A DNA stretch of 64,000 nt, taken from positions 62,001 through 126,000 of the forward strand of contig NZ_WACG01000006.1 of the NCBI RefSeq assembly GCF_009193255.1, written 5' to 3'. The notes under the pieces were generated by a model. That model saw nothing but the letters and a program-made list of their open reading frames with translations, ran no database searches and was not told the origin of the DNA. The stretch is from Arthrobacter koreensis (GTDB taxonomy: Bacteria; Actinomycetota; Actinomycetes; Actinomycetales; Micrococcaceae). Positions 1 through 64,000 of this stretch are shown here, one piece after another. The position numbers and the translations under genes are program-made. The first letter of the stretch is position 1, and each line of letters starts with the position of its first letter.

Positions 1-515
1 GTCTGGGCCAGGTACGGGTGGGTCTCCACCTGGTTCAGTACGGGGACGACGCCGGTGGCGTCGATGATCTCCTGCAGGGCCTCCACCGTGAAGTTGCAGA
101 CGCCGATCGACTTGACCCGGCCGGACTTCTGCAGCTCAACCAGTGCCTTCCAGGTATCCACGTACTTGCCCTGCTTCGGCTGCAGCCAGTGGATCAGGTA
201 CAGGTCGAGGTATTCCAGGCCGAGACGCTCCATGGAGGCGTCGAAGGCAGCCAGCGTCTCTTCGTAGCCCTGGTCTGCGTTCCAGACCTTGGTGGTGATG
301 AACATATCTTCGCGCGGCAGGCTGGATGCGGCGATGGCGCGGCCGACGCCTGCTTCGTTGCCGTAGATCTTGGCAGTGTCGATGTGGCGGTAACCGGCTT
401 CGAAGGCCATACCAACGGTCTTTTCTGCGAGTTCGTCCTCAACCCGCCAGACGCCGTAGCCGAGCTGGGGAATCGTGTTGCCGTCGTTAAAGGTGACGAG
501 AGGAGATGTAGTCAT
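1..515 (-). CDS. Aldo/keto reductase, 3' part cut by window edge
   Basis: This is an NADPH-dependent aldo/keto reductase of the 2,5-diketo-gluconate reductase-like group. The minus-strand reading begins MTTSPLVTFNDG. The catalytic tetrad is visible as Asp46 and Tyr51 in HIDTAKIYGNE, Lys76 in TTKVWN and His109 in LYLIHW. About 171 codons lie in the window; the family is usually 270-285 residues, so roughly the last 40% is missing to the left. A GGAGG about 9 nt upstream supports the ATG at 515. The substrate cannot be told from sequence; a broad carbonyl-reducing role is a family inference. Confidence 0.9.
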   Translation of the reverse strand, partial: MTTSPLVTFNDGNTIPQLGYGVWRVEDELAEKTVGMAFEAGYRHIDTAKIYGNEAGVGRAIAASSLPREDMFITTKVWNADQGYEETLAAFDASMERLGLEYLDLYLIHWLQPKQGKYVDTWKALVELQKSGRVKSIGVCNFTVEALQEIIDATGVVPVLNQVETHPYLAQ

Positions 516-613
516 GCTCCCCATCCTCCACCCGGTGCGGCGGTCCCGCTGACCAAAAGTGCCGGTGTTTGCTGGGCGCGAAATTACGGCTGCTGCTCTT
601 GTGGAGGGAGTGC

Positions 614-1072
614 CTAGGTGCGGGAGTCCGCCAGGACGCGTTCTGCTTCTGCGACGTCGTCCTGGACCAGCGCCGCCCGGCGACGGACATTTTCAACTCC
701 TGCGGAGGCAATGCCCCAGCGTTCGCCCTCCAGCCGGGACATGGCCGCGGCCTCCGCTGCGGCCGCCAGGGAATTACCGGAGCGGGAGAGCGCCCGGTGG
801 ACGGCGATCAATCCGCCGGGAATGTCCTGGCCGGAGCTGGGGAGCTGTTTCTGGGCTCCGGCACAAACGGCCCGGACGCGTGGGAGGAGGGCGGACAGGT
901 CATTGGCAACCAGCGCCAGCTCGTTGTACAGGGCGTCGTCCTCAACCCCTTCCAGCATCTGGTGGTAGCGGTCCAGGCCGCGGGTGAACCGGTCGTGGGC
1001 ACGGCGCCACACACCCTTGCCGAGTTCGGTGTCGTCCTTGCGCCCCTGCCGGGCTGCTGCGAAAAGTGCCAT
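614..1072 (-). CDS. Conserved hypothetical protein, 152 aa
   Basis: I do not recognise a named family. The protein is soluble, mostly helical, rich in Ala, Arg and Glu, and has no signal peptide or membrane segment. It starts MALFAAARQGRKDDTE and contains a central region around LEGVEDDALYNELALVAND that looks like a helical bundle. It lies 26 bp downstream of the proteasome activator gene on the same strand, so the two may be co-transcribed. No catalytic motif is visible. Codon usage matches its neighbours, which supports it being real. Confidence 0.7.
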   Translation of the reverse strand: MALFAAARQGRKDDTELGKGVWRRAHDRFTRGLDRYHQMLEGVEDDALYNELALVANDLSALLPRVRAVCAGAQKQLPSSGQDIPGGLIAVHRALSRSGNSLAAAAEAAAMSRLEGERWGIASAGVENVRRRAALVQDDVAEAERVLADSRT

Positions 1073-1098
1073 CCTGCGGGAAATTCTACAGACCCACG

Positions 1099-1833
1099 CT
1101 ACAAATACTGCCCCGGACCGGCGTGGGGTTCCACGCGCGCACCGGCTCCGGGCTGCTGGCCGGGCTGTGCGGCCGTGCCGGTCCGCCGCGGTTCACCGTT
1201 TTCACCGATGACGACGCCGGGGGCCAGCACGGTGCCCGGTGGCAGCTGGCGCAGCTGGAGCCGGCTCTGCAGCTGCTGGTTGGCGGTTTGCTGCGCGGCG
1301 ATCGCTGTCTGGATTCCGCGGAAGAGCCCCTCCAGCCAGCCGACCAGCTGGGCCTGCGCAATGCGCAGCTCCGCGTCTGTCGGTGTGGAGTCCTCAGGGA
1401 ACGGCAGGTTGATCCGCTCGAGTTCGGTCACCAGTTCCGGGGCGAGTCCGTCGTACAGCTCCTTGAGCGAGCGCTCGTGGATTTCGGCAAGCCGGTTCCG
1501 GGCTGCATCGTCGAGCGGCGCGTTGCGGACTTCCTCCAGCAGCTGCTTGATCATGGTGCCTATCCGCATGACCTTGGCGGGTTCGTCCACCAGCTCATTA
1601 AGCTTTGCCGGCCCCGGCCGGCCGCCGGTGGGCGGAGCAACTCCCGCATCCTGGGACTGTCCGTCAGTGCCGGCGCTGTCCTGGCCGGAACCGTCCTGGC
1701 GCGGCCCGTCGTGTCGCGGGGCCTGGACCTGCTGATCCGTCCCGTCCCGGTCCGGGAATTCCGACGGCCTGGCTTCCGGTTCGCCGGGGTTAGCCGGTTC
1801 GGGAAATCCCGCAGATCCGTTCTGTTCAGTCAT
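1099..1833 (-). CDS. bpa: Bacterial proteasome activator (Bpa/PafE)
   Basis: Bpa is the ATP-independent ring activator of the actinobacterial 20S proteasome and feeds it unfolded proteins. The core from about residue 75 to 165 carries the family signature, including KVMRIGTMIKQLLEEVR and AELRIAQAQLVGWLEGLF, matching the well-known M. tuberculosis protein. The last four residues are GQYL, the C-terminal docking motif that opens the 20S gate. The first 70 residues are a Gly/Pro/Gln/Asp-rich disordered tail, longer than in mycobacteria. At 244 aa it is larger than the roughly 174-aa mycobacterial protein because of this tail and a Gln-rich linker. It implies the organism has a 20S proteasome encoded elsewhere. 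Confidence 0.95.
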   Translation of the reverse strand: MTEQNGSAGFPEPANPGEPEARPSEFPDRDGTDQQVQAPRHDGPRQDGSGQDSAGTDGQSQDAGVAPPTGGRPGPAKLNELVDEPAKVMRIGTMIKQLLEEVRNAPLDDAARNRLAEIHERSLKELYDGLAPELVTELERINLPFPEDSTPTDAELRIAQAQLVGWLEGLFRGIQTAIAAQQTANQQLQSRLQLRQLPPGTVLAPGVVIGENGEPRRTGTAAQPGQQPGAGARVEPHAGPGQYL

Positions 1834-1873
1834 GAATTAATGCTCTCACGCCTGGTGCCGGTTGGGCCGGGAG

Positions 1874-2125
1874 TCAGTCGCTTTCCAGCTCTTCCTCGCG
1901 CATTTGTGCGTATCCGCCGTCGGGGCTCAGCCCGGCAGCGTACTGTCCGGCGTTGAGCTGTCCCGCCGTGTAATGGTGCCCGTCGAACTCGGGGCCAGTC
2001 CTGGTGTCCTCCGGGATCCCGGCGTCCTGGGCCAGGTGCTCGTCCTCGTTGTCCGGCTCGGACAGTGGAAGGCTGATGTCTTCGCGCAGGTGGGGATCGT
2101 CCGGGAGGTCCTTGTTCTCTGCCAT
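1874..2125 (-). CDS. Small acidic hypothetical protein, 83 aa
   Basis: I do not recognise this protein. It is strongly acidic (many Asp and Glu), Pro/Gly-containing and probably disordered, with no membrane segment or signal peptide. It starts MAENKDLPDDPHLRED and ends REEELESD. It lies 40 bp upstream of bpa on the same strand. The GGAGGA before the start is almost touching the ATG, which is tighter than usual, so translation may be weak. Low complexity makes it hard to prove real, but the coding bias agrees with the strand. Confidence 0.6.
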   Translation of the reverse strand: MAENKDLPDDPHLREDISLPLSEPDNEDEHLAQDAGIPEDTRTGPEFDGHHYTAGQLNAGQYAAGLSPDGGYAQMREEELESD

Positions 2126-2172
2126 TCCTCCAGCAAAGCAGTATCCGGCAACCGCCTCAACCCTCTCCCCTT

Positions 2173-2240
2173 ACCACCGAGAGGCCAGTTGCGGCTCTTT
2201 TCAGGGCTGAAACGAGCCGCAACTGGCCTCTCGATGGGTT
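2173..2240. repeat. 68-nt intergenic palindromic element, copy A
   Basis: A 20-bp perfect stem (2178-2197 with 2214-2233) encloses a 16-nt loop that itself can pair (TTTCA/TGAAA). On the minus strand it begins AACCCATCGAGA and ends TCTCGGTGGT. The element at 54721-54788 has the same length, ends and loop layout but different stem bases. It sits between ybdD and the 83-aa gene. It might act as a terminator for the cstA operon, but there is no clear U-run, and the shared ends point to a dispersed repeat family. Confidence 0.8.
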
Positions 2241-2258
2241 GTGCGGGAGGATGCAGCG

Positions 2259-2450
2259 TCAGCAGCAGCGCCCGCCGGGGTTGGCGTCCTGGCGGTCCAT
2301 CTTGTCCCGCCAGAACTCCCGCTCGGTCAGCGGCGGAGACGAACAGCCCGACGCCGCGTGGTGCTCCTGGTATTTCCGGTACGCGTCCTCGCCCATCACG
2401 TCACGGAAGAAGCGGACAAAGCCACGCAGGTGCCCCACGACGGCGGTCAT
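2259..2450 (-). CDS. ybdD: YbdD/YjiX (DUF466) family small protein
   Basis: This 63-residue protein belongs to the small YbdD/YjiX family that is almost always encoded directly after cstA-type transporters. The family pattern is visible in FRDVMGEDAYRKYQEHH and LTEREFWRDKMDRQ, ending Gly-Gly-Arg-Cys-Cys. I chose the ATG at 2450 because it overlaps the cstA stop codon (TGATG), the arrangement expected for translational coupling; an in-frame start further upstream would lie inside cstA. Its biochemical role is unknown, although it is thought to support the CstA/BtsT pyruvate or peptide transporter. Confidence 0.9.
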   Translation of the reverse strand: MTAVVGHLRGFVRFFRDVMGEDAYRKYQEHHAASGCSSPPLTEREFWRDKMDRQDANPGGRCC

Positions 2451-4747
2451 CAGTGCCCCGTCCGCGCCGGCTGCTGGTCCTCCGGCAGGGCGTCCCACTG
2501 CGCCTGGATTTCCTTTTCCTCCGGTGTGGCCAGGAAGCCGGCCGGCGCGAAGGTCCGCGACGGCACGGCCGGGTCTTCGGCACTCGGCGCCCCGCCGGAA
2601 CGGTAGGAGCGGACCGACGCGATAACGGCCGTGACGATCACGATGATCGCCAGGGTCACGAACAGGATGGACAGCACACCCTGCACGAAGGTGTTCCGGA
2701 CCACCGCCTCCATGGCCTCAACGGTCTTGGCCGTGCCGAAGCTGGTCTCGCCGGCCTCGAGGGCGTTCCGGAACGCGTTGTGCTGCGCCCAGTAGCCCAC
2801 GGCCGGGACCGGGGAGAAAATCTTGTACATCGAGGCCGTGATGGTTACGACGGAGGCGAAGCCCAGCGGCAGCACCACCACCCAGATGTACTTGAAGACA
2901 TTCTTCTTGGCCAGGATCGCCAGGCAGATGGCCAGCGCTATGGCTGCGAGCAGCTGGTTGGCGATGCCGAACAGCGGGAAGAGCGTATTGATGCCGCCCA
3001 GTGGATCGGTGACACCCATGATCAGGATCGACCCCCAGCCGGCAACCATGATCGCCGTACATATCCAGGCCCCTGTCCGCCATCCGGTGTCCCGGAACTT
3101 CGGGATGAAGTTCCCAATCGAGTCCTGCAGCATGAAGCGGGCCACGCGGGTGCCGGCGTCGACGGCGGTGAGGATGAACAGCGCCTCGAACATGATGGCG
3201 AAGTGGTACCAGAACGCCATCATTGCCGGTCCGCCGATGAAGCTCTGCATGATCATCGCCAGGCCGACGGCGAGGGTGGGCGCACCGCCGGTGCGCGAGA
3301 CCACGGACTCTTCGCCGACGTCGGACGCCAGCGAGGTGAGCATGTCAGGGGTGAGGTTCACGCCCACCAGGCCCAGGGAGTTGACGAAGGCGACGGCGCC
3401 CTCCACGGTGCCGCCGGTGGCAGCAGCGGAGGAGTTCATGGCGAAGTAAATGCCGCGGTCCAGGGAGATCGCCGCGACGAGCGCCATGATCGCTACGAAG
3501 GACTCCATCAGCATGCCGCCGTAGCCGATGAACCGGGTCTGGCGCTCCTTCATGATCATCTTCGGAGTGGTACCCGAGGAGATCAGGGCGTGGAAACCGG
3601 ACAGGGCGCCGCAGGCAATGGTGACGAAGAGGAACGGGAAGAGCGGGCCGGCAACTACTGGGCCGTCGTTCCGGGATGCGAACTCGCTGAACGCGGGAAC
3701 GCTGATCTCCGGACGGACCACAATGATGGCGACTGCCAGCATGACGATCGTGCCGATCTTCATGAAGGTGGAGAGGTAATCGCGCGGGGCCAGGAGCAGC
3801 CAGACGGGCAGAACGGCGGCGATGAAGCCGTAGATGATAATTCCCCAGGCGATGGTGACGCGGTCCAGGGAGAAGATCGCCACGCCCCACTCGGTATCGG
3901 CGATCCAACCACCGCCAATGATCGCGAGCATCAGCAGCACGAAGCCGATGATCGAGACTTCGCTGACCTTGCCGGGACGCAGGTAGCGCAGGTATACCCC
4001 CATGAAGAGGGCGATCGGGATGGTCATGGCGACGGAGAAAACGCCCCACGGGCTTTCGCCGAGTGCGTTCACCACCACCAGGGCCAGGATCGCGACGATG
4101 ATGATCATGATGGTCAGGGTGGCGATCAGGGCGGCAGTGCCGCCGATCAGCCCGAGTTCCTCGCGGGCCATCTGGCCCAGGGAACGTCCGCCGCGGCGCA
4201 TGGAGAAGAACATGACCAGGTAGTCCTGGACGGCGCCGGCAAGGATGACGCCGACGATGATCCACACGGTGCCGGGCAGGTAGCCCATCTGCGCGGCCAG
4301 GACGGGGCCCACCAGCGGGCCGGCGCCGGCGATGGCGGCGAAGTGGTGGCCGTAAAGCACCCGGCGGTCGGTGGCGGCGTAGTCCTTACCGTCCGCCTTG
4401 TACTCCGCGGGTGTGGCCCGGCGGTCGTTCGGCCTGAGCAGGTGCCGCTCGATGTACTTCGAATAGAACCGGTAGCCGATCAGGTACGTACAGACCGCGG
4501 CAAAGACGAACCAGATGGCGTTCACGGTTTCGCCGCGGATGATTGCGAGCATGGTCCAGCTGATGCCGCCCAGCAGGGCGATGCCTAACCAGACCGCGAT
4601 CTTCAGCGGAGTCCAGGTGCTGCGGTTGGCGTCGTCATCGTCGACGGCGACCGGCGGCAGGTCCGGATCCTGCGTGAGGATGTCTGCGCCTCCGGCTGCG
4701 GGGTCCGGACGGTCCGGGTCCCTCCGTCGCCGCTTGTCTTCACTCAT
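2450..4747 (-). CDS. cstA: Carbon starvation protein CstA, pyruvate/peptide transporter
   Basis: CstA-family polytopic permeases import pyruvate or peptides when carbon is scarce. The 765-aa protein has a charged cytoplasmic N-terminus of about 55 residues and then many membrane segments, beginning near LKIAVWLGIALLGGISW. Family motifs include YGHHFAAIAGAGPLVGPV and the loop SMRRGGRSLGQMAREELG. The start at 4747 is preceded by AAGGGG at good spacing. It is translationally coupled to ybdD. An inverted repeat, ATGTG-GGT-CACAT, lies 79 bp upstream and may be a regulator site. Substrate choice cannot be read from sequence. Confidence 0.95.
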   Translation of the reverse strand: MSEDKRRRRDPDRPDPAAGGADILTQDPDLPPVAVDDDDANRSTWTPLKIAVWLGIALLGGISWTMLAIIRGETVNAIWFVFAAVCTYLIGYRFYSKYIERHLLRPNDRRATPAEYKADGKDYAATDRRVLYGHHFAAIAGAGPLVGPVLAAQMGYLPGTVWIIVGVILAGAVQDYLVMFFSMRRGGRSLGQMAREELGLIGGTAALIATLTIMIIIVAILALVVVNALGESPWGVFSVAMTIPIALFMGVYLRYLRPGKVSEVSIIGFVLLMLAIIGGGWIADTEWGVAIFSLDRVTIAWGIIIYGFIAAVLPVWLLLAPRDYLSTFMKIGTIVMLAVAIIVVRPEISVPAFSEFASRNDGPVVAGPLFPFLFVTIACGALSGFHALISSGTTPKMIMKERQTRFIGYGGMLMESFVAIMALVAAISLDRGIYFAMNSSAAATGGTVEGAVAFVNSLGLVGVNLTPDMLTSLASDVGEESVVSRTGGAPTLAVGLAMIMQSFIGGPAMMAFWYHFAIMFEALFILTAVDAGTRVARFMLQDSIGNFIPKFRDTGWRTGAWICTAIMVAGWGSILIMGVTDPLGGINTLFPLFGIANQLLAAIALAICLAILAKKNVFKYIWVVVLPLGFASVVTITASMYKIFSPVPAVGYWAQHNAFRNALEAGETSFGTAKTVEAMEAVVRNTFVQGVLSILFVTLAIIVIVTAVIASVRSYRSGGAPSAEDPAVPSRTFAPAGFLATPEEKEIQAQWDALPEDQQPARTGH

Positions 4748-4825
4748 GGTGCTACCCCTTGTCAGCAGTGCGGTCCCTGCGGGTGCAGGGCGTGATGTGC
4801 GCATGAGGGTAGCACCGGGGATGCG

Positions 4826-4838
4826 ATGTGGGTCACAT
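4826..4838. promoter_or_regulatory. Inverted repeat upstream of cstA
   Basis: A perfect 5-3-5 inverted repeat (ATGTG GGT CACAT) stands 79 bp before the cstA start. It resembles half-sites of CRP-like or GntR-like regulators, but its spacing does not fit the standard CRP/GlxR box with a 6-bp spacer. Assignment as an operator is inference. Confidence 0.35.
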
Positions 4839-4934
4839 ACACGCCGGCAGGTGGGGAAGGGCCCGCCGAGCGGTCCTGTTTCGGCGCCGAGCGGCGGGCG
4901 AACGGCGCTGGCGGGCGAGCAGCGGGCGACGGCG

Positions 4935-4978
4935 GGCCGGCGAACAGCGCCGGCCGGCGGGGCCGGGTGGGCCCCGCC
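4935..4978 (-). terminator. Two adjacent GC-rich hairpins after the quinone reductase gene
   Basis: Two consecutive stems lie just past the stop codon of the reductase gene that ends at 4989: GGCCGGCG/CGCCGGCC around AACAG (4935-4955), and GGCGGGGCC/GGCCCCGCC around a 5-nt loop (4956-4978). They could end transcription from the minus strand. No T-run follows, so a simple intrinsic terminator is not certain. The surrounding sequence is a degenerate run of GCGGGCGA-like units. Confidence 0.45.
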
Positions 4979-4988
4979 GATCTTCGGG

Positions 4989-5966
4989 CTACAGCGTCAG
5001 CAGGACCTTGCCGGTGTGCTGGCCGGAGTCGAAGTACTCGTGGGCGGCTGCCGCCTCCGCCAGGGGGAACGTGCGGTCCACCAGCGGTTTGACGCTGCCG
5101 TCCTTGATCAGCGGCCAGACGTATTCGCCGACGGACGCCATGATGGCGCTCTTTTCCTCTACAGGACGTGCGCGCAGCGTGGTTCCCATAACTGCACAGC
5201 GCTTGCGCATCAGTGCATTGAGGTCCAGTTCCGCCCGGGTTCCGCCCTGCAGTCCGATGATCACCAGACTGCCCGCGACGGCGAGCGCGTCGACGTTGCG
5301 CTGCAGGTACTTGGCGCCCATCACGTCGAGGATCACGTCTGCCCCGTGCCCGTTGGTGGCGGCACGGACTTCCTCGACGAAGTCCTGCTCCTTGTAGTTG
5401 ATCAGCACCTTGGCACCGAGGCTCCGTGCCAGCTCGAGCTTTGCCGGGCTTGAAGCCGTCACCATGGGTACGGCGCCGAAGGCAGCGACGAGCTGGATAG
5501 CCATGGTGCCAATGCCGCCGGCACCTCCATGGATCAGCACGTATTCGCCTTCATGGACTCCGGCCGCCATGAAGAGATTCGAGAACACGGTGGCAGCCAC
5601 CTCAGGCAGTGCCGCGGCGGTCACGAGATCCATTTCCGGCGGAACCGGAAGCACCTGGCCGGCTGGAACGGCCACCTGTTCGGCGTAACCGCCGCCGGAA
5701 AGCAGTGCAACGACGTCGGCACCCACTTCCAGCCCCTCCACCCCGGTGCCTACCGCTGCCACCCGGCCGGAGACCTCCAGGCCCGGATATTCAGGAGCGC
5801 CCGGAGGCACCGGATAGTTTCCGTGACGCTGCAGCACATCGGCACGGTTGAGTCCCGCCGCTGCAACGTCGATGAGGACTTCACCGGGGCCGGGTACGGG
5901 TGCGGGCACGTCGCGGAGTGCCAGGACCTCCGGGCCGCCGGGTTCGGTGATGACTATCGCTTTCAT
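4989..5966 (-). CDS. NAD(P)H:quinone oxidoreductase, zinc-free MDR family
   Basis: This is a medium-chain dehydrogenase/reductase of the quinone oxidoreductase (QOR/PIG3-like) type. The GroES-like N-terminal domain spans about residues 1-115 and includes GLNRADVLQRHGNYP. The NADPH-binding Rossmann domain has HGGAGGIGTMAIQL near residue 145. No zinc-binding cysteine cluster is present, as expected for this class. At 325 aa it has normal length. It probably reduces quinones or enones; the true substrate is unknown. It is transcribed alone, divergently from tRNA-Ser. Confidence 0.92.
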   Translation of the reverse strand: MKAIVITEPGGPEVLALRDVPAPVPGPGEVLIDVAAAGLNRADVLQRHGNYPVPPGAPEYPGLEVSGRVAAVGTGVEGLEVGADVVALLSGGGYAEQVAVPAGQVLPVPPEMDLVTAAALPEVAATVFSNLFMAAGVHEGEYVLIHGGAGGIGTMAIQLVAAFGAVPMVTASSPAKLELARSLGAKVLINYKEQDFVEEVRAATNGHGADVILDVMGAKYLQRNVDALAVAGSLVIIGLQGGTRAELDLNALMRKRCAVMGTTLRARPVEEKSAIMASVGEYVWPLIKDGSVKPLVDRTFPLAEAAAAHEYFDSGQHTGKVLLTL

Positions 5967-6032
5967 GGAACCTCCTGCGGAAGTGGAGAAAATTTTGGTG
6001 AACTGCGCTCATCTGCCAGACTACTAAGCGGA

Positions 6033-6120
6033 GGAAGGTTGTCCGAGCGGCCGATGGAGCTGGTCTTGAAAACCAGTGTGCGGTAACCCCGTACCAAGGG
6101 TTCGAATCCCTTACCTTCCG
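6033..6120 (+). tRNA. tRNA-Ser(TGA)
   Basis: An 88-nt class II tRNA folds with acceptor GGAAGGT/ACCTTCC, a long variable arm and a TTCGAAT T-loop. The anticodon loop CTTGAAA gives anticodon TGA at 6067-6069. The CCA end is not encoded: discriminator G6120 is followed by CTC. A strong terminator follows at once. Confidence 0.97.
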
Positions 6121-6126
6121 CTCACA

Positions 6127-6160
6127 GGCACCCCGGTCATCGGCCGGGGTGCCTTTTCCT
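6127..6160 (+). terminator. Rho-independent terminator after tRNA-Ser(TGA)
   Basis: GGCACCCCGG (6127-6136) pairs with CCGGGGTGCC (6144-6153) around a 7-nt loop, followed by TTTT. It lies 6 bp behind the tRNA. Confidence 0.9.
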
Positions 6161-6310
6161 TTGCCCCCTTCGATGCCATTGCATATTGCGTGCGGATGTT
6201 ACTTCGCCGATTTATAAGCATGCTTGCGCTGCACATAACCTCTTCTGGTGGTTTCCGGCCCATTGGGGGGTGGATAACCAGGACCAATTACCGCAGAAGG
6301 AGCTATTCGC

Positions 6311-6871
6311 ATGAATTCCGCCCGCCAGCTGAACCTGGCCCGCGCCGGAAAAGCCGTCACGGCTGCCGTCTTCGCCCTCGCACTCGCAGGGTGCGGAGCA
6401 GCCGCAGACAAGGACGAACCAAAGACCAGTGAATCAGCAGCTTCGGCCTCGCCGGAAGCAGAGACCGTAGCTGACGGGACAGCTGAGGAAGAGGTGTCCG
6501 CCGAATCCGTCGACGCCGTCGACCTGAAGGTTGGCGACTGCCTGGTCGATGACCCGGATGCCGAACAGATTGAAGCTGTGGATGTGCTTCCATGCACCCA
6601 GCCGCACGATACCGAGGTCTACGCTGCCATGGACATGGACCGCGGCTCGTTCCCCGGCGAGGAAGCCATAGACGCCGCGGCACAGGAATTCTGCCTCGCT
6701 GAATTCCAGCCTTACATCGGCACGGACTATTCGGAGTCCGCCCTGGACATCGGCTACCTCACGCCGACCCCGACGTCCTGGACCCTCGGCAACGATCGGG
6801 AGATCCTCTGCACGGTCTACCGCATGGACGGCGAGAAGCTCAGCACCACGGTGAAGAACTCGAACGTCTAG
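6311..6871 (+). CDS. Lipoprotein with septum-formation domain
   Basis: The 186-aa product has a lipoprotein signal with lipobox LAGC (Cys28), followed by an acidic Ser/Glu/Ala-rich linker up to about residue 68. The folded part begins LKVGDCLVDD and includes VLPCTQPHDTEVYAA, the pattern of the actinobacterial 'septum formation' domain (PF13845-like), with paired cysteines likely to form disulfides. It is expected to be anchored on the outer face of the membrane. AGAAGGAG lies upstream of the ATG. It stands alone between two terminators. The domain's name comes from an old annotation and no precise function is established. Confidence 0.85.
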   Translation: MNSARQLNLARAGKAVTAAVFALALAGCGAAADKDEPKTSESAASASPEAETVADGTAEEEVSAESVDAVDLKVGDCLVDDPDAEQIEAVDVLPCTQPHDTEVYAAMDMDRGSFPGEEAIDAAAQEFCLAEFQPYIGTDYSESALDIGYLTPTPTSWTLGNDREILCTVYRMDGEKLSTTVKNSNV

Positions 6872-6885
6872 TTCATTCACGCCAG

Positions 6886-6923
6886 AAAGGGGGCCTAACC
6901 AAAACGGTTAGGCCCCCTTTCTC
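6886..6923 (+). terminator. Strong terminator after the lipoprotein gene
   Basis: A 15-bp perfect stem (6886-6900 with 6906-6920) with loop AAAAC has A-rich and T-rich flanks, so it can work in both directions. It starts 14 bp after the stop codon. Confidence 0.92.
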
Positions 6924-6967
6924 GCATTGTCAATAGTTACCGGCCGTTAGGGCACCAAAGGGGTCGA

Positions 6968-7013
6968 ATTCACATGCCTGTCACCCCGGGGTGGTATCCA
7001 GAAGGAGTTCACC
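6968..7013 (+). promoter_or_regulatory. PHO-box-like repeats before the secreted nuclease gene
   Basis: ATTCACA (6968-6974) and TGTCACC (6979-6985) are 11 bp apart, the spacing of PhoP direct repeats (GTTCACC). An exact GTTCACC follows at 7007-7013. Each of the first two matches 5 of 7 bases. The downstream gene encodes a phosphate-releasing nuclease/nucleotidase, which fits phosphate control, but this is inference. Confidence 0.35.
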
Positions 7014-7090
7014 GCACCCCTTGCCGATCTACCAGGGCCACTACCGCGTGCCCCCACACCGGCATCCGTTCCCCAAAGGAGCAATGAGGC

Positions 7091-10000
7091 ATGAGATTTA
7101 CCCGATGGAAGGCAGTGCTGGGCACAGCTCTGTCTGCCGGCCTGCTGGCCGGACCGCTGGCGGCGCTGCCCGCCCACGCGGAGGAATTACCTTCCGGCGT
7201 CGTTATCAACGAGGCCTATCTGAACGGCGGAAGCGCCAACGCTCCGTTCACCAACAAATTCGTGGAACTTTACAACCCGACCAGCGCCGCGGTCAGCCTG
7301 GAGGGCTGGTCCCTTCAGTACCGGGCCGCAGGCAGCACCGGTGCACCCACCGGAATCGCCCGGCTCTCCGGGAACATTCCGGCCGGCGGCCACTACCTGG
7401 TCCAGGGCGCCAGCAACGGCACCAACGGTGTTGCCCTGCCGGCACCCGACGCCACCATCGGCGCCAGCTTCTCCGGATCCGCCGGAACCATTGTCCTGGC
7501 GAACCAGCCCGGAGCCGTGAATCCGCTGCCCACCGGCTCCGTGACGGACCAGCCCGGCGTGGTGGACCTGCTTGGCTACGGCACCTCCAATACCTTCGAG
7601 ACCGCTGCGGCCGCCGCCCCGGCCAGCAACTCCGATCCGAAGTCCCTGAACCGCACCGAATACGCGGACACCAACAACAACGCCTCGGACTTCACGCTCA
7701 GCGCCTCCGTCACTCCGACGAACACGTCCGGAACCGGAACCGTCCCGGATCCGGAGCCCACCGATCCCGAACCGACCGATCCGGAGCCCACTGATCCTCC
7801 GGCCGGGGTGCGTCCCATCGCGGAGATCCAGGGCACCGGCGACGCCAGCCCGCTCGTTGGCCAGACCGTCACCACCCGCGGCAAGGTCACCGCCGCCTAT
7901 CCCACCGGCGGCTTCAGCGGCTACTACATCCAGACCCCCGGCACCGGCGGCGAACTGGACCCGGCAACACACACTGCTTCCGACGCGGTCTTCGTCTTCT
8001 CCTCGGCCACTGCCGGCCAGGTTGCAATCGGCGACTACGTTGAGGTCACCGGAACCGTCGGCGAGTACTTTGGCCTGACGCAGCTGACCGTTCCTGCCGG
8101 CGCCATGACCAAGCTCAGCGAACCGGCGGAAGAGGTCAAACCGGCCGCTGTTGCCTGGCCGGCCACCGACGCCGAGCGGGAAACCCTTGAAGGCATGCTG
8201 CTGGCTCCGCAGGGCGAGTTCACCGTCACGGACAACTACACCCTGAACCAGTACGCGGAAATCGGCCTGGCCGCCGGCGGTGAGACGCTCGTGCAGCCCA
8301 CCGCCGTCGCGCCGGTGGGAACGCCGGAGCACGCGGCAGTTGTCGCCAACAATGCGGCGAAGGCCGTAAAACTCGACGACGGCGCTACAACGAACTTCCT
8401 CTCGGCCGCCAACCAGGCCAAGCCGCTTCCGTACCTGACGTCCACCGACCCGGTGCGCATCGGATCCTCGGCTACCTTCACCACCAACGTGATCCTGGAC
8501 TACCGGAACAGTGCCTGGCGGTTCCAGCCGCTGACCGAGCTGACTCCCGCCAACGCGGAGACGGTCCAGCCGGCGTCGTTCGAGAACACCCGCACCGCTG
8601 CTCCGCAGAGCGTAGGCGGCAACCTGAAGCTCGCCGCCTTCAACGTGCTGAACTACTTCAGCACCACCGGCAGCGATCTCTCCGGCTGCACCTACTACAA
8701 CGACCGCTCCGGCGCTCCAGTGACCGTCCGCGGCGGCTGCGATGCACGCGGCGCGGCCAATGATGCGAACCTTGGGCGCCAGCAGGCGAAGATCGTTGCC
8801 GCGATCAATGCCCTGGGCGCCGACGTCGTTGGCCTCATGGAAATCGAGAACTCCGCTGAACTGGGACAGGACCGGGACACCGCCCTAGCCCACCTCACGG
8901 AGGCATTGAACGCGGCCGCACCGGGCACCTGGGACTACGTCCGCTCCCCCGCAGCCCTGCCGGACGACGAAGACGTAATCCGCACTGCGTTCATCTACCG
9001 GACCGCCACCGCCGAACCCGTGGGCGATTCAGTCATCCTGAACGATGAGAGCGTGTTCTCCAACGCCCGCGAACCCCTGGCCCAGGCCTTCAAGCCGGCC
9101 GGCGGAGAAGACAGCGAGAGCTTCGTGGCAATCGCCAACCACTTCAAGTCCAAGGGCTCGGCACCGTCCAGCGGAGAGAACGCAGACAACGGACAGGGTG
9201 GCTGGAATGCCGACCGCGTCCGCCAGGCACAGGCCGTGGCCGCCTTCGCGGACACCGTGGCGCAGGACGCCGGAACCGAGCGGGTCTTCCTGCTCGGCGA
9301 CTTCAACTCCTACGCCGCGGAAGACCCCATGCAGGTCTTCGCCGAAGCGGGCTACGTGAACCTGGGCAAGGCGACCGGAAAGCACTCCTACGCCTTCAGC
9401 GGTCTGGTTGGCTCCCTGGACCACGTCCTGGCCTCGCCTGCCGCGGCTGAGGATGTCACGGGAACCGATATTTGGAACATCAACTCGGTTGAGTCGATCG
9501 CTTTCGAATACAGCCGGTACAACTACAACGCCACGGATTACTACGCAGCGGATCCCTACCGCTCCTCGGACCACGATCCGATTCTCGTCGGCATGGACCT
9601 GACCCCGGCCGAAGCCGAAGTCACCGACCTGAACCTGCTCAACATCAACGACTTCCACGGCCGGATTGACGCCAACACCGTCAACTTCGCCGGAACCGTC
9701 GAGCAGCTCAAGGCCGCCGCACCTGAGGGCAGCTCACTGTTCCTCTCCGCCGGCGACAACATCGGCGCATCCCTGTTCGCCTCCTCGGTGCAACAGGACC
9801 AGCCCACCATCGACGTCCTGAATGCACTCGGCCTGCGGGCCTCCGCAGTGGGCAACCACGAGTTTGACGGCGGCTTCGCGGACCTCACCGACCGGGTGGT
9901 TCCTGCCGCGCAGTTCGATTACCTGGGCGCCAACGTGTACCTCAAGGGCACCACCACCCCGGCACTGCCGGAGTACACGATCCTGAACGTGAACGGCGTT

Positions 10001-11572
10001 CGGGTGGCCGTGATTGGAGCAGTGACCGAGGAGACCGGAACCCTGGTTTCCCCGGGCGGCATTGCCACCCTCGAGTTCGGGGATCCGGTGGAAGCCGTCA
10101 ACCGGGTCGCCGAACGCCTGGATGCAGAAGACCTGGCAGACGTCATTATCGCCGAGTATCACGAGGGCGCCGGATCGGGAACGCCCGACGGCGCCACACT
10201 TGAGGAGGAGATCGCCGGCGGCGGTGCCTTCGCGGAGATCGCGACGGAAACCAGTGCGCTGGTCGACGCCATCTACACCGGCCACACGCACAAGCAGTAT
10301 GCGTGGGATGCCCCGGTTCCGGGTGTGGACGGCAAGACCCGTCCCGTAGTCCAGACCGGTTCCTACGGCGAGTTCATCGGACAGATAGAGCTGCAGTACA
10401 ACGCCGAAACGGACGAGGTCCTCTCCTACACCGCAGGCAACGTGGCGCGTACCACCACGCCGGCGGCGGATCTGGTAGCTGCCTACCCGGCAGTCGCCGA
10501 GGTTCAGCGGATTGTCGACGCCGCCCTGGCGTTCGCTGCCGAAGTGGGCAACCAGCCCATCGGCTCTGTGACTGCAGACATCACCACGGCGTTCGCCGGG
10601 ACTTCCCGCGATGACCGCGGCAACGAATCTACCCTGGGCAACCTGGTGGCCGATTCGCTGCTCTCATCCCTCGGTTCTCCCGAGCGCGGCGGTGCCGAGA
10701 TCGGCGTCGTCAATCCGGGCGGACTCCGCGCCGAGCTGTACTACGGTGAGGACGGCGTGATCACCTACGCCGAAGCCAACGCAGTATTGCCGTTCGTGAA
10801 CAACCTGTGGACCACCACCCTCACCGGCGCGCAGCTGAAGTCGGTGCTGGAGGAACAGTGGCAGCCGGACGGAAGTTCCCGGACCTTCCTGGCACTGGGA
10901 CTTTCCGACAACGTGACCTACACCTACGATCCGGACCAGCCGCGCGGCTCCCGCATCCAGTCGGTCACCGTCAACGGTGAAGCGCTCGATCCCAACCGGG
11001 CCTACCGGGTAGGTACGTTCAGCTTCCTGGCCCAGGGCGGAGATAACTTCTCCACCTTTGCGCAGGGAACGGACACCCGTGACTCCGGACTGATCGACCG
11101 CGATGCGTGGATCAGCTACCTGCAGGCGAGCAGCCCGGTCTCCCCCGATTTCGCCCGCCAAGGTGTCATCGTCAAGGGTGCTCCCGCCACCGCGCAGGCC
11201 GGTTCCAGTGTCACTCTCACGGTAGACAAGCTGGACCTGACCTCGCTGGGCAGCCCGGCTAACACCACGCTGGCCGTCAGCTGGGTCCCGGCCGGTGGAA
11301 CCGCCGTCGCGCTGGGATCCGTTCCGGTAACGGCCGGTGCCGCCAGCGTCACCGCCGCCATTCCGGCGTCGGCGTCCGGCCCCGGTGCCCTGGTGCTGAC
11401 CGCGGATCCCTCCGGCACCACGGTGAACATACCGGTCACCGTTGATCCCGCACCGGAACAGCCCACCTGCGTCCGTCCCGTCCCGCCGAAGAACTGGTGG
11501 GACGTCCGGGGCTGGCTGAAGTACGCGGTGGACTACGCCCGATACCTGGTCTGCACCCTCAGCCGCGGCTAG
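7091..11572 (+). CDS. Secreted ExeM/NucH-type nuclease fused to 5'-nucleotidase
   Basis: The 1493-aa secreted enzyme probably degrades extracellular DNA/RNA and then dephosphorylates the nucleotides. A signal peptide ends at AHA30. Domains in order: lamin-tail-like domain (about 33-180); a Pro/Glu/Asp/Thr linker with three EPTDP repeats (about 219-238); ExeM/NucH OB-like region (240-490); endonuclease/exonuclease/phosphatase fold (about 510-835) with LMEIENS, LLGDFNSY and SDHDP; metallophosphoesterase with NINDFHGR, GNHEFDGG and GHTHKQY (about 846-1100); and a 5'-nucleotidase C-terminal domain with STLGNLVADSL (about 1176). An Ig-like tail ends in LVCTLSRG, with no LPXTG motif. AGGAG lies upstream of the ATG. 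Confidence 0.93.
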   Translation: MRFTRWKAVLGTALSAGLLAGPLAALPAHAEELPSGVVINEAYLNGGSANAPFTNKFVELYNPTSAAVSLEGWSLQYRAAGSTGAPTGIARLSGNIPAGGHYLVQGASNGTNGVALPAPDATIGASFSGSAGTIVLANQPGAVNPLPTGSVTDQPGVVDLLGYGTSNTFETAAAAAPASNSDPKSLNRTEYADTNNNASDFTLSASVTPTNTSGTGTVPDPEPTDPEPTDPEPTDPPAGVRPIAEIQGTGDASPLVGQTVTTRGKVTAAYPTGGFSGYYIQTPGTGGELDPATHTASDAVFVFSSATAGQVAIGDYVEVTGTVGEYFGLTQLTVPAGAMTKLSEPAEEVKPAAVAWPATDAERETLEGMLLAPQGEFTVTDNYTLNQYAEIGLAAGGETLVQPTAVAPVGTPEHAAVVANNAAKAVKLDDGATTNFLSAANQAKPLPYLTSTDPVRIGSSATFTTNVILDYRNSAWRFQPLTELTPANAETVQPASFENTRTAAPQSVGGNLKLAAFNVLNYFSTTGSDLSGCTYYNDRSGAPVTVRGGCDARGAANDANLGRQQAKIVAAINALGADVVGLMEIENSAELGQDRDTALAHLTEALNAAAPGTWDYVRSPAALPDDEDVIRTAFIYRTATAEPVGDSVILNDESVFSNAREPLAQAFKPAGGEDSESFVAIANHFKSKGSAPSSGENADNGQGGWNADRVRQAQAVAAFADTVAQDAGTERVFLLGDFNSYAAEDPMQVFAEAGYVNLGKATGKHSYAFSGLVGSLDHVLASPAAAEDVTGTDIWNINSVESIAFEYSRYNYNATDYYAADPYRSSDHDPILVGMDLTPAEAEVTDLNLLNINDFHGRIDANTVNFAGTVEQLKAAAPEGSSLFLSAGDNIGASLFASSVQQDQPTIDVLNALGLRASAVGNHEFDGGFADLTDRVVPAAQFDYLGANVYLKGTTTPALPEYTILNVNGVRVAVIGAVTEETGTLVSPGGIATLEFGDPVEAVNRVAERLDAEDLADVIIAEYHEGAGSGTPDGATLEEEIAGGGAFAEIATETSALVDAIYTGHTHKQYAWDAPVPGVDGKTRPVVQTGSYGEFIGQIELQYNAETDEVLSYTAGNVARTTTPAADLVAAYPAVAEVQRIVDAALAFAAEVGNQPIGSVTADITTAFAGTSRDDRGNESTLGNLVADSLLSSLGSPERGGAEIGVVNPGGLRAELYYGEDGVITYAEANAVLPFVNNLWTTTLTGAQLKSVLEEQWQPDGSSRTFLALGLSDNVTYTYDPDQPRGSRIQSVTVNGEALDPNRAYRVGTFSFLAQGGDNFSTFAQGTDTRDSGLIDRDAWISYLQASSPVSPDFARQGVIVKGAPATAQAGSSVTLTVDKLDLTSLGSPANTTLAVSWVPAGGTAVALGSVPVTAGAASVTAAIPASASGPGALVLTADPSGTTVNIPVTVDPAPEQPTCVRPVPPKNWWDVRGWLKYAVDYARYLVCTLSRG

Positions 11573-11597
11573 TGCACACCGGCTAGGCGATAACGGA

Positions 11598-11640
11598 GCG
11601 GCGCCGTCCGGACCTTCGGGTCCGGGCGGCGCCGCTTTTA
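11598..11640. terminator. Bidirectional terminator between nuclease and glycosyltransferase genes
   Basis: A 17-bp stem with one wobble pair (11598-11614 with 11619-11635) and loop TTCG is followed by TTTTA. It separates two convergent genes. Confidence 0.9.
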
Positions 11641-11664
11641 GTTCGACGGTTTCGGGGGCAGGAG

Positions 11665-12666
11665 TCAGCTACCGGCCGACCGGCCCAGCCGACCCTTCAG
11701 CCGACGGTATCGGCGCCGCAGGAGACTGACCAAACTGGCGTCGCTGATTGAGTTCTCCAGCGCTGTCATCCGTTCCTCCGACCGGATGGCCCGTTCCCGG
11801 AGTTCATGCAGAAGTTCCTCGGAGTAGTTGAGCCGCTGGTGGAGGTGGTCGGCCTGCGCCTTGCCCTCACCTGCGAGGAACAGCACCCCTCCAAGCCCGT
11901 GCTGCTTGACGTAATCCTGCAGATAACGGTCCCGCACCAGCTTGTCGAACCGCTGATGTTCCTCCTTGCCGGTCAGGACACTGTTGCCCTCAGTACCCTG
12001 TGCTCCGTGGCGGTGGTGCCAGAACGCCAGAGGCTCACCGTCGATGAAGCCGAGGGTGTGCTGTTGGAGCAGCCTCAGCAGGAACTCCCAGTCCCCCACG
12101 GCATTGAGTGTCTCGTCGTAACCGCCTACTAGGGTGTGCACGTCCCGCCGGTATAGCAGTGAGATGGGCACACAACGGTTGTAGCGCAGCGCATCCCCCA
12201 GAACCAGTGACGAAACATCCTCGGCGAAGGGAACCCGGCCTGTCTCCTCGATCCGGCTGCCGTCGATTTCTTCGAGGACGATTTCCGTCCGGACGCCCAC
12301 GCCGGCGTCGTCGTGGGTACGGAGGTACTCGACGGTCTGCGCCAGGAACTCCGGATGCCAGGTGTCATCGTCGTCGTGGATGCTCAGGAACTCCGACTCG
12401 CTGGACTCGATACCGGCGTTGGAGGCGGCTTCCATGCCCAAACTCCTGGCATGGTGGAGGACCGTCACCCGGTTGTTCAGTCCGGTGGCAGCGGCAACGA
12501 TCGCGTCCACCTCTGCAACTTCGCCGCCGTCATTCACGATAATTAGGTGCCAGTTCGAGAATTTTTGGGCCAGGACATCCTGAACCGCCCGCCGGAGCAG
12601 TACCGGCCGGTTCTTGGTGCGGGTGATGATGGCGACTTCAGCAGGGCCGACCGTATGTTCTTTCAT
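11665..12666 (-). CDS. Family 2 glycosyltransferase with coiled-coil tail
   Basis: The 333-aa protein has a GT-A fold. The N-terminus shows IITRTKNRPVLLRRAV, the nucleotide-sugar metal site is the acidic run HDDDDTWHPEF (about residues 96-107), and GDWEFLLRLLQ matches the usual catalytic-base region. After about residue 270 a predicted coiled coil leads into a very basic end (LLRRRYRRLKGRLGR). It overlaps the upstream pyruvyltransferase gene by 4 bp, so the two form an operon. It likely adds a sugar to a cell-wall or capsular polymer. Donor and acceptor are not known. Confidence 0.9.
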   Translation of the reverse strand: MKEHTVGPAEVAIITRTKNRPVLLRRAVQDVLAQKFSNWHLIIVNDGGEVAEVDAIVAAATGLNNRVTVLHHARSLGMEAASNAGIESSESEFLSIHDDDDTWHPEFLAQTVEYLRTHDDAGVGVRTEIVLEEIDGSRIEETGRVPFAEDVSSLVLGDALRYNRCVPISLLYRRDVHTLVGGYDETLNAVGDWEFLLRLLQQHTLGFIDGEPLAFWHHRHGAQGTEGNSVLTGKEEHQRFDKLVRDRYLQDYVKQHGLGGVLFLAGEGKAQADHLHQRLNYSEELLHELRERAIRSEERMTALENSISDASLVSLLRRRYRRLKGRLGRSAGS

Positions 12667-14207
12667 TTCTTACCTCTTAGTATCCGCCGTGCCGGGGCCA
12701 GTTTCCGCAGCAGAGCAAAGGAACGCGAATTCTTCCAGGCCTGCAGTTCTCCCCGGGCATCATCCCGTTCGCTGGAGGCCTGGACGTAGTTTCCACATAG
12801 GTGTTCGTGTTCGATCCGCAGCCGGGCTAGGGCCGAGGCCAGGGGCAGGAACGTGAGGCGGTGGGCAGCGTCCCGGCGCTGCCAGCCGCTGTCCAGCCCC
12901 TCCGGGAAGCCTTCCGGGAGTGTCCCTAGGCCCGCCTGCTTGTCTGGTTCGTGTCCGGTCAGTGCCGCGGCAAGAGTGTCCCACCAGGAGTCGAAAACAG
13001 CTTTGCGCCCCTGCCTGGTGCGGCCCAGAAAGCTGCTTACGGCGTCGCGGTTTTTCCACACATCCACCGCTGCCTCGGCGAAGGACTCATCGAACAGGGC
13101 GGGCAGAGTCAGCGCGAGCCTCCCAGCTCCCCAGTTCTCAAGCGCTCCGCGGATACGCACGTCGCTGTAACCTTCCGGAGCGAGCGCGACCACCGGCACC
13201 GCGGTGTCCAGCGCAAAGACCACTGGGTGGTACCGGGAGGTTAGCACCATGGCAGCACGGCCGGTCAGGGCTGCCGTGCGGGCGGCATTTTGGATGGGCA
13301 GTATGCGGCTGGGCATTTTCATGCGGGCCGCGATGTCTTGATGCATCTGCTCGTCCACGTCAGAGTTTGTGGCTCCGGGGGCTTTCTCTTCCCCGAAGAG
13401 CGCGGTGCGCGGCGTTGCCATATGCGGCAGGAACACCACGCTGCAACCGGTGGTCTCCGCTACCCGGTCGAGGGCACCGGCTAGAGCATCCAGGTAGGCA
13501 TCCCGGTCCGCTTCACCATGGGCGGGGCCGAACGTTGCAGCGATGAAGGAGCCGTCCGGAACCGCAGGATCCTCACGCTCACCAGCTTCCACTGAGGCCG
13601 ATGCGAAGAAGGACGCATCATCGAGGCAGTGGACAATGCCGGCTTCATTACCGGCAACATCCTGCATCAGGTGCAGCGAGGGTTCTTCGCGCGCCCCGGT
13701 GAGGCCGGCCTGCTGCATCAGGTCCCGGGCAACGTCCCGATCCGGACCGTGAAGGTCAGGCCCCAAGGTCTGCCCGGACACAACCACGTTGAGGCCCAGT
13801 TTACGGGCCACGGCGACGGCTGCCGCACGTTCGTAGAGGAGCCAGCCATAGAGGGAGTTCATGTTGCCGCCGCCAGCCACCAGCAGCGCTCCGCAGCCGC
13901 GCAGGGTTTCAACGAAGTTCCAAGCCTGGTCCGATTCCGGGAGCGCGGACCTGTCGCCGTCTGCCGCCCGGAGAACCCGGTCCAGGTAATCGGAACGGTC
14001 CGCAGGAGGCCAAGGGAAGGGCAGCGTGGGCGCCGAATCAGTTCCGAAGGCGCGGCGGGACTCAGCTGGGTTCCGGCTCAGCACCAACAGGTCCTCGAAA
14101 CCGCGGCGGCGCAGTTCCGCGACCGCCGCATGGGTCATCGCCTCGTCGCCAACGTGGTAAATCGGCTGTCCAACATCGCCCAGTATGGCTATCTTCATGC
14201 CCCCCAT
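12663..14207 (-). CDS. Polysaccharide pyruvyltransferase family protein
   Basis: The protein resembles CsaB/WcaK-type enzymes that transfer pyruvate from PEP onto sugars of surface polymers. Motifs in order: ILGDVGQPIYHVGDEAMTH near the N-terminus, GGGNMNSLYG, SGQTLGP, and SRYHPVVFALDTAVPVVAL. The last 80 residues form a helical tail ending in SFALLRKLAPARRILRGKK, similar in style to the tail of the downstream glycosyltransferase. I chose the ATG at 14207 (514 aa) because GTGGGGA precedes it; MKIAIL, three codons further in, lacks a well-spaced site. It is divergent from the SLH-domain nuclease gene, which suggests a CsaB-like role in making the SLH ligand. Confidence 0.85.
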   Translation of the reverse strand: MGGMKIAILGDVGQPIYHVGDEAMTHAAVAELRRRGFEDLLVLSRNPAESRRAFGTDSAPTLPFPWPPADRSDYLDRVLRAADGDRSALPESDQAWNFVETLRGCGALLVAGGGNMNSLYGWLLYERAAAVAVARKLGLNVVVSGQTLGPDLHGPDRDVARDLMQQAGLTGAREEPSLHLMQDVAGNEAGIVHCLDDASFFASASVEAGEREDPAVPDGSFIAATFGPAHGEADRDAYLDALAGALDRVAETTGCSVVFLPHMATPRTALFGEEKAPGATNSDVDEQMHQDIAARMKMPSRILPIQNAARTAALTGRAAMVLTSRYHPVVFALDTAVPVVALAPEGYSDVRIRGALENWGAGRLALTLPALFDESFAEAAVDVWKNRDAVSSFLGRTRQGRKAVFDSWWDTLAAALTGHEPDKQAGLGTLPEGFPEGLDSGWQRRDAAHRLTFLPLASALARLRIEHEHLCGNYVQASSERDDARGELQAWKNSRSFALLRKLAPARRILRGKK

Positions 14208-14321
14208 TGTTCCCCACTCGCGCGGGGCGGCCCTAACACGGACTCCGGGCACTCCAGAAACTTATGGACAGAAAACCCTCCAAACCCCATAATTGCCGAG
14301 GATTACTAAAATGGGGGAAAA

Positions 14322-15863
14322 TTGATTACACCGTCGTGGAAGCCACTCCGCCTTGTTTCGGCCATGGCTATAGTTCTCGCCGGATCCTTGGGGCTGCAAA
14401 CAGCGGCACAGGCTTTTGCGGGTGATGCCAGCGGCCACGCTTCGACTGAGGTCGTTGTTAACAATGGAACGGCTTTCCGGGACGTAGGCCCCGGAACGCA
14501 GTTCTACTCGGAGATCCACTGGCTCGCTGCTGAAGGCATCTCCACGGGTTATCCGGACGGCACGTTCCGCCCGGTGGCACCAGTAAACCGGGATGCCATG
14601 GCGGCCTTCCTGTACCGGCTCGCCGGATCACCCGAATTCACGCCTCCTGCGCAGTCGCCCTTCAGGGACGTTGGAATTCATACCCAGTTCTATAAAGAAA
14701 TTACCTGGATAGCCAGTGAAGGAATTACTACCGGCTACAGCGACTACACATTCAGGCCTCTGGAAAAGGTCAACCGCGATGCGATGGCGGCTTTCTTGTA
14801 CAGGTTCGCGCACAAACCCGCATATGCGGCCCCGGCCCGGTCGCCCTTCAGGGACATCTCCTCGAACACGCAGTTTTATGCAGAAATGAGCTGGCTCTCG
14901 AATGTGGGGGTATCTACAGGCTGGGCGGAGGACAAGAGTTACCGACCGCTCCAGCCGGTCAATCGCGATGCCATGGCCGCCTTCATGTTCCGTTTCAGCA
15001 CCAATCTCCCACCCAACCGGCAACCGGTACCGGGCGTGAGTGCCGCCCACGTTCTCTCGCAGATCCCCATTAAAGGCAGGGCACCAAAAACCGGTTACTC
15101 ACGCGACCAGTTCGGGCCCGCGTGGTACGACGTGGACGCCAATGGCTGCGACACCCGTAACGATGTGCTGAGGCTGCAGCTCCAGTGGGTGTCAGGCAAC
15201 GGCTGTGCTGTTGAAACCGGGGTGCTAGATGATCCGTACACAGGCACACAGATCGACTTTGTCCGTGGCACAACGACTAGTTCCCAGGTTCAGATTGACC
15301 ATGTCGTAGCTCTCTCAGACGCCTGGCAGAAGGGTGCGCAGCAGCTTAGCTTTGAACAGCGCCGGCGGCTGGCCAATGATCTGCTGAACCTGCAGGCAAC
15401 TGACGGCCCTACGAACCAGCAAAAGGGCGACGGCGATGCCGCCACCTGGCTGCCGCCGAACCGTTCCTACCGCTGCGAATACGTAGCCCGTCAGATTTCC
15501 ATCAAATGGGTCTACGATCTTTGGGTGACACAGGCGGAGCACGATTCAATGGCGAATCTGCTCGCCGATTGCCCCGGTCAGCAGGCGCCGAGCAACCGTG
15601 AGGCTCCTGTGGTTCTGGTCCCGCCGCCGGCGCCCGCTCCGCCGCCCGCACCGGCACCCGTTCCGGTGCCCGCACCGGCACCTGCCCCGCCGGGACCGAA
15701 GATCCCGCCGAATCCCGGGGACTCGAAAAACTGTTCCGATTTCAGGACCTGGCGGGAAGCACAGGACTGGTTCGAGTACTACTACCCCTATTACGGTGAC
15801 GTTGCACGTTTGGACGGCAACAAGGATGGCATCGCCTGCGAGTCCCTTCCTGGTGCTCCCTGA
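14322..15863 (+). CDS. SLH-repeat surface protein with HNH nuclease and Excalibur domains
   Basis: The 513-aa protein starts at a TTG preceded by GGGGGA. A signal peptide ends near AAQA31. Three SLH-like repeats follow (about 51-109, 111-170, 172-230), each with FRD, a Phe-Tyr pair, GxSTG or GITTG, and VNRDAMAAF. Next is a GmrSD/DUF1524-type HNH nuclease domain with IDHVVALSDAW (Asp326, His327) and a later Asn/Leu-rich segment LANDLLNLQATDGPTNQQK. A Pro/Ala linker (about 433-465) leads to an Excalibur calcium-binding domain with the DxDxDGxxCE-like sequence LDGNKDGIACE. It is probably a wall-attached nuclease. Joining SLH repeats to HNH and Excalibur is unusual. Confidence 0.9.
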   Translation: MITPSWKPLRLVSAMAIVLAGSLGLQTAAQAFAGDASGHASTEVVVNNGTAFRDVGPGTQFYSEIHWLAAEGISTGYPDGTFRPVAPVNRDAMAAFLYRLAGSPEFTPPAQSPFRDVGIHTQFYKEITWIASEGITTGYSDYTFRPLEKVNRDAMAAFLYRFAHKPAYAAPARSPFRDISSNTQFYAEMSWLSNVGVSTGWAEDKSYRPLQPVNRDAMAAFMFRFSTNLPPNRQPVPGVSAAHVLSQIPIKGRAPKTGYSRDQFGPAWYDVDANGCDTRNDVLRLQLQWVSGNGCAVETGVLDDPYTGTQIDFVRGTTTSSQVQIDHVVALSDAWQKGAQQLSFEQRRRLANDLLNLQATDGPTNQQKGDGDAATWLPPNRSYRCEYVARQISIKWVYDLWVTQAEHDSMANLLADCPGQQAPSNREAPVVLVPPPAPAPPPAPAPVPVPAPAPAPPGPKIPPNPGDSKNCSDFRTWREAQDWFEYYYPYYGDVARLDGNKDGIACESLPGAP

Positions 15864-15902
15864 CCTCCCGTTCCAAGTTTTCGCAACGGACCCAGGTCGC
15901 GC

Positions 15903-17654
15903 CTACTGCCGGGGATCCGGGTTCTTTGGATCCTCCGAACCCATGTCCGCGGCGCCGAGCACACTGGCCACCGGGTTGTCCGTCTTCTCATTGGCCCGCG
16001 GTTTGAGCTCCGGGTGGTGCAGGTCCAGGGCCGGCCGCTCGGAACGGATGCGGGGCAGGGAGGTGAAGTTGTGGCGCGGCGGCGGGCAGGAGGTTGCCCA
16101 CTCGAGGGAGCAGCCGAAGCCCCATGGATCGTCCACTTCCACTTTCTTCCCGCGCCGCCAGGTGACGTAGACGTTCCAGAAGAACGGGATCAGGGAGAAC
16201 CCGAGGATCAGGGAACCGATGGTGGAAAGCTGGTTCATTGCCGTGAAGTTGTCCTCCACCAGGTAATCCGCGTAGCGCCGCGGCATGCCCAGCACGCCGA
16301 GCCAGTGCTGGATCATAAAGGTCAGGTGGAAGCCGAGGAACAGGAGCCAGAAGTGGATCTTGCCCAGGCGTTCGTTGAGCATCTTGCCGGTCCACTTGGG
16401 CCACCAGAAGTAGAACCCGCCGAACATCGCGAACACCACGGTGCCGAAGACCACGTAGTGGAAGTGTGCAACCACGAAGTAGGTGTCCGAAACGTGGAAG
16501 TCCAGCGGCGGCGAGGACAGGATGATCCCGGTCAGCCCGCCGAACAGGAACGTGATGAGGAATCCGAGGGCCCACATCATGGGCGTCTCGAAGGTAATCG
16601 AACCGCGCCACATGGTGCCGATCCAGTTGAAGAATTTCACGCCGGTAGGCACGGCAATGAGCATGGTCATGATCGCGAAGAACGGCAGGAACACCTGCCC
16701 GGTGACGTACATGTGGTGCGCCCACACAGTCATGGACAGCCCGGCGATCGCGATTGTTGCGAAGATCAGGCCCTTGTAGCCGAAGATCGGTTTGCGGCTG
16801 AACACCGGCAGGATTTCCGAGATGATGCCGAAGAACGGCAGCGCGATGATGTAGACCTCAGGATGCCCGAAGAACCAGAAGAGGTGCTGCCACAGGATGG
16901 CACCGCCGTTTTGCGGGTCGAAGATGTGCGCGTCGAACCGGCGGTCTGCTCCGAGGGCAAAGAGCGCCGCTGCCAGCGGCGGGAACGCCATCAGCACCAG
17001 GATGGCGGTGACCAGCGTGTTCCACGTGAAGATCGGCATGCGCCACATGGTCATGCCCGGGGCGCGCATGCAGATGATGGTGGTGACGAAGTTGACCGAA
17101 CCGAGGATGGTGCCGAATCCGGACAGCGCCAGGCCAAAGACCCACAGGTCTCCGCCTATGCCGGGGGAAAACGTGGTGTTGGACAGCGGAGCGTACGCCG
17201 TCCAGCCGAAGGACGCCGCTCCCTGCGGGGTAAGGAAGCCAGAGATCGCGATGAGGGAGCCGAAGAGGAAGAACCAGTAGGCCAGGGCGTTCAGGCGCGG
17301 GAACGCCACGTCCGGAGCGCCAATCTGCAGCGGCATCATGACGTTCGCAAAACCGGCGAAGAGCGGGGTTGCGAACATCAGCAGCATCAGCGTTCCGTGC
17401 ATGGTGAAGAGCTGGTTGTACTGCTCGCGCGAGGAGACAATCTCGAGTCCGGGCTGGAAGAGCTCGGCCCGGATGATGAGGGCCATGACCCCGGCCAGGC
17501 AGAAGAAGACGAAGGACGTGATCAGGTACAGGTAGCCGATCTTCTTGTGGTCGGTGGTGGTCAGCCAGTCGACGACGATGCGGCCGCGCGAAACGGGCAC
17601 CACGCGCGGCGGTACGGTTGTTCCTTCGTCTGCCGAATACTTCAACGTAGACAT
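15903..17654 (-). CDS. ctaD: Cytochrome c oxidase subunit I
   Basis: CtaD is the catalytic, heme- and copper-binding subunit of the aa3-type terminal oxidase. The 583-aa protein has the expected twelve membrane segments. Ligand motifs are clear: [12 protein letters not shown] (heme a His), [13 protein letters not shown] (CuB His with the cross-linked Tyr), [10 protein letters not shown] (CuB His pair) and [10 protein letters not shown] (heme His). The C-terminal 60 residues are a polar cytoplasmic tail. AGGCGG is present near the ATG. Subunits II and III and the other oxidase genes are absent from the window, so this is a stand-alone copy; whether a second ctaD exists elsewhere cannot be seen. 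Confidence 0.97.
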
Positions 17655-17802
17655 TCGCGCCGCCTAGGGGTCCGCAGGAGGTTCAGTCCGTACACGGGCT
17701 CCGCCGTCGCAGGCCAGTGTGCCTTGTATCGTAGGACCCGCTCCGGAGCAGGTCCATAGGCTGCAGGGGTTTTCCTGCGTCCGCCCGAGGTTAGCCGCCC
17801 GC

Positions 17803-19035
17803 CTATATTCCCGGAACCCGCTCCCCCGCCCGCCAAACGGCACTGGTCAGCGGCATGCCGGGCCGGTACGCGAGGTAGGCGGCGGACGGCGCGTTGAGCA
17901 GGTGGAGATCCGCCCGGTGCCCGACGGCGAGCGAGCCCACCGCCCGCTGCCCGTCGGCGTCGTTCCCTGTGTGCCTGCGCAGCGCCAGGGCACCGCCGTA
18001 GGTGGCCGCGCGGATGGCCTCGGCAACGCTGAGTCCCATCTGCAGCACGGCTGTTGTCACGCAGAAGGCCATGGACGTGGTGTAGGAGGTGCCCGGGTTG
18101 CAGTTCGAGGCAAGCGCAATTTCGACGCCGGCATCCAGCAGTTCCCGCGCCGGCGCCAGGGGCTGCCGGGTGGAGAGATCGCAGGCCGGCAGGCACGTGG
18201 CCACCGTTCCCGGCGTTCCGGTCCCGGTGCCGGCGTTCCAGTTTCCCCAGCTGGCCGCGAGGGACTGGACATCGGCCGCCGAAAGATAATTTACGTGGTC
18301 CACGCTCGCTGCACCGAATTCAACGGCCAGCTGCACACCGGCTCCCGGGCCGAGCTGGTTCCCGTGCACGCGCAGCCCCAGTCCGGCGTCCCGGCACGCA
18401 GCCAGGACCCGGCGGGACTGGTCTTCGGTGAAGGCTCCGCGCTCACAGAATACGTCCGCCCACCGGACGTAAGGCAGCACGGCCGCGAGCATCGGGCCGC
18501 AGACCAGGTCCGTGTAGTCCTCGGCGTCGATGCCGTCCGGCACCAGGTGTGCGCCCAGGAAGGTCACGTCGTCCACCACGCTGGAAGCGATCCGGGCACT
18601 GCGGGTCTCCTGCTCAACGTCCAGCCCGTACCCGGTCTTGGTTTCGAGCCAGGTGGTTCCGCCCGCAGCAGCCTCGGCCCGGCGGCCCAGCAGCAGCCGG
18701 GTGAGGTCGTAGTCCCCGGCAGCCCGGGTGGCCTCCATGGTCACGGCAATGCCGCCTGCACTGTATTCCTCGCCGGCCAGGCGGGCGGCGAACTCGGCAC
18801 TGCGGTCGCCGGCAAACACCAGGTGGGTGTGTGAGTCCACCCAGCCGGGCAGCGCCGCCCGCCCGCCGGCGTCGTGCGCTTCATCTGCTGCGGGAGCCTG
18901 GGCGGCCGGCCCCAGCCAGGCGATCCGCTCGCCTTCGAATAGGACGGCGGCCTGCGTCAGCACGGATTCCGTTCCGCGGGCGGGGTCCATGGTTGAAAGT
19001 TCGCCGATGTTGGTGATCAGCACGGAACCCGTCAC
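17803..19035 (-). CDS. hutI: Imidazolonepropionase
   Basis: HutI hydrolyses imidazolone-propionate to N-formimidoyl-glutamate, the third step of histidine breakdown. The 410-aa amidohydrolase has the metal motif VDSHTHLVFAGDRSAEF and the substrate region KTGYGLDVEQE, then VHGNQLGPGAG and the later SNCNPGTSYT. The start is a GTG whose GTGA overlaps the hutF stop, showing tight coupling. It is the last gene of the hut operon. Confidence 0.96.
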   Translation of the reverse strand: MTGSVLITNIGELSTMDPARGTESVLTQAAVLFEGERIAWLGPAAQAPAADEAHDAGGRAALPGWVDSHTHLVFAGDRSAEFAARLAGEEYSAGGIAVTMEATRAAGDYDLTRLLLGRRAEAAAGGTTWLETKTGYGLDVEQETRSARIASSVVDDVTFLGAHLVPDGIDAEDYTDLVCGPMLAAVLPYVRWADVFCERGAFTEDQSRRVLAACRDAGLGLRVHGNQLGPGAGVQLAVEFGAASVDHVNYLSAADVQSLAASWGNWNAGTGTGTPGTVATCLPACDLSTRQPLAPARELLDAGVEIALASNCNPGTSYTTSMAFCVTTAVLQMGLSVAEAIRAATYGGALALRRHTGNDADGQRAVGSLAVGHRADLHLLNAPSAAYLAYRPGMPLTSAVWRAGERVPGI

Positions 19036-20408
19036 AGCCGCCCCTCCCGTCCCGGCGCCGGGACTGCTGCGGCGGCGTCGAGGTTCGCGGCAGCGGCGGC
19101 CAGCAGCGGCCCGGGGTCACCGAGGTGCAGGTGCCTGCCGCGTTCGGCGGCCAGGACACCCCCGACGACGACGGCGGTAACGTCCTGGGCGGTCGCTGCC
19201 AGTGCCAGCTGGACCGGGTCGGCTCCCGCAGTCCGGGCCGTCGCGGGGTCCATGGCCATCAGGTCGCAGGACCGTCCGGGAGCGAAGCCCGGTGCCCGGC
19301 GTCCCTGGGCGGCAGCACCGGCGTCGGACGCCGCACGGTGCAGGGCAGCCGGGGTGAACCGTCCGCGGACACCGGAGGCCAGGCGTTCGCCGTGTTCCAG
19401 TGCGCGCATCTCCAGCCACGGGTCCACCACGGCGTGCTGGTCCGAGCCGAGCGCAATGCGCGCTCCAGCGTCCGCGAGCGCCGCCGCCGGGCCGATTCCG
19501 TCGGCGAGGTCCGCTTCGGTGCTGGGACACATGGCCACGGTGGCACCGGCAGTCCCGAGCAGCGCGACGTCCTCCGGGGTCAGGTGCGTGGCGTGCACAG
19601 CGGTCAGGCGTGGGCCCAGCAGCCCGTAACGGTGAAGCAGCTGCGCGGGAGTCAGCCCGGTGGCAGCCAGGCAGTCCTGGTTTTCGGCCGGCTGCTCGGA
19701 GAGGTGAACGTGCAGGGGCAGGTCAGGATCCAGCCCGGAGGCGATGGCCTGCAGTGCGTCGTCGGGGACTGCCCGGACCGAGTGCAGCGCTGCACCGACT
19801 GTCACGTACGCCGGATCGAACTCGGACTCCACGGTGTGCCGCAGGTCCTTGAGACGGTCCAGCCACGCACCGGCGGAACCGTCACTGAAGCGGAGCTGGT
19901 TCTCCGCCAGCGGCTTCCCGAACCCGCCGGCGAGGTAGCACGTATCCAGCAGGGTGAGCCGGATTCCCGCAGCCTGGGCAGCGCGGCCCAGGGCCAGTTC
20001 CATGGCGTGCCCGGGATACGGCGAACCGTCCGGACGGTGGTGCACGTAGTGGAACTCGGCGACAGAGGTGTAGCCGGCCGTGACCATTTCGGCGTAGGCC
20101 GCCGTGGCCAGCTCCTCGTACAGCTCGGGTGTCAGGGCAGCCGCGGCCCGGTACATGCCCTGCCGCCAGGACCAGAAGCTGTCCGCCCCTCCGGTGTGGG
20201 TGCGGCCGCGCAGCACCCGGTGGAAGGCATGGGAGTGGGCGTTGGACGCAGCGGGGAAGACGACGCCGTTGAGCACCAGGTCCCCCGGCCGCGGCCGGGT
20301 GCCGGATTCCACGGCGGCGACGATGCCCGCGGAGTCGACGCTCAGCCGGACGCCGGTCTCAACCCGCCCGTCCTGGACGGCGTGTTCGCACCACACTCCC
20401 GTCCTCAC
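19032..20408 (-). CDS. hutF: Formimidoylglutamate deiminase
   Basis: HutF converts N-formimidoyl-glutamate to N-formyl-glutamate with release of ammonia, defining the five-step histidine route. The 458-aa amidohydrolase superfamily protein shows the metal-binding NAHSHAFHRVLRG, the active region VHLSEQPAEN, HATHLTPEDV and LGSDQHAVVDPW. It overlaps both neighbours by 4 bp. Its presence means the organism should next need a deformylase; the only candidate in the operon is the M20 amidohydrolase just upstream. Confidence 0.95.
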   Translation of the reverse strand: MRTGVWCEHAVQDGRVETGVRLSVDSAGIVAAVESGTRPRPGDLVLNGVVFPAASNAHSHAFHRVLRGRTHTGGADSFWSWRQGMYRAAAALTPELYEELATAAYAEMVTAGYTSVAEFHYVHHRPDGSPYPGHAMELALGRAAQAAGIRLTLLDTCYLAGGFGKPLAENQLRFSDGSAGAWLDRLKDLRHTVESEFDPAYVTVGAALHSVRAVPDDALQAIASGLDPDLPLHVHLSEQPAENQDCLAATGLTPAQLLHRYGLLGPRLTAVHATHLTPEDVALLGTAGATVAMCPSTEADLADGIGPAAALADAGARIALGSDQHAVVDPWLEMRALEHGERLASGVRGRFTPAALHRAASDAGAAAQGRRAPGFAPGRSCDLMAMDPATARTAGADPVQLALAATAQDVTAVVVGGVLAAERGRHLHLGDPGPLLAAAAANLDAAAAVPAPGREGRL

Positions 20409-21604
20409 AGCAGGCCCTCCAGGACGTCGGCAAGGGCTGTGGCGGAGTAGTCCGCGTCGGCGTCTTCCACGTATTCCTCCGGGGAATGCGAGACGCCGCT
20501 GGGATTGCGGATGAACACCATGCCGGCGGGCACGTGTGCGGCCAGGATTCCGGCGTCGTGGCCGGCACCGGTGGTCAGAACCGGCGCCTGCGGCAGGGCG
20601 AGCTGGAGCTGGCGCTGCAGTCCCGGGTCAAAGGTGGTGGTGGGGCTGAAGGATTCTTGGGCCAGCGTCACGGAGCAGCCTTCGAAGGCGGCGATTTTCT
20701 GCGCCTTGCCGTGGATGGTTTCCACCAGCTGGGCGGTGACGGCGTCCTCCTCATGCCGGGCGTCGAGCCACAGCTCCACCCGCGATGCAATGACATTGGT
20801 GCCGCCCGGAACAGCGTGGATCCGGCCGACGGTGGCACGCGCCCCGGGCTGGGCTGACGTAGCCTGCTGCACGGCCGTGATGATTTGCGCGGCGGCCACC
20901 ATCGGATCTTCGCGGTCTTCCATCAGCGTGGTGCCGGCATGGTTGCCCTGGCCGTGCACGGTCAGTTTCCAGCGGCCGTGCCCCAGGATTGAACTGCCGA
21001 CGGCGACGGATGGGCCGTCCTCGCCGAGCCCGCGGCCCTGTTCCACGTGCAGTTCCACGAAGTCACCGATCCGGGCGAGTGCGTCCTCGTCCCTGCCAAA
21101 GTGTTCGGGGTCCAGTCCGGCTGCACGGGCCGCATCCGCGAAGGTGGTGCCGCCGTCGTCCCGCAGGTTCCGGGCCTTGTCCGCGTCGATGGCGCCGGTC
21201 AGCAGCCGTGAGCCCAGGCAGGCCACGCCGAAGCGGGAGCCTTCTTCCTCGGGGAAGACAGTGATGGCCAGGGACCGGTTGCGCTGTACGCCGCGTTCCT
21301 TGAGGACGTCGACGGCGGCCAATGCCGCAGCAATCCCGAGCGGTCCGTCGAAGGCACCGCCGCCCGGCACGGAATCCAGATGGCTGCCGGTGACCAGCGC
21401 GCCTTTCTGCGGCTCGCCCCACCAAGCCCAGAGGATGCCGTTGCGGTCAGTCTCGACGTTGAGACCGCGGGCCTGCGCCTCCGCTATAAACCAGGCGCGC
21501 AGGTCAGTCTCGGCAGTTGAGAACACGGGGCGGCTGTAGCCGCCGCGGACCGGATCGCGGCCGATTCCGGAGATCGCGTCGAGAAGGGAGGTGACTGTGC
21601 TCAT
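20405..21604 (-). CDS. M20 amidohydrolase in the hut operon (allantoate amidohydrolase-like)
   Basis: This 399-aa zinc hydrolase belongs to the allantoate amidohydrolase/N-carbamoyl-amino acid hydrolase group. Metal ligands are seen in GSHLDSVPGGGAFDGPLG, PEEEGSRFG, ELHVEQG and near the C-terminus GAGHDAGILA; the dimer-lid motif is GNHAGTTLMEDREDP. The start MSTVTSLL at 21604 lies 25 bp after the hutU stop. Its fixed position between hutU and hutF suggests that it completes the pathway by removing the formyl group of N-formyl-glutamate, replacing HutG. That function is inferred from context, not shown by sequence. Confidence 0.88.
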   Translation of the reverse strand: MSTVTSLLDAISGIGRDPVRGGYSRPVFSTAETDLRAWFIAEAQARGLNVETDRNGILWAWWGEPQKGALVTGSHLDSVPGGGAFDGPLGIAAALAAVDVLKERGVQRNRSLAITVFPEEEGSRFGVACLGSRLLTGAIDADKARNLRDDGGTTFADAARAAGLDPEHFGRDEDALARIGDFVELHVEQGRGLGEDGPSVAVGSSILGHGRWKLTVHGQGNHAGTTLMEDREDPMVAAAQIITAVQQATSAQPGARATVGRIHAVPGGTNVIASRVELWLDARHEEDAVTAQLVETIHGKAQKIAAFEGCSVTLAQESFSPTTTFDPGLQRQLQLALPQAPVLTTGAGHDAGILAAHVPAGMVFIRNPSGVSHSPEEYVEDADADYSATALADVLEGLL

Positions 21605-21629
21605 TGCGGGATGTTCCTCGGGGTGGTGC

Positions 21630-23306
21630 TTAATCGGCCATGGGGATGCGGACGCCGCGTTCTTTGGCGACCTGCTCGGCCTCGCCGTAGCCGGCGTCAA
21701 CGTGGCGCATGACGCCCGTCCCTGGATCATTGGTGAGCAGGCGTTCAAGCTTTCGGGCAGCCAGGTCGGTCCCGTCCGCCACTGAAACCTGGCCGGCGTG
21801 CAGGGAGCGGCCAATTCCCACGCCGCCTCCGTGGTGGATGGATACCCAGGTGGCGCCGGAGGACGTGTTGAGCAGGGCGTTGAGCAGCGGCCAGTCAGCT
21901 ATCGCGTCGGATCCGTCCCGCATGCCCTCGGTTTCACGGTACGGAGAGGCCACAGACCCGGAGTCCAGGTGGTCACGTCCGATGACGATCGGAGCGGACA
22001 CCTTCCCCTCGGCGACGAGGCGGTTGAACAGCAGTCCGGCCTCCGCTCGTTCTCCGTAGCCGAGCCAGCAGATCCGGGCGGGAAGGCCCTCGAACTCCAC
22101 GTGTTCGGCGGCGGCGTCCAGCCAGCGGTGCAGGTGCTCCTTTTCCGGGAAGAGTTCCTTCAGCGCAGCGTCGGTGACGGCGATGTCCGCGGGGTCCCCG
22201 GAGAGCGCCACCCAGCGGAACGGGCCCATTCCCTCGCAGAACAACGGCCGGATGTAGGCCGGAACGAACCCGGGGAAGTCGAAGGCGCGGCCGTATCCGC
22301 CGGAGCGTGCCTCGTCACGGATCGAGTTGCCGTAGTCGAAGACCTCGGCGCCGGTGTCCTGGAAGCCGACCATCGCCTCCACCTGCCGGGCCATGGAAGC
22401 CTGCGCCTTCTTGGTGAACCCTTGCGGATCGGCGTCCGCTTCGCAATGCCAGTCCTCGACCGCAATTCCTTCCGGCAGGTAGCTGAGCGGGTCATGGGCC
22501 GAGGTCTGGTCGGTGACGATGTCAAAGTCCGCGTCCTGTCCGGCTTTTTGGCGGCGGAGCAGTTCAGGGAAGACCTCTGCGGCGTTGCCCACCAGGCCCA
22601 CGGAGAGTGCCCGTCCCTCGGCCTTGGCCGCCATCACCTTGGCGAGGGCGGCCTCGAGGTCCGTTTCGACGTCGTCCAGGTAGCGTTTGCCGGCGCGGCG
22701 CCGCAGCCGGGACTCGTCGACGTCGACAATCAGTACCGCACCCCCGTTGAGCGTGACCGCGAGCGGCTGGGCACCGCCCATGCCTCCGCAGCCGCCCGTC
22801 AGGGTGGCGGTGCCGGCCAGGGTGCCGCCAAACCGCTTGTTGGCGATGGCCGCGAAGGTCTCATACGTGCCCTGCAGGATGCCCTGCGTGCCGATGTAGA
22901 TCCAGGAGCCGGCGGTCATTTGCCCGTACATGGTCAGGCCTTCGGCTTCCAGGCGGCGGAACTCGGGCCACGTGGACCAGTCCCCCACCAGGTTCGAGTT
23001 GGCGAGCAGCACCCGCGGCGCCCATTCGTTGGTGCGGAAGACCCCCACGGGCTTGCCGGACTGGACGAGCAGCGTCTCGTCGTCGTCCAGCGTTTTCAGG
23101 GTGCGGACAATCGCGTCGAAGGACTCCCAGTTCCGAGCAGCCTTTCCGGTGCCGCCGTAGACCACCAGGTCCTCGGGGCGCTCGGCGACCTCCGGGTCCA
23201 GGTTGTTCATCAGCATCCGCAGGGGCGCTTCGGTCTGCCAGCTCCTGGCATTCAGTTCGCTGCCGCGCGGGGCGCGGATGGTGCGCGGGGTTGGTGTTTG
23301 GCTCAT
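21630..23306 (-). CDS. hutU: Urocanate hydratase
   Basis: HutU adds water to urocanate using a tightly bound NAD+ as an electrophile. The 558-aa protein shows the glycine-rich NAD region [19 protein letters not shown], the [10 protein letters not shown] motif and the conserved cysteine in [13 protein letters not shown]. Length is typical. I chose the ATG at 23306, which has GGAG 7-8 nt upstream, over an ATG five codons earlier. It lies 24 bp after the IclR regulator gene. Histidine ammonia-lyase (hutH) is not in the window. Confidence 0.97.
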
Positions 23307-23330
23307 GGGGTTCTCCGTCATCGTTGTCGG

Positions 23331-23981
23331 TTAGCCGTGTGTTTGGACTGCATTGGTTTCTGCGGTGAGGACCCGGCAGATCCCCTCCAGCCGGTCGGGA
23401 GTGATCCGGTAGCTGGGCACCACTACGCTCATCGCTGCCACGGGTTTCCCGCCGGCCCTCAGCGGGACGGCGACGGCGGTGATGTCCGGTTCGACGCCGT
23501 CGCTCACCACGGCGCACCCGGTCCCGTTCACTTCGCCGCGCATCGCCCTGCCGGCGGCGCTGGTTTCGAGGTCGAACCGCCGTCCCACCCAGTTGGCGTG
23601 CCGAACGGACTGAGTGCCTTCTGCGATGGCAATGTACAGGCCGTGCCCGCCGGCCGCGGGAATGCTGAGGTAAGTGGATTCACCGGTTTGCTCCACGATG
23701 CGGTCCATGGTGTCCCGGTAAGTGGAGATCAGGGATTCCGAGCTGAGGGCGAGGACGCCTAGCTGCACGACCGCCGGGCCGGGACGGTAGGTCCCGTTCT
23801 CCTCCCGCCGCAGGAAGTCGGTTCCTTCCAGGGTGCGGAGGAGCCGCAGCGCCGTGCTGGTGGACAGCCCGGCTGCCTTGGCCGCTTCGGACTGCGTGAC
23901 AGCGCCCTGGCGGCACACGACGCTGAGCAGGGACAGGGCTCGTTCAACTGTCCGGGTGGTGCTGTCCGCCTTGGCTGCCAT
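23331..23981 (-). CDS. IclR-family regulator of the hut operon
   Basis: The 216-aa protein has an N-terminal winged helix (about residues 10-75, with AVTQSEAAKAAGLSTSTALRLLRTL) and a C-terminal IclR effector domain (about 80-216) with ATSAAGRAM-like ETSAAGRAMRG. It is the first gene of the operon with hutU, the amidohydrolase, hutF and hutI, so it very likely senses urocanate or a related intermediate and controls its own operon. I prefer the ATG at 23981, which follows GAGGA; a GTG at 24026 would place the start inside the upstream inverted repeat. Confidence 0.88.
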   Translation of the reverse strand: MAAKADSTTRTVERALSLLSVVCRQGAVTQSEAAKAAGLSTSTALRLLRTLEGTDFLRREENGTYRPGPAVVQLGVLALSSESLISTYRDTMDRIVEQTGESTYLSIPAAGGHGLYIAIAEGTQSVRHANWVGRRFDLETSAAGRAMRGEVNGTGCAVVSDGVEPDITAVAVPLRAGGKPVAAMSVVVPSYRITPDRLEGICRVLTAETNAVQTHG

Positions 23982-24022
23982 CCTGCTGCTTTCCTCACGG
24001 GTTACGTCACATGGGTTCTTTG

Positions 24023-24054
24023 CCACCTAGTAAAACAGCAATTTCACTAGGTGG
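24023..24054. promoter_or_regulatory. Inverted repeat, likely hut operon operator
   Basis: Two perfect 9-bp arms, CCACCTAGT (24023-24031) and ACTAGGTGG (24046-24054), are separated by 14 bp and lie 42-73 bp upstream of the IclR-family gene. Autoregulation by that protein is the simplest reading. Confidence 0.6.
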
Positions 24055-24071
24055 CTAGGCTGCACTGTTGA

Positions 24072-24114
24072 TTGAAGCTTCAATAAAGATGTGTCATAGT
24101 AGTTGAAGCTTCAA
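24072..24114 (+). promoter_or_regulatory. Promoter with two identical palindromic operators
   Basis: The perfect palindrome TTGAAGCTTCAA occurs twice, at 24072-24083 and 24103-24114, centred 31 bp apart. The first covers a possible -35 box (TTGAAG), which is 17 bp from a -10-like CATAGT (24095-24100). The second covers the expected start of transcription. This layout fits repression by a MarR/HxlR-type dimer of the reductase gene starting at 24209. Confidence 0.7.
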
Positions 24115-24208
24115 CCTTCCGGTGGCCTTGTTCCCCGGATTACCCACCCTCCAACATGAGAAGAACCCAGTGACTTTCCGTTTCCCCCTCTTTCGAAAGA
24201 AGAAGAAA

Positions 24209-24853
24209 ATGACTGATCTCACCATCATCGGTACCGGCAACATGGCCCGCGGACTGGCTGCCCGCGCAGTGGCAGCGGGACGTTCAGTCCAGCTCCTGGC
24301 CCACGAGGACAGGGCCAAGGCCGAAGCCCTTGCCACGGAACTGGGCGGCACCATCACCCCCGGCGTCCTGGGCGATCAGCTCACCGGCGCCATGGTCATC
24401 CCGGCGGTCTACTTCGATGCCTCCCGGGCCATCGCGGAACAGTACGTGGACGCACTGAACGGCAAGGTGTACGTGGACATCACCAACCCCGTGGACTTCG
24501 CGACGTTCGATTCGCTGTCGGTTCCCGCGGACAGCTCCGCAGCGGAGGAACTGCAGAAGGTGACCGGCGCAAAGGTGGTCAAGGCCTTCAACACGACCTT
24601 CGCCGCGACCCTGGCCAACGGGACCGTTGCCGGACATCCGCTTGACGTCCTCATCGCCGGGGACGACGCCGATGCGATCCAGGCCGTGGCCGGGTTCGCC
24701 TCCGCTGCCGGGCTGAACCCCGTCATCGTCGGCCCGCAGCGCCGTGCCCGCCAGCTCGAGCACATGGGCTTCCTGCACATCCTGCTCTCCGCTAGCGACG
24801 AACTTCCCGCGTACCAGTGGAACTCGGCGCTGAAGGTCATCCCGGCCGCGTAG
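24209..24853 (+). CDS. NADP-dependent F420-reductase-like oxidoreductase
   Basis: The 214-aa protein opens with a dinucleotide-binding fold, LTIIGTGNMARGLAARAVAAG, and belongs to the group annotated as NADPH-dependent F420 reductase or NADP oxidoreductase coenzyme-F420-dependent. Further family features are VYVDITNPVDF and KVVKAFNTTFA. I chose the ATG at 24209, preceded by GAAAGAAGAAG; a GTG 13 codons earlier is less likely. It is monocistronic behind a double operator and ahead of a terminator, which suggests an inducible stress or detoxification role. Whether it uses F420 or a flavin is unknown. Confidence 0.85.
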   Translation: MTDLTIIGTGNMARGLAARAVAAGRSVQLLAHEDRAKAEALATELGGTITPGVLGDQLTGAMVIPAVYFDASRAIAEQYVDALNGKVYVDITNPVDFATFDSLSVPADSSAAEELQKVTGAKVVKAFNTTFAATLANGTVAGHPLDVLIAGDDADAIQAVAGFASAAGLNPVIVGPQRRARQLEHMGFLHILLSASDELPAYQWNSALKVIPAA

Positions 24854-24877
24854 CTTTGAGGTTCGCCAGGTTCTCGT

Positions 24878-24924
24878 GCAGCCGGCCCGTGCTCCGACCC
24901 GGAGTGCGGGCCGGCTGCCGTTTC
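24878..24924 (+). terminator. Terminator after the F420-reductase-like gene
   Basis: GCAGCCGGCCCG (24878-24889) pairs with CGGGCCGGCTGC (24907-24918), with an inner CTCCG/CGGAG stem, and is followed by CGTTT. It can also serve the convergent membrane-protein gene. Confidence 0.8.
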
Positions 24925-24960
24925 GTCCGGGTTCCGCTTCATCGGGGATCTGCCGAGCCC

Positions 24961-25440
24961 CTAGCTCTTGGTGATGAAATAGAACACGACTCCGGCCGCG
25001 ACCATAAAACCGAATCCTGCCGCCCCGATACGCCTCTGCTGCGCGCGGGTGGGCGGGTTGTTCCTGCGTACGAAAGTCTGGATGAGCCCGAGTGCGCCGA
25101 AGCCCAGCCCAATCAGCACCAGCACCACGAAAACGGGCACAAGCGGATCGGATCCCTGAGTCAGGGGGTTGGGGCCGCCGGGAACAGAATGTTGCAGCGC
25201 CCCCGTCAGGGACAGAATGACCAGTACCACTCCCATCACCATCCCGCCCAGGATCGGCAGCAGGAGGGCTGCCTTCATCCGCTCCGGGCCGGTGTCAGCC
25301 CTCTTCGCCATCTTGTCCCCCAAAAAGAATTCGGGCTGGGAGCTGGCAAAGCCACTGATGGCATCACGCTTCCGAAAAGCGAAGATGCAGGCGGCTGTCA
25401 TCAGCGTTCCGACTATGAGCCCAGGCCAGAAAATGTCCAC
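24961..25440 (-). CDS. Four-segment membrane protein of unknown function
   Basis: I do not recognise a family. The 159-aa protein has four predicted membrane segments (for example FWPGLIVGTLMTAACIF near the N-terminus and GFMVAAGVVFYFI near the C-terminus) and basic cytoplasmic loops. I chose the GTG at 25440 because AAGGAG lies 7 nt before it; a further upstream GTG in frame lacks a ribosome site. It is the third gene of a set of three small membrane-protein genes on this strand, separated by 44 bp from the second. Confidence 0.65.
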   Translation of the reverse strand: MDIFWPGLIVGTLMTAACIFAFRKRDAISGFASSQPEFFLGDKMAKRADTGPERMKAALLLPILGGMVMGVVLVILSLTGALQHSVPGGPNPLTQGSDPLVPVFVVLVLIGLGFGALGLIQTFVRRNNPPTRAQQRRIGAAGFGFMVAAGVVFYFITKS

Positions 25441-25484
25441 GAATCGCTCCTTATTGGTGATTGCCTGCCGGATGGGCGTGCTGG

Positions 25485-25685
25485 TCACAGCTGGTCACAG
25501 ACCGACGAACGCCTGCCCATTCCAAACCTGCACATGAATTCCGGGTCGTTGATGTCGCCGCCGTCGAGCAGAAGAATGACCCCCAGCACCATCAAGGCCA
25601 CGCAGACGGCTGTGATCATCCAGAACCGCCGCCAGTTCACTGCCCGGCCGCCAGCACGGACGCCGCGTTTGCCAAACGGGCTCAC
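25485..25685 (-). CDS. Small single-span membrane protein, 66 aa
   Basis: No family is recognised. One membrane segment (MITAVCVALMVLGVILLL, about residues 23-40) follows a basic N-terminus, and the short C-terminal part has two cysteines. The positive-inside rule places the N-terminus in the cytoplasm. Its ATG overlaps the stop of the preceding gene by 4 bp, which argues that it is real and translated together with it. Confidence 0.6.
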   Translation of the reverse strand: MSPFGKRGVRAGGRAVNWRRFWMITAVCVALMVLGVILLLDGGDINDPEFMCRFGMGRRSSVCDQL

Positions 25686-25855
25686 TCACCCCTCGTTTCC
25701 GCGTTTCTGCGATAAACGAGCCTGACCACATAGATGAGGAACAAGGTGCCGGGGACGCCGAGCAGCGGCGATCCGTCCGGCACGAGGAATGCGAGCAGCA
25801 CGGTGGCGGCGGCACAGCACAAAAACGCAAGACCGATTGTCTTTGCGAGTCTCAT
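25682..25855 (-). CDS. Small two-span membrane protein, 57 aa
   Basis: The product starts MRLAKTIGLAFLCCAAATV and has two hydrophobic segments separated by a short Pro/Gly loop (PDGSPLLGVPGT), then a basic tail RLVYRRNAETRGE. I chose the ATG at 25855, the start of the hydrophobic protein; longer in-frame readings add an unlikely polar segment. The stop overlaps the next ATG (ATGA). It heads a three-gene set of small membrane proteins with no recognised function. Confidence 0.55.
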   Translation of the reverse strand: MRLAKTIGLAFLCCAAATVLLAFLVPDGSPLLGVPGTLFLIYVVRLVYRRNAETRGE

Positions 25856-26547
25856 TGCCGCTCCGTTCCGGCGAGACCAGCGCTGGCATAGCGGCTTGGA
25901 GCCGTTGCTTCCATCATCGATTCCCCCGGATACGAGACTGTGCCGGAACGGGCGTTCCGGTGGGCAGAATCTAACCCACATCCGACCGGCAGTCTGCGGT
26001 TGCAAGTACCTGCTTCCAGCCGTTGCCTACTTGAAACCCAGCTGTTTTTGCTGCTTATCACCGGCCCTGCTCTTCAGAAGCGCACGGATTCCCGACCGCC
26101 GTTTCCTCTGGTGCACGTGGGGTCACGATAGGACCCGGCAGCAACAACGGCTGGGAAACCGCGCGGACTTTCGGAGGTTGTTGGAACGCAGAAAGCTCTG
26201 GGATCCAGTTCGCCTCGCCTGAACCGGAACCCTCGGTGGTTTAACGTCGTTTAGGCGTCAGGTGCTCGAACCTTCGGTGACTTACGGTCGCTTAGCCGCA
26301 CCCAAAGCGACGTTTACTCCCCGAAGGTTTCGCCAAGCACCCCCAAAACAGCCGCATCTCCCCGAAGGTTTCGTCCGGGCAGACCCCCGGCAGTCCGCTG
26401 CTCTCCACCGCGGCCACGGTGACCCAGCAGCCCGGACCTCCAGCGAAACCGCTTCCCACCCAAAACCCCAGAACCGGGAACAAGAAGTAAGCATGCTTGG
26501 TTATACCCGGCATCGTCAGAAACGTACCCTTACAAAGGAGAGCGCCC
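25856..26547. other. 692-bp intergenic region with no convincing gene
   Basis: Reading frames here are short and lack coding bias and ribosome sites. The only clear structure is the symmetric repeat array at 26226-26373. The last 60 bp are less GC-rich and probably contain the promoter of the aldehyde dehydrogenase gene. A 22-codon frame at 26492 overlaps the dehydrogenase start but is not supported. Confidence 0.6.
26226..26373. repeat. 148-bp nested inverted array of four related half-units
   Basis: Two half-units face right (26226 and 26267, 41 bp apart; cores GAACCCTCGG and GAACCTTCGG). Two face left (ending 26332 and 26373, again 41 bp apart; both CCCCGAAGGTTTCG on the plus strand). The two pairs are exactly symmetric about 26299/26300. 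The inner pair forms an imperfect palindrome with arms of about 28 bp and a spacer of about 10 bp. It lies 175 bp upstream of the aldehyde dehydrogenase gene. Confidence 0.75.
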
Positions 26548-28029
26548 ATGACCGCCGCTAACCCCGCAGCATCCGGCTGGATCCCGGCCAAGCAGTTCAT
26601 CGCCGGAGAATGGCGCCAGGGCCGCTCCGAGAAGACCCTGCCGGACACCAACCCGTTCACCGGCGAGGATCTCCTCGGCCTGCAGCTGGCCTCCATCGAA
26701 GACCTTAACGACGCCTATGACAGCGCACGGGATGCCCAAACCGAGTGGGCCGCCGCTCCCCCGGCCGAACGCCGCCGCGTCCTGGAACGCGCTGCCGAGA
26801 TCCTGGATGAACGGCGGGACGAAATCGCCGCGTGGCTCGCAGCCGAATCCGGCAGCACCGTGGTGAAGGCCAACATCGAGATCGATTCCGCGATCGGCAT
26901 TACCCGCGAAGCAGCGTCCTACCCGCACCGGGTCCACGGGCAGATCCTCGACTCGGACATTCCAGGCAAAGAGGACCGCGTCTACCGGGACCCGCTCGGC
27001 GTCGTCGGTGTCATTAGCCCGTGGAACTTCCCGCTGCATCTCTCCCAGCGCTCAGTGGCACCTGCCCTGGCACTGGGCAACGCCGTCGTGCTGAAGCCGG
27101 CCAGCGATACCCCGGTGACCGGAGGCCTGCTTATCGGCAAGGTCTTCGAGGACGCCGGGCTGCCGGCCGGCCTGCTGAGCGTCGTGGCCGGCGCCGGGTC
27201 GGAAATCGGTGACGCGTTCGTGGAGCACCCCGTCCCGTCCCTCATTTCCTTCACGGGCTCGACGGCGGTGGGCAAGAACGTTGGTGCCCTTGCCGCCAGC
27301 GGCGAGCACCTGAAACACACGGCCCTGGAACTCGGCGGCAACGGTCCGTTTGTGGTCCTGGCGGATGCGGACGTGGACCAGGCCGTCCGGGCCGCGGTGA
27401 TGGGCAAGTTCCTGCACCAGGGCCAGATCTGCATGGCCATCAACCGGATCATCGTCGAGGACGCCGTCCATGACGAGTTCGTGCAGAAGTTCACCCAGCA
27501 CGTCCGGTCCCTGCCTGCCGGTGACCCTACCGATCCGAAGACCGTGATTGGCCCGATCATCAACGCCAAGCAGCTCGAAGGCCTGGAAGGGAAAATCAGC
27601 ACCGCCAAGGACGAGGGCGCGAAAGCAGTTCTGGAGGGCAGCACCGACGGACAGGTGCTCAGCCCGTGGGTCTTCACCGGCGTCACCCCGGAGATGGAGC
27701 TGGCCCGCGAGGAGATCTTCGGCCCGCTTGCCGGCATCCAGCGCGCCCGCGACGCAGAGCATGCCCTGGAACTGGCCAACGCCACTCCCCAGGGACTCTC
27801 CGGAGCGGTCTTCACCGAATCAGCCGAGGCCGGCCTGAAGTTCGCCCGGCGGCTGCAGGTGGGCATGGCCCACGTGAATGACATGCCGGTTCACGACGAG
27901 CCGCACGTGGCGTTCGGCGGGGTGAAGAACTCCGGCCTGGGCCGGTTCAACGGCAGCTGGGCCATTGATGAGTTCACCAAGGACCAGACGCTTACGCTCC
28001 AGCACGAACCGCGGCAATACCCGTTCTAG
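26548..28029 (+). CDS. Aldehyde dehydrogenase (benzaldehyde/vanillin dehydrogenase-like)
   Basis: The 493-aa NAD(P)-dependent enzyme oxidises an aldehyde to its acid. Motifs: [21 protein letters not shown] (cofactor region), [11 protein letters not shown], the general base in [12 protein letters not shown], and the catalytic cysteine at about residue 295 in [10 protein letters not shown]. The GQICM and [12 protein letters not shown] patterns are those of aromatic-aldehyde dehydrogenases. AAGGAGA lies upstream of the ATG. Its 3' end overlaps the convergent FAD-protein gene by 38 bp. The substrate is inferred only from family resemblance. Confidence 0.92.
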
Positions 28030-30001
28030 CCCTTTCCCCGCTGTCCTGCTCCCGGGGGACGCTGTTTCCCCGGGAGAGGATGGCGGCGGCTATGTCGTCG
28101 GCGTCGCGCAGGGTCCGGGACCCGGCCGACGCTGGCGCACCGGCTTCGGCGGCGATGGCAGTTCCCCACTGAACCGAGGACAGCTGCAGGCCAAGAATGT
28201 AGAGGTTCTCCTGAGGCTGGCCCTTCACATCCAGCGGGCGGTACGGCGGCAGGGAAACGTCCAGCCCGGGAGTCAGCACCGGGGTGCCGTTGGGGGCCAT
28301 CATGACCTTGGGCCGTGCTTCACCGCGGTGCAGCAGGTCTCCAAGCAGCGGCGAGAGCGTGGCATTAACGCGGTTCGGCGGCATCATTGCTTCCACCAGC
28401 GTGGACGCCGCGTATTCCCCTGTCACCCAGGGTGAGGACGCGGTGAAGACGGCACGTGCCTCATCGACGTCGAAACGCGGATCAGGCCCCACGAAATGGA
28501 CCAGCCCGGCACGGACCAGGGCGGCGAGCTGTTCGATCCGCTCCGGCGGCGGCCCGGAGGCCAGGCCTTCCACCAGGGGTTCAAACCAGCCCCGCAGCTC
28601 CGTGAGCCAGGACTCTTCCGCCAGCCCGCCGTCGGCCACTACTGCCTTCAGGACGGAACGGCCCGCGTTCAGCGCACCGATCGCCATCTTCAGCGGATCG
28701 TCCTCGCCCTTCGCCGAGCCGGCGGCGTCGTCCTCCAGGTACCGCAGGATTTCGGCATCCAGGTCCTCGGGACCGGCGAACGGCCGGCGCCCCAGCGGTT
28801 GTGCCAGCGCTTCCATGCTGGTCCGCCGGGCCGGCGGGACACAGCGCGCCAGCACGTCTTCCTTGGCCGCGTCCCACTCCGGGCCGGGAAGGCTGAGCGC
28901 GGTTTCCAGCTCCGCCAGGAAGTCACCGGCCGGGACATTCAGGCACTGTGGGTTGGTGCGGGCCAGGGTTGAGTAATACGCCCACACCGAATCGCGGTGG
29001 AGCAGCGGCCAGAGGTCGTGGTCGAAACCGGGCTGGATGCCTTCCGCGGCGAACCTACCGGCAGTTTCCTCGGTAAACCAGCGAAGCGTCACGCTGCGCG
29101 GCACATAGCTCTCAAGCTTTGCCTTGGCACGGTACGGGGTTCCCCGGCGCGAGGCAGCAACCAGCACCGGTTCACGCCCGGAGGGTTCGTAGCGCAGGGC
29201 ATGCCCGGCCGGTTCCCCGGTCGGCACGAAGACGCCGCCGCGGCCCAGGGTCACGTGCGCCATGATGTCGAAAAAGTTCAGGCCCAGCCCGCGCACCAGC
29301 ACCGGTTCCCCGGAGGGAAGCACTGAAAAGTCCGCGTCGGACGGCACGGCAGGCGGCAGGTACTGCAGCCCCAGCCGGGACGCGGCGTCGCTCAGCCGGT
29401 TCTGTTCCGGTGTGAGCGCGGCCGGCAGGTGGCCCACGGCCAGCACGACGGCGTCCGCGGCCAGCGGGTCCTCGCCCGCCAGTTCAACGGTGAATCCTGT
29501 GCCTTGGCGGTGCAGTGCCAGCGCTTCGGCACGGTAATGCACGACGGCGGCGCCGGCCTGGGCTGCGGCGTCCACCAGGTGCGCGTAGGTCCACTCCAGA
29601 TACCGGCCGTACAGGGCGCGGCTGGGGAACTCGGCAGGACCGAGCCGTGCGATTTCTTCCCGGTCTCCGGCACTTAGCGACGGTGCCGGCTCCCGGGCCA
29701 TGCGGCGCACCCAATCGCCCAGCGAAAGACCCGTGGCCGAGGGAGCGAACTCCGTGGCCGTCCTGCCGGCCGGTACCACGGTGGGAAAAAGGCAGGGGGT
29801 GTTCATCAGGAACTGGCGGGACTGGCTGGTGCGCCAAACGTGCCCGGGGCCCGGATTGAACGGATCAACCATGCAGACCTGCAGCGCAGGCCGGTCTTCA
29901 GCGGGCATTTTCAGGTAGCGGGCAAGCAGCCGGTCAAGGACCGAGACGCCGCGGGGGCCGGCACCGATGACGGCAACGCGGAGATTTTGGCCTTTGTCCA
30001 T
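27992..30001 (-). CDS. FAD/NAD(P)-binding protein of the NAD_binding_9 type
   Basis: The 669-aa protein starts with a dinucleotide-binding motif, [18 protein letters not shown], and carries [22 protein letters not shown], typical of a poorly characterised actinobacterial flavoprotein family sometimes called FAD/NAD(P)-binding or HI0933-like. A second Gly-rich stretch, [17 protein letters not shown], lies near residue 235. It is long, single-domain in appearance, and probably a soluble flavin oxidoreductase or monooxygenase. It is convergent with, and overlaps, the aldehyde dehydrogenase gene. No substrate can be named. Confidence 0.85.
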
Positions 30002-30059
30002 TCTTCTAGGGTATCCGCCGCTCCTGCCCCGGTTGATCCCCCCATGCAGAGGGCGGATG

Positions 30060-30245
30060 TCAGGTGAAGGACAGATAAAAGAAGATGGCGGCTACGAAGA
30101 CTCCCAGGATCCAGAACCAGCGGTTCACCCGCTTGCGCCGCGCCACATCCTCCACCGGAATGCGGGACCCGCGGAATATCAGCACAATCAGGATGACTGA
30201 CGCGATGATGCCGGCCAGCGACAGCACCGGAGCGAGGATCGACAC
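30060..30245 (-). CDS. Small membrane protein, 61 aa
   Basis: No family is recognised. Two membrane segments (ILAPVLSLAGIIASVILIVLI and WFWILGVFVAAIFFYL) flank a basic loop, EDVARRKRVNR. I chose the GTG at 30245 because AGAGGAA precedes it; a longer in-frame form begins at 30284. It lies upstream of the flavoprotein gene on the same strand and may be cotranscribed with it. Confidence 0.6.
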   Translation of the reverse strand: MSILAPVLSLAGIIASVILIVLIFRGSRIPVEDVARRKRVNRWFWILGVFVAAIFFYLSFT

Positions 30246-30378
30246 GGGCAGGGTTCCTCTCACAGGGGTCTGCGTTCCCAGCACCCTACGCGCAGGGCCG
30301 CCGCGGCGGAACGGCCCGGCCCCGGATCCAAGCCGCGAAGGGCAAACCGCAGGGATTTTGTTATGGTCCGCCCGCCCT

Positions 30379-30400
30379 GCGTTAGGAATGCGTGAGGATT
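30379..30400 (+). promoter_or_regulatory. Tandem 11-bp direct repeats, likely KdpE box
   Basis: GCGTTAGGAAT (30379-30389) is followed directly by GCGTGAGGATT (30390-30400), identical at 9 of 11 positions. OmpR/PhoB-type regulators such as KdpE bind 11-bp-phased direct repeats. The repeats lie about 100 bp before the first kdp ORF, with a weak -10-like GGATAG about 14 bp downstream. Confidence 0.6.
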
Positions 30401-30498
30401 CGCCCAGGGGTCCGGATAGGGGGTTCTACTGAGTTCGGCGCTCCACAGCGCCCTCCTGCCGAAGCGGTGGGAGCAGAACGATTTTGTGGGGGCACCCC

Positions 30499-30582
30499 TT
30501 GCTGGATGTACTGATAACCGCAGGAACGGCGGCGTTCTTCGCCGGACTCACCCTGCTGGCCCGGGCGGTGGAGAAGCTGTGA
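30499..30582 (+). CDS. 27-aa membrane peptide preceding kdpF
   Basis: A TTG-initiated ORF with GTGGGGG 6 nt upstream encodes [20 protein letters not shown] followed by ARAVEKL, a single membrane-spanning helix with a basic C-terminal end. Its stop overlaps the kdpF GTG start (GTGA), so it is coupled to the operon. I recall similar short peptides ending in an xEKL/xERL sequence before kdpF in other actinobacteria, but cannot confirm this here. It may be a second small Kdp accessory subunit. The role is unproven. Confidence 0.65.
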
Positions 30583-30668
30583 CCTTCTTCGACTACGCCG
30601 CGCTGATCCTGGCCGCCGGCTCGGCGGTCTACGTACTGGCTGCGCTTCTGCGGCCGGAGAAATTCTAA
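30579..30668 (+). CDS. kdpF: Potassium-transporting ATPase small subunit KdpF
   Basis: The 29-aa peptide ([20 protein letters not shown] then AALLRPEKF) is a single transmembrane helix that stabilises the KdpFABC complex. The ending LLRPEKF is the family hallmark. The GTG start overlaps the preceding stop, and its own stop overlaps the kdpA ATG by one base (TAATG). Confidence 0.9.
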
Positions 30669-32329
30669 TGGCGGGCTGGCTGGCGCTCGGCCAGTTCCTC
30701 GCCGTCGCGCTGGTTCTAGCCCTGGTCCACCGGCCGCTGGGCGACTATCTGGCACACACCTACACCTCGGGCAAGGACCTCGCGCCCGAGCGGGGCGTGT
30801 ACCGGATGCTGGGTGTGGCGCCGCGCTCGGGACAGACCTGGCAGTCCTACCTGCGGTCTGTCCTGGTGTTCTCCGCACTCGGAGTCCTGGCGCTCTATCT
30901 GCTGCAGCGTATGCAGCCGCTGCTGCCGGCGTCGCTGGGACTGCCCGCCGTTCCCGAAGGCCTAGCCTTCAACACGGCGGTGTCCTTCGTGACCAACACG
31001 AATTGGCAGTCCTACTCTCCGGAAGCAACCATGGGCTACGCCGTCCAAGCCGCGGGGCTGGCGGTACAGAACTTCCTTTCCGCCGCCGTCGGGCTCTGTG
31101 TGGCCCTTGCCCTGGTGCGCGGATTCGCGGGCCGCGGGGCACAGACCATCGGCAATTTCTGGGTGGACCTCACCCGCTCCGTGACCCGTGTCCTGCTGCC
31201 CGGAGCCGCGCTGGGAGCACTGGTCCTGCTGCTGGGCGGGGTCATCCAGAACCTCAACGGTTTTACGGAGGTTGCCACCCTGGCCGGCGGCACCCAGTCC
31301 ATACCGGGCGGTCCGGTAGCCACACAGGAAGCCATCAAGCTGCTGGGCACCAACGGCGGCGGTTTCTTCAACGCGAACTCTGCCCACCCCTTCGAGAATC
31401 CGAACGCGTTCACCAGCCTGGTCTCCGTGCTGCTGATGCTCATCATTCCGTTCTCACTGCCCCGCACGTTCGGCACCATGATTGGGGACCGGCGCCAGGG
31501 GTACGCCATCCTCGCTGCCATGGCAGGCATCTTCGTCCTGTCCCTGGCCACGATGACGGCGTTTGAATTCGCCGCCGCGGATGGTCCCGCCGGTTCCATG
31601 GAAGGCAAGGAAACCCGTTTCGGGATTGCCGGCTCCACGCTGTTCGGCAGCACCAGCACCCTGACTTCCACGGGTGCCGTGAACTCCATGCATGACAGTT
31701 TTGGGGCGCTGGGCGGCATGATGGCCATGCTGAACATGATGCTGGGCGAGATCGCCCCCGGCGGTGTGGGTTCCGGGCTATACGGCATGCTCGTCCTGGC
31801 CGTGGTGGCGGCCTTCGTGTCCGGGCTGCTGGTGGGACGCACCCCCGAATACGTAGGCAAGAAGATCGGCCCGCGGGAGATCAAACTGGCCTGCCTCTAT
31901 GTGCTGACCATGCCCGCCCTGGTCCTTGCGGGCACCTCGCTCAGCTTCGCCCTGCCGGGTATCCGCACGGAAATCGAAGAGACCTCCATGCTCAACGACG
32001 GCCAGCACGGCTTCAGCGAGGTTCTCTACGCGTTTACGTCCGCCGCCAACAACAACGGTTCGGCCTTCGCCGGCCTGACCGCCAACACTCCGTGGCTGAA
32101 CACGGCCCTCGGCCTGGCCATGCTGCTGGGCCGCTTCCTCCCCATCATCTTCGTCCTCGCGCTCGCCGGAACCCTGGCGGCCCAGGACAAGGTGCCGGTA
32201 ACCGCCGGGACCCTGCCTACCCACCGGCCGCAGTCGGTGCTGGTGCTCAGCGGTGTCACCGTCCTCGTCACCGCCCTCACGTTCTTTCCCGTACTCGCGC
32301 TGGGTCCCCTGGCAGAAGGACTGATCTGA
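30668..32329 (+). CDS. kdpA: Potassium-transporting ATPase subunit KdpA
   Basis: KdpA is the K+-selective channel-like subunit of the high-affinity Kdp pump. The 553-aa protein has about ten membrane helices and the selectivity-filter elements [41 protein letters not shown] and [11 protein letters not shown]. Length is typical. It is translationally coupled to kdpF and followed 1 bp later by kdpB. Confidence 0.98.
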
Positions 32330-32330
32330 C

Positions 32331-34490
32331 ATGTCCACCCTTACCAAGCAGCAATCTCCGCGGCCCGGCAACGCCCAGGCACCCGTGCCCGCTCCGCCGT
32401 CGTCGTTGGGCCTGAAACAGGCAGCCGCCGCCTTCCCGGTGGCCGTGCGCAAACTGGATCCCCGCAGGATGTGGCGCACGCCGGTCATGTTCGTCGTGGA
32501 AGCCGGAGCCGTCCTGATCACCGCAATCGCCGTGGCGGAATCCTTCTCCGGCTCCTCTCCTTCGTCCGGCGGCTCGCCCGTGCCAGCCGGATTCACCTGG
32601 CTCATAGCCCTCTGGCTCTGGCTCACGGTGCTCTTCGCGAACCTGGCCGAAGCCGTGGCCGAGGGACGCGGCAAGGCGCAGGCCGCTTCGCTGCGCGCCA
32701 CCCGCACCACCACGGCCGCCCGCCGCGTCCGCGGCTATGATCCGGATTCCGATCCCGGCGCGTTGCAGGCCGCGGTGGAAGACGTGGCGTCGGCAGACTT
32801 GCTGCTGGGCGACGTAGTAGTCGTGAGAGCAGGGGAGGTGATTCCCGGCGACGGCGACATCGTGGAAGGTATCGCTTCCGTGGACGAGTCGGCCATTACC
32901 GGCGAATCCGCCCCCGTGGTGCGAGAATCCGGCGGCGACCGGTCCGCGGTCACCGGCGGAACCCGCGTCCTGTCGGACCGGATCGTCGTCCGGATCACCA
33001 GCCGCCCGGGCGAAACGTTCGTGGACCGGATGATCTCGCTGGTGGAAGGAGCAGCGCGCCGCAAGACCCCCAACGAGGTGGCACTGGACATCCTGCTCTC
33101 CACCCTCACCCTCGTGTTCCTGCTGGTGGTGCTGACCCTGAACCCGATGGCCGAGTATGCCGGTGCCGCCATCAGCGTCCCCGTGCTCACGGCCCTGCTG
33201 GTCTGCCTGATCCCCACCACCATCGGCGCCCTGCTCTCAGCCATCGGCATCGCGGGAATGGACCGGCTGGTGCAGCACAACGTGCTGGCGATGTCCGGCC
33301 GGGCCGTGGAAGCGGCCGGGGACGTGACCACCCTGCTGCTGGATAAGACCGGCACCATCACCTATGGCAACCGGCAGGCCGCGGAGTTCTATCCGGTGGC
33401 CGGTGCTCCGCTGGAGGAACTCATCCGCGCCGCTGCGCTGTCCTCGGCGCTGGACCCCACTCCGGAGGGCAGGTCCATCGTTGAACTGGCAGCATCCCGG
33501 GGCGTGGCCGCTGTTCCTGCTTCGGGCGCGGCCGGGATTCCGTTTACGGCCCAGACCCGGATGAGCGGACTGGATTTCCAGGATGGTTCCAGCGTGCGCA
33601 AGGGCGCGGGTTCCGCGGTGATGGACTGGGCGGCAGAAGGCGAGGGAATCGCCGTCGACGTCCTCTCCGACCTCACCTACCGGGTGGACACTGTCTCCGC
33701 TGCCGGCGGTACCCCGCTGGTGGTTGCCGAACGGGACGCGACAGGCACTTCCCGCATCCTCGGCGTCGTCTACTTGAAGGATGTGGTGAAACAGGGCCTG
33801 AAGGAGCGCTTCGCCGAACTGCGCCGGATGGGCATCCGGACGGTGATGGTTACCGGTGACAACCCCCGCACCGCCAAGGCCATTGCCGCCGAAGCCGGGG
33901 TGGACGACTACCTGGCCGAAGCGACTCCGGAGGACAAGATCGCCCTGATCCGCCGGGAGCAGGAAGGCGGGCGGCTCGTCGCGATGACCGGCGACGGCAC
34001 GAACGATGCGCCTGCCCTCGCCCAGGCGGACGTGGGGGTCGCCATGAACACGGGAACCTCCGCTGCCAAGGAAGCCGGCAACATGGTGGACCTGGATTCG
34101 GACCCCACGAAGCTGATCGACATTGTCCGGATCGGCAAACAGCTGCTCATCACCCGCGGTGCGCTGACCACGTTCTCCATCGCCAACGACGTCGCCAAGT
34201 ACTTTGCGATCATCCCGGCCATGTTCATGGGGCTTTTCCCCGGGCTGGCGGTCCTGAACATCATGGGGCTGCACTCGCCCGCCTCGGCGATCCTCTCCGC
34301 AGTGATCTTCAACGCCGTCGTCATCCTGGCCCTGATTCCGCTGGCGCTGCGCGGCGTGAAGTACCGCGCGGCGGGCGCCGCCGGTGTCCTCAGCCGGAAC
34401 CTGCTTGTTTTTGGTGTTGGCGGAGTGGTGGCCCCGTTCCTCGGCATCAAACTGATTGACCTTGCCGTTTCCCTGCTTCCCGGTTTCTAG
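32331..34490 (+). CDS. kdpB: Potassium-transporting ATPase subunit KdpB
   Basis: KdpB is the P-type ATPase that energises KdpA. The 719-aa protein shows [12 protein letters not shown] (actuator TGES), the phosphorylation site [13 protein letters not shown] (Asp338), the hinge motif [22 protein letters not shown] and the membrane segment [21 protein letters not shown] Ser/Pro-rich N-terminal extension of about 40 residues precedes the first helix. Confidence 0.98.
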
Positions 34491-34506
34491 CACCCAAGGA
34501 TTTCCC

Positions 34507-35115
34507 ATGACCACGTTCCGTTCCACCGCCCGGCAGATCGCCGTCGCCGCCAAGGCCCTGGCGCTGTTCACCCTGCTGCTGGGCATCGCCTATCCGCTGC
34601 TTGCCACCGCCGCTGCCCAGACGGCCGCCGGCCACCTGGCCAACGGCTCACCCGTCTCCGCAGCGGGGAGCGCCGGCGGGAATGCCGCCGGCTCAGTCCT
34701 GCTCGGCCAGTCCTTCACGGACAGTTCCGGTGCTGCCCTGCCGCAGTGGTTCCAGTCCCGCCCCGGAACGTACGACGGCGCTGCCTCCGGCGGCAGCAAC
34801 CTTGGCCCGTCCAGCACCGAACTGGCGGCGGCTCTCGAGGACCGCCGGCAGGCTGTGGCCGCGCTCGAATCGGTCCCGCCTGAAGACGTCCCGGCCGACG
34901 CGCTCACCGCCTCGGCATCCGGACTGGATCCGCACATCAGCCCGGAATACGCGTACCTCCAGGCGGCGCGGGTGGCACGGGTCCGGGAGCTGCCCGAACC
35001 CGCCGTCCGGGCCCTCGTGGATGCGGCGGTGCAGGGCCGGATTGCAGGCTTCCTCGGCGAACCGACCGTAAACGTGTTGGAACTGAACATGGCCCTTCAG
35101 GAGCTGGACACTTAA
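34507..35115 (+). CDS. kdpC: Potassium-transporting ATPase subunit KdpC
   Basis: KdpC is the single-span periplasmic-side subunit that helps K+ binding and ATP affinity. The 202-aa protein has an N-terminal membrane helix (ALALFTLLLGIAYPLLATA) and the family motifs GSVLLGQSF, WFQSRPG and SGLDPHISPEYA. I chose the ATG at 34507, with AAGGA upstream, over an in-frame start inside kdpB. Confidence 0.96.
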   Translation: MTTFRSTARQIAVAAKALALFTLLLGIAYPLLATAAAQTAAGHLANGSPVSAAGSAGGNAAGSVLLGQSFTDSSGAALPQWFQSRPGTYDGAASGGSNLGPSSTELAAALEDRRQAVAALESVPPEDVPADALTASASGLDPHISPEYAYLQAARVARVRELPEPAVRALVDAAVQGRIAGFLGEPTVNVLELNMALQELDT

Positions 35116-35118
35116 GGA

Positions 35119-37620
35119 ATGACACGAGGAGAACTCCGGGTGTTCCTGGGCGCTGCCCCGGGCGTCGGGAAAACCTACACCATGGCCGAGGAAGGCCACC
35201 GCCTGCGCAGCGAGGGCCGGGACGTGGTGGTGGCCGTGGTGGAAACCCACGGCCGGGCCGCGACGGCCGCGGCAGTGCAGGGCCTGGAACACGTGCCCCG
35301 GCGCCGGCTGGATCACCGCGGCCTGGTCCTGGAGGAACTGGACCTCCCCGCGGTCCTCGCCCGGCACCCGGAGTATGCGCTGGTGGACGAACTGGCGCAC
35401 ACCAACGCCCCGGGCCTGGAGCACGCCAAACGGTGGCAGGACGTCCAGGCACTGCTCGACGCCGGAATCAATGTGCTCTCCACCGTGAACATCCAGCACA
35501 TCGAGTCCCTCAACGACGTGGTGGAAGGCATCACCGGCACCATCCAGCGCGAAACCGTACCGGACGGCGTGCTCCGTTCAGCGGACCAGATTGAACTGGT
35601 GGACATCGCCCCGGAACTGCTGCGCGGCCGTCTGGCCGAGGGGATCATTTACCCGGCCGCCCGGGTGGATGCGGCGCTGTCCAACTACTTCCGCGTCGGC
35701 AACCTGACCGCCCTGCGCGAGCTGGCACTGCTCTGGCTCGCGGATGAGGTGGACAGCGCCCTGAACCGGTACCGGACGCAGAAGGGAATCCGCAGCAAGT
35801 GGGAGGCCCGCGAGCGCGTAGTGGTGGCGCTCACCGGAGGCCCTGAGGGGCAGACCCTGCTGCGCCGCGGCGCCCGCATCGCTGCACGTTCAGCGGGCGG
35901 CGAACTGCTGGCCGTGCACGTCACCAACCCGGACGGGCTGCGTGGAAGCCATCCTGGCGAGCTGGCCGTACAACGGGCCCTGGTGGAGAAACTCGGCGGT
36001 ACCTTCCACCAGGTGGTGGGAGCGGATGTTCCCGGTTCCCTGGTGGATTTTGCCCGCTCCGCGAACGCCACTCAGCTGGTTATTGGAGTCAGCCGCCGGG
36101 CCAGGCTGAAGGCCCTGTTCGGCGGACCCGGCATTGGCGCCACCGTGATTCGGCTGTCCGGGGACATCGACGTGCACATCGTGAACCACGGCGCCGCCGG
36201 AGGCAACCGCGGGCTGCCCCGGCTGGGCGGGGCGCTGAGTGCCCGACGGCGGCTGGCCGGGTTCGCCCTCGCCCTCGCCGGGGGCCCGCTGCTCACCTGG
36301 CTCCTGGTGGGGGTGAGCACTCCTGAATCCGTCACCAGCGATGTACTTTCCTACCAGCTGCTGGTGATCCTGGTGGCGCTGGCCGGCGGGATCTGGCCTG
36401 CGCTCTTCGCGGCCCTGCTCTCCGGAGTGACGCTGGACTACTTCTTCATCCAGCCGCTGCACACCGTGACGGTCTCCGAACCGCTGCACCTGTTCGCCCT
36501 GGTGCTCTACTCCGCCAACGCCATGCTGGTCAGTTTTGTGGTGGACCGCGCGGCCCGGCGCTCGCGTGCCGCCCGCCGGGCCGCGTCGGAATCGGACCTG
36601 CTTGCCTCCGTGGCCGGCAACGTGCTGCGCGGCGAAGATGCGGTGGAAGCCCTGGTGGGCCGGGTCCGCGAAGCATTCAACCTGGACGCTGCCCGGCTGC
36701 GGACCGGGGACACGGACCTGGCTGTCTCCGGGACTCCGCGCGGCAGCGCCGCGCACCGGGTTGAGGTGGACGAAGCGGTCCTCGAGCTCTTCGGCAGCGT
36801 TCCCGGGCCGGCGGATCTGCGTCTGCTGGAAGTGATCACCGCACAGCTGGGTGCGGCGCTGGATTACCGGGAACTGTCAGAGCGGGCCGAGGGCATGGGA
36901 CCGCTCGCCGCCGCGGACCGGGTCCGAACCGCCCTCCTCGCCGCCGTCGGGCATGACTTGCGCCGTCCGCTGACTGCGGCAACCGCAGCCGTGACCAGCC
37001 TGCGGGCCGAGGACGTGAACTGGAGCGAGGCGGACCGCCAGGAGCTCCTCGCCACCGCGGAGGAATCCCTGGCCACCCTCTCCGAACTGGTGACCAGCCT
37101 CCTGGACGTGAGCAGGCTCCAGGCCGGGGTCCTGGCCGTCTCCCTGGCCCCGCTGGAGACTGCCGACGCGGTTCTTCCCGCACTGGAGGAACTGCGGCTG
37201 GGCCCGGGACAGGTGCAGCTGGACCTGCCGCCCGGGCTCCCCCCGGTGCTGGGCGATGCGGTGCTGCTGCAGCGGGTGCTGGTGAACGTGCTGGCGAACG
37301 CCGTGCGGTTCTCCCCTCCGCAGGAAAAGGTGCTGCTGGCGGCGAGCGAGTTCGGCGGCAAAGTGGAAGTGCGCGTCATAGACTGCGGGCCAGGGATTTC
37401 CCCGGAGCGGGGGGATGAAATGTTCGTTCCCTTCCAGCGGCTTGGGGACACCGATAACCAGACCGGGCTGGGCCTGGGGCTGGCAGTGGCAAAAGGATTC
37501 ATGGAAGGCATGGGCGGGACCCTGGAAATGGAAACGACCCCCGGCGGCGGACTCACCATGGTGCTGGGCCTGCCCGCGGTCCCCGCGGCCGCGCCGGCAG
37601 AAAGCGCGGAGCTGCGGTGA
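35119..37620 (+). CDS. kdpD: Sensor histidine kinase KdpD
   Basis: KdpD senses low potassium/osmotic state and phosphorylates KdpE. Domains in order: KdpD N-terminal domain with Walker A GAAPGVGKTYTM and DELAHTN (1-210); USP-like domain (about 235-365); four clustered membrane helices (about 380-480); a GAF-like region; and the kinase core with H-box VGHDLRRPL (His612), N-box NVLANAVRFSP, G1 DCGPGISPE and G2 GLGLGLAVAKGF. The 833-aa length is slightly below the E. coli protein. It ends in an overlap with kdpE. Confidence 0.97.
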   Translation: MTRGELRVFLGAAPGVGKTYTMAEEGHRLRSEGRDVVVAVVETHGRAATAAAVQGLEHVPRRRLDHRGLVLEELDLPAVLARHPEYALVDELAHTNAPGLEHAKRWQDVQALLDAGINVLSTVNIQHIESLNDVVEGITGTIQRETVPDGVLRSADQIELVDIAPELLRGRLAEGIIYPAARVDAALSNYFRVGNLTALRELALLWLADEVDSALNRYRTQKGIRSKWEARERVVVALTGGPEGQTLLRRGARIAARSAGGELLAVHVTNPDGLRGSHPGELAVQRALVEKLGGTFHQVVGADVPGSLVDFARSANATQLVIGVSRRARLKALFGGPGIGATVIRLSGDIDVHIVNHGAAGGNRGLPRLGGALSARRRLAGFALALAGGPLLTWLLVGVSTPESVTSDVLSYQLLVILVALAGGIWPALFAALLSGVTLDYFFIQPLHTVTVSEPLHLFALVLYSANAMLVSFVVDRAARRSRAARRAASESDLLASVAGNVLRGEDAVEALVGRVREAFNLDAARLRTGDTDLAVSGTPRGSAAHRVEVDEAVLELFGSVPGPADLRLLEVITAQLGAALDYRELSERAEGMGPLAAADRVRTALLAAVGHDLRRPLTAATAAVTSLRAEDVNWSEADRQELLATAEESLATLSELVTSLLDVSRLQAGVLAVSLAPLETADAVLPALEELRLGPGQVQLDLPPGLPPVLGDAVLLQRVLVNVLANAVRFSPPQEKVLLAASEFGGKVEVRVIDCGPGISPERGDEMFVPFQRLGDTDNQTGLGLGLAVAKGFMEGMGGTLEMETTPGGGLTMVLGLPAVPAAAPAESAELR

Positions 37621-38291
37621 GGATCCTGCTGGCGGACGACGACGTCCAGATCCTCCGTGCCCTCAAGATCACCCTGTCCGCGTACGGATACGAGGTGGTC
37701 TCGGCGTCCGACGGCGCAGCGGCGGTGCGCCGGGCGGTGGACTGCCATCCGGACCTGATGGTCCTGGACCTCGGGATGCCCGGGCTCAGCGGCATGGAAG
37801 TCATTGAAGCCGTGCGCGGCTGGAGCACCATGCCCATCCTGGTGATCTCCGGCCGGTCCGACTCCGCGGAGAAGGTGCGGGCACTGGATCTGGGGGCGGA
37901 CGACTACGTCACCAAACCCTTCTCTGCCGAGGAACTCCTGGCCCGGATCCGTGCCCTGAAGCGCCGCACCGGCGCTGCCCAGGACAGCCCTGCGGTGACG
38001 TTCGGCGACGTCACCGTGGACCTCGCTGCGCGCCGGGTGTCCCGGCTCAGCGACGGCACCGCCATCCGACTCACCCCCACTGAATGGCATCTGCTGGCGG
38101 CATTGCTGCGCAGTCCCGGCCATCTGCTCACCCAGGCCCAGCTCCTCAACGATGTTTGGGGACCGGGCACCAGCGATTCGGGCTACCTGCGCCTGTACAT
38201 GGCCCAGCTGAGGCGGAAGCTTGAACCGGATCCCTCGCATCCGGTCCACTTCCTGACCGAGCACGGCATGGGGTACCGGTTCCAGCCCTAG
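37617..38291 (+). CDS. kdpE: Response regulator KdpE
   Basis: The 224-aa OmpR/PhoB-type regulator has a receiver domain with acidic triad DDD (7-9), phospho-acceptor Asp51 in VLDLGMPG, and Lys in DDYVTKPFS. A winged-helix DNA-binding domain fills about residues 128-222 (LTPTEWHLLAALLRSPG, YLRLYMAQLRRKLE). It starts with GTG overlapping the kdpD stop by 4 bp. Its likely target is the direct-repeat pair at 30379-30400. Confidence 0.97.
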   Translation: MRILLADDDVQILRALKITLSAYGYEVVSASDGAAAVRRAVDCHPDLMVLDLGMPGLSGMEVIEAVRGWSTMPILVISGRSDSAEKVRALDLGADDYVTKPFSAEELLARIRALKRRTGAAQDSPAVTFGDVTVDLAARRVSRLSDGTAIRLTPTEWHLLAALLRSPGHLLTQAQLLNDVWGPGTSDSGYLRLYMAQLRRKLEPDPSHPVHFLTEHGMGYRFQP

Positions 38292-38383
38292 ATGCCGAGG
38301 ACTCTCCGGCGCGGGGACAAACGGCACCGTGCCGCCTGCGCCCGCCCAAACACGGGTAAGCCGACACACAGATCATTTGTCCC

Positions 38384-38425
38384 GTAGAACATCTACTCCT
38401 CCGCATTGCAGGGCTAGGATGTTCT
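38384..38425. promoter_or_regulatory. Inverted repeat around the marR start, possible autoregulatory site
   Basis: AGAACATC (38384-38391) and GATGTTCT (38418-38425) are perfect inverted 8-bp arms 26 bp apart. They cover the ribosome-binding region just before the ATG at 38428. MarR proteins commonly repress their own genes from such sites, but the wide spacing leaves doubt. Confidence 0.45.
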
Positions 38426-38427
38426 GC

Positions 38428-38919
38428 ATGACAATCGGCGGCACCTCCAGCCCGGACGTCCGGCCAGGAAGCCTGGGCTGGGACCTCGGCATGGTCGCGG
38501 GCGGCTATCAGTCCAGAATGGAAGCTGCCCTGGGCGGTTTCGCCGGCGGGCTGCGCGGCTTCCTGGTCCTGTCCACGGTCGCCTACTGTGATCCGCCCAA
38601 TCAACAGGCACTCGGCGCCCACCTGGGCATCGACAGGACGGTCCTGACCTACCTGATCGATGCGCTGGCAGAGGCTGGAGAAGTTGAACGGATTCCGGAT
38701 CCGGCTGACCGGCGGGCCCGCAAAGTGGTGGCCACCCCGGCAGGGCTCGCCAGACTGGCAGCCTGTGAAGAACGCATTGCTGCAGAGGAAGCGGCGCTGC
38801 TCTCCGGGCTCGAAGCCGAAGACGCAGACCTGTTCCGCGCCCTGCTCCACCGTCTCGCGGGGCAGGCCCACCAACCGGCGTCGGGCCTGAATCCCTGCGC
38901 GGCCATGGACCACGCCTAA
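38428..38919 (+). CDS. MarR-family transcriptional regulator
   Basis: The 163-aa protein has a MarR-type winged helix: [21 protein letters not shown] is the recognition region and [19 protein letters not shown] the wing. It probably senses a small phenolic or similar ligand as a dimer. I chose the ATG at 38428, with CTAGGA upstream. It stands between kdpE and the thiamine operon on the same strand, without an obvious target besides its own promoter. Confidence 0.88.
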
Positions 38920-38953
38920 CCAGTCCCAACTGGCCATTTGGCCGCAGACTTCG

Positions 38954-38959
38954 TAGAGT
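38954..38959 (+). promoter_or_regulatory. Probable -10 box of the thiamine salvage operon
   Basis: TAGAGT lies about 10 bp before the start of the TPP riboswitch, the distance expected between a -10 box and the transcript start. No convincing -35 box is visible. Confidence 0.4.
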
Positions 38960-38969
38960 CGGCTGCAGT

Positions 38970-39039
38970 GACACGGGGTGCCGCAAGGCTGAGATGAGAC
39001 CCGTCGAACCTGATCTAGTTAGAACTAGCGAAGGGATGT
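38970..39039 (+). promoter_or_regulatory. TPP riboswitch (THI element)
   Basis: The conserved core is clear: ACGGGGTGCC...GGCTGAGATGAGACCC...GAACCTGATCTAGTTAGAAC...GCGAAGGGAT, with the closing stem GACA/TGTC. The 3' end AAGGGA is also the ribosome-binding sequence of thiM, so TPP binding can block translation directly with no separate expression platform. Confidence 0.95.
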
Positions 39040-39044
39040 CGCCG

Positions 39045-39854
39045 ATGACTATTGGCCTGACACCATTTTCTGTATCCACCCTCCTTTCCCGCGTGCGCAG
39101 CGAACCGCCGCTGGTGCAGTGCCTGACCAACGCTGTGGTCACCAACTTCACCGCCAACGTGCTGCTCGCCCTTGGCGCGGCACCGGCCATGACGGACATT
39201 CCAGGTGAAGCGGGGCCGTTCGCGCGGATCGCTTCAGGAGTGCTGGTCAATCTGGGTACCCCGCACGCCGAGCAGCGCACGGCCATGCTGGAGGCCGCCT
39301 TGGCAGCGAACGACGCCGGCACTCCCTGGGTCCTGGACCCGGTGGCAGTGGGCAGCCTCCCGGTCCGCACCGCCCTGGCCGCCGAACTGCTGGCGCTGCG
39401 GCCCACCGCCGTGCGTGCCAACGCGTCCGAGATCATGGCCCTGGCCGGTCTGGGTGCCGGCGGGCGCGGGGTGGACGCCACGGACAACCCCGAAGATGCC
39501 CTCCCCGCCGCCGACCTACTGGCCGCCAAGTACGGCTGCGTGGTGGCGGTCTCCGGTCCCACGGACGTGATTACCGACGGCGAATCCACCCTGCGGATCA
39601 GCAACGGAGATGTACTGCTGACCAAGGTGACCGGAGGGGGCTGCGCCCTGGGCGCGGTGACGGCCGCGTTCCTGTCCGCGGCGGAGGACGGCGAAGGACT
39701 CACCGCCGCCGCGGCGGCTACGGCCGTGTACACCATTGCCGCCCAGCAGGCCGCGGCGGGCGCGGCCGGGCCCGGTTCCTTTGCGCCGGCCTTCTTGGAC
39801 GCCCTGGCCGGTCTTTCGGACGAACAGATCACCACGATGCTGGTGAGCGCATGA
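39045..39854 (+). CDS. thiM: Hydroxyethylthiazole kinase
   Basis: ThiM phosphorylates the thiazole moiety salvaged for thiamine synthesis. The 269-aa ribokinase-like protein shows [35 protein letters not shown], the NASEIMAL motif, and the anion-hole region [16 protein letters not shown] (the usual catalytic Cys region). I chose the ATG at 39045, 8 nt after AAGGGA in the riboswitch; upstream ATGs in the same frame lie inside the aptamer. It overlaps thiE by 4 bp. Confidence 0.95.
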
Positions 39855-40540
39855 GCGCCGAGGCGCAGTCCGGGCTGACCCGCCGGCCCCGCGCCCTGGC
39901 ACGGAACACCGGCATTTACCTGGTCACGGACACCACGCAGTGCGGGGACCGGGGCGTTGCCGCGGTAGCGGCCGCTGCCGTGGCCGGCGGTGTGCGGACG
40001 GTCCAGGTGCGGGAGAAACATGCCTCGGCGGCAGACTTCTACGCGCTGGTCCTGGCCGTGGCGGACGCCGTCGGGAACCGCGCCCTGGTGCTGGTGGATG
40101 ACCGGGTGGATCTATACCTCGCGGCCCGGGCCGCCGGTGCCCGGGTGCACGGCGTCCACGTGGGCCAAAGCGACCTTCCCGTCTCATCCGTTCGCTCCCT
40201 GGTGGGCCCGGACGCCGTCGTGGGCCTGACCGCCAATACGCCCGCCCACCTGGATGCCGTGCGTGCACTGGCTCCGGGAACCGTGGACTACCTTGGCGCC
40301 GGGGTCATCCATCCCACCAGCACTAAACCGGACCATCCCGCACCGCTCGGCGTGGACGGGTTCCGCGCCTTCGCTTCCGCCGCTCCCGTGCCCACCGTGG
40401 CGATCGGTGGGATCGGGCTGTCCGACCTCCGTGGCCTGCGCGCCGCCGGCGCCTCCGGTGCCGCCGTCGTATCCGCCATCTGCACCGCCGCCGATCCGCG
40501 GCGCAGCGCCGAAGAACTGGTGGCAGCATGGGAGGGGTAA
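39851..40540 (+). CDS. thiE: Thiamine-phosphate synthase
   Basis: ThiE joins HMP-pyrophosphate and thiazole-phosphate. The 229-aa TIM-barrel protein shows [36 protein letters not shown] and VAIGGIG, all binding-site motifs of the family. It overlaps thiM by 4 bp (ATGA) and the next gene by 13 bp. Confidence 0.95.
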
Positions 40541-42084
40541 GCGTCCGGGACGTTCCGCGGATCCTGAGCATCGCCGGAACCGATCCAACCGGCGGAGCCG
40601 GAATCCAGGCCGACCTGAAGTCCATCGCTGCCAACGGCGGGTACGGGATGGCAGTCGTCACCGCTCTCGTTGCGCAGAACACCCACGGCGTCCGTTCAGT
40701 GCACACCCCTCCTGCGGCGTTCCTGCGTGAAGAGCTGGACGCGGTGAGCGACGACGTCGTTCTTGACGCCGTGAAAATCGGCATGCTGGGCAGCGCCGGG
40801 GTCGCCCAAACGGTGGGCGCCTGGCTGGCCGACGTCCGGCCCCCTGCCGTGGTGCTGGATCCGGTGATGGTGGCCAGCAGCGGTGACCGGCTGCTCAGCC
40901 GCGACGCCGAAGACGCTTTGCGCGGGCTGCTGCACGGTGTTGACCTGGTAACCCCGAACCTTCCAGAACTGGCTGCGCTGCTCGGGGAAGAACCCGCGCG
41001 GGGGTGGGAACAGGCGCTGGACCAGGGACGCCGCCTCGCCGGTGCGTATGACACGGCCGTGCTGGTCAAGGGCGGGCACCTCGCCGGAGCCGCGGCACCG
41101 GATGCGCTGGTGATGCCCGACGGCGGCGGCTTCACTGTCTGTGAGTTCAGTTCAGTGCGGGTGGAGACCAAGAACACCCACGGCACCGGCTGTTCGCTTT
41201 CCTCCGCAGTAGCCACGCTGTTTGCGCGGACCGGCAGCTGGGTGGCGGCGCTGGGGGCCGCCAAGGCCTGGCTCCAGGAAGCCCTGGAAACCGCGGACCT
41301 GCTGGAGGTGGGGACCGGGCACGGACCGGTGAACCACTTCGCCGGGCTCTGGCGGCGCGGCCTTGCCCCGCTGCCCATCCCCTCCGGCACCGGTGTTCCT
41401 CCCGCCGGGGACCGTACTGCGGAGCTTTGGTCCCGGACCGCGGGCGTCCGGAAGGAAATCGCCGCCCTGGACTTCGTCCGCGGCCTCGGCGACGGGACCC
41501 TGGATTCGGCAGTTTTTGGAAGATATCTCGCCCAGGACGCGATATATCTGCGCGGATATGCCCGTGCCCTGGCACGGGCCAGCGAACTCGCACCGACGCT
41601 CCAGGAACAGCTGTTCTGGGCCGAAAGCGCCCGCGGGGCACTGGAAGCTGAACTTGAACTGCACCGGAACTGGCTGCATGCCATCGCCGGACACGGCGGT
41701 GTCCCCGGTACCCGGGACGTGCCGGCGGATCCCGCCGAGGGGCTTGCCCCCGGACCGGTGACCCGCGGCTACCTGGACCACCTGCTGGGAACCGACCGGC
41801 ACCGGGATGACCGGCTGGAGTACGCGCGGCTGGTGGGCGCGGTGCTCCCCTGTTTTTGGGTTTATGCCGACGCCGGTGCGGAACTCGCCGCCGGGAACCA
41901 CGCCTCGCATCCGTACCGCGAGTGGCTGGACACCTATGCCGATCCGGCCTTTGCCGCGGCCACTGTCCGGGCTGTCGGCATCCTGGAGGGTGTGCTCGCC
42001 GGGAATGAGAACCAGCGGCGGGCGGCCGAGGAAGCGTTCGCCCAGTCAGTGCAGTGGGAGCACGACTTCTTCGCGGCCGGCTAG
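40528..42084 (+). CDS. thiD: ThiD-TenA fusion: HMP-P kinase with aminopyrimidine hydrolase
   Basis: The first half (about 1-275) is the bifunctional HMP/HMP-phosphate kinase: SIAGTDPTGGAGIQADLK, KIGMLGS, LDPVMVASSGD, VLVKGGHL and NTHGTGCSLSSA. The second half (about 290-518) is a TenA/thiaminase II domain with the catalytic cysteine in LPCFWVYADAG (Cys442) and EQLFWAESARGALEAELELH. TenA regenerates HMP from degraded thiamine; the fused kinase then activates it, so the protein can channel HMP into ThiE. No thiC or thiG is present, so the operon is for salvage. Confidence 0.95.
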   Translation: MGGVSVRDVPRILSIAGTDPTGGAGIQADLKSIAANGGYGMAVVTALVAQNTHGVRSVHTPPAAFLREELDAVSDDVVLDAVKIGMLGSAGVAQTVGAWLADVRPPAVVLDPVMVASSGDRLLSRDAEDALRGLLHGVDLVTPNLPELAALLGEEPARGWEQALDQGRRLAGAYDTAVLVKGGHLAGAAAPDALVMPDGGGFTVCEFSSVRVETKNTHGTGCSLSSAVATLFARTGSWVAALGAAKAWLQEALETADLLEVGTGHGPVNHFAGLWRRGLAPLPIPSGTGVPPAGDRTAELWSRTAGVRKEIAALDFVRGLGDGTLDSAVFGRYLAQDAIYLRGYARALARASELAPTLQEQLFWAESARGALEAELELHRNWLHAIAGHGGVPGTRDVPADPAEGLAPGPVTRGYLDHLLGTDRHRDDRLEYARLVGAVLPCFWVYADAGAELAAGNHASHPYREWLDTYADPAFAAATVRAVGILEGVLAGNENQRRAAEEAFAQSVQWEHDFFAAG

Positions 42085-42108
42085 GATTCCTGCCGCTTGG
42101 TGCCTTCG

Positions 42109-42780
42109 TCAGCCCTCGACGTCGGTTTCAGTATGCGCGGCACCCACCGGCTTCGATTCCGGAGAACCACGCTGCCGCAGATACACCGCGAGGATGACCA
42201 TCGAGGCCACAGCGAGGAACTCGGACTGCCAATTCTGCAGGGTCCGGGCCCAGAACTCCGGCGACAGGACGTATTCGCCCCATGTTCCCGGATCCTGCAG
42301 GTTGGCAAGCTGCTGCTCCGCAAAGGCGCTGAACCCGGCAATTGATTGGGCCAACCAGGACAGCAGGAAAATCGTGCCCATGACGAGGGCCAGGGAGTTT
42401 GAGTACACCAGCGTCCGCCAGCCTCCTGCGCGGGCCCAGGAGGGCGAAGCAGCGGTGGCATGCTGTCCGAGCAGCTGGTCCTTATCAGTTTCCAGTCCTC
42501 GCCTCCCGACCTTCTTGGACTCAGGCGAGCCCTTCTGCACGAACCAGACCGATGCGACGATGAGCAGGAGGAACTGGAGGAACTCGGACTGCCAGTTCTC
42601 GGCGACGTCCACGGCGAAGCTGGACGTCGCCAGGTACTGCCAGATGCTGACCTTCTCCAGCCCGGCAGCAGTCTGCTGCTCGTTGAAAAGGGCTACGCCT
42701 GCGGCTGCCTGTCCTGCCAGGGAAAGCAGGAACAGGGCGAAGAAGACGAGGAAGAGGCCATTGTCCCGGAGCGTCTTCAT
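42109..42780 (-). CDS. DUF6766-type membrane protein with an exact internal duplication
   Basis: The 223-aa protein has four membrane segments arranged as two tandem halves. NWQSEFL occurs at 62-68 and again at 183-189, and GSPESK at 84-89 and 205-210, so both repeats are offset by exactly 121 residues; the first helices (LFLVFFALFLLSLAGQAAAG and LVMGTIFLLSWLAQSIAG) correspond too. I match it to the uncharacterised DUF6766 family. The ATG at 42780 overlaps the stop of a 29-aa membrane peptide. Function unknown; the two-fold layout suggests a transporter or channel. Confidence 0.85.
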   Translation of the reverse strand: MKTLRDNGLFLVFFALFLLSLAGQAAAGVALFNEQQTAAGLEKVSIWQYLATSSFAVDVAENWQSEFLQFLLLIVASVWFVQKGSPESKKVGRRGLETDKDQLLGQHATAASPSWARAGGWRTLVYSNSLALVMGTIFLLSWLAQSIAGFSAFAEQQLANLQDPGTWGEYVLSPEFWARTLQNWQSEFLAVASMVILAVYLRQRGSPESKPVGAAHTETDVEG

Positions 42781-42866
42781 CGAGCAAGCACCCCCAGCGT
42801 GATCATGTAGGCAAGTCCAACACTGATGAAGGACAGGCACAGAACGAATGCCCAGCGTGCGCGCAA
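42777..42866 (-). CDS. 29-aa membrane peptide coupled to the DUF6766 gene
   Basis: A TTG start has GGAAGGAG 6 nt upstream. The peptide begins MRARWAFVLCLSFISVGLAY and ends MITLGVLAR: a basic N-terminus and one long hydrophobic helix. Its TGA overlaps the ATG of the downstream gene (ATGA), and its start lies 1 bp after the stop of the upstream lipoprotein gene. The strong ribosome site and tight fit support a real gene. It may be a small subunit of the DUF6766 protein. Confidence 0.72.
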   Translation of the reverse strand: MRARWAFVLCLSFISVGLAYMITLGVLAR

Positions 42867-42867
42867 G

Positions 42868-43284
42868 TCAATCTCCTTCCACCCTGCAGCTGTACGGGCG
42901 GTCTCCCCGGGCCGTGCATCCAGCGGCCATCACTTTCCAGTTGGAGCTGGACAGCGTGAGGAACACCGTCTCCGAGCCGAACTCCACCTGTGCGTTCCGG
43001 CCGAAAGCCTGCGCGGAAAGAGGCTCGCCGGGGTCCTGCAGCGAGACCTCCCGGAGCCCGTCGGCACAATCTTGGTCTCCCCCGTTTTCAGACTGCTGGA
43101 CACCCTCGAGTGTCGCCGGGGCCAGCATTGCGCATGCACGGGCGTAGTCGCCGTTTTCCAGGGCGGCGTAGAAGGACTCTGCTGTCTCCTCCGCACCGTC
43201 CCGCGCCGGACCACTGCCGCCGCAGGCTGTAACCGCCAACAGCAAACCCGCCGTACACAGCGCCAGCCCCAGGGAACGCAACAC
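42868..43284 (-). CDS. Small lipoprotein, 138 aa
   Basis: The lipoprotein signal has the lipobox AVTAC (Cys21). The mature part resembles small actinobacterial lipoproteins of the DUF4878/lumazine-binding-like type: ARDGAEETAESFYAALENGDYARACAML is the typical helical start, and later cysteines could pair. It begins with GTG after GGGAGGAG. It is followed at once by the 29-aa peptide and the DUF6766 gene, so the three form an operon that places a lipoprotein and two membrane proteins together. Function unknown. Confidence 0.85.
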   Translation of the reverse strand: MLRSLGLALCTAGLLLAVTACGGSGPARDGAEETAESFYAALENGDYARACAMLAPATLEGVQQSENGGDQDCADGLREVSLQDPGEPLSAQAFGRNAQVEFGSETVFLTLSSSNWKVMAAGCTARGDRPYSCRVEGD

Positions 43285-43297
43285 GACTCCTCCCGTC

Positions 43298-43321
43298 TTA
43301 GGACACCTGCAGGTCTCCTAA
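43298..43321. promoter_or_regulatory. 24-bp near-palindrome upstream of the lipoprotein gene
   Basis: TTAGGACACCTGCAGGTCTC followed by CTAA is a palindrome with one mismatched pair, located 14 bp before the lipoprotein start. It may be an operator or an RNA hairpin that overlaps the 5' leader. It resembles but does not match the DtxR/IdeR iron box. Confidence 0.45.
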
Positions 43322-43345
43322 GTTAGTCCAAGTCCCCCAGCAATA

Positions 43346-43978
43346 TCACGGCTGCGCGTTTCGGCCGGCTTCCGTCCGGCCGGCCAGCGGAATCCGCCAC
43401 CCGTAGCGCAGGGAGAGGATGCGCAGCGTGAACACCAGCGCCGCGACGGCAATGCCCAGGACAGGGCCGAACACGCCGAGGGCCGTGAACAGCGATACCA
43501 GCCCGGCGCCCAGCAGGGCCGGAATGGCGTAGACGCCGCGCGGGTTGAAGACCTGCGGCACTTCATTCGCCACCACGTCACGCAGCAGCCCGCCGCCCAC
43601 CGCAGTGGTGACCCCCAGCAGCGCGGCAGACACCGGGTTCAGCCCGGCCTGGTGCGCGGTCAGCGTACCGGTGACGCAGAACAGGGCCAGCCCCGCGGCG
43701 TCGAACACCAGGAGGGTACGCCGGTACCTCTGCACCCCCAGGGCGTGGGTGAACACCAGGATGGCAGCAAGGAGCGGAGGCAGCAGGTAGACCGGTTTCG
43801 AGAATGCCAGCGGCACGCCCTGGTTGATGATCAGGTCCCGTATCACCCCGCCTCCCAGCCCCACGAAGGAACCGAGCATCAGGGAGCCCACAATGTCGAA
43901 GTTCCGCCTCGCCGCGAGGAGGGAACCGGAGACGGCGAAGAAGAAGATTCCTGCCAGGTCAAGGATCAGGAGTGTCAC
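43346..43978 (-). CDS. TRIC-type (UPF0126) cation channel protein
   Basis: The 210-aa protein has about seven membrane helices with a two-fold repeat. Family marks are LDLAGIFFFAVSGSLLAARR, GLGGGVIRDLI and the matching GVTTAVGGGLLRDVVANEVP. Bacterial TRIC homologues form trimeric K+ channels. The start is GTG. It lies 22 bp downstream of the M20 hydrolase gene on the same strand, so it may share its transcript. Confidence 0.92.
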   Translation of the reverse strand: MTLLILDLAGIFFFAVSGSLLAARRNFDIVGSLMLGSFVGLGGGVIRDLIINQGVPLAFSKPVYLLPPLLAAILVFTHALGVQRYRRTLLVFDAAGLALFCVTGTLTAHQAGLNPVSAALLGVTTAVGGGLLRDVVANEVPQVFNPRGVYAIPALLGAGLVSLFTALGVFGPVLGIAVAALVFTLRILSLRYGWRIPLAGRTEAGRNAQP

Positions 43979-44000
43979 GGCTGCCCTCCCCGATAAGCGG

Positions 44001-45227
44001 CTAGCGCCGTTCCAGCCGGGACAGGATGGCCGCCACCGCGGCTTCTACGGCCGTGGAAAGGGTCGGTTCCAGGACGGGGGCGAAGTAGGGCGAGTGGTTC
44101 ATGGGAACCTTTTCCCTTTCCAGCGTTTCGGCGCTGTGTCCGCCGAAGAACCAGTAGACCGAGGGAACACCAATTGCTTGGGCGAGGTGGCCAAAGTCCT
44201 CCGATCCCATCAGCGGGGCCACCTCGGTCACGCGTTCATCTCCCAGTGCTTCCCGCATGGCCTCCATGACCCCGGCTGTTTCCTGCGGGTCGTTGTAGTT
44301 CAGGGGAAAGGTGTAGAGCTCTTCGATCTCCGGTTCCGGTGCCGCGGACGCCGCGGCCTCGGCGGAAATGATGCGGCGCAGGGCATCCAGGACGTGGGTG
44401 CGGACGCCGTCGTCGAACGTGCGGATGTTGAGGGTGAACTCCGCTCGGTCCGGAATGATGTTCTCTTTCAAGCCGGCATGGAAGGTCCCCACGGTGACGA
44501 CGGCGGCACGCCGGGGGTCCAGCTCCCGCGAGACGATCGTCTGGATGCGGGTGATGAGGTGCGCCCCCAGCACAATCGGGTCTACCGAGTCTTGGGGCTG
44601 TGAGCCGTGGGACTGGCGTCCGTGGAGCGTGACCTTCCAGGAGTCTGCCTGGGTCATGGCGTTCCCCGAGGCGTACTGGATGGTTCCGGCGAGACCGGGC
44701 ATCACGTGCTGTCCAAGCACGACCCCCGGCCGAGGGGCTTTGTCCCACAGCCCGTCCTGCACCATGGCTGCCGCGCCGGCTGCGGTTTCCTCCCCGGGCT
44801 GGAACAGGAGCACCACGGTGCCTGCCCAGGCATCCCGGCTCCGTGCCAGCAGCTTTGCGGTGGTGAGCAGCGCAGTGACATGGGTGTCGTGGCCGCAGCC
44901 GTGCATCACGGGAACCTCGGTTCCGTCCTCCAGCCTCCCCGTAGCAGTGCTGGCATACGGCAGGCCGGTGTCCTCCCGGATGGGCAGGGCATCGGTGTCG
45001 GCCCGGAACGCGACCACCGGGCCTTCCCCGTTGGCCAGCACACCGACCACCCCGGTGCCGCCGCAGCGGAAGCTGCGAATGTCCAGGGCTGCGAGGCGCT
45101 CTTCGATGAAGGCTGCCGTGCCGTGCTCCTGCATGGACAGCTCCGGAGCGGCATGCAGGGTCCGGTAAAGCTCGTGCATCTCCGAGGAGTCCTCTGGCGT
45201 GAGGGCGGGGTGCGTGGGGTTCGGCAT
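44001..45227 (-). CDS. M20 family amidohydrolase
   Basis: The 408-aa metallohydrolase belongs to the aminoacylase/hippurate hydrolase/IAA-amino acid hydrolase group. Metal ligands are seen in HGCGHDTHVTALL, LFQPGEETAAGAAAM and GQHVMPGLAG, with MGSEDFG near the C-terminus. I chose the ATG at 45227, preceded by GAGAGGA, 13 bp after the upstream membrane-protein gene. Context (two membrane proteins and an Lrp regulator) suggests that it cleaves an imported acylated amino acid or peptide. The substrate is unknown. Confidence 0.93.
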   Translation of the reverse strand: MPNPTHPALTPEDSSEMHELYRTLHAAPELSMQEHGTAAFIEERLAALDIRSFRCGGTGVVGVLANGEGPVVAFRADTDALPIREDTGLPYASTATGRLEDGTEVPVMHGCGHDTHVTALLTTAKLLARSRDAWAGTVVLLFQPGEETAAGAAAMVQDGLWDKAPRPGVVLGQHVMPGLAGTIQYASGNAMTQADSWKVTLHGRQSHGSQPQDSVDPIVLGAHLITRIQTIVSRELDPRRAAVVTVGTFHAGLKENIIPDRAEFTLNIRTFDDGVRTHVLDALRRIISAEAAASAAPEPEIEELYTFPLNYNDPQETAGVMEAMREALGDERVTEVAPLMGSEDFGHLAQAIGVPSVYWFFGGHSAETLEREKVPMNHSPYFAPVLEPTLSTAVEAAVAAILSRLERR

Positions 45228-45240
45228 GGGTTCCTCTCGT

Positions 45241-45981
45241 TCAGCTCCGCCCGGGGGCGGCAGGTGCACTGCGGGGTGCGCGTTTGCGGGTAAACCAGGC
45301 GATCAGGATAGTCCCGATTACCGAGATGGCGGTGGAGATCATGGCAAGACCGGGGACGAGGGGCAGAAGTATGTACTGCACGGCAAGGACCACGCCCAGC
45401 GCCGCAAGGGTGGGACGGAGTGCCTTCATGGACACGATGGCCTGGACAATGACGGCCCCCATCACCGCGGGCAGGACGTAGACCCGGGCCAGGGCGGTGA
45501 GTTCCGCGGGAATGACGCTGACCAGCCAGGTGCCGAGCAGGCCCACAAAAACCAGCAGGGACAACAGGTGCACTGCGGCCGCTCCGCAGATCGCCATCAC
45601 GGCGGCGAGGTCTCCGCGCTTTGAGCCGGGGAGGGCGCCGACGCTGGTCTGGGCGACCAGGGCCGAGGGCAGCAGCTTGTTGGAGATGTTGCCGATCATA
45701 AAGGCCTGGTACATCGCCGCAGGTCCCAGGATGGGGTAGTAGGTCAGCGGCTCCACAAGCCAGATGACGAAGAACGTTGCGGCAACGGCGCCGAACGCTG
45801 TCCAGAGCTGGGCGGAAGTTACCCCGAGATTGCCGAAGAGGACCAGGTACACCGGCCCACCCACCGAGATGAGCAGGCCGGCGATCATGGTGAGCCGGCC
45901 CCACCGTGACGTTGTTCGGTCAAACCTGTCCAGTTCGGCTGCGGCAGAGCGCCCGGTTTGGGCGGTTCCTGTTTCCAGCAT
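45241..45981 (-). CDS. Membrane protein of an uncharacterised transporter pair
   Basis: The 246-aa protein has about seven membrane segments after a polar N-terminus, with a distinctive loop YQAFMIGNISNKLLPSALVA in the middle. It always appears to accompany the DUF5058 protein in gene clusters I can recall from actinobacteria. The ATG at 45981 has AAGGAG 7 nt upstream. It lies 30 bp after the DUF5058 gene and 13 bp before the M20 hydrolase gene. A role as half of a two-protein transporter is inference. Confidence 0.8.
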   Translation of the reverse strand: MLETGTAQTGRSAAAELDRFDRTTSRWGRLTMIAGLLISVGGPVYLVLFGNLGVTSAQLWTAFGAVAATFFVIWLVEPLTYYPILGPAAMYQAFMIGNISNKLLPSALVAQTSVGALPGSKRGDLAAVMAICGAAAVHLLSLLVFVGLLGTWLVSVIPAELTALARVYVLPAVMGAVIVQAIVSMKALRPTLAALGVVLAVQYILLPLVPGLAMISTAISVIGTILIAWFTRKRAPRSAPAAPGRS

Positions 45982-46011
45982 GATGGTTCTCCTTAGGTCC
46001 GGGGAGCTCAT

Positions 46012-46764
46012 TTAGGCGGGTCCGAGGCCGGCTGTGTGGGCGGTGTAGGCCGCCAGCAGTCCGGCAACGATGGCAATGCCCAGGCCCCACTCGCGCAGCC
46101 ATGGCCGGTGCAGGATCCGTGCCAGCAGCAGGCAGGCACCCATGGCGGCGGCTGCCGCCAGCAGGGTCAGGGCGTGCGCGGTGCTCTTGGGCGCTTCGGC
46201 CAGCCCCAGGGAGATAAACGCGGCAAGCAGGGCCGACGCCGGCACAATGGTCATGACCAGCGGGTTCACCGTGGCAAGGCGGTGTCCGCCGCGCTTAAGC
46301 AGCGGGGTAAAGACCAGCGTGGCGAGCATCCACATTGCCCCGCCCAGGCTCATGGCAAAGAACGCGATGGCGAAGACCTGCTGGGTGTAGGTATCCCCGC
46401 CCAGTTCGGCCCCGACAGTGGCTGCGGCGACATTCGCGGCTCCGGTTTCATACGCTGCTGAACCGATCAGGCCAATCCGCACCAGGACTGCCGGCGTTCC
46501 GAACAGTGCCAGCAGGGCGATGGCCACCAGGACGACTGCCAACGAGGGCCCGATCGCTGCCACGGCTCCGGAGCGGAAGGAGATCCGCAGCTCGTCCGGC
46601 GTCATTCCCACCGCAGGCGCCACCCGCCGCGCCGCACGCATGTAGATGAGTGACTGGACCACGACGACGCCGAAGACACCCAGCGCGCAGATCCACAGGA
46701 CAGGCGTGTTGGCTATGGCCAGGACATCGGTGGAACTTCCGTTCAGGGGAAGAACGCTGTGCAT
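46012..46764 (-). CDS. DUF5058 family membrane protein
   Basis: The 250-aa protein has about seven membrane segments. Family features are TPVLWICALGVFGVVVVQS, FRSGAVAAIGPSLAVVLVAI and GLIGSAAYETGAANVAA. The ATG at 46764 is preceded by AAAGGAA. It is the first gene of the cluster, divergent from an Lrp-type regulator. The family is uncharacterised; its partners here suggest uptake of an amide-linked substrate. Confidence 0.87.
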   Translation of the reverse strand: MHSVLPLNGSSTDVLAIANTPVLWICALGVFGVVVVQSLIYMRAARRVAPAVGMTPDELRISFRSGAVAAIGPSLAVVLVAIALLALFGTPAVLVRIGLIGSAAYETGAANVAAATVGAELGGDTYTQQVFAIAFFAMSLGGAMWMLATLVFTPLLKRGGHRLATVNPLVMTIVPASALLAAFISLGLAEAPKSTAHALTLLAAAAAMGACLLLARILHRPWLREWGLGIAIVAGLLAAYTAHTAGLGPA

Positions 46765-46906
46765 CGGAATTCCTTTCGCTCGGCCCGGCGGGAAACCGCC
46801 GGTGCCCGGTACTGCGATAGGAGCAATTGTTGGGTTTACTTCGCCGTATCGATGAAAACTTCTGAAATATTGCACAAAGATCCGATAATCATGAGAAAAC
46901 AGACAC

Positions 46907-47929
46907 ATGAACCGCCAACTGGACGAGGATGACCTGCTGCTCATCAATGCCCTGCAAATCGGTCCGCGCCTGCCGTGGACGGCCATTGGTGCAGTCCTCG
47001 ACCGGCACCCGACGTCCCTGGCCCTGCGGTGGGAAAAACTGGTGGCCGCCGGTGCCGCCTGGATCACCTCCCACCCCGTGGGCGACCCGGAACAGATGTC
47101 CCTCTCATTCCACGACGTGCAGTGCGATCCGGCCCAAAGACGCTCCGTGGTACAGGCGCTGGCGGCCCTGCCGGACGTGTTCAGCATTGACGAATGCCAC
47201 CGGAACCGGGACATGATGCTCACAGTCATCACTCCCACCCCTGCGTGGCTGGCGGAGTCGGTGTATCCGCTCTTCGACCGGATCCCCGGGCTGACCCGCT
47301 ATGAAACGTCCTTCTGCACCCAGCTGCACCACGGTGCCGACTCGTGGCAGCTCGGTGCGCTGAATGCCGCTCAGCGAAAGAAGCTCAGCCAGCTGGCCGG
47401 GAACCAGACCGCCTACCGGGGCCCGCTGCCACCCGCATACGGGGAAATCCTTCAGGTCCTGTCCCGGAACGGACGCGCCTCGGCCGCAGACATCGCAGCC
47501 GAAACCGGACTGCATCCCGCCACCGCCAGGCGGCAGCTGCAGAAAGTACTCGGCAGCGGATCGCTCGCCCTGCGCTGCGAAGTTGCCCACGGGCTGGCGG
47601 GGTTCCCCATCATTTGCCAGTGGTTCGCCCGTCTTCCTGCGGCAGAACACTCCCGGACGGCGTCCGCACTCGCAGACTCCGGGACGCTGAGGCTGTGCGC
47701 CTCAACTACCGGACCCACGAACTTCACCTTCATGATGTGGCTGCGCAGCGCGGCGGACATCATGAACACCGAGCGATCCCTCGGGGAACGGTTCCCGGCC
47801 CTTGAGATCACCGAAAGCGTGGTCGTGGCAACCGTGGCCAAACGGGTGGGGTGGATCCTGAACCGGAACGGGACGGCCGCCGGGAACCTCACTGTTCCCG
47901 GAGAAGCCTGGAAACACGGAGTCTCCTGA
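46907..47929 (+). CDS. Lrp/AsnC-type regulator with two HTH regions
   Basis: The 340-aa protein has an N-terminal HTH (LDEDDLLLINALQIGPRLPW), a central RAM-like region, a second HTH (ILQVLSRNGRASAADIAAETGLHPATARRQL, about 185-215) and another effector-like part. This tandem layout is common in actinobacterial Lrp regulators. It is divergent from the DUF5058/M20 cluster and probably controls it in response to an amino acid. The 142-bp gap between them is less GC-rich than the surroundings. Confidence 0.88.
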   Translation: MNRQLDEDDLLLINALQIGPRLPWTAIGAVLDRHPTSLALRWEKLVAAGAAWITSHPVGDPEQMSLSFHDVQCDPAQRRSVVQALAALPDVFSIDECHRNRDMMLTVITPTPAWLAESVYPLFDRIPGLTRYETSFCTQLHHGADSWQLGALNAAQRKKLSQLAGNQTAYRGPLPPAYGEILQVLSRNGRASAADIAAETGLHPATARRQLQKVLGSGSLALRCEVAHGLAGFPIICQWFARLPAAEHSRTASALADSGTLRLCASTTGPTNFTFMMWLRSAADIMNTERSLGERFPALEITESVVVATVAKRVGWILNRNGTAAGNLTVPGEAWKHGVS

Positions 47930-47982
47930 GCGGTGTGGTGCAGCGCACAGGCCAATGTCTCCGGGCACCCTAGGATTGGCTC

Positions 47983-50097
47983 ATGACTTCAGCGAGCGCA
48001 GAAATTCCGCAGGACACCGAGGACGAATTCCTATGGCTTGAAGACATCTACGGGGACAGGCAGCTGGACTGGGTCCGGGCGCAGAACGCCGAAACCGAAG
48101 CACTGCTCTCCGACTCCGGCTTTGAACAGACCGAAGAGCGGCTGCTTGAAGTCCTGGATTCAACGGACAGGATCCCCATGGTGGTCAAGCGCGGGGACTG
48201 GTACTACAACTTCTGGCGGGATGCGGAGCACCCCAAGGGCCTCTGGCGCCGCACCACGTGGCAGGGATACACGGACTCCGCCACCGAGTGGGAAGTCCTG
48301 CTGGATGTTGACGCCCTGGCTGCTGCCGAAGGCACCGAGTGGGTCTGGGGCGGCGCCCGGTTCCTCCGGCCGGCGGACGGCACCTCCTACCGGCGCGCCC
48401 TGGTAATCCTCTCCCCCGACGGCGGGGATGCTGCCCGCTACCGGGAGTACGACGTCGAGGACCGCGCCTTTGTGCCCGGAGGTTTCGACCTGCCCGTCGC
48501 CAAGACCCAGGTCTCCTGGGCCGGGCCGGACACCCTGTACGTGGCCACGGACTTCGGGCCGGGGAGCATGACTACGTCTTCCTATCCCCGGACCGTCCGG
48601 ACGCTGCACCGGGGGGAGGATCCGGACTCCGCCGAACTCTACTTCGAAGTCCCCGAGGACCACATGATGGGCTACGTCCACCATGACCAGACTCCGGGCT
48701 TCGAACGGGACGTTGCCGTGGACATCATCGACTTCTACGACAGCGTCACCCATCTGCGGCAGGACGCGGGATGGACGCGGATCGAGGTGCCGCTGGACGT
48801 GAACGTGGATTTGCACCGGCAGTGGCTGGTGCTGCGCCCGCGCACCGACTGGCTGGTGGGCGGCACCCTGCACAAAGCCGGTTCGCTGCTGGCCGCAGAG
48901 CTGACCGCTTTCCTGGCCGGAGACCGGAACCTGCGCACCCTGTTCACCCCGGAACCGGCTGTTTCCCTGCAGTCCTGGAGCTGGACCCGGGACTATCTGC
49001 TGCTGAACCTGCTCCGTGACGTCTCCTCCGAGATACAGGTGCTGGACCCTGCCGCGGACTGGCGTGCCACGGAGCTTGATGCCTGCCCGCCGCTGCACAC
49101 CGTGGACGCGTACGCCGTGGACGATGAGGATGAAGCAGCCGGAAACGACTACTGGCTGGTGAGCACCGGTTTCACCACGCCGTCTACGCTTTCGCGCGGA
49201 AGCCTGGGCGAGCAGGGAGAACCGGCAGTACCGGTCAAGACCTCCCCTGCGTTCTTCGATGCCTCGAGCTGCACCGTGGAGCAGCACTTTGCAGTATCCG
49301 AGGACGGCACCCGCGTGCCGTATTTCCAGGTGGGGCACAAGGACATGGTGCTCGACGGCGGCAACCCCACGGTCCTGTCCGGTTACGGCGGGTTCGAGCA
49401 GGCCCTGACACCTGCGTACTCCGGCGTGGTGGGGCGCGGCTGGCTGGAACGCAGCTTTACCGACGGCTCAGGGATTCTGCGGCGCGGAGTCTATGTACTG
49501 GCCAACATCCGCGGCGGCGGCGAGTATGGCCCGGACTGGCACCGCGCCGCACTGCAGCAGAACCGGCACCGGGCGTACGAGGATTTCGCCGCCGTTGCCC
49601 GCGACCTCACCGCTCGGGGTGTTACCTCCCGGGAGCATCTGGGCTGCACCGGCCGCAGTAACGGCGGCCTGCTGGTCGGCAATATGCTCACCCTGTACCC
49701 GGAGCTCTTCGGCGCCGTGTCCTGCGGTGTCCCCCTGCTGGACATGCGCCGGTACACCAAGCTGTCCGCGGGCGCGTCCTGGATTGCCGAATACGGCGAC
49801 CCGGATGATCCCAAACAGTGGGAGTTCATCAAGACCTTCTCCCCTTACCACCTGCTGCGCGAAGGCGTCCAGTACCCGCCGGCGCTGATCTGGACGGCCA
49901 CGAGCGATGACCGCGTGGGGCCGGTGCAGGCACGGAAAATGGCAGCCCGGATGAAGGCGCTGGGAGTGGACCGGGTGTGGTTCCACGAGGCCCTGGAGGG
50001 CGGCCATGCCGGTGCCGCCGACAACCGCCAGTCAGCTCGCATGCACGCGATGTCCTATGAGTTCCTGTGGGAGGCGCTGACCGGCCGGTTGTCCTGA
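47983..50097 (+). CDS. Prolyl oligopeptidase family serine peptidase (S9)
   Basis: The 704-aa protein has an N-terminal beta-propeller (about 50-430) and a C-terminal alpha/beta hydrolase domain. The catalytic serine is Ser559 in CTGRSNGGLLVGN, the Asp is in TSDDRVGP and the His in EGGHAGAADN. No signal peptide is present, so it acts in the cytoplasm on short peptides. The motif NIRGGGEYGPDWH is typical of the family. It follows the Lrp regulator gene by 53 bp and may use the peptides brought in by the neighbouring system. Confidence 0.93.
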   Translation: MTSASAEIPQDTEDEFLWLEDIYGDRQLDWVRAQNAETEALLSDSGFEQTEERLLEVLDSTDRIPMVVKRGDWYYNFWRDAEHPKGLWRRTTWQGYTDSATEWEVLLDVDALAAAEGTEWVWGGARFLRPADGTSYRRALVILSPDGGDAARYREYDVEDRAFVPGGFDLPVAKTQVSWAGPDTLYVATDFGPGSMTTSSYPRTVRTLHRGEDPDSAELYFEVPEDHMMGYVHHDQTPGFERDVAVDIIDFYDSVTHLRQDAGWTRIEVPLDVNVDLHRQWLVLRPRTDWLVGGTLHKAGSLLAAELTAFLAGDRNLRTLFTPEPAVSLQSWSWTRDYLLLNLLRDVSSEIQVLDPAADWRATELDACPPLHTVDAYAVDDEDEAAGNDYWLVSTGFTTPSTLSRGSLGEQGEPAVPVKTSPAFFDASSCTVEQHFAVSEDGTRVPYFQVGHKDMVLDGGNPTVLSGYGGFEQALTPAYSGVVGRGWLERSFTDGSGILRRGVYVLANIRGGGEYGPDWHRAALQQNRHRAYEDFAAVARDLTARGVTSREHLGCTGRSNGGLLVGNMLTLYPELFGAVSCGVPLLDMRRYTKLSAGASWIAEYGDPDDPKQWEFIKTFSPYHLLREGVQYPPALIWTATSDDRVGPVQARKMAARMKALGVDRVWFHEALEGGHAGAADNRQSARMHAMSYEFLWEALTGRLS

Positions 50098-50104
50098 ACC
50101 TGTT

Positions 50105-50134
50105 TTGCTGAAAGCGCCCCGTTGTGGGTAGTCT
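50105..50134 (+). promoter_or_regulatory. Possible promoter of tRNA-Ser(GCT)
   Basis: TTGCTG and TAGTCT are separated by 18 bp. The predicted start lies about 30 bp before the tRNA. Confidence 0.4.
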
Positions 50135-50169
50135 TGACAGGCTGGCAGCGTGAGTTTGCCAGGGCAATT

Positions 50170-50260
50170 GGAGACGTGCCAGAGCGGCCGAATGGGCTTC
50201 ACTGCTAATGAAGTGTGGGCCTAAAGCCCACCGGGGGTTCAAATCCCCCCGTCTCCGCCA
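50170..50260 (+). tRNA. tRNA-Ser(GCT)
   Basis: A class II tRNA with acceptor GGAGACG/CGTCTCC, a long variable arm and an encoded CCA end (50258-50260). The anticodon loop CTGCTAA gives anticodon GCT at 50204-50206. Confidence 0.97.
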
Positions 50261-50264
50261 GTGG

Positions 50265-50294
50265 AACACCCCGGTCTTCGGACCGGGGTGTTTT
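50265..50294 (+). terminator. Terminator after tRNA-Ser(GCT)
   Basis: AACACCCCGGTC pairs with GACCGGGGTGTT around TTCG and runs into TTTT. Confidence 0.92.
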
Positions 50295-50341
50295 CTGTAT
50301 CGGACCGCTCCCCCACGAGCTGCAGGAGGTGAACCGCACGC

Positions 50342-50425
50342 ATGGATGACGGAAACAGTCGATCTACCGCGCCGCGCGGGCCTCGCCAGCGCATGAGGGA
50401 AGCCCTTCTCCCCAGCCTCTCCTAA
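50342..50425 (+). CDS. 27-codon leader ORF upstream of mgtE
   Basis: The ATG is 9 nt after AGGAGGTGA (50324-50332), a nearly perfect ribosome-binding site and stronger than that of mgtE itself. The peptide starts MDDGNSRSTAPRGPRQRMRE and ends ALLPSLS: basic, Pro- and Ser-rich, with no membrane segment. It ends 152 bp before mgtE and is followed by stable hairpins. A leader peptide that senses translation or Mg2+, like enterobacterial mgtL, is a possibility by analogy only. Confidence 0.55.
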   Translation: MDDGNSRSTAPRGPRQRMREALLPSLS

Positions 50426-50521
50426 GGCTGATTCCGGTCTGCGTCATCACGCAGCACCTGCTTTCCTGTGCCGGCCGCCCGTACGGCTGCGGTCTTCAAC
50501 CGGCACCACCTCACCACTGAT

Positions 50522-50557
50522 GCACACCCGCGGTTCTCCGCGGCCTTGCCTGTGTGC
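50522..50557 (+). promoter_or_regulatory. Hairpin just upstream of the mgtE ribosome site
   Basis: GCACAC/GTGTGC (outer stem) and CCGCGG/CCGCGG around TTCT (inner stem) form an extended hairpin that ends 5 bp before AGGAAA, the mgtE ribosome site. A smaller hairpin, CTGCGT/ACGCAG, lies at about 50438-50453. Together with the 27-codon ORF they make a structured leader. No M-box motif is seen. Confidence 0.5.
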
Positions 50558-50577
50558 GCCCCGTAGGAAAGCGGATC

Positions 50578-51936
50578 ATGATCAAGTCACCGAGCCTCTC
50601 CTTCGACACCACCGCTGCGTTACTGGCCCAGGCCCTCAGCAGCGGCAATCTGTCCCGCGTAGCCCGCGCCCTCCAGCCGCTGGACGTAGCGGAAACCCTG
50701 GAACAGCTTGAACGCCTGAGCACCATCGACCGGGCGGTGGCCTACCGCACCCTGCCCAAGGACCGGGCGCTGGACGTGTTCGAGCGTTTTGACGCACCGG
50801 TGCAGGCAGACCTCCTGACTGGACTGCAGGATGCCCAGGTGGCAGAAGTCTTCTCGGCGTTAAGTCCCGAAGACCGGGTGCCGCTGCTGGATGAACTGCC
50901 GGCGACCGTGGCCAGCCGCCTGGTCCAGGGACTGGGTGAAGAAGACCGGGCGCTCACCACCGCTGTGCTGGGCTATCCGCGCCGCGCGGTGGGCCGTTAC
51001 ATGAGCCCGCGGGTTGTTACCGCCCGTCCCGAAATGACGGCCTCCGAGGCGCTGGACCGGGTACGGCAGCAACTGGACGAGGCGGAGAGCGTCTACGTTC
51101 TTGCCGTGACCGATTCCAGCCGCCACCTGCTCGGCGTCGTGCCGCTCCGGGATCTGCTCCGTGCCGGCGGCACGGAGCAGGTCGCGGACCTCATGAAGCC
51201 GCCGTCCTTCGTTCCTGCCACACTGAACGCGGAGGAAGCAGCCCGCTACTGCGCCGACGCCAAGGTCCTGGTGCTTCCCGTCGTCGACGCCGAAGGCCGG
51301 CTGGTGGGTGTGCTGACCGTGGACGATGCGCTGCGGATCCTCGAAAGCGCGGAAAACGAGGACTCGGCGCGCTCCGGCGGCTCCGAGCCCCTGCGCCGGC
51401 CGTACCTCGCCACGCCGATACGGTCGATCGTCCGCGCCCGGGTCGTCTGGCTGCTGGTCCTGGCCCTCGGGGCCACCCTCACGGTCCAGGTCATGGATAT
51501 CTTCGAGACGACCCTGGCCGAGCAGGTAGTGCTGTCACTGTTCATCCCGCTGCTGATCGGCACGGGCGGGAACACCGGCAACCAGGCTGCGACCACCATC
51601 ACCCGGGCGCTGGCGCTGGGCGACGTGCGCCCCCGCGACGTCGTCAAGGTGGTTGCCCGCGAGGTGAGGGTGGGCGCCCTGCTGGGCCTGCTGCTCGGCG
51701 GCTCGGGATTCGTCATCACGTCCGTGATCTTCACCGTGCCGCTCGGGACGGTGATCGGTTTGACGCTGCTGGGCGTGTGCACCATGGCTGCCGCTGCGGG
51801 CGGGCTCATGCCGATTCTCGGGAAGACCCTGAAGGTTGATCCGGCGGTGTTCTCCAACCCGTTTATTTCAACTTTCGTGGACGCTGCCGGCCTGATCATC
51901 TATTTCCTGATCGCGTCTGCCGTACTGGGGATCTAG
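50578..51936 (+). CDS. mgtE: Magnesium transporter MgtE
   Basis: MgtE is a Mg2+-gated Mg2+ channel. The 452-aa protein has the superhelical N-domain (about 10-125), a tandem CBS pair (YMSPRVVTARPEMTASEAL and DLMKPPSFVPATLNAEEA) and five C-terminal membrane helices with the pore motif GTGGNTGNQAATTITRALALG and the last helix AGLIIYFLIASAVLGI. I chose the ATG at 50578, preceded by AGGAAA. Confidence 0.96.
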   Translation: MIKSPSLSFDTTAALLAQALSSGNLSRVARALQPLDVAETLEQLERLSTIDRAVAYRTLPKDRALDVFERFDAPVQADLLTGLQDAQVAEVFSALSPEDRVPLLDELPATVASRLVQGLGEEDRALTTAVLGYPRRAVGRYMSPRVVTARPEMTASEALDRVRQQLDEAESVYVLAVTDSSRHLLGVVPLRDLLRAGGTEQVADLMKPPSFVPATLNAEEAARYCADAKVLVLPVVDAEGRLVGVLTVDDALRILESAENEDSARSGGSEPLRRPYLATPIRSIVRARVVWLLVLALGATLTVQVMDIFETTLAEQVVLSLFIPLLIGTGGNTGNQAATTITRALALGDVRPRDVVKVVAREVRVGALLGLLLGGSGFVITSVIFTVPLGTVIGLTLLGVCTMAAAAGGLMPILGKTLKVDPAVFSNPFISTFVDAAGLIIYFLIASAVLGI

Positions 51937-52047
51937 CTCCTGCCATCGCTGACTGTTCCCGGCGCGCCCCGGCCCGGCCTGTTCCGCGCCGCCGAAAGCG
52001 GCATAGGCTGGAGCGCACCACCACGAACCGGCCGGAAGGAAATACCC

Positions 52048-53067
52048 ATGGAGATGCGCCTGCTGGGCAACAGCGGAACAGCTGTCAGCAACTACGCCCT
52101 AGGCACCATGACATTCGGCAACGAGACCGATGAGAAGACCTCGCACCGGATGCTGGAGGATTACCTGGCAGGGGGCGGCAACTTCATCGACACCGCGGAC
52201 ATTTACAACGAGGGCGCCTCGGAGGAAATTGTCGGCAAATGGCTGCATTCGAACCAGGCTGCGCGCAACACCGTGGTCCTGGCCACCAAGGCCCGCTTCC
52301 CTACCGGTGGCAACGTGAACGACGCCGGCAACTCCCGCCGCCATCTGCGCCGCGCCCTCGAGGCATCGCTGCGGCGGCTCGGAGTTGACCACATTGATCT
52401 GTACCAGCTGCACTCCTGGGACCCGCTGACGCCGCTGGAGGAGAGCCTGGGCTTCCTCCAGGACGCCGTGGCCTCCGGGCTGATCAGCTACTACGGTTTT
52501 TCCAACTTCACCGGATGGCAGCTCACCAAGGCAGTCTGGACGGCGAAGCTGCACAACTGGCAGCTTCCGGTCACCCTGCAGCCGCAGTACAACCTGCTGG
52601 AACGGGAAATCGAATCCGAGATTGTGCCGGCAGCGCTCGACGCCGGACTGGGCCTGCTCCCCTGGTCACCGCTGGCAGGCGGCTGGCTGACCGGCAAGTA
52701 CCACCGCGAGACCGTGCCGTCAGGAAACACCCGGGTGGGAGAAAACCCCACGCGGCAATTCCAGGGCTGGGAACTGCGCAGCTCCAACCCGCAAACCTGG
52801 GACGTGCTGGATGCCGTGCACCAGATCGCGTCGGCCCACGGCTCGGCGCCTGCCCAGGTGTCCCTCGCCTGGCTGGCTGCGCGGCCGGGCGTCACGTCCG
52901 TGATCCTGGGTGCCCGGACGCCGGAGCAGCTGGAATGGAACCTGCAGGCAGCACAGCTGGAACTTACCCCGGAGGAGATCCGGCGGCTGGATGATGCAAG
53001 CGCCCCGGCCGTGGGCAACTATCCGTACGGCCATGACGGACAGATCCAGCGCTCCCGGAAGCTCTAG
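52048..53067 (+). CDS. Aldo/keto reductase
   Basis: The 339-aa protein belongs to the YajO/Tas-like aldo/keto reductases. The catalytic residues are in DTADIYNEGASEE (Asp, Tyr), LATKARF (Lys) and YQLHSWDP (His). The NADPH region is at TSVILGARTPEQLEWN. GGAAGGAA precedes the ATG. It overlaps the convergent Ala-rich membrane-protein gene by 4 bp. Substrate unknown. Confidence 0.93.
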   Translation: MEMRLLGNSGTAVSNYALGTMTFGNETDEKTSHRMLEDYLAGGGNFIDTADIYNEGASEEIVGKWLHSNQAARNTVVLATKARFPTGGNVNDAGNSRRHLRRALEASLRRLGVDHIDLYQLHSWDPLTPLEESLGFLQDAVASGLISYYGFSNFTGWQLTKAVWTAKLHNWQLPVTLQPQYNLLEREIESEIVPAALDAGLGLLPWSPLAGGWLTGKYHRETVPSGNTRVGENPTRQFQGWELRSSNPQTWDVLDAVHQIASAHGSAPAQVSLAWLAARPGVTSVILGARTPEQLEWNLQAAQLELTPEEIRRLDDASAPAVGNYPYGHDGQIQRSRKL

Positions 53068-53765
53068 AAGTCTTCCGGGCGCAGGTTCTGCGCCCAGCGG
53101 CTGATCTCGGCATCGTCGGGAGCCGCGGCTTCCTTGTCCTTCGCCTTTTCTGCCGGCTTGTCTTTCCCGGCCGTTCCGTTTCCGGAAGCGGCTGCGCCGC
53201 GGGCAGCGGCGTCGCGGGCAGCAATGTCGCGGGCAGCGGCGTCGCGCGCACCGGCGTCGCGCGCACCGGCGTCGCGCGCACCGGCGTCGGGGGCCGCGGC
53301 GTCGGGGGCTGCAGCTTCACGCCCTTCTTTAGCCTGGGCCTCCGCCGCTTCAGGCGCGGCCGGTTCCATCGGGTCGGAAGACGCAGAGGCGGCGGCGTCC
53401 GGGGCCGGGGGCTGCTCCGGCCGGGGCCGGGAGTAGGGAACCGGGTGGGAGGCCAGGGAGGCTACTGCTGCGCTGGCTGCGCGGAGGCCGCAGCCGGTGT
53501 TCTGGGCATAGATCTGGATGGCTCGGATCGGCTGGCCCTGGGCGATCGCAGCGTAGACCTGCTGGTGGCCCTTCTCATCCAGCTGTGCTGCGGCTTCACG
53601 CGCTGCCTCGAGCGACGTTCCGGCCGGGGTCCGGAGGGGCTTGGCCGAACTGCCTGCCGGTTTTTCGGCTGCCGGACGGCCCGCGCGGTTGCGCTGCGCG
53701 CGTCCGACGAGAAAGTTCACGAGCACGATCGCAGCGATGAACAGGACAATGACCACAAACTCCAT
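53064..53765 (-). CDS. Membrane-anchored Ala-rich protein with pentapeptide repeats
   Basis: The 233-aa product has an N-terminal helix (FVVIVLFIAAIVLVNFLVG), then a folded segment around residues 45-105 with QVYAAIAQGQPIRAIQIYAQ that resembles a helix-hairpin of the ribosomal L7/L12-like type often seen in small actinobacterial proteins, and a long Ala/Pro-rich disordered region. Seven copies of a five-residue unit of the type D-A-G-A-R lie near residues 151-186. It ends RWAQNLRPEDF. I do not know its function. Confidence 0.75.
   Translation of the reverse strand: MEFVVIVLFIAAIVLVNFLVGRAQRNRAGRPAAEKPAGSSAKPLRTPAGTSLEAAREAAAQLDEKGHQQVYAAIAQGQPIRAIQIYAQNTGCGLRAASAAVASLASHPVPYSRPRPEQPPAPDAAASASSDPMEPAAPEAAEAQAKEGREAAAPDAAAPDAGARDAGARDAGARDAAARDIAARDAAARGAAASGNGTAGKDKPAEKAKDKEAAAPDDAEISRWAQNLRPEDF
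53209..53313. repeat. Seven 15-bp tandem repeats inside a coding gene
   Basis: The unit GCGTCGCGCGCACCG occurs three times without change (53239-53283), flanked by two variant units on each side. It encodes the pentapeptide repeat of the Ala-rich membrane protein. Such arrays change length by slippage, but the 15-bp unit keeps the frame. Confidence 0.88.
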
Positions 53766-53863
53766 ACCTCGATCCTAGCTTTTTCCCCGCCGGGCTTCCT
53801 GTGCCGCCGGTATATTGGCGCGCAGCACACATCCGCTGCGTTATCCCTGCCCGTTAGGACGCC

Positions 53864-54688
53864 ATGAATTTCGAATCCAACTTGAGGTCCCTGCACGTGA
53901 CACTGGATCGAGGGGTTGCGGAGGTGCGGCTGCTCGGTCCCTCCAAGGGCAACGCCATGGGCCCGGACTTCTGGACTGAGTTGCCCCGGGTCTTCGCGGA
54001 ACTGGACGCGGACGACGACGTCCGTGCCGTCCTCCTCTACGGCTCCGGGGAAAACTTCAGCTACGGCCTGGACCTTCCCGGCATGGGACCGGTGTTTCGT
54101 CCCCTGCTGCAGTCCCGCGGAACGGATGCGCGCCTGCGCTCGGAGTTCCGGCTGCGGATCAAGGCGCTGCAGGACGCCGTGAGTTCCGTGGCACGATGCA
54201 GCAAGCCCGTTGTGGCGGCAGTGCGGGGGTGGTGCATCGGCGGTGGAGTCGACGTGATCACAGCGGCAGACGTGCGGATCGCAGCGCCGGGAGCCAGGTT
54301 CAGCATCCGGGAGGTCCGCGTCGGCATTGTCGCGGACCTTGGCTCCCTGCAGCGGCTTCCGGGGATTATCGGTGCCGGCGCCACTCGGCAGCTGGCCCTC
54401 ACCGGGGAGGACTTCGACGCCGCCCGTGCCCGCGAACTGGGGCTGGTCACGGAACTGGCTGACGACGTCGTCGGGCGCGGCCGTGAGCTGTGCGCCCAGA
54501 TCGCTGCGAACCCGCCGCTGGTGGTCCAGGGCGTGAAGCAAGTGCTGAACCAGGGCAGCGAACCGGCGGCGCAGGCCGGGCTGGACTACGTGCAGGTGTG
54601 GAACACGGCGTTCCTTCCCAGCCGGGACTTCGCCGAGGCCAGTACGGCGTTCGCCGAGCGCCGCCCCGCGGTCTTCACCGGGGACTAG
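53864..54688 (+). CDS. Enoyl-CoA hydratase/isomerase, dienoyl-CoA isomerase-like
   Basis: The 274-aa crotonase-fold protein matches the delta3,5-delta2,4-dienoyl-CoA isomerase (ECH1) pattern: GSGENFSYGLDLPGM, WCIGGGVDVITAADVR and VRVGIVADLGSLQRLP, with the Asp of the last motif at the catalytic position known for ECH1. It would help beta-oxidation of unsaturated fatty acids. It stands alone, followed by palindromic element B. Confidence 0.9.
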   Translation: MNFESNLRSLHVTLDRGVAEVRLLGPSKGNAMGPDFWTELPRVFAELDADDDVRAVLLYGSGENFSYGLDLPGMGPVFRPLLQSRGTDARLRSEFRLRIKALQDAVSSVARCSKPVVAAVRGWCIGGGVDVITAADVRIAAPGARFSIREVRVGIVADLGSLQRLPGIIGAGATRQLALTGEDFDAARARELGLVTELADDVVGRGRELCAQIAANPPLVVQGVKQVLNQGSEPAAQAGLDYVQVWNTAFLPSRDFAEASTAFAERRPAVFTGD

Positions 54689-54720
54689 TTCCCCCACGAC
54701 CCCCAGCCCGCCCAGTAACA

Positions 54721-54788
54721 AACCCATCGAGATGACAGAAACTGCCCGTATCAGGCCTGTAACGAGCAGTTTCTGCTATCTCGGCGGT
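54721..54788. repeat. 68-nt intergenic palindromic element, copy B
   Basis: It begins AACCCATCGAGA and ends TCTCGGCGGT, and has the same 68-nt length and loop layout as copy A at 2173-2240, which lies in the opposite orientation. The stem bases differ (here CAGAAACTGC against GCAGTTTCTG), yet both copies pair well. It lies 32 bp after the crotonase gene and 46 bp before the FadR-type gene, two genes in the same direction. Confidence 0.8.
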
Positions 54789-54834
54789 GGGGAGGGCGGG
54801 AAAGGCGGTGAGCTGCCAGAACTAGACTTGGGGC

Positions 54835-55506
54835 ATGGCAGTAACGGACGAGGCGATCACCAAAATCAAGGCAATGCTCATCAGCGGTGAGCTGAAGGCC
54901 GGTGACCGGGTTCCGCCTGAAAAGGAACTCAGCGAACGCCTCGGACTTTCCCGCAGTTCGCTGCGTGAAGCGGTCAAGGCGCTGGAACTGGCCCGGGTGC
55001 TGGACGTGCGCCGCGGCGACGGAACCTACGTCACCAGCCTCGAACCGGCCATCCTGATGGAAACCATGTCCTTTGTGGTGGACCTGCACCAGGAAAGGGC
55101 CGCCGCTGAACTTCTGGAAGTCCGGCGCATTCTGGAACCGGGATCAGCCTCCCTGGCGGCGCGGCGCATCACGCCGGACGCTGCTGCGGAGCTCCGGGCG
55201 TGCGTAGCGGCGGTGGAGGAGGACTCCAGCGTTGAGGACCTGATTTCCCACGATCTTGCGTTCCACGCCCTCGTAGCCAGAGCCTCCGGCAACGCCTACC
55301 TGCACGGCCTGCTCGAAGGACTGGCGGCGGGCACGCTGCGCGGACACATCTGGAGCGGCCTGATGCAGGACAAAGCAGTGTCCGCCACCCTCGCCGAGCA
55401 CGCCGCTATTGCCGCCGCTATCACTGCCGGGGATCCGGACTTGGCCCGCGCGCTGATGACAGTGCACGTCAGCGGTGCTGAGTCCCGCATCCGCGCTGCT
55501 GCCTAG
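54835..55506 (+). CDS. FadR-subfamily GntR regulator
   Basis: The 223-aa protein has a GntR winged helix (PPEKELSERLGLSRSSLREAVKALELARVLDVRRGDGTYV, about 27-66) and an FCD effector domain (about 80-215) with the likely metal-binding residues in HDLAFHALVARASGN and EHAAIAAAI. It would sense a carboxylic acid. The target genes are not evident; the crotonase gene upstream is a candidate. Confidence 0.92.
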   Translation: MAVTDEAITKIKAMLISGELKAGDRVPPEKELSERLGLSRSSLREAVKALELARVLDVRRGDGTYVTSLEPAILMETMSFVVDLHQERAAAELLEVRRILEPGSASLAARRITPDAAAELRACVAAVEEDSSVEDLISHDLAFHALVARASGNAYLHGLLEGLAAGTLRGHIWSGLMQDKAVSATLAEHAAIAAAITAGDPDLARALMTVHVSGAESRIRAAA

Positions 55507-55545
55507 AGACACTGCTTCCCACTCACCTTGCCAGGTCTGCCCCGC

Positions 55546-57711
55546 TCAGGCCTTCAGCGCCAGCACGAACGGCAGGACGGATTCAACGCCGGCCAGGCGC
55601 AGGGTGCGGCCGGCTTCGGTGAGCGTCCAGCGGCTGTCCGCGAAGTCATCCACCAGCAGCACCGGCCCGGGATTCTCCGCGAACCAGGCCGCTCCCTCCG
55701 GTGGAACCGCGAACTGTTCCCAGACCGATGCCAGACGGAAGGCACTGTTGCCGCCGGAGCCGCCGGTCGGTCCGCCGTGCGGCAGCTGCAGGGCCCCCAG
55801 ATACGGAATCCGGCCCAGTTCGGAAAGCCCCTGCGCCAGCGACGCTACCAGCTGCGGCCGGGTCCGGCTCGGGACAGACACGATCGCCACCGGACGCTGG
55901 TCCCAGCCCCACTGTGCCAGCACCTGAACACAGCCGTTGAGCAGCGCCTGGTCCACCGGGGCGTCTTCGGCCCCGGGACCGAAGATTTCCCGCAGCCGTC
56001 CGCCCCAGCCCAGATCGGTCAGGCGGGCGAGAGCACGTCCGGTGGAGACAGCGGCGTCGGGCTTGATCTTTCCCTTGACCGGCACCCCCAGCCGGTCCAT
56101 TCCGCTGGGGTACATGCCGCGCGGATCGATGTCCACGCCCACCCGTGACAGTGCCTGCCCGGCGCTGTCTGCGGCTTCGCTGGCTACCTCGTCCGAGTAC
56201 CAGCGCCCGGCACAGTTGTCGCAGCGCCCGCACGGCGCCGCGGCCGGATCATCAAGCTGCCGGGACAGGAACTCCATCCGGCAGCCGCTGGTGTTCTCGT
56301 AATCCAGCATTGCCTGCTGTTCCCGCACCCGGGCGGCAGCGATCCGCTCGTAGCGTTCCCGGTCATAGCTCCACGGCTGCCCGGTCCCCCGCCAGCCTCC
56401 GGTGACGCGTTCGACGGCGCCGTCCACGGCGAGCACCTTCAGCAGCAGTTCCAGCGGGGAACGCTTTAGGTTCACCAGGGTTTCGAGCGCACCCGTGGAG
56501 AGCACCGATCCATCCGCAAGCTCGCGGAGCACCGCATTAGCGGGACCCTCAGACGGCATGGAGGACGTGGCGAAGTACTCCCAGATGTCCCTGTCCTCGG
56601 CACCGGGCAGCAGCAGCACGTCCGCGTTGGGAGTGCCGCGGCCGGCTCGGCCAACCTGCTGGTAGTAGGCCACGGGGGACGAAGGAGCACCCAGGTGGAC
56701 CACAAAGCCCAGGTCCGGCTTGTCGAAGCCCATGCCCAGCGCGCTGGTGGCCACCAGCGCCTTGACCTCGTTGTTCTTCAGGGCCGCCTCTGCCGCTTCC
56801 CGGTCTGCCGGATCCGTGCGGCCGGTGTAGGCGAGGACGGGGTGTCCCGCTTTCTGCAGAAGGCGCGCAGTGTCCTCCGCAGCTGAGACGGTGAGCGCGT
56901 AGATGATGCCGCTTCCGGGGAGCTCCTCGATGTGTGTCAGCAGCCAGGCGAGCCTGCTGCGCGGGCTGGGCAGCCGCAGCACACCGAGCCGCAGTGAGTC
57001 CCGGGCCAGCGCACCGCGGATGGTGAAGACCTCTTCCCCGCCGGCAGCGAGCTGCTCTTCCACATCCTTCACCACCCGGGTATTCGCGGTGGCAGTGGTG
57101 GCGAGGACCGGCACGGATTGCGGAAGCTGTTCAATCAGGTGCCGGATGCGGCGGTAGTCCGGCCGAAAGTCGTGCCCCCAGTCGGAGATGCAGTGGGCCT
57201 CATCGATCACCAGCAGGCCGGAGCGCCGGACCAGTTCGGGCAGGTGGTTCTCCCGGAAACCCGGGTTGTTCAGCCGTTCCGGGGAGACAAGGAGCACATC
57301 CACCGTGTCCGCTTCCAGGCGGGCGGAGATGTCCTGCCATTCAAGCTGGTTGGCCGAGTTGATCGCGGCGGCGCGGACCCCTGCCCGGGCGGCAGCGGCA
57401 ACCTGGTCCCGCATCAGGGCAAGCAGCGGTGAGACGATCAGCGTGGGCCCGGCACCCCGGGCACGCAGCAGCAGGCTGGCCACGAAGTAGACCGCGGACT
57501 TGCCCCAGCCGGTGCGCTGGACCACCAGTGCACGCCTTCCTCCCCTGACCAGGGCCTCAATCGCCTCGTACTGGCCTTCGTGGAACTCGGCGTCGTCCCT
57601 GCCAACGAGTGCGCGCAGCAGGGCTGTTGCTTCCGTGCGCAGGGCAGCGGCGTCGTCGGGTTCGGATGAAGCGGGGAGGGCTGTGGCGTGCTGGGCGGAT
57701 ACCGGTTCCAT
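55546..57711 (-). CDS. recQ: RecQ-family helicase fused to a phosphoribosyltransferase-like domain
   Basis: The 721-aa protein has two RecA-like helicase domains with the P-loop QRTGWGKSAVYF (a nonclassical Walker A), DEAHCISDWGHDFRPDYR, TATANTRV and QQVGRAGRGTPNADV. A zinc-binding cluster follows (CRMEFLSRQLDDP...CGRCDNC). The last 130 residues resemble a phosphoribosyltransferase fold with PVAIVSVPSRTRPQLV and the PRPP-loop-like VLLVDDFADSRWTLTEAGR. It probably unwinds DNA during repair. I used the ATG at 57711; a much longer reading frame upstream is antisense to the phosphomannomutase gene. Confidence 0.9.
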   Translation of the reverse strand: MEPVSAQHATALPASSEPDDAAALRTEATALLRALVGRDDAEFHEGQYEAIEALVRGGRRALVVQRTGWGKSAVYFVASLLLRARGAGPTLIVSPLLALMRDQVAAAARAGVRAAAINSANQLEWQDISARLEADTVDVLLVSPERLNNPGFRENHLPELVRRSGLLVIDEAHCISDWGHDFRPDYRRIRHLIEQLPQSVPVLATTATANTRVVKDVEEQLAAGGEEVFTIRGALARDSLRLGVLRLPSPRSRLAWLLTHIEELPGSGIIYALTVSAAEDTARLLQKAGHPVLAYTGRTDPADREAAEAALKNNEVKALVATSALGMGFDKPDLGFVVHLGAPSSPVAYYQQVGRAGRGTPNADVLLLPGAEDRDIWEYFATSSMPSEGPANAVLRELADGSVLSTGALETLVNLKRSPLELLLKVLAVDGAVERVTGGWRGTGQPWSYDRERYERIAAARVREQQAMLDYENTSGCRMEFLSRQLDDPAAAPCGRCDNCAGRWYSDEVASEAADSAGQALSRVGVDIDPRGMYPSGMDRLGVPVKGKIKPDAAVSTGRALARLTDLGWGGRLREIFGPGAEDAPVDQALLNGCVQVLAQWGWDQRPVAIVSVPSRTRPQLVASLAQGLSELGRIPYLGALQLPHGGPTGGSGGNSAFRLASVWEQFAVPPEGAAWFAENPGPVLLVDDFADSRWTLTEAGRTLRLAGVESVLPFVLALKA

Positions 57712-57831
57712 ACCTTCCACTATTCCAGCCGCCACGGACAGGATCCGACGCCGCGGGAAGAGATTGTGGAAAACACCTCCCGGCGGCGGGCATGCTCCGG
57801 CCCGCAGCGTGCCCCCTATAGACTGCAAGGC

Positions 57832-59238
57832 GTGACTACTGCATTCGATCTTTCTGCGTCCTTCAAGGCCTATGACGTCCGTGGTGTTGTTGGCGAGACC
57901 ATCACCCCGGAAATCGTGAAGGCCGTCGGCGCCGCCTTCGTCGACGTCCTCGGCCTGGCCGGGGAGACCGTCTTGGTGGGAGGGGACATGCGCCAGTCCT
58001 CCCCCGAGTTCATCAAGGACTTCGCCTCCGGCGCCACCGCCCGCGGAGCCTACGTCCTGCTGCTGGACCTCATCTCCACCGATGAGCTGTACTACGCGTG
58101 CGGTTCGCTGAACGCGGCGGGCGTGACCTTCACGGCCAGCCATAACCCGGCCCAGTACAACGGCATCAAGATGGCCAAGGCCGGAGCCATTCCGATCTCC
58201 TCGGAAACCGGACTGAAGGAAATCCAGGAAGCCGCCGAGCGCTACCTCAACGACGGCGTCATCAACTCGGTGGAGACACCGGGCCAGATCAGCGTGCGGG
58301 ACGTCCTCGGCGACTACTCCGCCTACCTGCGCGGCCTGGTGGACCTGCGCGGCATCCGCCCGCTGAAGGTGGTGGTGGACGCGGGCAACGGCATGGCCGG
58401 CCTCACTACGCCCGCGGTCCTGGGGAACTCCATCCTCCCCGGACTGCCGCTGGACATCATTCCGCTGTACTTCGAGCTGGACGGCTCCTTCCCCAACCAC
58501 CCGGCAAACCCGCTGGAACCGGAGAACCTCCGGGACCTGCAGGCCGCCGTCGTCGAACACGGCGCTGACCTGGGCCTGGCGTTCGACGGCGATGCTGACC
58601 GCTGCTTTGTCATCGACGAACTCGGTGCCCCGGTGAGCCCCTCGGCCATCACCGCCCTGGTGGCGCGCCGCGAAATCGCCCGTGCCAAGGCAGCCGGTGA
58701 AGAAGTCCCGGTGATTATCCACAACCTGATTACCTCCCGCGCCGTTCCCGAACTGGTACAGGCCTCCGGCGGGCGTGCAGTCCGCACCCGTGTAGGCCAC
58801 TCCTTCATCAAGGCGCTGATGGCCTCGGAAGGTGCCGTGTTCGGCGGCGAGCACTCCGCTCATTACTACTTCCGCGACTTCTACAACGCTGATACCGGCA
58901 TGCTGGCCGCCATGCACGTGCTGGCTGCCCTGGGCGAACAGGAGCTGCCGCTGTCTGACCTGGCCCGCGAGTACGAGCCGTACTTCTCCTCCGGAGAGAT
59001 CAATTCAAAGCTCGACGACGTCCAGGCCGCCGTGGACCGGGTGCGCAACGAGTACGACCGTCCCGGCGTCACCGTCGACGAGATGGACGGCCTGACCTTC
59101 ACCTCAGATGACGGACAGTGGTGGTTCAACCTCCGCGCGTCCAACACCGAACCCTTCCTCCGGCTTAACGCCGAGGCAGAGGACCTTTCCACGATGGAAA
59201 TGGTCCGCGACCGTGTCCTTGAACTAGTTAGGAAATGA
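57832..59238 (+). CDS. manB: Phosphomannomutase/phosphoglucomutase
   Basis: The 468-aa alpha-D-phosphohexomutase interconverts hexose 1- and 6-phosphates for cell-wall sugar synthesis. The phosphoserine loop is TASHNPAQYNGIK (Ser103), the metal site FDGDADRCFV, the sugar loop GGEHSAHYYF and the phosphate-binding loop RASNTEPFLRLN. The start is a GTG with only a poor ribosome site; a -10-like TATAGA lies 9 nt before it, so the mRNA may be leaderless. It precedes a small acidic protein gene by 4 bp. Confidence 0.94.
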   Translation: MTTAFDLSASFKAYDVRGVVGETITPEIVKAVGAAFVDVLGLAGETVLVGGDMRQSSPEFIKDFASGATARGAYVLLLDLISTDELYYACGSLNAAGVTFTASHNPAQYNGIKMAKAGAIPISSETGLKEIQEAAERYLNDGVINSVETPGQISVRDVLGDYSAYLRGLVDLRGIRPLKVVVDAGNGMAGLTTPAVLGNSILPGLPLDIIPLYFELDGSFPNHPANPLEPENLRDLQAAVVEHGADLGLAFDGDADRCFVIDELGAPVSPSAITALVARREIARAKAAGEEVPVIIHNLITSRAVPELVQASGGRAVRTRVGHSFIKALMASEGAVFGGEHSAHYYFRDFYNADTGMLAAMHVLAALGEQELPLSDLAREYEPYFSSGEINSKLDDVQAAVDRVRNEYDRPGVTVDEMDGLTFTSDDGQWWFNLRASNTEPFLRLNAEAEDLSTMEMVRDRVLELVRK

Positions 59239-59242
59239 GCTC

Positions 59243-59713
59243 ATGGCTGATGTTGAACTGACCGGCGGGGAACCTTCCGCCCAGGTACAGGATGACCTGA
59301 ACTCGCTGCTGGGCACCGCCCTCGGTGTCACGCAGGAACAGCTCGAAGCGCAGGGTGCCTTCCTGCCCGCCGCCCTGGTGGTGCAGGCCGACGGTGAGCT
59401 GCGCATGGTCGCTGTCTCCCCCGAGGAGAGCGACGAGGACCTGGATGCCGAGGCCATGATCGATGACCTCTACACCGTCCTGCGCGACCAGAAGGACCAG
59501 AACCGCGCAGTAGCCGTGTTCTCGGACATCACCCTCCCGGACGAGGGCACCGACGCCATCCACGTTGTGGCGGAACACTCCGAAGGCGTGTGCATCTCGG
59601 CCATCCAGACCTACTCGCAGGAGGACGGGGCCTGGACTTTCAACGACCCCATCTGGGAATCCGGCGAGCCGATCGTCTGGGCGGCAGACACCGAAGAGCC
59701 TTCCGAGTCCTAA
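59243..59713 (+). CDS. Conserved acidic hypothetical protein, 156 aa
   Basis: I do not recognise a named family. The protein is acidic and soluble, with an alternating alpha/beta composition (for example DGELRMVAVSPEES and NRAVAVFSDITLP) and a short C-terminal WESGEPIVWAADTEE. AGGAAATGAGCTC precedes the ATG, which is 4 bp after manB, so it is in the same operon. It may be related to phosphomannomutase regulation, which is speculation. Confidence 0.82.
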   Translation: MADVELTGGEPSAQVQDDLNSLLGTALGVTQEQLEAQGAFLPAALVVQADGELRMVAVSPEESDEDLDAEAMIDDLYTVLRDQKDQNRAVAVFSDITLPDEGTDAIHVVAEHSEGVCISAIQTYSQEDGAWTFNDPIWESGEPIVWAADTEEPSES

Positions 59714-59731
59714 TCCCGGCTCAAACCAAAG

Positions 59732-59767
59732 AACAGGCCCCGCACTCCACGTGCGGGGCCTGTTTTT
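59732..59767. terminator. Bidirectional terminator between the acidic-protein gene and pckG
   Basis: AACAGGCCCCGCAC pairs with GTGCGGGGCCTGTT around TCCAC and runs into TTT. It serves two convergent genes. Confidence 0.94.
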
Positions 59768-59775
59768 GGCTGAGC

Positions 59776-61671
59776 CTACTTTGCGGCCGCGAAGCGTTCC
59801 TTGAGTTCAGCCAGCTTGGCCGAGAGCTCCTCCGGCAGTGACGCACCGAAGCGGGCGTACCACTCGTCGATGCCGGCCAGTTCGGTCTCCCATTCCGCCG
59901 GATCCACGCGCACGGCTGCTTCGACGTCGGCCGGGGTCATGTCCAGGCCCTGGAGGTCGATCGAATCGCCGGTGGGCACAAAGCCAATCGGGGTTTCGAC
60001 GGCGTCTGCCTTGCCTTCGAGGCGCTCGATGACCCACTTCAGCACACGGGAGTTCTCGCCGAAACCGGGCCACGCGAAACCGCCGTCGGCAGTGCGGCGG
60101 AACCAGTTGACCAGGAAGATGGCCGGGAGCTTCTCCTGGTTGGCCTTGGCGCTGAGGGTGATCCAGTGCTTGAGGTAGTCACCGGCGTCGTAGCCGATGA
60201 AGGGCAGCATGGCCATCGGGTCACGGCGGACCACACCCACGGCGCCGGCGGCAGCGGCCGTGGTTTCCGAAGAAAGTGTTGAACCCATGAAGATGCCGCT
60301 GGCCCAGTCCCGCGCCTGGGTCACCAGGGGAACGGTGGTCTTGCGGCGTCCGCCGAAGAGGATCGCGGAAACGGGCACGCCGTTCGGGGAATGGTATTCC
60401 TCGGCCAGCATGTCGATCTGGTCGATCGGGGTGCAGAAGCGGGAGTTCGGGTGCGCTGCCGGGGTGCCCGCTTCCGGAGTCCAGTCGTTTCCGCGCCAGT
60501 CCGTCAGGTGTGCCGGCGTCTCGTCCGTCATGCCTTCCCACCAGACTCCGCCGTCGTCGGTCAGGGCCACGTTGGTGAAGATGGAGTTGCCCTTGGCAAT
60601 GGCGCGCATCGCGTTCGGGTTGGTGCTCCAGCCGGTGCCTGGGGCGACGCCGAAGAGGCCTGCCTCAGGGTTGGTGGCACGGAGTTCACCGTCGTGGCCG
60701 AAGCGCAGCCAGGTGATGTCATCGCCGAGGGTCTCAACCTTCCAGCCTTCGACCGTGGGGTCCAGAAGTGCCAGGTTGGTCTTGCCGCAGGCCGAGGGGA
60801 ACGCAGCCGAAACGTAGTAGTCCTTCTTTTCCGGGCTGGTGAGCTTCAGGATGAGCATGTGCTCGGCGAGCCAGCCCTCGTCCCGCGCCATGACCGACGC
60901 GATGCGCAGGGCATAGCACTTCTTGCCCAGCAGGGCGTTGCCGCCGTAGCCGGAGCCGTAGGAGTAGATGGATCGGTCTTCGGGGAAGTGCACAATCCAC
61001 TTCTCCTCGTTGCACGGCCAGGAAACGTCTTCCTGTCCCTCTGCCAGAGGCGCACCCACGGAGTGCAGGGCGGGGACGAAGAAGGCATCCAGCTCTTCCA
61101 TCTTCCGCAGCACGTCGGTGCCGATGCGCGCCATGATCCGCATGGACGCCACAACGTAGGCACTGTCGGTGATTTCGACGCCGAACTTGGGGTCCTCGGC
61201 GTCGAGGTGGCCCATCACGAACGGGATCACGTACATGGTGCGTCCGCGCATTGAACCGGCGAAGAGCCCGTTCAGCTTGGTGCGCATTTCCGCCGGGTCC
61301 ATCCAGTTGTTGGTGAAGCCGGCGTCTTCGCGCTTCTCGGAGCAGATGAACGTCTGCTCCTCCACACGGGCAACATCCTTGGGATCAGAGAAGGCCGCGA
61401 AGGAGTTGGGGAAGGTTTCAGGGTTCAGGCGAACCAAAGTGCCTGCCTCGACCAGCTCATCGGTGAGCGCCTTGTTCTCCGCCTCGGAACCGTCGACCCA
61501 ATAGACATCGGCGGGCTGCGTCAGCTCGGCCACTTCCTTGACCCATGCGAGCAGGGCACTGTGGGTGGTGGGCGCCTCGCTGGAGGCCCCCCTGATCTTG
61601 CTGTCCTGCAACTGGCTAGGAGCAGCGTTGCCGCTCTCATCGAGAACTAGCTGACGCGCGTCATCGCCCAT
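59776..61671 (-). CDS. pckG: Phosphoenolpyruvate carboxykinase (GTP)
   Basis: PckG converts oxaloacetate to PEP with GTP, the first committed step of gluconeogenesis. The 631-aa protein has the kinase P-loop [16 protein letters not shown] with the active-site cysteine, [19 protein letters not shown], the metal region and [13 protein letters not shown] chose the ATG at 61671, preceded by GAAGGGAAGA; an in-frame start 21 codons earlier lies in the promoter. The promoter contains a CRP-like site and a palindrome (61818-61845), suggesting control by carbon source. Confidence 0.97.
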
Positions 61672-61817
61672 GACTCTTCCCTTCGTTGGGTCACTGGTGT
61701 TTTTTGATGCTATTTCCAACCTCCGGGGGTCCAACGGCGAAAAGATGTTACCAATGTGGCGTGCGACTCCAAGTTTGCCTAGATTTCAGGGGCAGTTCAG
61801 CCTGCGGAACCCTTTTG

Positions 61818-61845
61818 TGTGACGAAGGTCATATAGACCGGTCTA
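61818..61845. promoter_or_regulatory. CRP-like site next to a 12-bp palindrome upstream of pckG
   Basis: TGTGACGAAGGTCATA (61818-61833) resembles the CRP/GlxR consensus TGTGA-N6-TCACA, with 4 of 5 bases correct in the second half. It abuts the perfect palindrome TAGACCGGTCTA (61834-61845), a TetR/GntR-style operator. Both lie 150-175 bp upstream of the pckG start. Confidence 0.5.
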
Positions 61846-61870
61846 GTTTTTCATCGTAACGGAACTCGAT

Positions 61871-61900
61871 TTGGCGTTCTCCGCAGAACCCCGCTATAGT
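61871..61900 (+). promoter_or_regulatory. Promoter of tRNA-Arg(ACG)
   Basis: TTGGCG (61871-61876) and TATAGT (61895-61900) are separated by 18 bp. Transcription would start near 61907, about 70 bp before the tRNA. Confidence 0.65.
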
Positions 61901-61976
61901 TATCTACGGCCAAACAGCCACGGAAGAACTTGAAAGAAGCAGGGGAAACCCGGCAACTTCGAGAATATTCCAAAAT

Positions 61977-62052
61977 GCGTGCGTAGCTCAACGGATAGAG
62001 CATCTGACTACGGATCAGAAGGTTGGGGGTTCGAATCCCTTCGCGCGCACCA
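61977..62052 (+). tRNA. tRNA-Arg(ACG)
   Basis: Acceptor GCGTGCG pairs with CGCGCGC (one T-G wobble). The D arm, the T loop TTCGAAT and an encoded CCA (62050-62052) are present. The anticodon loop CTACGGA gives anticodon ACG at 62010-62012, expected to be edited to ICG. Confidence 0.97.
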
Positions 62053-62057
62053 CTGAA

Positions 62058-62103
62058 AAACCCCGTCGAACCTGGATCAATCCCGGTTCGGCGGGGTTTT
62101 TTG
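62058..62103 (+). terminator. Terminator after tRNA-Arg(ACG)
   Basis: AACCCCGTCGAACC pairs with GGTTCGGCGGGGTT apart from one T-G pair, with a 12-nt loop, and runs into TTTTTT. Confidence 0.88.
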
Positions 62104-62173
62104 CCGTCCGGGCACCGGCATTGCGGCCGGGGCCCACTTGCCCGCCGTCCCTGAGGCTGAAAAGCTCGGCGTC

Positions 62174-63598
62174 ATGACTGAATCGCTGGAAACAGATGTA
62201 ATTGTCCTTGGTGCAGGTGCTGCGGGTGAAAACGCCGCGGGCCGCGTAGTTGGCGCTGGGCTCGAGTCGATCATCGTTGAATCGGCCCTGGTAGGCGGGG
62301 AATGCTCCTACTGGGCCTGCATGCCCTCCAAAGCGCTGCTGCGCCCGGGCACTGCCCTGGCGGAAGCCAGCGCGGTGGATGGCTCGCGGGAAGCGGTTTC
62401 CGGCAGCCTGGACGTCCCGGCCGTGCTGCGGCGCCGCGATTCGTTTACCTCCAACTGGGACGACGCTTCCCAGGTTCAGTGGGTCAAGGACACGGGCATC
62501 GGACTGGTTCGCGGACGGGCCCGCCTCACCGGAGAGCGCACGGTCGAGGTAACGGACGACGCCGGCACTCGGGTGACCATCACCGCGCGGCACGCCGTGG
62601 TGCTCGCCACGGGATCTGTTCCTGTTGAGCCCCCGGTGGACGGCCTGGCGGACGTGGAGTACTGGGGCACCCGGGAGGCAACCTCCTCCAGCGAGGTACC
62701 GGGGAGCCTCCTGGTCCTGGGAGGCGGGGTGGCCGGCACGGAGCTGGCCCAGGCGTACGCGCGGCTCGGTTCGAAAGTTTTCCTCGTGGCCCGGCACGGG
62801 GTCCTGGATTCGCTGCCTGCACCCGCCGCGAAACTGGTCATCGACGCGTTGGAGGCTGACGGCGTCGAAATCCACGGCAATACGTCTCCGGAGCGGATTT
62901 CCAAGGACGAGTCCGGCGCGATTGTCATGGATCTGCCGGGCGGACAGCGCCTGGCCGGGGACCGGCTGCTCGTGTCCACCGGTCGCCGACCCGCGCTGGA
63001 CGGACTGGGACTCGAGGAGCTGGGCCTGGACCCGAACTCGCTGCGGACGGACGACTCCGGGCTGGTGGCAGGCGCCGCAAACTGGCTCTACGCCGTCGGC
63101 GACGCCGCAGGCAAGGTACTCCTGACCCATCAGGGCAAGTATGAGGCGCGCGCTACCGGCTCCGCCATCGCAGCGCGGGCGCACGGCGAGATTGGCTTTG
63201 GCGAACCTCCGGCCTACAGCCGGTTCGCCTCGACCGCGGACCATACGGCGGTCCCTCAGGTGGTCTTCACGGACCCGGAGATCGCCATGGTGGGACTGAG
63301 CCCGAAGGATGCGTCCGCCCGGGGCATCCGGGTGAGCGAAACGTCCCTGCCGCTGAGCGTGGCAGGATCCTCCCTGTTCGCTGACGGTTACACCGGATGG
63401 GCCCAGATGGTGGTGGACGAGGACCGCGGCATTCCCGTTGGATTCACGTTCGCGGGACCCGGGGTGGCGGAGCTGCTGCACGCTGCCACGATCGCGGTTA
63501 CCGGGCAGGTGCCGCTGGACCGTCTCTGGCATGCTGTTCCGGCCTACCCCACGATCAGCGAGGTGTGGCTGCGCCTGCTGGAAAAATACGGGCTGTAG
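62174..63598 (+). CDS. FAD-dependent pyridine nucleotide-disulfide oxidoreductase
   Basis: The 474-aa flavoprotein is a class I disulfide reductase of the dihydrolipoamide dehydrogenase/mercuric reductase group. FAD binding: VIVLGAGAAGENAAGR. The redox-active pair is in GGECSYWACMPSKALLRP (Cys-x4-Cys). NAD(P) binding: LLVLGGGVAGTELAQAYARLG. The second FAD motif is LYAVGDAAG. The C-terminal active-site region reads HAVPAYPTISEVW rather than the usual HAHPTLSE, so the base may be placed differently. Its substrate is unknown; lipoamide is not assured. Confidence 0.93.
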   Translation: MTESLETDVIVLGAGAAGENAAGRVVGAGLESIIVESALVGGECSYWACMPSKALLRPGTALAEASAVDGSREAVSGSLDVPAVLRRRDSFTSNWDDASQVQWVKDTGIGLVRGRARLTGERTVEVTDDAGTRVTITARHAVVLATGSVPVEPPVDGLADVEYWGTREATSSSEVPGSLLVLGGGVAGTELAQAYARLGSKVFLVARHGVLDSLPAPAAKLVIDALEADGVEIHGNTSPERISKDESGAIVMDLPGGQRLAGDRLLVSTGRRPALDGLGLEELGLDPNSLRTDDSGLVAGAANWLYAVGDAAGKVLLTHQGKYEARATGSAIAARAHGEIGFGEPPAYSRFASTADHTAVPQVVFTDPEIAMVGLSPKDASARGIRVSETSLPLSVAGSSLFADGYTGWAQMVVDEDRGIPVGFTFAGPGVAELLHAATIAVTGQVPLDRLWHAVPAYPTISEVWLRLLEKYGL

Positions 63599-64000
63599 CT
63601 AGCCCCGGGGAACCACGAAATCAGTAACGCGGGCGTCTCGCCCGTCCAGCTCCGCCCACGGCACCTCCAGCTGCAGGACGGTCAGTCCGGAGGTCGGATA
63701 GTGCGTGGCCATCTCCATGACGGCATCCTCATCCGATGCCACGGAGGCCAGCCGCATGGCAACCTCCTGCACGCCCGGCATGTGCGCAATGACCAGCAGG
63801 CTCGAGACAGTCTCCGGCACGTGGTTGATAACGCTCAGAATGCGGGAAGCGGGGGCGTCGTACAGCCGGTCTTCGAGTTTGGCCGTGGGCGCCTTCTCCC
63901 CCAACTCGTCACAGACCCAGGTGCACGTCTGCCTGGTGCGCAGCGCGGAGGAGCAGAGGATAAAGTCCGGAACGGCGTCGTTCTCCCGCATCCAGATGCC
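63599..64000 (-). CDS. SixA-like histidine phosphatase, 5' part cut by window edge
   Basis: About 134 codons of a small histidine phosphatase are present. Conserved parts are ILCSSALRTRQTCTW and VIAHMPGVQEVAM (second catalytic His). The N-terminal RHxKS motif is beyond the right edge. The stop codon abuts the stop of the convergent oxidoreductase gene. The family removes phosphate from phosphohistidine proteins or small molecules. Confidence 0.88.
   Translation of the reverse strand, partial: GIWMRENDAVPDFILCSSALRTRQTCTWVCDELGEKAPTAKLEDRLYDAPASRILSVINHVPETVSSLLVIAHMPGVQEVAMRLASVASDEDAVMEMATHYPTSGLTVLQLEVPWAELDGRDARVTDFVVPRG

Follow-up and report, generated by a model that had tools for sequence, protein, structure and literature searches.

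Intergenic arrays of ~28-bp units with fixed spacing form a family across the genus Arthrobacter

An intergenic array of four ~28-bp units in Arthrobacter koreensis is one copy of a family of such arrays that is dispersed across the genus. The array lies in the window (the whole 64,000-nucleotide stretch of DNA that was analyzed), and the family, its geometry, and its distribution can be read directly from the genomes compared here. As to what the arrays do, we tentatively favor, as the best explanation, that they are double-stranded sites for a protein, set on a helical lattice and serving as a barrier or insulator at gene ends.

A symmetric four-unit array in the window

The array consists of two forward units followed by two reverse units (F1-F2-R1-R2, spaced F-41-F-33-R-41-R), spans 143 bp, and has inverted symmetry about position 26299. 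The array, its parts, and its neighbors are as follows.

25682..25855, minus strand: 57-aa reading frame, a neighbor outside the array; no Pfam match; start picked within ORF 25682-26005
26228..26370, no strand assigned: whole array F1-F2-R1-R2, 143 bp
26228..26255, plus strand: forward unit F1, ~28 bp
26256..26268, no strand assigned: spacer F1/F2, 13 nt, poorly kept between arrays
26269..26296, plus strand: forward unit F2, ~28 bp
26297..26301, no strand assigned: center, 5 nt; the equivalent place in genome G014 holds IS30-family insertions
26302..26329, minus strand: reverse unit R1, ~28 bp
26330..26342, no strand assigned: spacer R1/R2, 13 nt; across the family, no complementarity between an array's two spacers
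26343..26370, minus strand: reverse unit R2, ~28 bp
26548..28029, plus strand: aldehyde dehydrogenase family gene, a neighbor outside the array; Pfam Aldedh

This layout, with steps of 41, 33, and 41, confirms a symmetric array of two forward and two reverse units that an earlier note had described, and it moves the center of symmetry, which had been placed at 26299/26300, to exactly 26299. The half-unit proposed in that note, GAAMCCTTCGG, is exact in the two reverse units and carries two mismatches in each of the forward units, while the real unit is ~28 bp long. Both reverse copies share an identical 16-bp stretch, CTCCCCGAAGGTTTCG, and the forward units differ more. In a self-similarity score for the four-unit, 143-bp frame, the geometry of which was fixed after the array had been seen, position 26228 reached 119 of 168, against 82 for the runner-up in the 64-kb window (mean, 46.0; standard deviation, 6.3) and 82 for the best of 40 block shuffles. 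The bare 11-mer, allowing up to two mismatches, occurs 47 times in the window against 38.4 expected, a count reached by 10 of 100 shuffles. Since the 11-mer is without clear enrichment, the signal comes from the long units and the geometry in which they are set. Our 143-nt family model (model R2) matched the window solely at the array, which is itself one of the model's 37 training rows, and a search of 25000-27500 against Rfam returned two matches, both outside the array and far under gathering scores.

Distribution across genomes

A BLAST search with the array region hit 5 of the 29 genomes compared within the genus, one of them the window's own. Model R1, a 69-nt model of a unit pair, matched 6 of the 29, and model R2 matched 25 at E values up to 0.1, the best first-look candidates being scored in both cases; chance palindromes may be among the weak R2 matches. 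Across the family, under stricter filters and again with the best first-look candidates scored, model R1 matched 6 of 325 genomes, all in the same genus. A pattern scan of contigs found seven stretches, in Arthrobacter citreus DSM 20133 and Arthrobacter sp. Edens01. The highest counts for a single genome were at least 51 R2 matches, on both strands (G004; 110 first-look candidates scored), and at least 39 R1 matches (150 candidates scored). Many of the best loci in distant species have the same layout built from other sub-motifs, such as CGTGCAGATAACG, TGAGCAGATAACG, and TGTACAGATAACG; the layout was not clearly seen at loci L223, L224, and L225. Genomes G005, G011, and G012 had no array by model R2 or by either of the free-distance core scans described below, and the arrays are therefore dispensable.

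An order-wide search with model R2 gave weak matches in 28 of 396 genomes and 14 of 109 genera (E values up to 0.01; best candidates scored), and since a palindromic model favors palindromes, weak matches in other genera may be due to chance. An inverted pair was present in 5 of 10 stretches fetched from one other genus (g10) and absent from the one stretch fetched from another (g42). The five in g10 (L282, L283, L284, L285, and L289) are lone, near-palindromic inverted pairs that share the same core at a core distance of 30 or 31, and in three cases the flanking ORFs are convergent. No match was found in plasmids, queried with the window array, L221, and L242, or in phages, queried with the window array and L242, and one exact pattern had no match in IMG/VR. 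Judged by title and the start of the abstract, none of the open-licence papers among the matches listed describes such arrays, and the occurrences in the literature of six short family sequences concern, by their titles, other subjects.

Spacing geometry

Six genomes supplied 47 fetched stretches, in which we read 48 arrays or part-arrays, most commonly in the order FFRR (23 cases). Within arrays, forward units nearly always precede reverse units and so point inwards. The step between units was 41 in 46 of 51 F-F cases, 33 in 41 of 43 F-R cases, and 41 in 45 of 50 R-R cases, but a weak unit (score under 17) was accepted only if it lay at a listed spacing, and these steps are therefore biased towards such spacings. 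The spacing-free test consisted of core-pair scans of the 29 genomes, with a core chosen after the arrays had been seen. Tandem pairs of the core AGATAACG, for which start-to-start distances of 21 to 51 were allowed, numbered 149 in 21 of the 29 genomes, at distances of 31 (37 pairs), 41 (96), 42 (11), 40 (3), 37 (1), and 43 (1). Inverted core pairs, for which outer lengths of 27 to 57 were allowed, numbered 54 in 17 of the 29 genomes, with an outer length of 39 in 53 and 41 in one; orthologous and duplicated copies are counted in both totals. The reversed-pattern control gave no match in any of the 29 genomes in either scan. Genomes G005, G008, G011, G012, and G015 had no match in the tandem or the inverted scan, nor did G014, in which arrays are nonetheless present by model R1.

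The tandem distances of 31 and ~41 bp differ by about one helical turn. Four loci (L192, L212, L216, and L221) have an inverted step of 42 instead of 32, and the adjoining forward step is 31 in all four. Binding on one face of the helix would predict distances that lie 10 bp apart and that, taken from core to core, are equal for tandem and inverted neighbors. One-face helical phasing had already been suggested in the earlier note; the fixed tandem and inverted distances found genus-wide fit it, although one-face binding itself is a prediction drawn from them. Other arrangements of units also occur. The array after maf in G010 (L242:1388-1795) has eleven units in the order FRFRRRRFRRR, with reverse-to-forward steps of 39, and two arrays of forward units in G003 have steps of 41 and 31 mixed (G003:C1:50007-50168) or steps of 31 throughout (G003:C1:1996042-1996142).

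Conservation in place and gene context

We compared 23 pairs of orthologous arrays, each in the orientation that gave the higher unit identity and leaving aside those in which units were cut or shifted (L100, L101, L107, L118, L134, L135, and L140). Identity was 77% in the units (1993/2576), 55% in the spacers (327/598), 53% in the center (61/115), and 34% in ungapped 40-bp flanks (630/1840). An array can persist as the surrounding DNA changes. Downstream of a gene encoding a 201-aa methyltransferase, an array is present in five of five species of the clade though the next gene varies; the G014 array at this place is a half, cut by IS30. Genomes G011 and G012 have no array after the methyltransferase gene, although the next gene is the same as in G000 and G004. 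Nine genomes also have an array after maf (G001, G002, G004, G010, G014, G016, G020, G026, and G028), five have one at the ctaB/ctaA junction (G000, G002, G004, G006, and G025), and three have one between proC and trkA (G003, G017, and G027), where a genome of another genus (G089) has a single palindrome; these loci were fetched because they bear arrays, and array-free genomes there are uncounted.

Arrays are rare in gaps between divergent genes. With a minimum gap length of 150 bp, divergent genes flank 3 of 39 array-bearing gaps and 29 of 80 array-free ones (Fisher P = 0.0008); the corresponding figures are 3 of 39 against 32 of 100 at a cut-off of 100 bp and 3 of 36 against 22 of 65 at 200 bp. 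Across the genus, 66 loci were taken in, L223, L224, and L225 were dropped for having under two units, and 16 were duplicates; among the 47 nonduplicate loci, tandem gaps account for 24, convergent gaps for 20, and a divergent gap for 1, and 2 are unclassified, with orthologues kept both here and in the gap count and with partial overlap between the two sets. The ORFs behind the gap classes and neighbor families were predicted by a simple G+C-based caller. Its left neighbor for the window array, a 162-aa frame on the plus strand, was judged spurious; the array is tandem in that call, and 4 of 39 gaps would otherwise be divergent. Given the 57-aa frame at 25682..25855, the window array is an exception that lies in a divergent gap. 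Protein families present at four or more array loci, inspected by eye among the largest 40 clusters, were mostly orthologous neighbors (maf, gltP, ctaB, proC, and others), with no common DNA-binding gene and no transposase among them, and no binding protein for the arrays was found.

Mobility and IS30 insertions

The arrays might instead be nonautonomous mobile elements of the MITE or REP type, in which the units are sites for a transposase and the enzyme dictates their fixed spacing. We regard this as possible but somewhat unlikely. Several features would suit such an origin: copies are dispersed in several species and have lineage-specific sub-motifs, the number of units changes, modules are duplicated, as in FFRRFFRR, and a comparison of seven places between G004 and G014 found an array in one species only at four. 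The rarity of arrays in promoter gaps would be equally expected of harmless insertions. The earlier note had raised the possibility of a mobile palindromic element, and its dispersed, palindromic character is borne out by the 48 arrays and part-arrays in 47 stretches from six genomes; activity, by contrast, is not. Three of the four one-species places were examined, and none of the three showed a clean empty site or a target duplication; the gaps there differ otherwise too. The Y1 transposase (Y1_Tnp, PF01797), the sole family screened genome-wide, was found in 0 of 29 genomes, with 5 of 14 control genomes positive, and RAYT was accordingly rejected as a vehicle. The lack of a transposase among the families shared by array loci also weighs against mobility, as does the lack of matches in phages and plasmids and of one exact pattern in IMG/VR. 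Furthermore, orthologous copies keep their units above their spacers, which would be unexpected for neutral relics. The sequence CAGATAACG may resemble the ends of Tn3-family transposons.

Mobile DNA does enter the arrays of one genome. In G014, the centers of at least three arrays are occupied by an IS30-family element, with five junctions, each 4 nt from a unit end. The element brings its own ends, a further point against the mobile-element reading.

L140:2742-4189, and also L135, L137, and L138: IS30-family element in G014 arrays

Its transposase gene scored above the cut-off for NF033563 in both pieces. The G014 array at the dehydrogenase locus is in two halves separated by an insertion sequence, and by eye the halves share a 3-bp repeat. 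A G014 scaffold also joins halves of two arrays through an IS30-family element, and since there are Ns inside this element, a true rearrangement and a misassembly are indistinguishable there. IS30 is described in PMC9333248 as entering nearly palindromic hot spots, and the five G014 junctions agree with repeated central insertion into a palindromic target. Status as a target leaves the arrays themselves unexplained; those read in other genomes have no IS30 in the center.

Pairing between units

A second alternative is that the arrays are transcribed and form hairpins at gene 3′ ends, as bidirectional terminators or mRNA stabilizers, which we consider improbable. The gene-end location and the forward-then-reverse order would be expected of hairpins, and the near-perfect palindromes of genus g10, three of five of them between convergent ORFs, point the same way. 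So does covariation between F2 and R1: in these columns 77.6% of cells pair against 71.8% when shuffled, covariation is 0.268 against 0.177, and 92 cells are changed on both sides against 56.7, with none of 500 shuffles as high for either of the latter two values. However, the RNAalifold consensus fold has a folding term of 0, and F1-R2 pairing is 75.0% against 73.3% when shuffled, with 11 of 500 shuffles equally high. Direct repeats are also more alike than inverted ones. In the 36 of 41 cores used for this comparison, from which five with an unmatched outer unit were omitted, pairability was 0.833 for F1-F2 and 0.800 for R1-R2, against 0.771 for F2-R1, 0.765 for F1-R1, 0.750 for F1-R2, and 0.722 for F2-R2. 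Since direct repeats are unable to pair with each other, likeness between adjacent units suffices to produce the pairing excess.

Similarly, in 48 distinct inverted pairs, positions 20 to 30 are pairable in 302 cases against 310.6 when shuffled. Agreement exceeds expectation at positions 20 and 21 (41 and 38 of 48, against 35.6 and 33.8), which favors hairpins, but falls below it, not significantly, at positions 22 and 23 (18 and 20 of 48, against 23.6 and 25.1). The spacers of the two arms match at 3.8 of 13 positions within arrays against 4.6 between arrays, and L251 has six units of one orientation. A search of 25800-26700 for terminators found none at the array and one site outside it, at 26466-26479 (1.2 expected). 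We conclude that there is no clear selection for pairing between units, although hairpins may still form, above all in genus g10. Beside the array at L298:9620-9670 in G004, a terminator-like stem (GGGCGCCTCCC/GGGAGGCGCCC) can be seen by eye; it is kept in G014 (L295), where the array is missing, which argues against a terminator role for the arrays.

The aldehyde dehydrogenase locus

The earlier note correctly put an aldehyde dehydrogenase gene (Pfam Aldedh at 26548-28029) downstream of the array. It had also held that a functional array would be unlikely if the matching intergenic regions of close relatives kept no half-units or spacing; the array is kept there in five of five close-clade species. 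An operator of the dehydrogenase gene, bound by a dedicated regulator, is nevertheless very improbable: although the array is kept at the locus in five species and ends 177 bp before the start codon in the window, it lies ~0.55 kb from the start in G001 and ~9.5 kb from the gene in G006 (L115:3774-13237), and the family at large adjoins unrelated genes and is rare in divergent gaps. The intervening ~9.5 kb in G006 encodes an alcohol dehydrogenase, a GH65/HAD protein, a P-type cation ATPase, and a DUF4386 protein. Elsewhere in the window, at 21630-24026, a hutU urocanate hydratase gene adjoins a gene for an IclR-family regulator.

Protein sites at gene ends

We return to the reading that we tentatively favor, in which the arrays are double-stranded sites for a protein. 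Units are better kept than spacers, and there is no clear selection for pairing of one unit with another, so that such sites fit the observations best. Each ~28-bp unit, with the core AGATAACG or a relative of it, would be bound by a candidate sequence-specific protein, and a lattice step of 31 or ~41 bp, in tandem and inverted pairs alike, would set the bound proteins on one face of the helix, where they may contact one another. Because most array gaps begin with the 3′ end of a gene and some arrays keep to the same gene end across species, an architectural role is likeliest, and the arrays may form a protein-covered barrier or insulator that closes transcription units. The binding protein and its one-face binding are inferred, as is the barrier role, which we deduce solely from where the arrays lie.

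A bolder version, which we consider rather unlikely, is that the arrays make up a RAYT-independent class of interspersed elements, in which 28-bp sites on a one-turn lattice (31/41 bp, tandem and inverted) and a protein encoded by the genus form a polar barrier at gene 3′ ends. Protein and site would change together between lineages while the geometry stays. If this is true, the arrays would represent an actinobacterial family of interspersed elements in which helical geometry is retained as the sequence changes. A long-standing question, whether gene-end repeats are kept in place by proteins bound to them in an array and not by RNA structure or a transposase, would then become testable. The family would also imply that Arthrobacter has a DNA-binding protein not seen until now.

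Relation to known repeat families

Of the known repeat families, REP/BIME elements come closest to the arrays in location and layout. Like the arrays, they are intergenic repeats with regular spacing that occur in both orientations and are targets of insertion sequences. As described in the relevant parts of PMC3733652, PMC1525189, and PMC2817692, they are mostly found between convergent or unidirectional genes, and the arrays are likewise extragenic and lie in convergent or unidirectional gaps, the window array excepted. Array spacing is regular and both orientations are used, though the order is forward then reverse and not strictly alternating. The arrays are thus like BIMEs in place and unlike them in make-up: they consist of ~28-bp units, give no signal of folding between units, and have spacing quantized at 31 and ~41 bp. 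Each REP unit is an imperfect palindrome preserved by compensating changes; the tests of pairing made here covered pairs of units. Copy number may also be lower: the highest counts for a single genome, which are lower bounds from the best first-look candidates, were at least 51 R2 and at least 39 R1 matches, against the more than 100 copies given for REPs in PMC2817692. Moreover, REPs have a RAYT partner, whereas the arrays occur without a Y1 (RAYT-type) gene in 29 genomes, and since this companion is absent, we do not file the arrays as REPs.

A further likeness, compared by description, is to paired multicopy sites in Geobacter metallireducens, which PMC2700814, in its account of these sites, calls putative sites for a global regulator. 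Like the arrays, the Geobacter sites are multicopy tandem repeats paired on opposite strands; they are built of octanucleotides or similar short tandem repeats at variable pair distances, whereas distances in the arrays are fixed. Arthrobacter livingstonensis is named in PMC12306157 among the genomes with predicted REPs.
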